This document shows positions 1 through 33,797 of a stretch of DNA of 33,797 bases, piece after piece. Position 1 is the stretch's first letter, and the number at the start of each line of letters is the position of its first letter. The position numbers and the translations under genes are program-made. The notes under the pieces were generated by a model that ran no database searches, was not told the origin of the DNA, and saw only the letters and a list, made by a program, of their open reading frames with translations. Origin of the DNA: Dehalococcoidia bacterium (GTDB taxonomy: Bacteria > Chloroflexota > Dehalococcoidia > SM23-28-2 > HRBIN24); contig JAVVHA010000018.1 of NCBI GenBank assembly GCA_032249735.1, forward strand, positions 1-33,797. The letters run 5' to 3'.

Positions 1-7
1 GTGAGCG

Positions 8-2131
8 CTATGCCCCCCGGACACAGAGGTCTACACAAACTTCTTGACACAACCGTGCAGGGGAGGCCTGACCTATCGGTTCCGTTTCGTTTCGATTAAT
101 ACTCTGTCCGTCGAAACGAAACGGGGGCTCCTGGCGCACAAAGCTGCCCCGCTCCTCCTCGGGCAGCCCCCCCTCCTCCTGAGCTACCGGTTCCGTTTCG
201 TTTTGATTAATACTCTGTCCGTCGAAACGAAACGGGCTAGCGGCCAGACGCCACCGGTGGGGCTTGTTCCCCTTTATGCCCACGGGCGGGTCACGCTCCG
301 CCTTACCCTCCTCCACCAGGGCATTGAGGGCACGGCGCACCCACTCTTCGCTGGGGCGGGGTTCACCCATGGCGCTCATGATATCCTTGAGTGACTGCCA
401 CTCCTCGGTCAGGAGGGAGAGGACCCGCTCCTTCACCTGTTCCAGCGCCAGTGCCCCAGGGTCACCCAGGGGCACTAGGGTGCCATCTTCGGCCATCTCG
501 TAGCAGAGTTCGGGCACGGTCACGATACGTCCATAACCTCGGATGATGCGGCGCTTGGAGGACTTGTCGTCCCGCAGGAGCTCCAGGGCGATGTCCACCA
601 TCGCCAGGAAGGCGTGGGAGCCGGCGATACCCTCCCCATGCTGGCCTCCTCCCTTCCTCTCGTGGTGCACCAGGATGAGAGTCTTTCCTGCGTCACGACA
701 GGAGGCGATGACAGGGGCGAGGACAGCTGTGACCTCCCCCGCATGGTCGGGGTCGGCGATGCCCAGGAGCTTGGTGGTGTCGATGATGACCACCGCCTCC
801 TGGCCCTGGGCGATGCGCTCCAGGAGCTCTTGACGGGGGCAGCCCAGGGCGAAGTAGATGGTCAGGTGGTGGTAGGCGTCCGGCAGGCGGGCAAGGCGTG
901 CTTCCCAGGCGAGCTGGGGCTCCTCGGTGAGCCACAGGGTGGGCTCCTGCCATTCACTCACCACTCGGGCCAGAAGCTCGGTCTTCCCGACCTTGGCATA
1001 ACCGCTTAACAGGTGGGTGAAGCCCTTGATGATGAAGCCCTCCTGCCCAAGGAAGGGTAGATAGCAGAGGGGTCTCCCTTCTTCCCTGGCCCGGGTCTGG
1101 AGGTCGGTCGCCTTGACCTCTCGGTTTGGTTTCGTTCCAACGGACATACTATTAGTAGGAACGAAACCGGACGACCGGGCCTCGGCCTGAGCCTGCGCCT
1201 CGGCCTGGCCAGCCAGCCCCTCGATGGCCCCCCTGAGAGCGGCCATCACCCTGACGGACTGGCGGCGGTAGCCATCCCTCAGGTCCTTCTCGGCCCTGAG
1301 GGGGTCGGCCAACCCCTCGGCCAGCAAGTCGAGGACGGCCACGGCGAGACCCCTCTGGCGGGCTGCCTCGGCCCAGCGCCTGGCGAAGTCCCGCCCTGCC
1401 TGGTCAACATCGGGAACGAGCAAGAGCGCCCGGCAGCCCCGGCGGATGAGGGCATCGATGGCTTCAGGCGTGGGCCGTTGCCCCGACCCCAGGGTGATGC
1501 TGATGGCGGCGGCCTTCTCCCTCAGGCCCAGCGCCTCAATGGCATAGAGGGCAACGCAGACATCGCTTTCGCCCTCGGTCACCACGGCGACTGGGGGCAT
1601 GTGGTCGGGCGGCAGGGGCCAGAAGGGCGGCATCTGGGCGTCGTCATCGGGCGCCTTGGGCCGCCATTCGCCCGTCTCGGCGTCACGGACCAGCCAGAAG
1701 CCCTTAGAGCCGGGCGCACGGGCTTTGGCGGTAGGCAGGTTGCCAAAGCGGAAACGGATGTGGCCGCCCTCGGCCTCGATGGGCAGCCGATGCAGAAAGT
1801 GCTGGGGCAAGCCGCAATGGTCGGCCCACCAAGAGAGGGGGGCGTCAATCGTCTGCCGCCGCTGCCGCCGGTCGTGGCCGTTATGGGGCTGGTGACCATC
1901 GGGGAACAAATCAACCCAGGCCAGCCCTAGCCGCTCCAGGACGTCCTCTGTCTTGCATCCTGCCCGGCAGAGAAGTAGCACCTTCCCATCCTCAGCCTCC
2001 GTCACCGAAAGGGAGGGGCGGCGGTCGTCGTGAGCAGGGCAGTGGGCCCGCCACGTGCCGTTGTGTCCCCGGGGGCGGCAGCCCAGCGCCTCCAGGCGAG
2101 TCAATATGTGGGAGAGGGGCCTCTCGTTCAT
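8..2131 (-). CDS. Primase-helicase of a mobile element (CHC2 / Toprim / RecA-like)
   Basis: The 707-residue product reads as a replication protein that joins a primase to a RepA-like hexameric ATPase. The N-terminus has a CHC2-type zinc finger (CPAHDD near residue 30, then CRAGC). A Toprim region follows, with VVTEGESD and the acidic LLLVPDVDQAG. The RecA-fold module has a Walker A GYAKVGKT near residue 380, a Walker B VVIIDTT near 448 and a following VHHERKGGG. The tail before residue 630 resembles a winged helix. Residues about 321-337, 632-646 and 669-683 are encoded by palindromic repeat elements, in the domain linker and the C-terminal tail. The start ATG follows the strong site GGAGGTGA. 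With the recombinase nearby, it most likely serves replication of an integrated plasmid-like or phage-like element. The domains are clear; the exact biological role is inferred. Confidence 0.85.
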   Translation of the reverse strand: MNERPLSHILTRLEALGCRPRGHNGTWRAHCPAHDDRRPSLSVTEAEDGKVLLLCRAGCKTEDVLERLGLAWVDLFPDGHQPHNGHDRRQRRQTIDAPLSWWADHCGLPQHFLHRLPIEAEGGHIRFRFGNLPTAKARAPGSKGFWLVRDAETGEWRPKAPDDDAQMPPFWPLPPDHMPPVAVVTEGESDVCVALYAIEALGLREKAAAISITLGSGQRPTPEAIDALIRRGCRALLLVPDVDQAGRDFARRWAEAARQRGLAVAVLDLLAEGLADPLRAEKDLRDGYRRQSVRVMAALRGAIEGLAGQAEAQAQAEARSSGFVPTNSMSVGTKPNREVKATDLQTRAREEGRPLCYLPFLGQEGFIIKGFTHLLSGYAKVGKTELLARVVSEWQEPTLWLTEEPQLAWEARLARLPDAYHHLTIYFALGCPRQELLERIAQGQEAVVIIDTTKLLGIADPDHAGEVTAVLAPVIASCRDAGKTLILVHHERKGGGQHGEGIAGSHAFLAMVDIALELLRDDKSSKRRIIRGYGRIVTVPELCYEMAEDGTLVPLGDPGALALEQVKERVLSLLTEEWQSLKDIMSAMGEPRPSEEWVRRALNALVEEGKAERDPPVGIKGNKPHRWRLAASPFRFDGQSINQNETEPVAQEEGGLPEEERGSFVRQEPPFRFDGQSINRNETEPIGQASPARLCQEVCVDLCVRGA
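67..125. repeat. Palindromic repeat element, copy 1 (in-frame in the primase-helicase gene)
   Basis: This 59-bp unit is identical at 56 positions to the unit at 178-236, 111 bp away. Its core is a perfect 14-bp inverted repeat (arms 82-95 and 111-124) around a 15-nt AT-rich loop. Read on the minus strand it adds the peptide FDGQSIN plus flanks to the protein tail. Confidence 0.9.
178..236. repeat. Palindromic repeat element, copy 2
   Basis: It differs from copy 1 at three positions. The arms are 193-206 and 222-235, with one T opposite G, which is a wobble pair in RNA. The 111-bp spacing from copy 1 is 37 codons, so both copies are read in the same frame of the primase-helicase. Confidence 0.9.
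1128..1168. repeat. Palindromic repeat element, copy 3, inverted relative to copies 1 and 2
   Basis: Arms 1128-1138 and 1158-1168 form an 11-bp perfect inverted repeat. Its reverse complement aligns with copies 1 and 2 through the loop (shared TAATA and TGTCCGT), so it lies in the opposite orientation. The coding strand reads VPTNSMSVGTK here, close to VSINTLSVETK, the peptide copies 1 and 2 would give if read on the plus strand. It falls in the linker between the Toprim and RecA-like domains. Confidence 0.8.
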
Positions 2132-2311
2132 GCCCTCACCTCCTCCTCTAGCGAGAGCTGGCGGGGCAACTCCTCCGGCCCGGGACCGAGGCGGAGAGAG
2201 GGGCGATAGACCTGGAGGGCGACGGCGGGTGTGCTAAAATAGAGCCGAGGCCTTCTCCAAGGCCTCGCCCCAGGCCCGGCCCCCCTCCCCCAGGTGGCGC
2301 TCGGGCCCTTA

Positions 2312-2542
2312 TTATTGTGTCGTCGGAGCATCGGTCTCACCTCCCAACTGAGGCTGGTGCTCTGCAGGGCCCGCCGCCTCGCCCCCCGTAAGAGCAGGGC
2401 GGTGGGCCTCTTCATCGTCCTCAAGCGCTGCGCAAGTGATGAGGATGACTCTCCGCAGCGCCTCCCGTGGACGAACCCGTAGATGGTCGGCTATGCGCTG
2501 CAATTCCCGGGTTTCCTCTGGACTGAGATTCACCGTCCTCAT
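2312..2542 (-). CDS. Small ribbon-helix-helix-like DNA-binding protein (putative)
   Basis: This 76-residue protein begins MRTVNLSPEE and continues with two predicted helices (RELQRIADHL, RPREALRRVI). That is the short strand plus two-helix layout of ribbon-helix-helix (CopG/Arc) regulators and antitoxins. The second half is low-complexity and rich in Gly, Ala, Glu and Pro. The ATG has AAGGG about six bases upstream. A longer frame begins 24 codons earlier but would overlap the divergent gene start. It sits between the primase-helicase (same strand, about 180 bp downstream, with nothing convincing in the gap) and a divergent unknown gene only 30 bp away. It may regulate that pair. No toxin partner is recognisable. 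Confidence 0.55.
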   Translation of the reverse strand: MRTVNLSPEETRELQRIADHLRVRPREALRRVILITCAALEDDEEAHRPALTGGEAAGPAEHQPQLGGETDAPTTQ

Positions 2543-2572
2543 GGCACCCTTTATGCTATACTTGCCATTAGC
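2543..2572. promoter_or_regulatory. Divergent promoter spacer with overlapping -10 boxes
   Basis: Only 30 bp separate the two start codons. TATACT (2557-2562) on the plus strand and TATAGC (2560-2555) on the minus strand share a central TATA. Each ends 10-12 nt before its ATG. The plus-strand gene has no Shine-Dalgarno sequence, so its transcript would be leaderless or nearly so. No good -35 box was seen for either direction. Confidence 0.35.
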
Positions 2573-3736
2573 ATGGCACCCCAAAGTGGCAAGGCCCATG
2601 CCCATCTCCGCCACCTGGTGGAGAGCCGTCTGCGCCGGCCTGTCAACGAGACGTTATGGCGGCTACTGGTCGAGCTAGGCGACTTCGCCCACTATGTGGG
2701 TTACACCGAGGCTGAGCTGGTAGAGGATGGGCTCTTAGACGAGCTCATCGAGCTCTATCGGCGATACGAACGGATTTACAGGGCTGGGGCGGCGGCCGGC
2801 AGCAGGGGGACAGCCTCCCCTCAGGGCATGGAGGCTGAGGGCCACCCCGGGGGCGACCTGGCCGAGGGTGAGGCCTCGGGCACCACAAGGAGGGCAGCGG
2901 CTTTCGCCAGCTTCCTGGCTGCCCTGGCCCGGACGGAACCGAGTGTAGTCCGCTACCGGCGAGAGGTATTGGGGGGCAGGACGCTTTCGGAGGGAGAGGC
3001 GCTGCGCTTCATTGAGTCGCCTGTACTGGCCACGGCCCCGTGGGAGCTCTTGAAGGACCTCTCCTGCGCCCTCTGGGAGGCGGAGGGGCAGGTCTGGGAG
3101 GAGGACGGGGAGCTGGTGGTGGAGCTCACGGGGCCGGTGTGCCGGCGATGGCGGGGGCACATCGAGTGGCGGTGGCTCCGCTATCCCCGTCAGGGCCGGG
3201 AGGAGGCGGTGCGTGTGGCCAGTCAGTCCGTCTTGGGCTGGCTGGGGGAGCTGGCCTCCCGGCTCGCCAGGCGCTATCACTGGCAGGAAGCCCAGGCCAG
3301 TTGGTTCATCCTTGTGGACACGCCTCCCTGGGTCTCCCCCGTTCGCTGGCGTCTGAATAACCACCTCACCCCCTTCTTCGCCCGGCCCACCATCGAGCTG
3401 ATAGTGGAGCCGTGGTGGCCGGCCAGGAGGTTGATGGAGGACTACCGGCGCCTTCAGCGCCAGCTGGGCATCACCAAGGGCATAGGGGAGAAGGCCTCAG
3501 GCCTGGTCGCCTTCTTGGCCGACCACGTTAGGGTCCGCCATGCCCCTGAGTCAGGGGCGAACCCTGTCTTGGAGCTTCCTCCTTGGCAGCGTCTCATGGC
3601 CCTCTGGAACGAAATCCATCCCACCTGGCGCTACCAAGACATCCGGCATTTTGCCCGAGATTGCCAGGCGGCGCTGGAGCGGGTCGTTTTCAAGCGGCAG
3701 CTGGTGGCCAGGTGGCTACGGCTCTGGGGCCAGTAG
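2573..3736 (+). CDS. Protein of unknown function, mobile-element cargo
   Basis: The 387-residue product has no motif I recognise. It has three parts: an N-terminal helical segment (to about residue 75, RRYERIYRAG), a low-complexity linker rich in Gly, Ala and Glu (about 78-115), and a long Trp- and Arg-rich domain. Examples from that domain are WRGHIEWRWLRYP, WFILVDTPPWVSPVRW and VEPWWPARRLMEDYRRLQRQLG. There is no signal peptide or membrane segment, so it is probably cytoplasmic. The frame also opens at 2483, but that start lies inside the divergent small regulator gene, so the ATG at 2573 is preferred. It converges on the recombinase with a 19-bp gap. Position suggests element-encoded cargo or a replication accessory protein; no function is claimed. 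Confidence 0.7.
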   Translation: MAPQSGKAHAHLRHLVESRLRRPVNETLWRLLVELGDFAHYVGYTEAELVEDGLLDELIELYRRYERIYRAGAAAGSRGTASPQGMEAEGHPGGDLAEGEASGTTRRAAAFASFLAALARTEPSVVRYRREVLGGRTLSEGEALRFIESPVLATAPWELLKDLSCALWEAEGQVWEEDGELVVELTGPVCRRWRGHIEWRWLRYPRQGREEAVRVASQSVLGWLGELASRLARRYHWQEAQASWFILVDTPPWVSPVRWRLNNHLTPFFARPTIELIVEPWWPARRLMEDYRRLQRQLGITKGIGEKASGLVAFLADHVRVRHAPESGANPVLELPPWQRLMALWNEIHPTWRYQDIRHFARDCQAALERVVFKRQLVARWLRLWGQ

Positions 3737-3755
3737 TCGCCCCCTTGCTCTGAGC

Positions 3756-4655
3756 CTAGGGGGCACGGAGCGAGGGCCACCTCAGTCTATCGCCTGGTGA
3801 GCATTGTCGGTGGGCTTCGAAAGCGAGGGTCTTGGCCTCCTGGGCAATGTAACGCCGCAGCATGGTGATGGAGCGCCAGCCCAGCACCTCCAGGATGTCC
3901 GAGTCGTTCATGCCCGACCGCTTCATCTCGATGGCCGCAGCCCTCCTGAAGGCATGCACCCCTTTGGCCTCTACCCCGCTCCGGTAGCAGAGGCGCCTAA
4001 TGGCCTGGAGGACACCGCCCTCCGTCAGGCGCCCCCTCTCCCCTCGCCATACTGGCCCCTCCTCGATGCCCCATCGCCTCATGTAGCGCTGCAGGGCCTC
4101 CTGGGCGTTCCTTCCCAGGGGCACCTCCCTGGGGCCCGTCTTGCCCACCACCCTGGCCACCCCCCTTTCCCAGTCCAACCCCTCGCAGGTCATGGAGCAT
4201 AGCTCCCCGACCCTCATGCCAGTGTCGTACAACACCAGCACCATGGCGTAATCCCGCAGGCCCAAGGGGCGGCGCCGGTCGCAGGCCATGAGCAACCTCT
4301 GCACCTCGGTGCGGGTGTAGGCGGGCATGACCGGCGTGCGGAAGGAGGGGAGCCGCAACCCCTGGGTGGGGTCACGTTTCAACTCCCCCTCGGAGAGGAG
4401 CCACCGGAAGAAGCGACGCATGGCCAACACCTGCTCCCGCACCGTCTTGGCCGAGACCTGCTGCCTCCTTGTTGCCAAATAGGCGGCGATGTCCTGGGGC
4501 GTGACTTGAGCTGGGGGGGAGGGGCAGGAGCGGGCGAATGCGGCCACGTCCCGGAGGTAGTTGGAAATCGTCTTGGGCCTCCTGCCCTGGGCCTCCAGGT
4601 GCAGCCGGAACCCCAGGAGCAGGGCCGGCCAGCCGGCCTGTGACTTGCGCCCCAT
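3756..4655 (-). CDS. Tyrosine recombinase / integrase (XerC/D-like)
   Basis: The 299-residue protein has an N-terminal SAM-like core-binding domain (residues 10-95, with KTISNYLRDVAAF) and a C-terminal catalytic domain. The catalytic series is visible: Arg in TGMRVGEL, His and Arg in HAFRRAAA, Trp in place of the last His in LGWRS, and nucleophile Tyr in RRYIAQ. The ATG at 4655 is chosen over a TTG two codons earlier. No Shine-Dalgarno sequence is seen, but an 11-bp palindrome (GTCAAGTTGAC, 4657-4667) touches the start and could be an operator. The gene begins 65 bp from the 3' end of a tRNA(CAT) gene, the usual layout of an integrase beside its attachment site. A chromosomal Xer housekeeping role is less likely in this context but cannot be ruled out. 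Confidence 0.88.
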   Translation of the reverse strand: MGRKSQAGWPALLLGFRLHLEAQGRRPKTISNYLRDVAAFARSCPSPPAQVTPQDIAAYLATRRQQVSAKTVREQVLAMRRFFRWLLSEGELKRDPTQGLRLPSFRTPVMPAYTRTEVQRLLMACDRRRPLGLRDYAMVLVLYDTGMRVGELCSMTCEGLDWERGVARVVGKTGPREVPLGRNAQEALQRYMRRWGIEEGPVWRGERGRLTEGGVLQAIRRLCYRSGVEAKGVHAFRRAAAIEMKRSGMNDSDILEVLGWRSITMLRRYIAQEAKTLAFEAHRQCSPGDRLRWPSLRAP

Positions 4656-4719
4656 CGTCAAGTTGACCGTTCAGTTATGGGGCGCAGAGTGGGGGGCCTC
4701 AGATTCGGTTTCGCTCGCC

Positions 4720-4794
4720 TGGTGGGCCCGGAGGGATTCGAACCCCCAACCAACCGGTTATGAGCCGGCCGCTCTGCCCTTGAGCTACGGGCCC
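4720..4794 (-). tRNA. tRNA with CAT anticodon (elongator Met, or Ile2)
   Basis: A full cloverleaf can be drawn: acceptor GGGCCCG/CGGGCCC, D arm GCTC/GAGC, anticodon loop CTCATAA and T loop TTCGAAT, with CCA encoded at 4720-4722. Anticodon CAT fits elongator Met; a lysidine-modified Ile2 tRNA cannot be excluded by eye. Its 3' end is the likely attachment site for the adjacent recombinase. Confidence 0.9.
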
Positions 4795-5318
4795 TGCCCA
4801 TAGATAGGCTAGACCTGGGCCTGCAACCCTGTCAACGCCGATGGGCGCCTATAGCGCGCCGGTGCACCAATTGCCAACGGGAATGGAGGCCAAAGACATC
4901 CTTTCCTAGGCCTAGCCCCGTCTGTGCGGGAAAACTTACGTCCACATCCCAGCGGCCACCCCTGTGGCCCCTGGGATGTTTGACACGGAAGGATGAGCTA
5001 GCTTCTTGATGGTGCCCACTACACCCTGTCCGCCTGTTACTTCTTCTACCTGGCAAGGCCGGAGATGGCGTCCCCAGGGGCCGACCGTGGAGAAGGCATC
5101 CTCGTCGGAGACCATCCTTGGCATCGCCCTCCTGACCCTGGTGGTCTTCACCATGGGCGACCAGATGCGCGGGCGCCAACTCCGAGTGAGCGTGGTGTCT
5201 GAAGGGGCAGATGCCTTCACTCTACCTCCGACCCAACAGACCTCAGCATGGGGTAGCGAGCACGCACGTAGCATCGGCACGTTTCGCGGTCCATAGGGAG
5301 CTGGTCTGTAAAAGTGCC
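4795..5318. other. 524-bp stretch without a convincing gene
   Basis: This lies between two tRNA genes. Open frames here overlap tRNA-Ser or lack ribosome-binding sites, and their translations resemble no family I know. The plus-strand frame from 5006 has one hydrophobic run (ILGIALLTLVVF) but no support. I see no SRP RNA, tmRNA or RNase P core motif. The main structured item is the hairpin at 4944-4979. Confidence 0.5.
4944..4979. other. Strong 15-bp hairpin between tRNA genes
   Basis: Arms 4944-4952 and 4971-4979 (9 bp) and 4954-4959 and 4964-4969 (6 bp) pair around a CCCT loop, with one C-C mismatch. There is no clear T-run on either strand, so a classical intrinsic terminator is doubtful. 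It could be a processing stem, the end of a degraded gene, or part of an unknown RNA. Confidence 0.5.
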
Positions 5319-5409
5319 TGGCGGAGGGGGTGGGATTCGAACCCACGAGGGGCGCGAGGCCCCTAGCGGTTTTCAAGACCGCCCCGTTCAGCCGCTCCGG
5401 CACCCCCCC
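5319..5409 (-). tRNA. tRNA-Ser (TGA)
   Basis: The 91-nt gene has a long variable arm (GGGGCCTCGCGCCCC) typical of class II tRNAs. The anticodon loop is CTTGAAA (anticodon TGA), the T arm is GTGGG/CCCAC, and CCA is encoded. The acceptor stem GGGGGGG pairs with CCCCTCC using one G-U pair. Confidence 0.95.
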
Positions 5410-5464
5410 ATCCCATCACCACAAAAAGGGCTACAGGTTGCGTGAGGACGATGCCGACTCCGCA

Positions 5465-5542
5465 TGGTCGGGGTGGGCGGATTTGAACCGCCGACCTCAC
5501 GGCCCCGAACCGTGCGCTCTATCCAGGCTGAGCTACACCCCG
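5465..5542 (-). tRNA. tRNA-Pro (CGG)
   Basis: The acceptor stem CGGGGTG/CACCCCG, anticodon stem CACGG/CCGTG with loop TTCGGGG (anticodon CGG), T arm GGCGG/CCGCC and an encoded CCA are all visible. Confidence 0.95.
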
Positions 5543-5561
5543 ACCCTTCCCGCAAGGGATG

Positions 5562-6362
5562 TTAGCAGAGACGACGCGGCCTGTCGAGGGCCGAAAGTCG
5601 AGCATGCAAAGCCTCCTCCAGGACGAGTGCGATGAATAGGGGCAAACGCCGCACCTGCCGCCCCAACCTCTTGCGTGGCTGTCGCACAAGCCGCAGGAGC
5701 CACTCCAGGCCCCAATGGGCGGCCCACGCCGGCGGCAGAGGGACCACGCCCGCCAAGTAATCCAAGGCCCCACCCACCCCTATGGCGATCCTCACCCCCA
5801 GGCTGGACAATCGGCGCCGGTAGAGCCCAATCCAGAGCTCCTGTTTGGGCATGCCCAAGGCCACGCATACCACCTTGGGACGGTGGTGTCTCAACGCCCC
5901 CAAGGCCGCTCGCTCCACCGATGGCGGCATCTGGGGGCCTGGTAAAAAGGGGGGACAATGCCAGGCCACCACCAGTCCAGGGTGGCGGGCCATGAGGCGC
6001 AACGCCGCCTCCCTAGCCGCCTGCTCCCTGGAGCCCAACAGAAAGAGCCCCGCCCCTGTCTCCCGACATAAGGCCGCCAGCACCTCCACCAGCTCCCGGC
6101 CAGGGACCCTCTCCACCGGCGTTATCCCCTTGAGTCCCAAGGCCAAGGCCACTCCCACACCATCCACCAGGTTGAGGCGGCAGCGGCTCAACGCCTCCCG
6201 ATAGGCAGGCTCAGCGTGGGCGATGGCCAGGCATTCGGCGTTGACAGTGGTGATGTCCACAAGGCCTGGAGAAGGGCCCTGTAGCGCCTGTCGCAGCAAG
6301 GAGAACAGCTCCCGCCGCGTGGGAAGGTCGATGCGAACACCCAAAAGGGTGACCCGTCTCAC
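5562..6362 (-). CDS. WecG/TagA/CpsF family glycosyltransferase
   Basis: The 266-residue product belongs to the GT26 family, which adds a sugar (often N-acetylmannosamine or an aminouronate) to a lipid-linked precursor at the inner face of the membrane. Family signatures are TTVNAECLAIA near the N-terminus, LNLVDGVGVALAL, a VERVPGRELVE segment, GLFLLGSREQAA and VALGMPKQELW. The start is a GTG that overlaps the stop codon of the upstream glycosyltransferase (GTGA). A longer frame to 6452 would run well into that gene and is rejected. It is the last gene of a three-gene operon. The C-terminus is Arg- and Leu-rich (RRLPLFIALVLEEAL), consistent with membrane association. The family is certain; the sugar is unknown. 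Confidence 0.9.
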   Translation of the reverse strand: MRRVTLLGVRIDLPTRRELFSLLRQALQGPSPGLVDITTVNAECLAIAHAEPAYREALSRCRLNLVDGVGVALALGLKGITPVERVPGRELVEVLAALCRETGAGLFLLGSREQAAREAALRLMARHPGLVVAWHCPPFLPGPQMPPSVERAALGALRHHRPKVVCVALGMPKQELWIGLYRRRLSSLGVRIAIGVGGALDYLAGVVPLPPAWAAHWGLEWLLRLVRQPRKRLGRQVRRLPLFIALVLEEALHARLSALDRPRRLC

Positions 6363-7525
6363 GTAAGGGCCTCCAACAGGGGACGCAAAGCCACCTCCGG
6401 CACATATAGCCGGCCCACCACCTCCCGCCCCGCCTGCGACAACTGTCGCCACAGCTGATCGTCCACCATGAGGCGGGAGAGGGCCACAGCCATCTCATGA
6501 GGACTATGGGCCACGAGCGCATGCACGCCAGGCTTAAGGTCCAGCCCCTGGAGGCCCCGTGGCGTAGTCACCACCGGCAGACCACGCGCCAGGGCATTGA
6601 GCACCTTGACCCGTGTGCCACCACCGCCCCAGGCCGGCTCCACCAGGGCCCGCGCCCGCTGATATATACGCTCCTCGTCCTCCTGGCCTAGGGGAGCCAG
6701 CAGCTCCACTTCCCCACGGCGGGCCGCCCGCCGTAGCCAAGGTGGTGGGTTATGCCCTCCCACCACCAGCCGCACCCCAGGGGACAGACGCCGCAGGATG
6801 GGAAAGCATTGGCTTATGAACCATCGCAGGCCAGCCTCGTTAGGAGGCCAGCTCAGGGTGCCCAGGAAGGCTACCGTCATCCCTTGAGAGGGGGCCAAGG
6901 GAGGCCTACGCAGCAGGTCTGGGAGTGCCACGTTGGGCACCACCATCACCCGTTCCCCTGGCACCCCCAGGGACTCTACGGCCTTCCCCTCCTCCTCACA
7001 CACTACTAACAAGCGGTGGAAGCGAGGAAACAGAGCCAGCTCATGTCGGCGCAGACGCCCCGCCTCCCACCGCATCAATGGCCCCACTACCCCCATGAGG
7101 CGGGCATGGCTCTCCCACATCAGGGACTCCACGTTGTGCAGATGCAGAATGCGGCGCCCCGGAAAGTCGGGCGGCACATAATGAGCCATATATAGGTGAT
7201 CAGCTATTACGGCCTCAAACCCCTCCCCGATGGCCTCCCGCACCAGACGAGCCATGGCTTGGGAATGGTTCCGGAACACGCTAAGGGGTAGGCCGTGGAT
7301 CAAGCTGGCCAAGAAGCTCAAGGGGTTACGCCCTCGGGAGAGAGGAAGCATCCGTAGCCTCTTGCCCCAGGCAGAAGCCCACTGCTCGTCCTGCTGGCCT
7401 TGATGAAAACAGAAGAGCCACAGGTCCACATGTTGCCGCAGCAGCTCCACCATGGCCCACGTCTTCTGCAGGCCTCCACCCCGCGGGGGATAAGGGAACC
7501 TAGGCGTGAGAAAGAGGACCTTCAT
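6359..7525 (-). CDS. GT4-family glycosyltransferase
   Basis: The 388-residue product has the two-domain GT-B organisation. The N-terminus MKVLFLTPRFPYPPRGGG is the acceptor-side opening typical of group 1 glycosyltransferases. The C-terminal domain has VAFLGTLSWPPNEAG, LVVGGHNPP, and the donor-binding run PAWGGGGTRVKVLNALARGLPVVTT, matching the family's E-x7-E region but with Pro-Ala-Trp where a Glu is often found. It lies between a sugar-phosphate transferase 15 bp upstream and a WecG-family gene overlapping by 4 bp, so it probably extends a lipid-linked oligosaccharide for an exopolysaccharide or cell-surface glycan. The donor sugar cannot be told from sequence. Confidence 0.9.
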   Translation of the reverse strand: MKVLFLTPRFPYPPRGGGLQKTWAMVELLRQHVDLWLFCFHQGQQDEQWASAWGKRLRMLPLSRGRNPLSFLASLIHGLPLSVFRNHSQAMARLVREAIGEGFEAVIADHLYMAHYVPPDFPGRRILHLHNVESLMWESHARLMGVVGPLMRWEAGRLRRHELALFPRFHRLLVVCEEEGKAVESLGVPGERVMVVPNVALPDLLRRPPLAPSQGMTVAFLGTLSWPPNEAGLRWFISQCFPILRRLSPGVRLVVGGHNPPPWLRRAARRGEVELLAPLGQEDEERIYQRARALVEPAWGGGGTRVKVLNALARGLPVVTTPRGLQGLDLKPGVHALVAHSPHEMAVALSRLMVDDQLWRQLSQAGREVVGRLYVPEVALRPLLEALT

Positions 7526-7540
7526 AGCATCGGCCAGCCT

Positions 7541-8176
7541 TCAACGGGCCCCACGCTTGCTCAGCACCAGCCAGACGGTCCGCCACAAAATCTCTATGTC
7601 TCGCCGTAGGGGGTGGTAGCGCACATATTCCAGGTCATACTTGATCTTTTCCTCATAGGTGAGGTCGGAGCGCCCATTGATTTGTGCTAGACCGGTCATG
7701 CCCGGCTTCACCTTATGTCGCTCCAGGTAATAGGGAGGCCAGCGAGATACTATCTCCGGCAGATCTGGCCGCGGCCCCACAAGGCTCATATCGCCCTTGA
7801 TCACGTTCAGGAGCTGAGGCAACTCATCCACGGTGGTGGCCCGCAGGGCACGGCCAATGGCCCCAGCCCAGGGATTAGGACCCGGCGGACTCAGCAGCTG
7901 TTGCGAAAGGTCCCCCTGGGGGAGACGGACGCGGAGGTCCTCCTCTCCGCGAGCGAGGGTGCGGAACTTGTAGAACTGGAATAGGCGCCCGTCCTTCCCC
8001 ACCCGCTTCTGGCGCAAGAGGATGGGGCCCGGGGAGTCGAGGCGCACTAGCACGCAGGCCAGAAGCCAGATGGGCCATAGGACGGCCAGGGCGAGAGTGG
8101 CCAAAGTAACGTCCATCCACCTCTTGGCCCGCGGCGTGGGATAAACTGGGACCCCGCTCTCCAATGCCTTGCCCAT
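7541..8176 (-). CDS. Polyprenyl-phosphate sugar-1-phosphate transferase (bacterial sugar transferase)
   Basis: The 211-residue product is a short initiating transferase that moves a sugar-1-phosphate onto undecaprenyl phosphate. It has one N-terminal hydrophobic helix (DVTLATLALAVLWPIWLLAC, residues about 24-43) and the conserved catalytic region: LDSPGPILLRQKRVG, FQFYKFRT, a DELPQLLNVIKGDMSLVGPRP block and KPGMTGLAQINGR. It lacks the extra membrane helices of WbaP-like enzymes. The ATG at 8176, after AGGGAA, is preferred over a TTG two codons upstream. As first gene of the operon it would set the first sugar of the glycan. Its upstream region is shared with the divergent FAD oxidase gene. 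Confidence 0.92.
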   Translation of the reverse strand: MGKALESGVPVYPTPRAKRWMDVTLATLALAVLWPIWLLACVLVRLDSPGPILLRQKRVGKDGRLFQFYKFRTLARGEEDLRVRLPQGDLSQQLLSPPGPNPWAGAIGRALRATTVDELPQLLNVIKGDMSLVGPRPDLPEIVSRWPPYYLERHKVKPGMTGLAQINGRSDLTYEEKIKYDLEYVRYHPLRRDIEILWRTVWLVLSKRGAR

Positions 8177-8288
8177 AGCCAATTCCCTGAGGCCAAAGCG
8201 AAGGATAGCACGAGGGTTCGTTGCTGGCCAGGCCAGGACATGTTAAGGTGGAGGGGAGAGCCCCCCGCAAAGGTTGAAGGCCTTTACC

Positions 8289-9431
8289 ATGCGCCCCACA
8301 GCGGACCTCGACGTCGCCATCATCGGCGCGGGAGTGGTGGGGCTAGCGGTAGCTGCCCAACTGGCCCCTCGCCTCTCGGTAGCCATCCTGGAGCGCCATC
8401 ACACCTTTGGCATGGAGAATAGCTCCCACAACTCGGGGGTCATACACGCTGGTATATATTACCCGCCCGGATGGCTGAAGACCGTCCTGTGCATCGAGGG
8501 CAACCGCCTCCTCTACCAGTGGGCAGACGAGCACAAGGTGCCCTACCGCCGCCTGGGGAAGCTTATCATCGCCTGGCACGAAGAGGAGCTGCCAGCCCTG
8601 CACAGGCTCTTAGAAGGAGCGCGGGCCAACGGCGTCCCCGAGCTTCACCTCTTATCATCAGCGGAGGTGTCCCGCCTTCAGCCTGGCCTACGGGCCGCGG
8701 GGGCCATCTTCTCCGCCACCTCCGGAGTAGTGGACCAGATGGCGTTCATGCGTTCCCTTTTGGAGGAGGCCCGCGCGCATGGCGCCTTTGTGGCCTTCCG
8801 CCATGAGGTGATAGGCCTCCGCCGCCATGGAGGGGGCTTGCTGGTGCGCTACCGCAGCCCCGATGGCGCGGATCAGGAGCTGGGGGTGCGCTATGTAGTC
8901 AACTGCGCTGGGCTGCAGGCTGACCGCATCGGGAGCATGCTGGGCTACGAGCCCGATGGCGGCCCCCACAACCCTCCCTTTCGTCACTTCATCAATCGCG
9001 GCGCCTATTTCGACGTGGTGCGGAAAGAGGTGGCCGCCAGGGTGCGCCACCTCCTCTACCCCCTCCCTCACCAGGACCGCACGGGCCTAGGCCTTCACGT
9101 CACCTTAGACGTAGAGGGGAACGTCCACCTAGGACCCGATGCCCAATGGCTGCCCGAGGACGCGCCCCTCGATTTCCGCTCCCGTCCCGAAGCCCTCCCC
9201 CAGTTCCTGGAAGGGGGGCGACAGTTCTTCCCCGACCTGCAGGCGGAGGACCTAGCCCCCGGGCAGGTGGGCTACCGACCTAAGCTCCATCCCCCCGGAC
9301 AGGGCCCCAAGGACTTCCTCATCTGGCACCATCAGGGGTACGTACACCTGGGGGGCATCGAATCGCCGGGGTTCACCGCCTCCCTGGCCATTGCCCGACA
9401 CGTGGCCCGACTATTAGGCCTTGTGAGGTAA
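8289..9431 (+). CDS. FAD-dependent oxidoreductase, L-2-hydroxyglutarate oxidase-like (LhgO family)
   Basis: The 380-residue protein has an N-terminal Rossmann dinucleotide-binding motif (VAIIGAGVVGLAVA) and a DAO-type fold. The segment SSHNSGVIHAGIYYPPG is characteristic of the L2HGDH/LhgO family, as is the C-terminal HLGGIESPGFTASLAIA. Family members oxidise L-2-hydroxyglutarate to 2-oxoglutarate and pass electrons to quinone, usually at the membrane. The ATG at 8289 has AAGG seven bases upstream and is preferred over the in-frame TTG at 8274. The 3' end overlaps the convergent epimerase gene by 18 bp. No substrate-specific neighbour supports the exact substrate. Confidence 0.85.
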   Translation: MRPTADLDVAIIGAGVVGLAVAAQLAPRLSVAILERHHTFGMENSSHNSGVIHAGIYYPPGWLKTVLCIEGNRLLYQWADEHKVPYRRLGKLIIAWHEEELPALHRLLEGARANGVPELHLLSSAEVSRLQPGLRAAGAIFSATSGVVDQMAFMRSLLEEARAHGAFVAFRHEVIGLRRHGGGLLVRYRSPDGADQELGVRYVVNCAGLQADRIGSMLGYEPDGGPHNPPFRHFINRGAYFDVVRKEVAARVRHLLYPLPHQDRTGLGLHVTLDVEGNVHLGPDAQWLPEDAPLDFRSRPEALPQFLEGGRQFFPDLQAEDLAPGQVGYRPKLHPPGQGPKDFLIWHHQGYVHLGGIESPGFTASLAIARHVARLLGLVR

Positions 9432-10394
9432 GCCCCCCTCAACTACCCGCCGCCACCACTCGATGTTGTAGTAACGGGGGTTTTCAAAGTCGGCGTTGAT
9501 ACCTGCCTGTATCTTGTCCAGCATGTTCCGGACCGAGTCCTTAAGGGATATGGATGGCTGGAACCCCAACACCTCCCGCGCCTTACGGGTGGATACGCGG
9601 TAGTTGCGCACATCGGGCAGGTTCTGGTGCTCGATGGTCACGCTGATGCCTCGCTCGGCCAGCACCTCAGCCACCTCTTGGGCGATCTGGGCCACGGTGT
9701 AGTTGCCCAGGGCCACGTTGAAGACCCCTGTCACCTCCGCAGACGCCTCGAGAGCACAGATGTAAGCAGCAGCGGCGTCCCTCACGTCCAGGATGGGGCG
9801 CCATAGGCGGGGGTTACGCACCACTATGCGCCCCTCCGTCAGGGCGGTCTTCACCATGGTGTTGGCTACCAAGTCGTAGCGCATGCGCGGACTCCAGCCG
9901 ATGACGGTGCCCTTGCGCAGGATGATGGGATGGAAGCCATCGCCCTCCAGGCACTGCAGGGCCCGCTCGGCCATGAGCTTGGATATGGCGTAAGGATAAG
10001 ATGGACGGGCATCCCATTCCTCGTCCACTTCCTGCTCCGTAAACCCGTAGACGGAGCAGGTGGAGCCCATGACGAACCGCTGGATGCCCCGGCGTCGGCA
10101 CATCTGGGCCACCAGGGCTGCCCCCGCCGCGTTCACCTGGTAGTTGAGGCGAGGGCTGAAGTCGGCCATGGGGTCGTTTGAGAGGGCAGCCAAGTGGATC
10201 ACCGCCTCCACTCCCTCCAGCCACTCCTCTTGGAAGTCCAGCACGTCCCCTAGCACTACTTCCGCCTCCGTGGGGAGATGTTCTACCCCGAAGAGGCCGG
10301 AGTCCACCACCCGCACATCGTAGCCGCGCTCCAGAAGCATGGGGACGAGAGTGGACCCGATGTAGCCGGCACCGCCAGTCACTAGCACACGCAT
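9414..10394 (-). CDS. NAD-dependent epimerase/dehydratase (extended SDR, sugar-nucleotide type)
   Basis: The 326-residue enzyme has the extended-SDR NAD site TGGAGYIGS at the N-terminus, HLAALSNDP after strand 4, the catalytic Ser/Thr region GSTCSVYG, and the catalytic Tyr and Lys in YPYAISK. The C-terminal half is substrate-binding (GNYTVAQIAQEVAEVL, RVSTRKAREVLGF). It is probably a UDP- or dTDP-sugar 4-epimerase or dehydratase for the neighbouring surface-polysaccharide genes. The ATG follows GGAGGGTGAG. It is divergent from a methyltransferase gene and its tail overlaps the convergent FAD oxidase. The substrate is not determined. Confidence 0.88.
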   Translation of the reverse strand: MRVLVTGGAGYIGSTLVPMLLERGYDVRVVDSGLFGVEHLPTEAEVVLGDVLDFQEEWLEGVEAVIHLAALSNDPMADFSPRLNYQVNAAGAALVAQMCRRRGIQRFVMGSTCSVYGFTEQEVDEEWDARPSYPYAISKLMAERALQCLEGDGFHPIILRKGTVIGWSPRMRYDLVANTMVKTALTEGRIVVRNPRLWRPILDVRDAAAAYICALEASAEVTGVFNVALGNYTVAQIAQEVAEVLAERGISVTIEHQNLPDVRNYRVSTRKAREVLGFQPSISLKDSVRNMLDKIQAGINADFENPRYYNIEWWRRVVEGGLPHKA

Positions 10395-10425
10395 CTCACC
10401 CTCCCCAGGTCATCTAACTCCTGAT

Positions 10426-10431
10426 ATTATA
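10426..10431 (-). promoter_or_regulatory. Candidate -10 box for the epimerase gene
   Basis: A perfect TATAAT on the minus strand lies 31 bp before the epimerase start, in the 107-bp divergent spacer. No good -35 was found. A palindrome (AGGGCCAGGCCCT, 10446-10458) sits where a -35 would be and could be a protein site. Confidence 0.35.
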
Positions 10432-10501
10432 CGCCACCGTCTTTGAGGGCCAGGCCCTTACGTTACGGGCGGAAAAGGTGCACAATCAACGGTGAAAGGC
10501 C

Positions 10502-11539
10502 ATGAGTTCCCCCGCGCCGGAAGAGAGGATGGTGCCCGAGGCCCACCAGGGCCAGGTATCTTACCTGGAGCACATCCTCCGCTACCGGTTCTGCGCCCAA
10601 TTCGCCCCAGGACGACGGGTTCTGGACGTGGCTACCGGGAGCGGCTATGGCGCTCACCTTTTGGCCCAGGCCGGCGCCCAGCTGGTGGTGGGCATCGACC
10701 GCGACCACGGGGCCATCGCCTATGCCAGGCGTCATTACCCGGGCCCTATGTTCGTCTTAGGGGATGCCCACCATCTCCCTTTCCCCGATGGAAGCTTCCA
10801 GCTGGTGGTGTCTCTTGAGACTATCGAGCACCTGGAGCACCCTGAGGCCTTTCTGGACGAGGTGCGCCGCGTCCTAGCTCGTGATGGCCTGCTGGTCCTC
10901 TCCACCCCTCAGAAGGGTGTCTATCCTCCCGGCAACCCCTATCACCTTAGGGAGTTTACTGCCGATGAGCTCATATCCCTCTTGCAGGAACGGTTCCGGG
11001 AGACGGAGCTGTGGCTCCAGGACCTTTGGCTGGCCAGCGCCGCCCTCCCCAAGGGCCTTCTCCCCGTACAGGGTCCTGCGCCATCTGTGGCCGTTACCAA
11101 GGAGGAGCCGGCCCAGCCCAGCCACTGCCTCTACCTCCTGGCCCTGGCCTCCGATAGCCCCCTTCCCCATCCCCAACCGCATGTGGGGCTGGGACCCCGT
11201 TACAGTGACTTTGTCCTGCGGGAGCTCATACGACGCGATGTCTCCATCCAGATGCTGCAAGGGGCCAAGGAGGCCGCCGAAGCGGAGGTGGGACGACTTC
11301 GAGAGGAGGTGTCGGCGCTGCGACAGGAGGTGGGCTCCCTGCGAGAGGCAGCGGGACACATTCGCCAGCTCTTGGAGGATCGGGAACGCGCGCTGGCGCA
11401 GGCCCATAGTCAACTCAGGGAGTTGGGGGAGTCCATCCCCCTGCTTCTGTGGCAGAAGGGGAGCCGGCTCGTGCCGCCATCCCTTAAGCGGGCCTTACGT
11501 CCCGCTCTTAGGGCCCTCAGGCGGCGGCTTCAGGCTTGA
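10502..11539 (+). CDS. SAM-dependent methyltransferase with C-terminal coiled coil
   Basis: The 345-residue product has a class I methyltransferase domain: motif I VLDVATGSGYGAHLLA near residue 40, an acidic GIDRD after strand 2, GDAHHLPFPDG, and the post-motif VSLETIEHLEHPEAFLDEVRRVL. Residues about 250-310 have heptad-like repeats (VGRLREEVSALRQEVGSLREAAG) that predict a coiled coil. The extreme C-terminus is strongly basic (ALRPALRALRRRL). The arrangement resembles methyltransferases linked to O-antigen or glycan capping, where a coiled coil acts as a ruler or scaffold; that role is inference. The gene ends inside the convergent methyltransferase gene (23-bp overlap). Confidence 0.85.
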   Translation: MSSPAPEERMVPEAHQGQVSYLEHILRYRFCAQFAPGRRVLDVATGSGYGAHLLAQAGAQLVVGIDRDHGAIAYARRHYPGPMFVLGDAHHLPFPDGSFQLVVSLETIEHLEHPEAFLDEVRRVLARDGLLVLSTPQKGVYPPGNPYHLREFTADELISLLQERFRETELWLQDLWLASAALPKGLLPVQGPAPSVAVTKEEPAQPSHCLYLLALASDSPLPHPQPHVGLGPRYSDFVLRELIRRDVSIQMLQGAKEAAEAEVGRLREEVSALRQEVGSLREAAGHIRQLLEDRERALAQAHSQLRELGESIPLLLWQKGSRLVPPSLKRALRPALRALRRRLQA

Positions 11540-12134
11540 CGGCCTCCAGCACCACCTCCGCCTCCTCGATGCCTACCAGGGGACCCCAATACCTTTCACA
11601 CAGATACTGGGCGCGAGGGCTACGGTTGGCCAAGGCCTCCAACGTGGTCGCTAGCAGCCTGCGCAACGGCGATAGCTTGCCTGAGCGCCGTGCGGAGGCG
11701 AGTACGAACCGCAGCCGGGAGCGGACGATGCGGAAGCGGGCGCGGCTATAGTACCCGTATAGGTAGCCGTCCTCAGTGGCCGTGTCGAAATAGTGGAAGG
11801 TAGCCACCAGTAGGGGGCGGTAGTGGGTGGGGTCTTTCCAAGTGTGGAAGCTAGAGGAAGCGTGGGGGAAACGGATGTAGGCCCGGCCCCCTGGGCGCAG
11901 CACCCGCCAGATCTCCTCCATAAAAGCCAGGAAGTGGGGCACATGCTCCAACACGTGCGAGCAATGCACCTCGTCTACCGAGCTATCGGCGAAGGGGAGG
12001 CCCCAGTTGAAATCGGCCACCACATCCACCCCTTCCACAGGGGCCACATCCACGCCGATGGCGCCGGGGACCTTATTCTTACCGCAGCCCAGGTCCAGCT
12101 TCACACAGCGGGAAAGGCTTCTCTTGGCCATCAT
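11517..12134 (-). CDS. SAM-dependent methyltransferase (class I)
   Basis: The 205-residue protein opens with the SAM motif KLDLGCGKNKVPGAIGVD, followed by DVVADFNWGLPFADSSVDEV and HVLEHVPHFLAFMEEIWRVLRPGG, typical of the Methyltransf_11 family. There is no membrane segment. The start has tandem ATG codons with GAGGG just upstream. It lies beside the coiled-coil methyltransferase and near glycan genes, so small-molecule or glycan methylation is plausible; the substrate is unknown. About 105 bp separate it from the acyl-CoA dehydrogenase gene upstream, with nothing notable in the gap. Confidence 0.82.
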   Translation of the reverse strand: MMAKRSLSRCVKLDLGCGKNKVPGAIGVDVAPVEGVDVVADFNWGLPFADSSVDEVHCSHVLEHVPHFLAFMEEIWRVLRPGGRAYIRFPHASSSFHTWKDPTHYRPLLVATFHYFDTATEDGYLYGYYSRARFRIVRSRLRFVLASARRSGKLSPLRRLLATTLEALANRSPRAQYLCERYWGPLVGIEEAEVVLEAVKPEAAA

Positions 12135-12240
12135 CCCTCACCAGGTCAGCCACCGCACCGATGACACCTTTTTACACAGTACTCATGGGCGCCGTCAACA
12201 GCGAAGATAGTCAGTGGAGAGATTGGGAGTATGGATCCCA

Positions 12241-13464
12241 TCACATGAGGTCGCCCAGAGCCCTCTTCACCTTGCCCGTCTCCTGGAAGGCCTCAATGAC
12301 GTGGCGGGCGATGAAGTCCATGTGCACCTCGTCGGCCCCGTCCACCAGACGGGCAGCGCGGGCGGCCCGCATCATCCTTTCCAAAGGCAGATCGGTGGAG
12401 TAGCCTAGGGCCCCGTGGACTTGGATGGCCCGGTCCAGGACCCGCCATAGGGTGTTGGCCACGTGTACTTTGGCCATAGAGACCTCTTGTCGGAAGGGGA
12501 GGCCGTTCTCGATCTTGTAGGCGGCGTGCAGGACCATGAGCTTGGCAATGTAGAGCTCCATGGCCGACTCGGCGATCATCCAACGAATGGCCTGCTTTTC
12601 GGCCAGAAGGGAGCCATGGGCGAAGCGGTTAAGGGCCCTATCTACCATCATCTCCAGGGCCACCTCCGCCTGCCCGATCCAGCGCATACAGTGGGCCAGG
12701 CGGGCGGGGCCCAGGCGGTACTGGCCCAGTAGGTGCCCCTGCCCCCGGCCCCCTAGCATGTTCTCCTTGGGAACTCGCACATCGTTGAGCCAGATCTCGC
12801 CGTGATTCCCCTCGCCAGCCATGGTCTCGATGGTGCGCACCAGATGCCACCCCTCGGCGGGGAGGTCGACGATGAAGGCCGAATTGCGAGCCTGGGGAGG
12901 GTCGGCATCGGGATCGGTACAAGCGATGACGATGGCAAACTTGGCGCCGCGGGCCCCAGAGGCGAACCATTTGTGACCGTTGAGGACCCAGTAGTCGCCC
13001 TCCTCCACAGCCCGCGTACGGATAAGGGTCGGGTCGGACCCGGCCACCTCTGGTTCCGTCATGGCGAAGCAGGAGCGGCATAGCCCCTCAGCCAAGGGAC
13101 GCAGGTATTTCTCCTTCTGTTCCGGCGTCCCCCAGTGGAGGAGGGTGTGCATGTTGCCCTCGTCAGGGGCCTGGGCGTTCATGACGAAGGGGCCGATGGC
13201 GGTGCGGCCCGCCTCAGCGTGCACAAAGGCCATGGCCGTGGGGCCCAACCCCATGCCTCCCCACTCAGGCGGCAGGTGAGGGTTCCACAGGCCGATCTGC
13301 CGCGCCTTCTGCCGCAGGTCCCTGATGGCCCGCACCCAGGCCTCCCGCGGCGCCCGCTCCTTGCGCAGCTGCTCCTCCACCGGCGCCACCTCGTTCTGCA
13401 TGAAGCGGCGCACCCACTGCCTTATGTCCTCGATCTCCTTGGGCAGGGTGAAGTCGATGGCCAT
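12241..13464 (-). CDS. Acyl-CoA dehydrogenase, ACAD10/11-like
   Basis: The 407-residue flavoprotein covers the whole acyl-CoA dehydrogenase fold: an N-terminal helical domain, then FAMTEPEVAGSDPT (flavin and substrate site), the beta-domain WFASGARGAKF, and the C-terminal helical domain with QVHGALGYSTDLPLERMMR. The motif ARLVDGADEVH matches the DG-x-DEVH ending of mammalian ACAD10/ACAD11 and bacterial relatives. The start has AGGAGG seven bases upstream. It is divergent from an APH-fold kinase matching the other half of ACAD10/11. In that system the kinase phosphorylates a 4-hydroxyacyl-CoA and the dehydrogenase domain removes phosphate, giving an enoyl-CoA. The family call is firm; the substrate is inferred from the pair. 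Confidence 0.92.
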   Translation of the reverse strand: MAIDFTLPKEIEDIRQWVRRFMQNEVAPVEEQLRKERAPREAWVRAIRDLRQKARQIGLWNPHLPPEWGGMGLGPTAMAFVHAEAGRTAIGPFVMNAQAPDEGNMHTLLHWGTPEQKEKYLRPLAEGLCRSCFAMTEPEVAGSDPTLIRTRAVEEGDYWVLNGHKWFASGARGAKFAIVIACTDPDADPPQARNSAFIVDLPAEGWHLVRTIETMAGEGNHGEIWLNDVRVPKENMLGGRGQGHLLGQYRLGPARLAHCMRWIGQAEVALEMMVDRALNRFAHGSLLAEKQAIRWMIAESAMELYIAKLMVLHAAYKIENGLPFRQEVSMAKVHVANTLWRVLDRAIQVHGALGYSTDLPLERMMRAARAARLVDGADEVHMDFIARHVIEAFQETGKVKRALGDLM

Positions 13465-13507
13465 ATCCGTCCTCCTAGGCGGATGAGCTATCCCTGGCTT
13501 CTCCGCT

Positions 13508-13515
13508 ATTATAAT
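13508..13515. promoter_or_regulatory. Symmetric -10 box shared by divergent dehydrogenase and kinase genes
   Basis: ATTATAAT is its own reverse complement, so TATAAT is present on both strands (13510-13515 plus, 13513-13508 minus). It lies about 32 bp before the kinase ATG and 44 bp before the dehydrogenase ATG. No strong -35 is seen. Symmetric -10 elements are known to drive divergent transcription in bacteria. Confidence 0.5.
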
Positions 13516-13547
13516 GGGTATCGGCCGTGAAGGGCAGGTGATGAAAA

Positions 13548-14591
13548 ATGGGCAAGGACGTGCCAGGCATCGTCATAGAAAGGCTACTGCCCTGGTTCCG
13601 TGCCCATGTGGCAGAGGTAGACGACCTGGAGGCCCAGCTCATCGGGCACGGCCGCTCCAACCTCACCTACCGCGTGACCGATGGAGGACGTTCCTGGGTG
13701 CTGCGACGCCCTCCCTTGTCTCACGTACAACCCACAGCCCACGACATGAAGCGCGAGTTCCGCGTCTTATCGGCCCTCAAGGACACTAAGGTGCCCGTGC
13801 CCAGGCCCTTGGCCCTCTGCGAAGACCCGGAGGTGATAGGGGCCCCCTTCTACATCATGGAGTACGTGGAGGGGTTCATCCCCGTGGACCCCCAGGAGGT
13901 GGCCCGTCGCTATGATGAAGCCCAACGCCGGCGCATGGCGGAGGAGCTGGTGGACATCCTGGCGGAGCTGCACGCCTTGCGCCCTAACGAGGTGGGCTTG
14001 GCTGACTTCGGCCGCCCCCAGGGATATCTGGCCCGCCAAGTAAGACGTTTCACCGAGCAGTGGCAACGTATCCGCTTCCGGGACGTGCCGGAGCTGGACG
14101 AGCTTTGTCGCCGCCTCAACAGCTTCACCATGAGCGAGAGCGACCACTCCATCGTCCACGGCGATTACCGGCTGGACAACGCCATCGTGGACCGGGACGG
14201 CCACATCATTGCCATCCTGGACTGGGAGATGGCCACCTTAGGCGACCCCCTGGCCGACGTGGGCATGCTGCGCATGTATTGGGCGGAACGGGAGGAGGAG
14301 AGCCTGCGGGTGGCAGCAGGCGCTGTCACCGCCCTGCCGGGTTTCCTCAAGTGGCACGAGGTGGCCCAACGCTATGCCGAGAAGAGCGGTCGCGACCTGC
14401 GCAACCTGGACTTTTACGTGGTCCTGGCCCACTTCAAGCTCAGCGTCATCCTGGAGAACATGTACGCCCGCTACCTGGCAGGGGGCACCGTGGGCGAGGG
14501 TTTTGAGCGGGTGGGGGACACGGCCATAATGCTGGCCCGCCGCGGGCTGGAGATCGCCGATCACTCCGAAATGCCCGAGCTCAGGGGCTAG
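13548..14591 (+). CDS. APH-fold kinase, ACAD10/11-type (putative 4-hydroxyacyl-CoA kinase)
   Basis: The 347-residue protein has the phosphotransferase (aminoglycoside/choline kinase-like) fold. It has a Gly-rich nucleotide loop region (GHGRSNLTYRV, about residue 33), VLRRPP with the ATP-binding strand, FYIMEYVEGF hinge, catalytic loop VHGDYRLDN with its Asp and Asn, and metal-binding LDWEMATLGDPLADVG. These match the N-terminal kinase domain of ACAD10/11 and LvaA of levulinate catabolism much better than antibiotic kinases. A good ribosome-binding site (AGGTGAT) precedes the ATG. It is divergent from the dehydrogenase by 83 bp and shares the stop-codon palindrome CTAG with the convergent SDR. 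Antibiotic resistance is unlikely given this context. Confidence 0.85.
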   Translation: MGKDVPGIVIERLLPWFRAHVAEVDDLEAQLIGHGRSNLTYRVTDGGRSWVLRRPPLSHVQPTAHDMKREFRVLSALKDTKVPVPRPLALCEDPEVIGAPFYIMEYVEGFIPVDPQEVARRYDEAQRRRMAEELVDILAELHALRPNEVGLADFGRPQGYLARQVRRFTEQWQRIRFRDVPELDELCRRLNSFTMSESDHSIVHGDYRLDNAIVDRDGHIIAILDWEMATLGDPLADVGMLRMYWAEREEESLRVAAGAVTALPGFLKWHEVAQRYAEKSGRDLRNLDFYVVLAHFKLSVILENMYARYLAGGTVGEGFERVGDTAIMLARRGLEIADHSEMPELRG

Positions 14592-15388
14592 AACCTCTGG
14601 GCAGGGTCGCCCCGCAGGGTGATGGAGGGCGGGATAATGCGCGGGGGACGACCCGGCAGCAGGCCCACCGCCTCCCCAGCCATGGAATCGTCCCGTATTA
14701 TCTCCAACACAGCCTCCGCCACCTCCTCCGGCCGTAGCTTGGGCATCTGGCGGATAACTTCCTCTGCCTGTGCCCTCTCCTCAGGACTAAGACCCTCCAA
14801 CCCCTTCCATATCAGGGGCGTGTCCACCACCCCCGGGCAGATGGCGTTGACGCGGATGTTATAGGTGTCCTTGAGGGGGGCCAGAGCACGAGTGAGGCCC
14901 ACCACCCCATGTTTGGCTGCCGCATAGATGGGGTCCGGCACATAGGTGGTGACTCCAGCCAAGGAGGCGGTGTTGACGATAACGCCTCCCCCGCGGCGGC
15001 GCATGGCCGGTACCGCCAGCTGGGTGGCAGCGATGACCGCCCATAAGTCGATGGCCAAGGTGCGTTCCCACCGCTCGCGAGGGGCCTGAGGGTAACGGGG
15101 TCGACCCGTGCCCACTCCTGCGTTGTTGTGCAAGATGTCCACACCCCCGAAGGTGGCCTCGGCGAAGGCGAACATGGCCTCCAGCTCGTCCCAGGATGTG
15201 ACGTCGGTGGCCACGAAGGCCGCCTCTCCCCCCATCGCCCGCACCTCCTCCACCACCGCCTCTCCCCCAGAGCGGTCGATGTCGGCCACCACCACCTTGG
15301 CCCCATGGCGGGCCAGGGCCACAACGGTAGCCCTGCCGATGCCCGAGGCTCCTCCTGTCACGATGGCCACCTTGCCTGGCAAGTCCAT
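14588..15388 (-). CDS. Short-chain dehydrogenase/reductase
   Basis: The 266-residue classical SDR has the NAD(P) motif TGGASGIG, DID at the end of strand 2 (favouring NAD), NNAGVG, catalytic Ser in NTASLAG and Tyr/Lys in YAAAKHG, and the CPGVVDTPLI loop. It starts 11 bp after the LLM-class gene stop, so the two are probably co-transcribed. Its context beside the acyl-CoA dehydrogenase and kinase suggests oxidation of a hydroxyacyl or alcohol intermediate, for example a 3-hydroxyacyl-CoA; the substrate is not provable from sequence. It shares its final CTAG with the kinase stop. Confidence 0.9.
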   Translation of the reverse strand: MDLPGKVAIVTGGASGIGRATVVALARHGAKVVVADIDRSGGEAVVEEVRAMGGEAAFVATDVTSWDELEAMFAFAEATFGGVDILHNNAGVGTGRPRYPQAPRERWERTLAIDLWAVIAATQLAVPAMRRRGGGVIVNTASLAGVTTYVPDPIYAAAKHGVVGLTRALAPLKDTYNIRVNAICPGVVDTPLIWKGLEGLSPEERAQAEEVIRQMPKLRPEEVAEAVLEIIRDDSMAGEAVGLLPGRPPRIIPPSITLRGDPAQRF

Positions 15389-15399
15389 CTGCAGCCCTC

Positions 15400-16392
15400 C
15401 TATGGCCTGGCCAGCTCCTTAAGCATGCGCAAGGCCATCTCCCCCTGCTCCTGGGGCGTCTGCCCCACGGCCAGCAGGAGGAGGACGGGGATGGTCACGC
15501 CTTGGCGGCAATAGGCCTCGATCTTGTCCAGACACTCCTGTTGCGACCCGAAGACCAACAGCTCCTCCAGGAGGCTATCGGGTATGAGCTCCAGGGCCCC
15601 TTGCCTGTCCCCAGCCTGCCAAGCCTGCAGCATGGGACGGATGACCTCCTCCCGCCCCAGCCAGGCATGGAACTGGGCATATACGGGGACTGTCAGGTAA
15701 GCGGCCATCAAGCGCCGGCCGATGGCCCTGATGGCGCCATCGGGCAAAGGCGGCAATACGAAGATGCGACAGGCCACCTCTAGAGACTGGGGGTCCTTGC
15801 CCGCCCTGGCTGCCCCCTCCCGGGCCACGGCCACTACCCTGGGGACATCATCGGGGGAAAGCCAATTGATGATGACCCCATCAGCCACCTCTCCCGCCAG
15901 GCGGAGCATGCCCTCCCTAAGGGCCGCCACGAAGATGGGCGGGGGAGAGGCCAAGCGTCGCGAGAGACGAAACCCCTGCACTCCTAAGAGCTGGCTGGAG
16001 GCCCGCTCGCCCGCCCATACGGAGCGCAGGAAACGCACCATCTCCCGCATGCGCGCCAAGGGTTGCTCCACCCTCCCGCCGTTCCAACGCTCCACGATGA
16101 CCTGAGTGCTCACCCCCAGCCCCAAGATGAAGCGGCCCGGTGCGGCCTCCGCCACGGCAGCGGCACTCATGGCCAAAAGGGCCGGCCCGCGGGTATAGAT
16201 GTTGGCGATGGCCGTGCCGATGTGGGCTCTCTCGGTGGTTGTGGCGGCCACGGCGGCCGGCACAAAGGCATCCAGGCCATCCACCTCCACCGTCCAGAAG
16301 TCTGTGTAGCCCATCTCCTCAGCCAGACGCAGCATCTCCCCATGCTTAGAAAGGGGGATGCCCTCCAGCGGAATGGTGACTCCCCAGCGCAT
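15400..16392 (-). CDS. LLM-class flavin/F420-dependent oxidoreductase
   Basis: The 330-residue protein has a luciferase-like TIM-barrel sequence: MRWGVTIPLEG at strand 1, RLAEEMGYTDFWTVEVDG, a GTAIANIYTRGPALLAMSAAAVAEAAPGRF block and LGLGVSTQVIVE. PPPIFVAALREGMLRLAGEVADGVIINW-type text is typical of F420-dependent family members. It therefore probably uses coenzyme F420 (or FMN) to reduce or oxidise a small organic substrate in the cytoplasm. It leads a two-gene operon with the SDR and is divergent from the metallo-hydrolase gene. Which cofactor is used cannot be settled by eye. Confidence 0.85.
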   Translation of the reverse strand: MRWGVTIPLEGIPLSKHGEMLRLAEEMGYTDFWTVEVDGLDAFVPAAVAATTTERAHIGTAIANIYTRGPALLAMSAAAVAEAAPGRFILGLGVSTQVIVERWNGGRVEQPLARMREMVRFLRSVWAGERASSQLLGVQGFRLSRRLASPPPIFVAALREGMLRLAGEVADGVIINWLSPDDVPRVVAVAREGAARAGKDPQSLEVACRIFVLPPLPDGAIRAIGRRLMAAYLTVPVYAQFHAWLGREEVIRPMLQAWQAGDRQGALELIPDSLLEELLVFGSQQECLDKIEAYCRQGVTIPVLLLLAVGQTPQEQGEMALRMLKELARP

Positions 16393-16477
16393 AACCCTTA
16401 CACCCTCAAATTTCGACAGCTATTCTATCAAGGGGGGATGAGGATGGCTATAGGCCCGGCGGCAAGGAGGTATCGCC

Positions 16478-17176
16478 ATGGCCACGCTGGTCATGCCAGG
16501 GCTTTATCAGATCACCATGGGCTACGTTCACGCTTACCTGGTGGAGGCCGATGGGGAACTGACATTGGTGGACACGGGGTTGCCGGGACGGGGCCAGCGC
16601 GTCCTCTCGGCGCTGAGCGACCTAGGACGGGGCAAGGAAGCCTTGCGCCACATCGTCATTACCCACCACCATCCTGACCATATGGGCGCCCTTAAGGAGC
16701 TGCGCGATGCCACAGGCGCCACCGTCTATGCTCACCAGGCCGACGCACCATATATTCGGGGGGAGAAGGCGCCCTCCATCCCCCAGCTGACGGGCCTTGC
16801 CCGCATCGCCGCGCAGGCCCTGAGCCGCCTGATGCCCACAGCACCTAAGGCAGCTGTGGACTGGGAGGTCCAAGATGGGGACGAGATATCTCCCGCCCGG
16901 CTGAGGGTGGTCCACACCCCTGGGCACACCCCAGGCCACATATGCCTGCTGTGGGAGCGGCACGGGGGCGTCCTGCTGGTGGGGGATGCCGCCATCAACG
17001 TTCTGGGACTCCGCCCTCCGCCTGCTCTGTTCACCCTGGATATGGACCAGGCCAAGGAGTCCCTACGACGCATAGCTGGCCTGGAATTTCAGGTGGCCTG
17101 CTTCGGCCACGGAGGCATCCTCAAGGGGAAGGCCCACGTCGCCTTCCGTCGGTTGGTGGAACAGATGGCCCGGTGA
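16478..17176 (+). CDS. Metallo-beta-lactamase-fold hydrolase
   Basis: The 232-residue protein has all metal-binding motifs of the glyoxalase II-like superfamily: H-x-H-x-D-H in THHHPDHMG (about residue 64), His in HTPGHTPGH, Asp in LVGDAA, and the last His in CFGHGG. The site should bind two zinc or iron ions and hydrolyse a thioester, lactone or similar bond. Substrate specificity is open. A strong ribosome-binding site (AAGGAGG) is eight bases before the ATG. thiO begins 10 bp after its stop, so the two are likely co-transcribed; whether it has any part in thiamine metabolism is unknown. Confidence 0.88.
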   Translation: MATLVMPGLYQITMGYVHAYLVEADGELTLVDTGLPGRGQRVLSALSDLGRGKEALRHIVITHHHPDHMGALKELRDATGATVYAHQADAPYIRGEKAPSIPQLTGLARIAAQALSRLMPTAPKAAVDWEVQDGDEISPARLRVVHTPGHTPGHICLLWERHGGVLLVGDAAINVLGLRPPPALFTLDMDQAKESLRRIAGLEFQVACFGHGGILKGKAHVAFRRLVEQMAR

Positions 17177-17186
17177 GGCGGCAGCC

Positions 17187-18293
17187 ATGAGAAGGCCTGA
17201 CGTCCTCATCGTTGGTGGTGGCATCATCGGCTGCGCCCTGGCCTACTACCTGGCTAAGGAGGGGGTACGAGCCACCGTCCTGGAAAGAGGGGAGATAGGG
17301 GGGGAGGCATCAGGGGCGTCAGCAGGGATGCTGGCTCCCCTGGCCGAGGCCCATGGGCCTGGCCCCTTTCTGGACTTAGCCTTGAAAAGCCTGAACATGT
17401 TCCCCGTTTTGGTGGAGGAGTTACAAGAGCTTACAGGCATCGATACGGGATACTCGCAGTGTGGCCTCCTACGGGTATCTTTCTCTCCCGCCGATGATGA
17501 ACAGCTAAGGGCACGCTATCTGTGGCTCTCCTCCCTCGGCATGGGCGTGGAGCTGCTAAGGGGGGAGGAGGCCCGCCTCCTGGAGCCGCGGCTATCGCCC
17601 CAGGTGACCATGGCCCTCCTCTCACCACAGGAGGGGCAGGTGGAGGCGAGCTCCATGACCCAGGCTCTGGCCGAGGCGGCACGTCGTCTGGGTGCTAGCA
17701 TCGAGGTGGGGGCCGAGGCTTTAAGCCTCCTCCACCGCAAAGGGCGGGTGATGGGCGTGCGCACATCCCGGGGCCGGCTCCTGGCTGCCACAGTGATGGT
17801 GGCAGCCGGCGCCTGGAGCGGGCGCCTTCTCAAGGCTGTGGGTATCCCCATCGATACTCCTCCCGTTCGGGGCCAGATGGTGGCCTACCGTGGTTTGGTG
17901 GTGCGCCACATCATCTGGGGACCAGAGGGGTACCTGGTGCCCAAGACACGGGGCTTCACCTACGCCGGGGCTACGGTGGAGAGGGTGGGGTTCCGGCCCC
18001 ATACCACACGGGCAGGCCTCCGCCGTCTACGTCGCATGGCTGGCCATCTGGTCCCGTTTCTGGCCAGGGCAGAGGTGGCTTCCTCCTGGGCAGGCCTGCG
18101 TCCGGGTTCGCCCGATGGTTTGCCCGTGATCGGCCCTTTACCCCGATGGGAGGGGCTGTGGGTGGCCACCGGGCACTTCCGCAATGGCGTCCTCTTGGCC
18201 CCCATCACCGGCCAGGCCCTGGCCCGCTGGCTGGTGCGCGGAGAGGCTGCGGGCCTGGAGCCCTTCTCTCCCGCCCGCTTCTTCACCTCCTGA
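17187..18293 (+). CDS. thiO: Glycine oxidase ThiO
   Basis: The 368-residue FAD enzyme opens with the Rossmann motif VLIVGGGIIGCALAYYLA and has GEIGGEASGASAGMLAPLAE, the signature of ThiO-type glycine oxidases. The C-terminus WAGLRPGSPDGLPVIGPLP is also typical of the family. ThiO oxidises glycine to the imine (dehydroglycine) that ThiG uses to build the thiazole ring, in place of the ThiH route. The thiamine neighbourhood supports this over other D-amino acid oxidase relatives. It overlaps the convergent thiE gene by 11 bp. No riboswitch is seen upstream of its short operon with the metallo-hydrolase. Confidence 0.9.
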   Translation: MRRPDVLIVGGGIIGCALAYYLAKEGVRATVLERGEIGGEASGASAGMLAPLAEAHGPGPFLDLALKSLNMFPVLVEELQELTGIDTGYSQCGLLRVSFSPADDEQLRARYLWLSSLGMGVELLRGEEARLLEPRLSPQVTMALLSPQEGQVEASSMTQALAEAARRLGASIEVGAEALSLLHRKGRVMGVRTSRGRLLAATVMVAAGAWSGRLLKAVGIPIDTPPVRGQMVAYRGLVVRHIIWGPEGYLVPKTRGFTYAGATVERVGFRPHTTRAGLRRLRRMAGHLVPFLARAEVASSWAGLRPGSPDGLPVIGPLPRWEGLWVATGHFRNGVLLAPITGQALARWLVRGEAAGLEPFSPARFFTS

Positions 18294-18918
18294 AGTGGAA
18301 GGCCAGCCGAAGGGTGGCCTCCCGGGGGTCAGGGGCGGACACGACTGCTCCGATGACGGCTACCATGTCCGCCCCCGCTTCAAGGACCAACCTCACGTTG
18401 CTCTCATCGATGCCGCCGATGGCACATACAGGCACCCTCACCGCCCCCTTCACCGCTCGCAGCGTGTCCAAGGTGGCGGGCCGGGTATCGACCTTGGACG
18501 CCGTGGGAAAGAGACGCCCCACCGATACGTAGTCAGCTCCCTCCTGCTGCGCCCGCAAGGCCTCCGCCACGTTGTTGGTGGAGCACCCTACGATGAAATC
18601 CCTAGGGGCCAGACGGCGAACCACCGCCACTGGCAAATCGTGCTGGCCCAGGTGGACTCCCTGTGCCCCGCAGGCGAGGGCCAGGTCCAGATGATCGTTG
18701 ACGATGAAGGGGACGCCTGCCTCCCGACATAGGCGGGATATAGCCTCGGCCACCGGCAACTGCAGACCCTTGGGGCGGGTCTTGTCGCGCCACTGGAGGA
18801 TGCTCGCCCCCCCTTTCAGGACGGCCTGCGCCAACGCCACCTCGTCCCGGCCACCGGCCACCTGGTGGTCGATGATGACGTACAGCCCCCGCAACCTATG
18901 GTCCCAGATGGTGGACAT
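18283..18918 (-). CDS. thiE: Thiamine-phosphate synthase ThiE
   Basis: The 211-residue TIM-barrel enzyme joins the pyrimidine diphosphate (HMP-PP) to the thiazole phosphate. Visible family motifs are ILQWRDK (for the usual QLR-K), FIVNDHLDLALACGAQGVHLGQHDLP, VGCSTNN, GADYVSVGRLFPTASK and CAIGGIDESNV. HLGQ-DLP and the S/T-rich FPT-SK loop are those of true ThiE. The second family member at 20550 lacks them, so this copy is the better candidate for the synthase. The start ATG is 34 bp from the divergent hydrolase GTG, so a short shared promoter region is likely. Confidence 0.9.
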   Translation of the reverse strand: MSTIWDHRLRGLYVIIDHQVAGGRDEVALAQAVLKGGASILQWRDKTRPKGLQLPVAEAISRLCREAGVPFIVNDHLDLALACGAQGVHLGQHDLPVAVVRRLAPRDFIVGCSTNNVAEALRAQQEGADYVSVGRLFPTASKVDTRPATLDTLRAVKGAVRVPVCAIGGIDESNVRLVLEAGADMVAVIGAVVSAPDPREATLRLAFHFRR

Positions 18919-18952
18919 ACCCGACGCTAAAATAGCAGGCAGGGGAGGGACG

Positions 18953-20095
18953 GTGAAGGCCTTCCTGAGACGCTATTGGCTCGCCGTGGCCATCTGCCTG
19001 GTGTTCGTGTCCATAGCATCCTTCCTATGGGCTTGGGGGCCTTCGCGCCTGGCCGTCCGCACCCTGATGCTTTACCCCCATATCCTGGCGGAGCTTCCCG
19101 CCCCCCTCGCCCGCCTGCAGGGCCCCCAGCCCCAGGTGGAGACGTTGGTCTTCGCCGCCCCCAACGGCCTCACCGTGGAGGCAGACGTCTACCGGCCGCC
19201 AGGAAGTGGCCCTCACGGTGCCCTGCTGGTGGTCATGGGGGCAGCGCCTGAGGCCCGTCATCACCCCCAGGCGGTGCGCCTGGCCCAAGCCGTGGCCCGT
19301 ATGGGCCGCGTGGTGATGCTGCCAGTCCTCCCCTACCTCTCCCATGATGTCCTGCACCCCGACGATAAAGAGGCGGTGGTGGCCTCCTTCCTTTATTTGC
19401 GGGCTTTGCCTTATGTCGAGTCCAATCGGATAGGCATCTTGGGGTTTTCCATAGGTCAGGGCATCGCCTTTGCCGCCGCCGCCGACCCGAGAATAAGCCA
19501 GCTGGTCCACAGCGTGGGGTCCTTCGGCGGTTATTACGATGTGCGTGAGCTCATCGCTGCCGTGGCCACCGGGGCCATGCCCACCGCCCAAGGATGGCAG
19601 AGGTGGCAGCCCGCCCCTAGGGCCCGCCAGGTGCTGCAGCGCAGCCTCCTGTACTATGTTCCCGACGCCAGGGAGCGCGAGAGATTGGCTATAGCCCTGG
19701 AAGTGGGCCGCCTTCCCCTTGGCGAGGTCTCGCTGACGGCAAGCCTTATTTACCAGGTCCTGAACGCCCAGGACCCCTTGCTGGCCCTACAGGCCCTCTC
19801 TCAGGCCCCGCCGGAGCTGGCGCGGGTGCTGGACATCCTCTCCCCCCGTACCCATCTACAGAATGTGAGGGCACCCGTCTTCATCGTGGCCGACCGGCAC
19901 GACCCATTCGTCCCTTATACACAGTCCAGAGCGCTACGGGACGAGCTGCGGGCGATGGATCGCCACGCCATCTACTCTGAGCTGACCATCTTCCGGCACG
20001 TGACTCCAGCCCTGCAGGCCAACCCGTTGGCTTTCCTGGCCGATATTATGCGCCTGTGGGGTCAAGGGTTCGGGTTCCTGGCCCGTCTGCGCTAG
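18953..20095 (+). CDS. Membrane-anchored alpha/beta hydrolase
   Basis: The 380-residue protein has one N-terminal hydrophobic helix (about residues 8-28, WLAVAICLVFVSIASF) and then an alpha/beta-hydrolase domain, probably facing outside the membrane. Key elements are the nucleophile elbow GFSIGQG, an acid in VADRHDPFVP and a His in IFRHVTP. A GTG start is chosen because GGAGGG lies five bases before it; the open frame upstream runs through the divergent thiE gene and is rejected. A TAAAAT box (18928) could be its -10. The family resembles dienelactone-hydrolase-like or acetyl-esterase proteins; the substrate is unknown. It shares CTAG at its stop with the small YtxH-like gene. Confidence 0.8.
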   Translation: MKAFLRRYWLAVAICLVFVSIASFLWAWGPSRLAVRTLMLYPHILAELPAPLARLQGPQPQVETLVFAAPNGLTVEADVYRPPGSGPHGALLVVMGAAPEARHHPQAVRLAQAVARMGRVVMLPVLPYLSHDVLHPDDKEAVVASFLYLRALPYVESNRIGILGFSIGQGIAFAAAADPRISQLVHSVGSFGGYYDVRELIAAVATGAMPTAQGWQRWQPAPRARQVLQRSLLYYVPDARERERLAIALEVGRLPLGEVSLTASLIYQVLNAQDPLLALQALSQAPPELARVLDILSPRTHLQNVRAPVFIVADRHDPFVPYTQSRALRDELRAMDRHAIYSELTIFRHVTPALQANPLAFLADIMRLWGQGFGFLARLR

Positions 20096-20262
20096 GCCGC
20101 CTCCTGCTGCCGCCGCAACCTCTCGCGCACTCTCTCCAGGGCAGGGGCCGTCCGTTCCCGGATGCGCTGTCGCATCTCTGCCCCGGCGCTGGGCGCCACC
20201 ATGAGGCCCAAGGCCAGTCCTACCACCAGCCCCATCAAGAAGCCGACCAACAAGCCGCGCAT
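20092..20262 (-). CDS. Small YtxH-like membrane protein
   Basis: This 56-residue product has one N-terminal Gly-rich hydrophobic helix (LLVGFLMGLVVGLALGLMVAP) followed by a charged tail (RQRIRERTAPALERVRERLRR). The helix, APSAG-type hinge and Arg/Glu-rich tail match the YtxH/gas-vesicle-like small proteins, which carry stress-related or structural roles at the membrane. It is last in the minus-strand thiamine run, 36 bp after the thiS stop, and may be co-transcribed without being functionally related. Its stop codon overlaps the convergent hydrolase stop within CTAG. Confidence 0.75.
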   Translation of the reverse strand: MRGLLVGFLMGLVVGLALGLMVAPSAGAEMRQRIRERTAPALERVRERLRRQQEAA

Positions 20263-20298
20263 CGCTCTCCACCCCCCGCTCGAACATCTAACACCATT

Positions 20299-20553
20299 CT
20301 ACCGCCAAAAAGATGTCGCCCCCCATCTTGTGCTTGTGCAGTGTGGCATCCCAGCGCCACCGCCCACCATGCGCACCACCTCTAGGACGTCCCCCTCCTG
20401 AAGGGTGACCTGGGCCCACAGGTGACGAGGGACCACTTCCCCGTTGCGGGCCACGGCCACATGTCGGGCATCGGCCGGCAGCTCCGCCACGTATTCGGCG
20501 ATGGTCATGGGGCGCGGGAGCTCTATCTGCTCGCCATTGATGATGACCTTCAT
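20299..20553 (-). CDS. thiS: Sulfur carrier ThiS with unusual C-terminal extension
   Basis: The 84-residue frame begins like ThiS ([50 protein letters not shown]). ThiS carries sulfur as a thiocarboxylate on its terminal Gly and gives it to ThiG for the thiazole ring; the family normally ends at Gly-Gly. Here the frame goes on for 18 residues after GGG (residues 64-66), ending TSFWR. The tail must therefore be removed, or the protein is altered by a frameshift or sequence error. The start ATG overlaps the tenI-like stop (ATGA). No ThiF or protease candidate is present in this window. Confidence 0.85.
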
Positions 20554-21197
20554 GCCCTTAGCCCTGCCCAGCTCCTTTCCAAGGCCTCCCGCAGGCGCCG
20601 GGCCGCCGCTATCATGTCCCCGCTACCCAATATAGCAGATATGACAGCTATACCTGCCGCCCCTGCCCTCACCACCTCCGTCACCCGCCCTTCGTCGATG
20701 CCACCGATGGCCAGCACAGGTATCTTTAAGGCACTGGCCACGTCCCGCACAAGTTGAGGCCCCGCCCCTGCCACCCCGGGATGGGAAGGAGTGGGATATA
20801 TAGGCCCTACCACTACGTAGTCCGCCCCCTCCTCTTGTGCTCGCAGGGCCTCTTTCAAGCCATGGACGGACCGGCCCACCAGCATCCTCTCCCCCACCAG
20901 ACGGCGGGCAGCGGCCACTGGCAGGCCCGCCTCGGGGAGGTGGACGCCTTGAGCATGGCAGGCCAGGGCCACATCCACCCGGTCGTTGATGACCAACAGG
21001 GCTTCGTCTGCCATGGCCCGGCGCAGCTCCAGCGCCAAAGCCAGCAGCTGGCCAGCCGGGAGGTCTCTCTCTCGGAGCTGCACCACCCCTACCCCACCTG
21101 CTGTCGCCTGGGCCACCGCCTGGGGCAACGGCAGAGAGGACAGGTGGCGGTCGGTCACCAACATGAGGCAGGGAAGGGGCAAAGATGATGCTCTCAC
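20550..21197 (-). CDS. tenI: ThiE/TenI family protein, TenI-like (probable thiazole tautomerase)
   Basis: This 215-residue TIM-barrel protein resembles ThiE ([30 protein letters not shown]) but differs where ThiE and TenI diverge. It has VHLPEAGLP instead of HLGQ-DLP, LVGRSVH instead of G-ST, and [13 protein letters not shown] in the phosphate loop. Those match Bacillus TenI, which aromatises the thiazole tautomer made by ThiG. Its place between thiG and thiS supports this. The chosen GTG at 21197 follows a Gly-rich ribosome site; another GTG exists at 21218 without one. A role as second thiamine-phosphate synthase remains possible. Confidence 0.75.
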
Positions 21198-21283
21198 CCC
21201 TTCACCCCCCTCGCTCACGACATGAGGGTGAACGAAGGAACCTCATCATCGGAGTGCCAAGGCCAGGGAGGGAGGTCAACACC

Positions 21284-22066
21284 TCAAGAGGCTGGCCTGG
21301 GCACCCCCTCCATGGGGCTGGAGGCCTCCGCCAGGGCCTTCTTGGGGATGCGGCCCGCCAAGAAGGCCTTGCGTCCCGCCTCCACCCCCAGACGAAAGGC
21401 CTCCGCCATGAGGACCGGGTCCTTGGCCTGGGCGATGGCCGTGTTCACCAGTACAGCATCGGCCCCCACCTCCAGGGCCAAGGACGCGTCGGATGGGGCC
21501 CCAAGGCCAGCATCCACCACCACTGGCACTTTGGCATTCTCGACGATGATCTGGATCTCCTCCAGGGTAAAGATGCCCCGCCCAGAGCCTATGGGCGAGC
21601 CCAGGGGCATGACGGTGGCACACCCCACCTCCTCCAGCTGCTTGGCCAGCACCGGGTCGGCGTGGATGTAGGGCAGCACCACGAACCCCTCCGCTACTAG
21701 CTGCTCCGCCGCCCGCAGTGTCCCGATGGGGTCGGGCAGGAGGTAGCGGGGGTCGGGCACCACCTCCAGCTTGATCCAGTTGGTGCCCGTCAACTCCCGC
21801 GCCAAGCGAGCGATAAAGATGGCCTCCTCAGCGGTGCGGCAACCGGCCGTGTTGGGCAAGATCTGATACTTGTTCCAATCGATGTAGTCCATGAGGTTGG
21901 GCTCACCTGGCCGATCCAGGGGGAGACGCCTTATAGCCACCGTCACCATCTCCGCCCCTGAGGCCTCGATGGCCTTCACCATCTCCTCCATGGACCGGAA
22001 CCGCCCCGTGCCCACAATGAGACGGGAGCGGAACTTCTTGCCAGCGATCTCTAGGTAGTCCTCCAT
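21284..22066 (-). CDS. thiG: Thiazole synthase ThiG
   Basis: The 260-residue TIM-barrel enzyme condenses deoxyxylulose 5-phosphate, dehydroglycine and ThiS thiocarboxylate into the thiazole phosphate. Motifs seen are LIVGTGRF near the N-terminus, [20 protein letters not shown], the catalytic Lys99 in [31 protein letters not shown] and [13 protein letters not shown]. The start ATG follows a purine-rich site that sits in a tandem duplication shared with the thiC stop. It forms a minus-strand run with thiC upstream and tenI-like and thiS downstream; ThiO elsewhere in the window would supply dehydroglycine. Confidence 0.95.
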
Positions 22067-22069
22067 CCC

Positions 22070-24087
<2,018 letters not shown>

Positions 24088-24122
24088 GATCGGGCCTGTC
24101 CACCGGCAGGCTCTACCGTCAG

Positions 24123-24149
24123 CTTATACCCCTGCCCAAGGGATGTCAA
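24123..24149 (-). promoter_or_regulatory. Promoter for the riboswitch-thiC-thiG-tenI-thiS unit
   Basis: On the minus strand a perfect TTGACA (24149-24144) is followed after 15 bp by TATAAG (24128-24123). It overlaps the last codons of thiD. The transcript would start about 30 bp before the aptamer, so thiD would not be under riboswitch control from this promoter. Confidence 0.6.
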
Positions 24150-24964
24150 CTCGCCCTTTCCGGGGGAGCCCGCCACCAGGCCCAGAAGTGGTGCAAAGGC
24201 CGCCGCCCCCGACCCACGGGGAAGGCATGGGCCAGGGCCTGGGCCACGAAATCCTTGGCCTGGCGCACAGCCTCCAGGGGCTCCATCCCCCGCGCCAGGA
24301 AGGCAGCGATGGCCGTGGCGAAGGTACAGCCGGTGCCATGGGCCGCCACCCCCTGCAGCCGGGGGGCCGAGAGCTCCAGATAGGCTTGGCCGTCATAGAC
24401 AAGGTCCACTGCCAACGGCCCCTCGCCATGCCCACCTTTCACGACCACCAGTTTTGGCCCAAGGGACCGGATCTCCTTGGCTGCCAACCGCATGTCAGAC
24501 GGATCCCCCAGGGGGTGACCCACCAGCCTCTCCGCCTCCGGCAGGTTAGGGGTGACCACTGTGGCCAGGGGGAGGAGGAGACGCCTCAGGGCCTCTATCC
24601 CGTCATCCGTGAGGAGAGGGAAGCCATCGTGGGAGGAGATAACGGGATCCACCACCAGGTGGGGGAGGGAGTGTTCCCGCACCTTGGCAGCCACCACCTC
24701 CACTGTCTCCGCCGTGGCCAGCATGCCCGTCTTGACAGATGCCAAGGCCATGTCACGAGCAATGGCGTCCAATTGAGCAGCCACCAAGGCAGCGGGCAGG
24801 GGAAATACTTCCCTGACCCCCGCGGTATCTTGAACGGTGACGGCCGTGACCACCGTGGCCGCATAGACTTGCAGCGCGGCACAGGTCTTGAGGTCGGCCT
24901 GGATACCTGCCCCCCCACTGGGGTCGGAGCCAGCGATGCTCAATACGCATGGGGTGCGGTCCAT
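24146..24964 (-). CDS. thiD: Hydroxymethylpyrimidine / HMP-phosphate kinase ThiD
   Basis: The 272-residue ribokinase-fold enzyme phosphorylates HMP and HMP-P to the diphosphate used by ThiE. Motifs are LSIAGSDPSGGAGIQAD at the N-terminus, TAVTVQDTAGV (with the pyrimidine-contacting Gln), VKTGMLA, a DPVISSHDGFPLL segment (usually DPVM-x-K-SG), TPNLPEAERL, VVVKGGHG and AHGTGCTFATAIAA with the catalytic Asp position in G-T-G-C context. The tail GRGRRPLHHF is common in ThiD. The start is divergent from yjbQ, and its end holds the promoter of the thiC unit. Confidence 0.93.
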   Translation of the reverse strand: MDRTPCVLSIAGSDPSGGAGIQADLKTCAALQVYAATVVTAVTVQDTAGVREVFPLPAALVAAQLDAIARDMALASVKTGMLATAETVEVVAAKVREHSLPHLVVDPVISSHDGFPLLTDDGIEALRRLLLPLATVVTPNLPEAERLVGHPLGDPSDMRLAAKEIRSLGPKLVVVKGGHGEGPLAVDLVYDGQAYLELSAPRLQGVAAHGTGCTFATAIAAFLARGMEPLEAVRQAKDFVAQALAHAFPVGRGRRPLHHFWAWWRAPPERAS

Positions 24965-25008
24965 CCCCCAGCACCGTATCCCTATCCGAGGGTCAGGTCA
25001 AGCCAGAG

Positions 25009-25037
25009 CTGACGTCAGGACGGGCGCCTAATATAAT
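25009..25037 (+). promoter_or_regulatory. Promoter for the yjbQ-sirtuin-CoA transferase operon
   Basis: CTGACG (25009-25014) and a perfect TATAAT (25032-25037) are separated by 17 bp. An 8-bp palindrome TGACGTCA (25010-25017) overlaps the -35 and could be an operator. Confidence 0.6.
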
Positions 25038-25060
25038 GAGGGAGCAGCCTGAGGACGACC

Positions 25061-25474
25061 ATGCGCGCTCACATCAAGGTGCAGACACGCGGCAGGGAAT
25101 CCTTGGAGGACATCACCTCCGAGGTGAGGGAGGTGGTGCGAAGAAGCGGCATCGTTCAGGGCCTTTGCTACCTCTTCGTGCCTCACACCACCGCCGGCAT
25201 CATCATTAACGAGAACGCCGACCCTTCGGTATGTCAGGACATCCTAGAGCGTCTGGCGGCCTTGGTGCCCCGCAACGGCCGCTACCATCACCTGGAGGGC
25301 AACGCCGACGCCCACATCAAGAGCAGCCTAGTAGGGCAGGGGGCCTGGGTCCCTGTGGAGGGAGCCGACCTGGCCCTGGGCCGCTGGCAGGGCATCTTCT
25401 TGGCCGAGTTCGATGGACCACGGGAGAGGACCGTCATCGTCACCTTGATACCCACCCCGGGAGGAGCGCCATGA
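25061..25474 (+). CDS. yjbQ: YjbQ family protein (UPF0047; secondary thiamine-phosphate synthase)
   Basis: The 137-residue protein shows the UPF0047 signature [20 protein letters not shown], then [16 protein letters not shown] and [21 protein letters not shown]. The conserved His, Asn and Asp residues form the family's active-site cluster. Escherichia coli YjbQ shows weak thiamine-phosphate synthase activity, and the present position next to thiD fits that label; the main cellular role of the family is not settled. The ATG follows a GAGGA site. The stop overlaps the sirtuin start (ATGA), so translation is coupled. Confidence 0.88.
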
Positions 25475-26262
25475 CCTTGCCTCAGGAGCAAGAGGCACGG
25501 GTGGAGGAGGCCGCCCACATCATCCTCCGATCACGGCACGTGGTAGCCCTGGTGGGGGCAGGCCTCTCCGTGGAGTCAGGAATCCCCCCTTTCCGGGGCC
25601 CAGGAGGCCTCTGGACCAAGTATGGGGAGCCCGACATGTTGGGCTACCAGCGCTTTCTGGAAGACCCCAAGAGCTGGTGGGAGGAGCAGATGCGCCCTTC
25701 CCCAGTGTACCGGGAGTTACTAGAGGCCCTAGACCAGGCGCGCCCTAACCCCGGACACTACGCCCTGAAGGAGATGGAAGACCTGGGTTTCCTCCACCAC
25801 ATCATCACCCAGAACATCGATAACCTGCACCAAGAGGCAGGGAGCCGCAACATCACGGAGATCCATGGCAACCGCCGCAAGCTGCGATGTATAAGGTGTC
25901 ATACCCGCTGGTGGGTGGAGGAATTCGAGATCAAGGAGATGCCGCCGCGTTGCCCCCACTGTGGGGGCATAGTAAAGTCGGACACCGTCATGTTCGGGGA
26001 GCCCATACCTCCCGATGCCCTGGACGAATGTATCCGCCAGACGGCCATGTGTGATTGCATGCTCCTGGTGGGCACCTCGGGCGTAGTCTACCCCGCTGCA
26101 GGCTTCCCTGTGGACGTGAAAAGACAGGGGGGGAAGCTCATCGAGGTGAACCCTATGGAGACGGCCCTCACCGACCTGTGCGATGTGGTCATCCGGGCCC
26201 CGGCGGGCGTCGCCCTGCCGGCGCTGGTGGGGAAGCTGAAGGAACTTTCCCACAGACCATAA
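25471..26262 (+). CDS. Sirtuin, NAD-dependent protein deacylase
   Basis: The 263-residue Sir2-family enzyme has the NAD site [26 protein letters not shown], catalytic His in EIHGN, and two Cys pairs for zinc (CIRC, CPHC). Further Sir2 motifs are [21 protein letters not shown] and IEVNP. It removes acetyl or other acyl groups from protein lysines using NAD. The ATG at 25471 lies in the yjbQ stop (ATGA) with GGAGGA ahead; the open frame further upstream is out of place inside yjbQ and rejected. The CoA transferase gene follows 15 bp later. Its link to acyl-CoA metabolism is plausible because acetyl-CoA synthetases are common bacterial sirtuin targets. Confidence 0.93.
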
Positions 26263-26277
26263 AGGGGGTGGGAAACG

Positions 26278-27507
26278 ATGCTGGCACTGGAAGGCATCAA
26301 GGTGCTCGACCTCACCATCTGGCAGCAGGGGCCTATGGCCTCCGCCGTCCTGGCTGACTTCGGAGCGGACGTCATCAAGGTGGAGGGCCCCAATGCCATC
26401 GACCCTGGCCGCTCCCTGGTGATGTACGCCCTCCGCCCCGACGCCCCCAACGCCTACTTCGAGACCCATAACCGCAACAAGCGGAGCATCGTGGTGGACC
26501 TGCAGCAGGAGAAGGGGCGAGAGGTGCTGCGGCGCCTGGTGCGTGGGGTGGATGTCCTAGTCCAGAACTTCCGCCCTGGGGTGGCCCAGCGGCTGGGCCT
26601 GGACTACGATAGTCTCCGTCCCCTCAACCCCCGCCTTATATATGCCTCCGCCTCTGGGTTCGGGCTGCGGGGCCCCGAGTCCCATCTGCCGGCCCTCGAT
26701 CCCCTGGTGCAGGCCCGAGGCGGCATCATGAGCATCACCGGCGAGCCCGATGGCCCCCCTTGCCGCACCGTCAACGGCCTGGCCGACCAGGTGGGGGCCT
26801 TTCTCCTGGCCCTGGGGGTGATGGTGGCCCTCTATCACCGGGAGCGCACCGGTCAGGGCCAGATGGTAGACGGCTCCCTGTTGCAAGCCGCCCTCGCTGT
26901 GCAGGCTTGGAACATCAACACCTTCCTCCTCACGGGCACCTATGGCGGCCAGCCTATTCCCCGTATCTCCCGTCGCCTCACCAGTCCCCTTTGGAACCAT
27001 TACCGGTGTAGAGATGGGCGCTGGATCCAGCTGGCCATGGCCCAACTGGGCCGCTACTGGCCCGTGTTCCGCAGGGTGATGCAGGAGGCCACGGGCGTCC
27101 TGCTGGAGCCAGAGGTGCTGGATATCCAGTGGCTCCGCTTTCACGCCTCCGAGCTCATGCAGCTCATCCAGAAGCTGGACGAGCTATTCCTGCAAAGGTC
27201 AGCTCAGGAATGGGTGGAGCTTTTCCGCCAGCACGATCTTCTCTGTGAGGTGGTGCAAGAGTACGCCGACCTGCCGCACGACCCCCAGGTCATAGCCAAC
27301 GACATGATAGTGGAGGTGGATCACCCCCAGTACGGTCGGATTAAGATGGTCAACACTGGGGTCAACCTGAGCCTGACGCCCCCATCCATCCGCCGCCCCG
27401 CCCCTGAGTTCGGCCAACATACAGAAGAGGTGCTGCTGGAGTTTGGCTTTACCTGGGAGGAGATCGAAGCCCTAAGGCGGGAGGGGGTCATCGGGCCCCG
27501 TGCCTGA
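26278..27507 (+). CDS. Class III (CaiB/BaiF) CoA transferase
   Basis: The 409-residue protein has family III features: an N-terminal GIKVLDLTIWQQGP, LADFGADVIKVEGPN, NRNKRSIVVDLQQEKG, VLVQNFRPG, PRLIYASASGFG and the catalytic Asp in LDPLVQARGGI. The later part has the HRERTGQGQMVDGSLL block. Members move CoA between acids such as formate, oxalate, carnitine or arylpropionates without a covalent thioester of the class I type. The start follows a GGGGGTGG site. It is last in the yjbQ operon and its 3' end overlaps the convergent sigma-factor gene by 20 bp. The acid substrate cannot be told. Confidence 0.92.
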   Translation: MLALEGIKVLDLTIWQQGPMASAVLADFGADVIKVEGPNAIDPGRSLVMYALRPDAPNAYFETHNRNKRSIVVDLQQEKGREVLRRLVRGVDVLVQNFRPGVAQRLGLDYDSLRPLNPRLIYASASGFGLRGPESHLPALDPLVQARGGIMSITGEPDGPPCRTVNGLADQVGAFLLALGVMVALYHRERTGQGQMVDGSLLQAALAVQAWNINTFLLTGTYGGQPIPRISRRLTSPLWNHYRCRDGRWIQLAMAQLGRYWPVFRRVMQEATGVLLEPEVLDIQWLRFHASELMQLIQKLDELFLQRSAQEWVELFRQHDLLCEVVQEYADLPHDPQVIANDMIVEVDHPQYGRIKMVNTGVNLSLTPPSIRRPAPEFGQHTEEVLLEFGFTWEEIEALRREGVIGPRA

Positions 27508-28039
27508 TGGCTTCTCCCTGCGACATTATAGCCCGCAGTCGGCGCAAGGCCCGCAGGAGGAGGACCCGGGCGTTGCCCTCGCTGACGCCCATCACTTGCG
27601 CCACCTGACGGTGGGAGAGGCCCAGCTCGAACCTGAGGGAGAGCACCTGCTGGTATCGCTGGGGCAGGCAGGCCATGGCCTTCCACATGCGCCTTCGCTC
27701 GTCTTGGTCCAAGGCTGCCTCCTCAGGCGAGTCATCGAACCTCTCCGCCTGCTCCCACCACCGCGAGGTCCTGGCCTGCGCCCGCACATAGCTCACCAAC
27801 AGGTTGTGGGCGATGCTAAAGAGCCAGCTTTCCACCGCCCCCTTGTTCCGCAGGCTGTCCCAGTGCAGATAGGCCCGCAGGAAGGCCTCGGCCACGATGT
27901 CTTCGGCCACCTCCCGCTGGGGAAGACGACTCAGGACGTAGGCCATGAGGCGTGGGAAATAGGCCTCGTAAAGACGGCAGAACTCCACCTGGCTCGGGCC
28001 GTTGGCCCGGTGGCACCCATCGTCTCTCCCTTGGTCCAT
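27488..28039 (-). CDS. ECF-type RNA polymerase sigma factor
   Basis: The 183-residue protein has sigma region 2 (FCRLYEAYFPRLMAYVL, QREVAEDIVAEAFLRAYLHWD, VESWLFSIAHNLLVSYVRAQ) and region 4 (MACLPQRYQQVLSLRFELGLSHRQVAQVMGVSEGNARVLLLRALRRLR with its helix-turn-helix). It lacks regions 1 and 3, as in the extracytoplasmic-function group. The start ATG has AGGGAGGG seven bases ahead. No anti-sigma gene follows: downstream is the convergent CoA transferase, overlapping by 20 bp. Its targets and control are unknown. Confidence 0.92.
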   Translation of the reverse strand: MDQGRDDGCHRANGPSQVEFCRLYEAYFPRLMAYVLSRLPQREVAEDIVAEAFLRAYLHWDSLRNKGAVESWLFSIAHNLLVSYVRAQARTSRWWEQAERFDDSPEEAALDQDERRRMWKAMACLPQRYQQVLSLRFELGLSHRQVAQVMGVSEGNARVLLLRALRRLRAIMSQGEAIRHGAR

Positions 28040-28101
28040 AGACCTGCCCTCCCTTGTAATCTCCCCCTCCCCCTCCCCGTCTAACTTGTGAAGTTCAGTT
28101 C

Positions 28102-28166
28102 AGGCTTTGCCTTTCAGGCAAAACCAAACACGAAAATTTTTGCCTGAAAGCTCAAAGCAGCTTTTT
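28102..28166. promoter_or_regulatory. Competing hairpins in an AT-rich spacer
   Basis: AGGC and GCCT blocks alternate, so several stems exclude one another: 28102-28105 with 28109-28112; 28106-28112 with 28116-28122; and a 13-bp perfect inverted repeat, 28111-28123 with 28138-28150. A further 6-bp stem (28147-28152 with 28159-28164) is followed by TT, weakly terminator-like. The spacer lies between the divergent sigma-factor and winged-helix genes. It could be an operator, a terminator or an attenuator. Confidence 0.6.
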
Positions 28167-28275
28167 CAAACGGGAAATTCAATTCTAGCATAGCCGTGCC
28201 AAAGGCGGATGGGCCTGTGGATGAGGGCCAGTTTTCGAAAGGTTTTCCACAAGGGGAGACGGCGAGGAGAGGACG

Positions 28276-28608
28276 ATGGCGGAGGGGCGAAGGTGGCGCC
28301 TTCTGAGCAATCACGGGCTCGTGCTGGCCTACATCGCCCGTGACCCCCACGCCACCCTGCGCCAGATGGCCCAAGGGCTGGGCCTCACCGAGAGGGCTGT
28401 CTACCGCCTGGTGGCCGATCTGGAGGAGGCTGGCCTTATCGCCAAGCAGAAGGTGGGCCGCCGTAATGCCTATTCCGTGAACTGGTCGCGCCTCCTGGAC
28501 CAGGAGGCGGGGCCAGCTTTCACCATGGGCGAGTGGCTAAGCCTAATTCAGAGAGGGGTGCAAGGCCTCGGCCCTCAGCCAGGCCAGGATACGGGCGGGA
28601 TGCCGTAA
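28276..28608 (+). CDS. Winged helix-turn-helix transcriptional regulator
   Basis: The 110-residue protein is mostly one DNA-binding domain: SNHGLVLAYIARDPHATLRQMAQGLGLTERAVYRLVADLEEAGLI, followed by the wing GRRNAYSVN. It resembles MarR/ArsR-like single-domain regulators with no visible ligand or metal site. The ATG has GGAGAGG close upstream. The AT-rich spacer with large inverted repeats upstream is an obvious place for self-regulation. The gene overlaps the convergent AttH-like gene by 34 bp. Confidence 0.82.
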   Translation: MAEGRRWRLLSNHGLVLAYIARDPHATLRQMAQGLGLTERAVYRLVADLEEAGLIAKQKVGRRNAYSVNWSRLLDQEAGPAFTMGEWLSLIQRGVQGLGPQPGQDTGGMP

Positions 28609-29570
28609 CGCTCGCTCCCCCCCACTACGAAGAACTCCACGATGCCATACCCCTCGTCGTCCCCGAGCCGAAAACGGCACAGCTGGTCGAACCCCACGGC
28701 CTGCTGGTCGGCCTGGGCCAGAGCCTTGGAGTCGTCCTCTGACCACCTGGGCCCTGGGCCACCGATGAAGATGGATGTCAGCTCCTGGGCCTCCAACTCC
28801 CAGTGCCCACCCCCCTCCAAAGCCAAGCGGAAGAGGCCTCGGCGGGGCCTACGCGTCCCTGGCCACAGCTCCAGCTCATGTGCCATGCCCGAGAACCTGG
28901 TGATGGGGCCCTCCTCGGGCACCTTGGCCCCATCGAAGTGGACTGCCTGGCCAGCCCGCGTCTCCCACAGCCAGGCAGTGATGCAGTACTGGGGAAACTG
29001 GGCGGAGACCCAGATCCACACGTCCACGTCCTGCAACACCCTGATGCCCCAAGACCGGTCGCGCATCCCCACCAACCCTTCTGATAACGTCACCGGGCCG
29101 ATCCGGAACTGGCCACGGTAGCGCCCGGCCTGAGTATAGTGGTACTGGCGCACCACCAGGCGCCCATCCTTGCTCCACTCGATGGGGGAGAAGGCGAAGG
29201 GCGGGCACCGGGCCTGGAACTCCAGGGAGGCGGCGATATCGTTCTCGGGGTCGGAGAGCTGCAGACGCCAGCTTTTCATGGGTTCCACCACCTGGAAGGA
29301 GAGCCCCTCCACCTGCATGTTATGGCGGTCTCCCTCCATGGCGCGGAAGCGGTAACAGGAGTAATGTTGCCCCTCATAGACCACAAATAGGTAGGCGTCC
29401 ATGGCCTGGCGGTTGGGGTAGGCACCTAGGCCAGTGATAGCTACAAACCTGCCATTCCAGTCGTGGATGTTGAAGTAGAAACGGTCCTGCCAAGCCTGGT
29501 GGTCGGAGGCCACCTGGGCGATAGGCTTCTCCGTCTGGTGGACTAAGAACTCGTCCAAGGGCCCGATCAT
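28575..29570 (-). CDS. Probable AttH/CrtC-like lipocalin-fold protein
   Basis: The 331-residue protein is rich in beta strands and aromatic residues: HQAWQDRFYFNIHDW at the start, AYLFVVYEGQHYSCYRF, a GMRDRSWGIR motif in the middle and WVSAQFPQYCITAWLWE. The GxRDRSWG block is shared with proteins of the AttH/hydroxyneurosporene synthase (CrtC) type, which have two lipocalin-like barrels and bind terpenoid or other lipids. The start ATG (29570) follows GAGGGAAGAG; the longer frame runs into the divergent peptidase gene. No catalytic claim is made. It is near SCP2-like and diiron genes, so a lipid-related role is possible. The family call is tentative. Confidence 0.6.
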   Translation of the reverse strand: MIGPLDEFLVHQTEKPIAQVASDHQAWQDRFYFNIHDWNGRFVAITGLGAYPNRQAMDAYLFVVYEGQHYSCYRFRAMEGDRHNMQVEGLSFQVVEPMKSWRLQLSDPENDIAASLEFQARCPPFAFSPIEWSKDGRLVVRQYHYTQAGRYRGQFRIGPVTLSEGLVGMRDRSWGIRVLQDVDVWIWVSAQFPQYCITAWLWETRAGQAVHFDGAKVPEEGPITRFSGMAHELELWPGTRRPRRGLFRLALEGGGHWELEAQELTSIFIGGPGPRWSEDDSKALAQADQQAVGFDQLCRFRLGDDEGYGIVEFFVVGGSERYGIPPVSWPG

Positions 29571-29654
29571 CTCTTCCCTCCCTTCAAGTCCACCGATATG
29601 ATAGCAGCAGGCCCTGGGCCCGAAAAGGAGCCCATATACGATGGAGGGATGCCT

Positions 29655-30461
29655 ATGCGTTGGATGGTCAAGCCATGGCCCTGGCAGCCCCCTAAGGTGG
29701 CCCTGGTGGAGGTGCACGGCCCCCTTCTCCAAAGTGGCCGAGTAGGAGAGCTAGCGCGGGCTATCACCGCCCTGGCCCAACAGCCCTGGGTGCGGGCTGC
29801 AGTGGTGGACATAGACTCATCCGGGGGCTCGGCCACCCTGGCTGAGCAGCTTCACCGGGCCGTGGGCCGTCTCTCCCAGAGCAAGCCGGTGGTGGCCTAC
29901 GTGAGCAATGTGGCCCTCTCGGGTGCCTACCTGGTAGCCTGTGCCGCCCGCCGCATCGTGGCCCCGCCCACTGCCCTCGTGGGGTCCATCGGCGTCATCA
30001 TCGCCAGGCCAGTGGTGCGGGAGCTGCTGGAGAGGATCGGCGTGCGCATGTTCGTCAGCCGCGTGGGAGAGCACAAGGACATGATGCAACCCTGGCGAGA
30101 GCCCACCCCTGAGGAGGTGGAGAAGTTGGCCGCCCTCCGTGATGAGTACTACGAGTGGTTCATCAGAAGGGTGGCGGAGGCCCGCCGCTTGCCCCTGGAG
30201 GAGGTGCGCAGATACGCCACCGGCGAGTTCTTTACCGCCAGCCGAGCACGGGAGCTGGGCCTTGTGGACGACCTGGGCGACCTGGAGATGGCTCTAGATA
30301 TGGCCTGCGAGATGGGTCGCACCCCCAGACAGCTAGTCTCCGTGCGGCCCCGCCGCCCTCTCCTGGAGCGCATCCTCTCGCCCGTGGGCGCCGCCCTGGC
30401 TGAACGAATGCTACAGGAGGTGGAGGCACGCCTACATATGCAGGTCCTGCTCCACCCTTAA
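29655..30461 (+). CDS. S49 family serine peptidase (SppA-like)
   Basis: The 268-residue protein matches the short S49 peptidases. PPKVALVEVHGPL opens the fold, VVDIDSSGGS is the conserved D-S-x-G-G loop, nucleophile Ser89 lies in VALSGAY, and general-base Lys141 lies in GEHKDM. SIGVIIARP and LGLVDDLGDLE are also typical. There is no N-terminal membrane anchor, unlike many SppA enzymes, though Trp-rich start residues might associate with the membrane. The ATG at 29655 follows GGAGGG with six bases; earlier in-frame ATGs fit less well. Its stop overlaps the convergent SCP2-like gene by TTAA. A role in degrading signal-peptide or membrane fragments is the family default. Confidence 0.87.
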   Translation: MRWMVKPWPWQPPKVALVEVHGPLLQSGRVGELARAITALAQQPWVRAAVVDIDSSGGSATLAEQLHRAVGRLSQSKPVVAYVSNVALSGAYLVACAARRIVAPPTALVGSIGVIIARPVVRELLERIGVRMFVSRVGEHKDMMQPWREPTPEEVEKLAALRDEYYEWFIRRVAEARRLPLEEVRRYATGEFFTASRARELGLVDDLGDLEMALDMACEMGRTPRQLVSVRPRRPLLERILSPVGAALAERMLQEVEARLHMQVLLHP

Positions 30462-30913
30462 TCTTCGAAGACCGTATCGATGCGGGAGGAAGCGTTAAAG
30501 AAGTACTGCAGGGACTGGTTGAAGCGGTAAAAAGCGTCCCGGCGCAGCCCATCGTGGGAGCGGGCAAACCCCTCCGGCATCTCCAGGTCGATGGTATTGA
30601 GGGTGTGCTGGTGGTCGGCCTTCCCGTGGGCTTTGATGTTCTCCAGCATCTCTCGCCACAGGGCAAAAGGGCCCTCCAGCCAGAAATCGGCCTCCTCTGC
30701 CTCCTCCTCCGATACCTCCCGCACGTCGGCTACCTCGAAGGCCTCGAAGGTCACCAGATAGTACTTCTGCCGGTCGGTGATCTTGATGCCCATAGTGGTG
30801 TCGCAAGTGCCTATGCGGCGGAACCCCTCATCATGGTTGACCATCTCCTTCAGGATTTGGAACCACTCCAGAGATGGGAACACCGCCTTTGCCTGGGCGA
30901 CCTCCTGAGTCAT
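30458..30913 (-). CDS. SCP2-like (sterol carrier) domain protein
   Basis: The 151-residue protein has the shape of a stand-alone SCP2 domain: a helical opening (FPSLEWFQILKEMVNHDEGF), a beta sheet (TTMGIKITDRQKYYLVTFEAF), then WLEGPFALWREMLENIKAHG and a C-terminal hydrophobic stretch (FYRFNQSLQYFFNASSRID). The domain holds a hydrophobic tunnel for sterols, fatty acids or other lipids. The ATG lies in the upstream stop (ATGA), so it is co-translated with the degenerate diiron paralogue and the active-type diiron gene. The call rests on overall pattern rather than on an invariant motif. Confidence 0.6.
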   Translation of the reverse strand: MTQEVAQAKAVFPSLEWFQILKEMVNHDEGFRRIGTCDTTMGIKITDRQKYYLVTFEAFEVADVREVSEEEAEEADFWLEGPFALWREMLENIKAHGKADHQHTLNTIDLEMPEGFARSHDGLRRDAFYRFNQSLQYFFNASSRIDTVFED

Positions 30914-32346
30914 GACGTCCCTCCCGTGGTGACGGTGACCTCTTGGTGCTGGGGAAGCCACTGCCTAAGGTAGAAGAAGAGGTATTGCCGCCTCTCGGGC
31001 ATGCCCGCCGCCTCCAGCCGCCATAGGTAGTCAGCTATCCAGCGCCGGCGGAAGCGGTGCAGCAGCTGCCAGCCCCGCTTCAGCTCCTCCCTCCCCAGGC
31101 CACCACCCAGAAGCACCACTAGGGCCTCCTGGAGGGTGGGGTCTTTATCGTCCTCGTAGGCGAAGAAGGCCTCTATCTTCTGCAGGTAGCCGTCCACTTC
31201 TAGGCGGCACTCGGGCTTACGCAGCAGGAAGTAGCGCAGGTGCTCCACCCCATAGGCCGTCTGGCGGGCCAGGTCCTGCATGGTGAGCGCGAAGATAAGC
31301 GCATCGCCCTCGCTGCGGGCCGTGTAGTAGCCCACCTGGCACAGATGCATGAGGAAAGAAGTGTTAAAGATGAACATCATGGTGGAGGCCTCGGTCCAGC
31401 GGCGGGCGTCCTTGATGGGCCGCAAGTAGTAGCCAGGGCTCTGGCGCCCCATCCCCACGCCGTTGAGGTAGGCCCGCTTGCGAAACACGTCCATGTGACG
31501 CGCATAGTCGAAGCCCGCCGTGGCCATATAAACCTTCACCTCGTGGTAGCCGTAGCTCATCTCCTTGAGCCACTTGCCTATGGTGTCGGATATGACCATG
31601 GCGTTCTGGCACATATAAGTGCATAGCTGACAGAGGGCCTGCTCCAACGGCTCAGGGAGGGGAGGGATGTCGTCCCAAGGGATGTGGGTAGCCGGCTTCC
31701 ACTGCCTCTGGATGGCCTCCTCATAGAGGTCGGCAGCGTGATCGGCCCAAAGCTCGGCCTTCTCATAGATGCTGTACCCCATGGATGGGGAGAGGGGGTT
31801 GGGTGCCGCCCCCCGGGGCATCTCCGTCTGCCGCGGCCAGTAGTCGGGGATATCGCCGTAGGAGCCCACGTTGAGGGAGCCCAAGGTAAGCCCTTTCTTG
31901 CCGGGCCTGACGCGTATGCCCCATTCCGTCCTGGCGTTCATCCACTCCAGGGTGACAGGAGGGCCTCCCGCCTCGCGGGCCCTCTCCCGCAGGATGACCA
32001 CACGCTCCATCTGGTCGGCGCGCAGTCCCGACTCCAGGAAATCCTTCACCTGCTGCATGGATAGGCCAGCGCGCACGGCCCTTTTTATGAGCTCCTCTGG
32101 CCAGCGACGCTGGCGGGCCAGCTGCTGAACCTCCGGCGGTATGTGCACCTCGCCCCCTGCCCGCACTCGCTCCTGCTCATCTAGGTAGGCGGCCACCTGT
32201 TCGGGCTGCGCCCCTGCCCTAATCTGAGCGGCTATCAGGGATGGAGGGAACCCCAGGGCCAGGGCACGGCGCACCAGATCCAGGGGGAAGCCCTTCTCAT
32301 GGGCTACCTGGGCAAGATCCTCCGGAATCTGCAGCTCCTCACCCAT
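30910..32346 (-). CDS. Ferritin-like diiron paralogue with lost metal ligands
   Basis: The 478-residue protein aligns with its upstream neighbour over the whole ferritin-like domain (for example YEEAIQRQW, DVFRKRAYLNG, EVKVYMA). It lacks most ligands: Gln247 or Ala249 for Glu135 or Glu137, Tyr281 for Glu169, Thr329 for Glu217, Leu359 for Glu247 and Gln362 for His250. Only His284 remains. It should therefore not form a normal diiron site and is probably a structural or regulatory partner. Residues 1-128 are extra and hold two similar 62-residue helical repeats (IPEDLAQVAHEKGF and IPPEVQQLARQRRW). It starts 20 bp after the active paralogue and overlaps the SCP2-like gene. Confidence 0.85.
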   Translation of the reverse strand: MGEELQIPEDLAQVAHEKGFPLDLVRRALALGFPPSLIAAQIRAGAQPEQVAAYLDEQERVRAGGEVHIPPEVQQLARQRRWPEELIKRAVRAGLSMQQVKDFLESGLRADQMERVVILRERAREAGGPPVTLEWMNARTEWGIRVRPGKKGLTLGSLNVGSYGDIPDYWPRQTEMPRGAAPNPLSPSMGYSIYEKAELWADHAADLYEEAIQRQWKPATHIPWDDIPPLPEPLEQALCQLCTYMCQNAMVISDTIGKWLKEMSYGYHEVKVYMATAGFDYARHMDVFRKRAYLNGVGMGRQSPGYYLRPIKDARRWTEASTMMFIFNTSFLMHLCQVGYYTARSEGDALIFALTMQDLARQTAYGVEHLRYFLLRKPECRLEVDGYLQKIEAFFAYEDDKDPTLQEALVVLLGGGLGREELKRGWQLLHRFRRRWIADYLWRLEAAGMPERRQYLFFYLRQWLPQHQEVTVTTGGTS

Positions 32347-32366
32347 GGCGCACCGCCCAGTGAGGC

Positions 32367-33440
32367 TCAGCTGTCTAGGAAGGCCCGCAGGGCGGGGCTG
32401 AGGCGGTATCGGCGCTCAGGCAGACCAGCCACCTCCAGCCGGTGGACATATTCGTGGACCTGGCGCCGCCGCAGCTGCATGAGCCAGTCGAACCCCTTGT
32501 CGATGTTCTTGCGGCCACCACCAGCCAGAACCATGATGGCCTCGTCGAAGACGGGGGAGGCCGCCGAGTGGCCCGACTGTATGTCTAGCGAGAGGGGGCC
32601 CTCGATCTTGTCCAGATAGTAATGGATCTCCTCCCGCCGCCAGGGCTGCGTCTCCAAGATGTGCTTGAGGTGCATGACGCCGAAGGCGATGTGGCGGGAC
32701 TCGTCTTGGGCGCAGAGGCGGAAGATGGTCTTCTCCGCCTCGCTGTAGGCCAAAGCCTCGCCAGAGCGGAAGAGGGTCTGCACCAAGGCCTCGGCGAAGA
32801 CATGCATGATGGCCGAGAACTCGCTGAAGTCCTGGCACTCCAGGATGATACGCAGCCCGGCCCCCGTGCTCTCCTGCATGAGGCCGCCGCCATTGGCCAG
32901 GGCCCGCTTGCGGAACACGTCCAGGTGCCGGGCCTCGTCCATGATCTGAGTCAGGAGGAAGAGCTTTACCTCGTACCACTCGGGGTTAATGCGCTCCAAC
33001 CACTGGCCTGGAGTGTCGCCGGCGATGAACTCTACCTCCGTAAGGAAGGTGGCGAACTGGCACCAGGCACGCTCTATGTCGTCGGGCAAGGGCTTGAGGG
33101 TGTGCCATGGGATGTCAGTGGCCGAGGACCACTGCCGCTGTACAGCTTCCTCATAGAGCAGGCGCACGTTGTCGGCCCATGTCTCGTGTCGCACTGGGTA
33201 GTACCAGTTGTGGCGAGCGGCGGCTGGGTGCCGCTGCGCCCCCTTGGGGCGGGCGGAATAGTCGTCGCTCACGTCCACCGTTTCCGTGAGGGCCTCCACC
33301 TGCTCGATGGTCAGGCCCTTGCGAGTAGGGCGCAGCCGCGTGGCCTCGATGCGCGCCCGATCCTCAGGCCTCAGCCAGTCCAACCGCAATGGCGGCAAGT
33401 CCTCGTCGTGCGTAAGCTTGTAGAGCATATCCTTATCCAT
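32367..33440 (-). CDS. Ferritin-like diiron protein (putative oxygenase/oxidase)
   Basis: The 357-residue protein has the four-helix diiron-carboxylate arrangement: Glu135 or Glu137 in FLTEVEFIAGD, Glu169 and His172 in DEARHLDVF, Glu217 in FAEALVQ, and Glu247 and His250 in DESRHIAFG. This E, ExxH, E, ExxH set is that of R2-like, AurF-like and other diiron oxidases; the exact subfamily is not settled. The N-terminal 85 residues are less conserved. The ATG at 33440 follows GGGAGGGG with five bases and is preferred to an earlier in-frame codon at 33476. It is first gene of a three-gene operon with a ligand-poor paralogue and an SCP2-like lipid carrier, behind a strong promoter. Confidence 0.87.
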   Translation of the reverse strand: MDKDMLYKLTHDEDLPPLRLDWLRPEDRARIEATRLRPTRKGLTIEQVEALTETVDVSDDYSARPKGAQRHPAAARHNWYYPVRHETWADNVRLLYEEAVQRQWSSATDIPWHTLKPLPDDIERAWCQFATFLTEVEFIAGDTPGQWLERINPEWYEVKLFLLTQIMDEARHLDVFRKRALANGGGLMQESTGAGLRIILECQDFSEFSAIMHVFAEALVQTLFRSGEALAYSEAEKTIFRLCAQDESRHIAFGVMHLKHILETQPWRREEIHYYLDKIEGPLSLDIQSGHSAASPVFDEAIMVLAGGGRKNIDKGFDWLMQLRRRQVHEYVHRLEVAGLPERRYRLSPALRAFLDS

Positions 33441-33487
33441 GCTTGCCCCTCCCCCTAGCAAGCGCTTAACCTGCAAGCTTCCCTTTC

Positions 33488-33515
33488 ATTTTATGCATGC
33501 TGACAACCATGTCAA
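33488..33515 (-). promoter_or_regulatory. Sigma70-type promoter of the diiron operon
   Basis: On the minus strand a perfect TTGACA (33515-33510) and TAAAAT (33493-33488) are separated by 16 bp, 47 bp before the ATG. TGACA and TGTCA half-sites around ACCA (33501-33514) overlap the -35 and could bind a regulator. It is the best promoter in the window. Confidence 0.7.
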
Positions 33516-33598
33516 GCCTTAGAGGACGTAAGATGGGGACGGCCTTGAATATTGATGTCGTGCCAGGCTCAGGATGTAATGGTGTTACCACTCAGTAA

Positions 33599-33636
33599 GG
33601 AGCAGAGCGCTACCCTTGGCGATAGCGCTCTGCTCC
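33599..33636 (-). terminator. Hairpin after the dockerin-like gene
   Basis: A 14-bp perfect inverted repeat (33599-33612 with 33623-33636) with a 10-nt loop lies 40 bp after the stop of the gene entering from the right. The following T-run on the minus strand is poor (TTACT), so intrinsic termination may be inefficient. It would insulate the diiron promoter. Confidence 0.6.
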
Positions 33637-33675
33637 ACCATCAACCCCTGTCAAGCCGTTTCGCCAGCTCCTGAG

Positions 33676-33797
33676 CTACCGAGGCAGCGCGACGTGCACC
33701 TCCCTCCCGATGGGTGATGTGTCGGGCTGCCGTCCCACGGGTAGCCCGGCCACGTGGCGCAAGACCTTAAGGGCGTCCACGACGTCCACATCCCCAT
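33676..33797 (-). CDS. C-terminal end of a dockerin-like protein (partial)
   Basis: Only the last 39 codons are present; the gene continues beyond the window. The visible part GDVDVVDALKVLRHVAGLP matches the calcium-binding loop and helix of type I dockerin-like repeats (D-x-D then DAL-VLR-AGL). It is followed by a 20-residue tail (QPDTSPIGREVHVALPR) to TAG. Such repeats close many secreted or surface proteins. The rest of the protein is not visible. Confidence 0.6.
   Translation of the reverse strand, partial: GDVDVVDALKVLRHVAGLPVGRQPDTSPIGREVHVALPR

Follow-up and report, generated by a model that had tools for sequence, protein, structure and literature searches.

What could a cell do with a diiron protein, a relative of that protein that has lost the metal ligands and a lipid-carrier-like protein, all encoded together? 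The question is raised by three adjacent genes, here denoted A, B and C, in a 33,797-nucleotide stretch of DNA (the window) from a Dehalococcoidia bacterium. The reading we prefer, at a probability of about 0.5, is that they encode components of a multicomponent diiron oxygenase that has not been described before and occurs mainly in one class of Chloroflexota. In it A would be the catalytic subunit, B a non-catalytic subunit and C a substrate carrier, with electrons fed in by a ferredoxin.

The A-B-C operon and its surroundings

The three genes form a tight operon on the minus strand in the order A, B, C, and translation confirmed the positions at which the first-pass annotation had placed three related or partner genes (Table 1). 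That annotation had also called the genes overlapping, which is correct for B and C, where stop and start share 4 nt (ATGA), but not for A and B, which lie 20 bp apart. A purine-rich stretch, AGGGGGAGGGG, is located immediately upstream of the ATG of A, and a promoter-like site, 47 nt upstream of the same ATG, had been taken for a strong promoter. The site is a good match, with 11 of 12 consensus bases, but the scan of the region found one such site where 0.6 are expected by chance, and hence it is no evidence of function. No reductase or ferredoxin gene occurs in the window's own operon, which counts against the oxygenase reading.

Outside the operon, a gene for an S49 peptidase runs towards C on the opposite strand and shares 4 bp with the end of C. 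Beyond it, on the strand of the operon, another gene encodes a protein of 385 aa that matches DUF7065/DUF7064 weakly, and locus L033 has a gene of similar size at this place. The window also carries a group of thiamine genes, two of them ThiE-like.

Table 1. Positions of the features discussed, in the window and at related loci.
Feature	Sequence	Positions	Strand	Basis or detail
Gene A, R2/ADO-like diiron protein	window	33440-32367	minus	357 aa; translation
Gene B, paralogue of A without most ligands	window	32346-30910	minus	478 aa; 37% identity to A
Two-copy helical repeat, N-terminal extension of B	window	31963-32346	minus	self-similarity of the halves
Gene C, SCP2-fold protein	window	30913-30458	minus	151 aa; translation, AF2 model
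Promoter-like site TTGACA-16-TAAAAT	window	33515-33488	minus	consensus match only
S49 peptidase gene	window	29598-30461	plus	
DUF7065/DUF7064-like gene	window	28575-29732	minus	weak matches
ThiO, ThiE, ThiG, ThiC, ThiD-like genes	window	17187-24964		named by eye from sequences
ThiE-like gene, first	window	18283-18918		
ThiE-like gene, second	window	20550-21218		
Other gene matching PF02036	C17	901-1167		
2x[4Fe-4S] ferredoxin downstream of C	L060	8183-8479		
2x[4Fe-4S] ferredoxin downstream of C	L118	3034-3285		
2x[4Fe-4S] ferredoxin downstream of C	L134	5648-5938		
Zinc-ribbon protein between B and C	L046	4360-4662		
Zinc-ribbon protein between B and C	L047	6062-6364		
Zinc-ribbon protein between B and C	L106	5739-6038		
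Fer4_20 + Pyr_redox_2 reductase	L126	7163-8770		

Gene A and its metal-dead paralogue

The protein encoded by A has a complete class-I diiron ligand set (E137, E169, H172, E217, E247 and H250; EEHEEH), arranged in the E - ExxH - E - ExxH pattern of ferritin-like class-I R2-type proteins on a predicted helical bundle. The AF2 model (pLDDT 84) is an R2-type bundle, whose fold matches are the VlmB homologue 6d9f (Z 24.3 over 252 residues) and VlmB (24), ADO and R2lox (about 22) and the ribonucleotide reductase R2 protein (about 20). In the oxygenase reading A would hold an Fe/Fe (or Mn/Fe) site and activate O2.

Searches of Pfam, NCBIfam and PDB sequences with the single proteins A, B and C gave nothing usable, and no Pfam family matches A at E <= 1; profiles, not single sequences, were needed. 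A profile of A searched against solved structures placed 6d9f first (E = 6.5e-10) and R2lox next, with methane monooxygenase at E 0.1 or worse. Three family assignments were rejected: ribonucleotide reductase R2, since A lacks a PF00268 match at E <= 1 (among 32 homologues, 19 match the same model weakly, at E 2.4e-4 at best); R2lox, since the NCBIfam score is 28.3 bits against a cut-off of 194; and, for A/B, the bacterial multicomponent monooxygenases, whose PF02332 (Phenol_Hydrox) model matches nothing anywhere in the genome at E <= 1. A tblastn search of plasmids with A returned a single weak match, from Xenorhabdus, and a scan of viral contigs found no relatives.

The fold matches raise the possibility that A, rather than oxygenating a carrier-bound lipid, works as R2lox or the aldehyde-deformylating enzymes do; it would then catalyse formyl removal or a two-electron oxidation, and B and C would stabilise it. 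ADO and R2lox are indeed among the top folds (Z about 22-24), the solved protein 6d9f is described as having aldehyde deformylating activity, and one R2lox is reported to be an alkane monooxygenase (PMC10867098). We consider this unlikely, as the fold neighbours 6d9f, ADO and R2lox share 13-18% identity with A, A falls far short of the cut-offs of the R2lox models and no acyl-ACP reductase was seen beside A.

Alignment of A with B (37% identity over 345 aa, E = 3e-68) demonstrated that the ligand columns of A are occupied in B by A249, Y281, H284, T329, L359 and Q362. Five of the six ligands are lost, exactly as in the list of substitutions given by the first-pass annotation, and the one retained histidine, H284, leaves the window's B with one of six, short of a diiron ligand set. 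Outside the ligands, 22 positions show conservation of 90% or more, with the same residue in the A and B groups; the scaffold has thus been kept. The lost positions vary freely among B proteins, which leaves no sign of another conserved metal site. Ahead of its ferritin-like core, B carries a helical repeat of about 60 residues in two copies, whose halves match each other with 25% identity and 58% positives (E = 1e-7). The length of this N-terminal extension differs among B homologues, and the repeats might serve as a docking arm. The region also gives a weak SinI-like match.

We compared 103 A/B homologues drawn from 70-odd loci, with gene boundaries from a simple gene picker, so that starts may be off. 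The homologues fall into two groups: 52 retain all six ligands, 51 retain none to two, and none retains three to five. Relatives of B that restore the ligands were looked for and not found, all 51 keeping 0-2. Purifying selection acts on each of the three genes: against the two closest relatives, dN/dS was 0.06-0.13 (A), 0.10-0.22 (B) and 0.08-0.22 (C). The ligand counts of the 51 B homologues, together with these low values for the three genes, put the metal-dead pattern beyond chance. It is scarcely credible that B is a decaying pseudogene: the lost metal ligands would fit such a fate, but its dN/dS and the persistence of an open frame through 51 homologues argue that the gene is not decaying.

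In all 35 adjacent A-B pairs A comes first, and the reversed order was never seen. A mirror-tree comparison of the distances within A and within B gave r = 0.916; none of 5000 permutations reached this value, the maximum being 0.257, although the permutation leaves shared species history in the correlation. Seven genomes hold two or three A-B pairs, and their A and B copies lie in matching subgroups of the tree. Together these data indicate that the A and B families co-diverge. The ligand split and the conserved adjacency support the proposed pairing of a catalytic with a metal-dead gene, and the gene set is conserved across other genomes, contrary to what would have spoken against it. We favour for B the role of a non-catalytic subunit: it would be an ancient duplicate of A that lost the metal site and now joins A in a heteromer, pairing in the manner of R2-type dimers and serving a structural, substrate-channel or partner-docking role.

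The tree of A and B, built without the ligand columns, placed 48 B proteins in one clade beside 40 A proteins, and two further B proteins (L062, L113) among A proteins of another branch. A single clade for all B was rejected by the AU test (p = 0.022), with long branches involved, and the metal-dead partner thus probably arose twice, on moderate evidence. An apparently repeated origin provides a handle on why diiron enzymes gain dead subunits. A scan of named genomes with B found two close relatives. Two loci from a family outside the class (f76; L046 and L047 in genomes G145 and G161) carry A-B-C copies inside the class's branch of the tree. These copies may reflect transfer or contamination, and each of the two genomes is 6% contaminated.

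Gene C, co-occurrence and the forms of the module

The AF2 model of C (pLDDT 90) matches 2cx7 best (Z 13.9, rmsd 2.2, 122 residues), and its closest folds are SCP2 proteins. By this model C has the SCP2 fold, which bears out the earlier view that an SCP2-like partner lies beside A and B. C has no Pfam match, and the Pfam SCP2 family, PF02036, does not match it, the only match in the genome being another gene (Table 1). With the fold but without the Pfam match, C belongs to a diverged SCP2-like family, one that is conserved among relatives; the missing match counts against the oxygenase reading. In that reading C would hold a hydrophobic substrate, perhaps a CoA-pathway lipid, a terpenoid or a steroid-like compound, and present it to A. 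That the substrate so presented is a lipid or sterol, as the first-pass annotation suggested, is a hypothesis that the predicted fold fits.

C might instead act in regulation or coupling, gating the use of O2 and electrons by a two-subunit A + B diiron enzyme, and carry no lipid. The model here is the effector proteins of bacterial multicomponent monooxygenases; C is a small protein in which no cofactor is recognised, its presence is tied to that of A/B from genome to genome, and an SCP2 fold by itself shows no function. We hold this to be improbable in view of the closest folds, SCP2 proteins of which many are lipid binders, and of the SCP2 protein UbiJ, which binds hydrophobic intermediates on behalf of hydroxylases (PMC6747719).

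We searched 393 genomes of one Chloroflexota class, probably Dehalococcoidia, for A/B and C. A/B matches, in a search that does not tell A from B, were present in 115 genomes and C in 113, with 109 genomes having both, 6 only A/B, 4 only C and 274 neither (Fisher p 6e-84, shared descent ignored). The six A/B genomes with no detected C count against the oxygenase reading. No mismatch was seen in family f96, where A/B and C are present together in 17 genomes and absent together from at least 24. Genera g314 and g275 contain both states, and the set is thus gained or lost as a whole; A/B and C are mostly linked there. In families f10 and f17 C lies mostly far from A-B, so that linkage does not explain the association in those families. 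That C is unlinked to A-B in many genomes also counts against the oxygenase reading.

The copies of the family reach at least four per genome, and the hosts are mostly uncultured, mostly oxygen-respiring Chloroflexota. COX1 was detected in 107 of the 115 A/B genomes; the other eight (G559, G573, G579, G598, G600, G618, G625 and G720) are 70-89% complete. This co-presence fits a system that uses O2, despite 116 genomes that have COX1 and no A/B.

Besides the A-B-C form of the window, the loci contain A-A-B-C (L034), A-B without a nearby C, B-C without an adjacent A (L036-38, L109, L119-124, L129), A-C without B, and lone A genes (L040, L041, L044, L048). The A-C modules suggest that B is dispensable in some versions, and they count, as do B-C without A and lone A, against the oxygenase reading. 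From B-C operons lacking a neighbouring A (L036-38, L119-124) and from lone A genes one could argue that B acts independently, for example by binding a substrate or regulator, forms no complex with A and keeps its company through a common pathway. This account is doubtful, in view of the strict A-then-B order, the mirrored trees within multi-pair genomes and the conserved residues common to A and B across the fold.

The A-C modules without B bear on the electron source of the proposed oxygenase. Directly 3' of C, six of them encode a protein with two [4Fe-4S] motifs (L060, L118, L134, L137, L138, L139), identified in L060 as Fer4 by Pfam. In L140 and L143 a ferredoxin occupies the corresponding place downstream of A, and the genome search places C in each stretch; L142 is A-C without a ferredoxin. 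This usual position suggests that the ferredoxin, encoded beside A and C, would be the electron source. A reductase with Fer4_20 and Pyr_redox_2 domains follows an A-B pair in L126 and is a possible electron supply.

In L046, L047 and L106, B and C are separated by a Zn_ribbon_8 gene (FmdB-like, about 100 aa). The remaining neighbours on the same strand differ between loci and include CoA-transferase III, enoyl-CoA hydratase, thiolase, luciferase-like, P450, amidohydrolase and TetR genes, the first five of which speak for the oxygenase reading. Among the neighbours no conserved operon partner was found beyond A, B, C, the ferredoxin and the zinc ribbon. The neighbours share no one pathway, which suggests related enzymes for different substrates.

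Comparison with known systems

Diiron oxygenases attack unreactive C-H bonds, and few kinds of them exist. Pfam and NCBIfam gave no family name for A or C, and searches of the open-access literature turned up no paper that describes the A-B-C combination, which does not prove that none exists; within this scope the searches agree with the first-pass statement that this is not a described system. Tentatively, at a shade under even odds, we suggest that these systems make up a class of multicomponent diiron oxygenases in its own right, which has spread and multiplied among mostly oxygen-respiring Chloroflexota. In this class an SCP2-fold carrier would deliver hydrophobic substrate to the diiron site, and the dead partner would have evolved independently of the known monooxygenases, twice within the family. 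A family present in 115 of 393 genomes, in up to at least four copies and under no Pfam, NCBIfam or solved-structure name, points to considerable oxidative capacity as yet unknown. The reason why diiron enzymes take on dead subunits is open to test, since A-C modules, which lack B, provide a natural comparison.

The nearest solved relative of A, by profile and by fold, is 6d9f, deposited as 'Putative VlmB homolog'; the carboxylate/ExxH pattern is aligned over the matched stretch, at only 18% identity. VlmB itself is an azoxy synthase, and we know of no metal-dead paralogue or SCP2 partner of it. R2lox resembles A in its R2-type diiron fold, six ligands and a partial NCBIfam match, but A reaches 28 bits where 194 are required. 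The cyanobacterial ADO shares the ferritin-like diiron fold, whereas A is longer and stands in a different gene context.

COQ7 is a ferritin-like diiron hydroxylase. It works with the lipid-binding COQ9, and their association depends on residues around the lipid-binding site of COQ9 (PMC11495197). That pair differs from A-B-C in having no dead paralogue and in the fold of COQ9. In UbiJ the SCP2 domain binds ubiquinone intermediates, as C is proposed to bind its substrate, but UbiJ serves flavin hydroxylases. The mycobacterial DesA1 and DesA2 are, like A and B, ferritin-like proteins; they are desaturases of lipid metabolism, and DesA2 has altered metal-binding sites, yet it is described as a homodimer in mycolate desaturation, and an SCP2 partner is not described there (PMC9050676). 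The parallels with the MMO beta subunit, UbiJ, COQ7-COQ9 and R2lox make each proposed step plausible rather than demonstrated here.

MMO and the toluene/phenol hydroxylases combine a catalytic diiron subunit with a paralogue lacking the metal site and a small accessory protein. The first-pass comparison with these enzymes does not hold as a family assignment, as PF02332 has no match and A is nearer to VlmB, ADO and R2lox, and the dead partner seems to have evolved separately in the two systems. The FAD/[2Fe-2S] reductase and regulatory protein are absent from the window's operon and from the recurrent neighbours; an SCP2 partner and a [4Fe-4S] ferredoxin appear instead. The comparison stands as an analogy: in both systems a catalytic diiron protein has a dead paralogue as partner, in the present case at the level of the genes.
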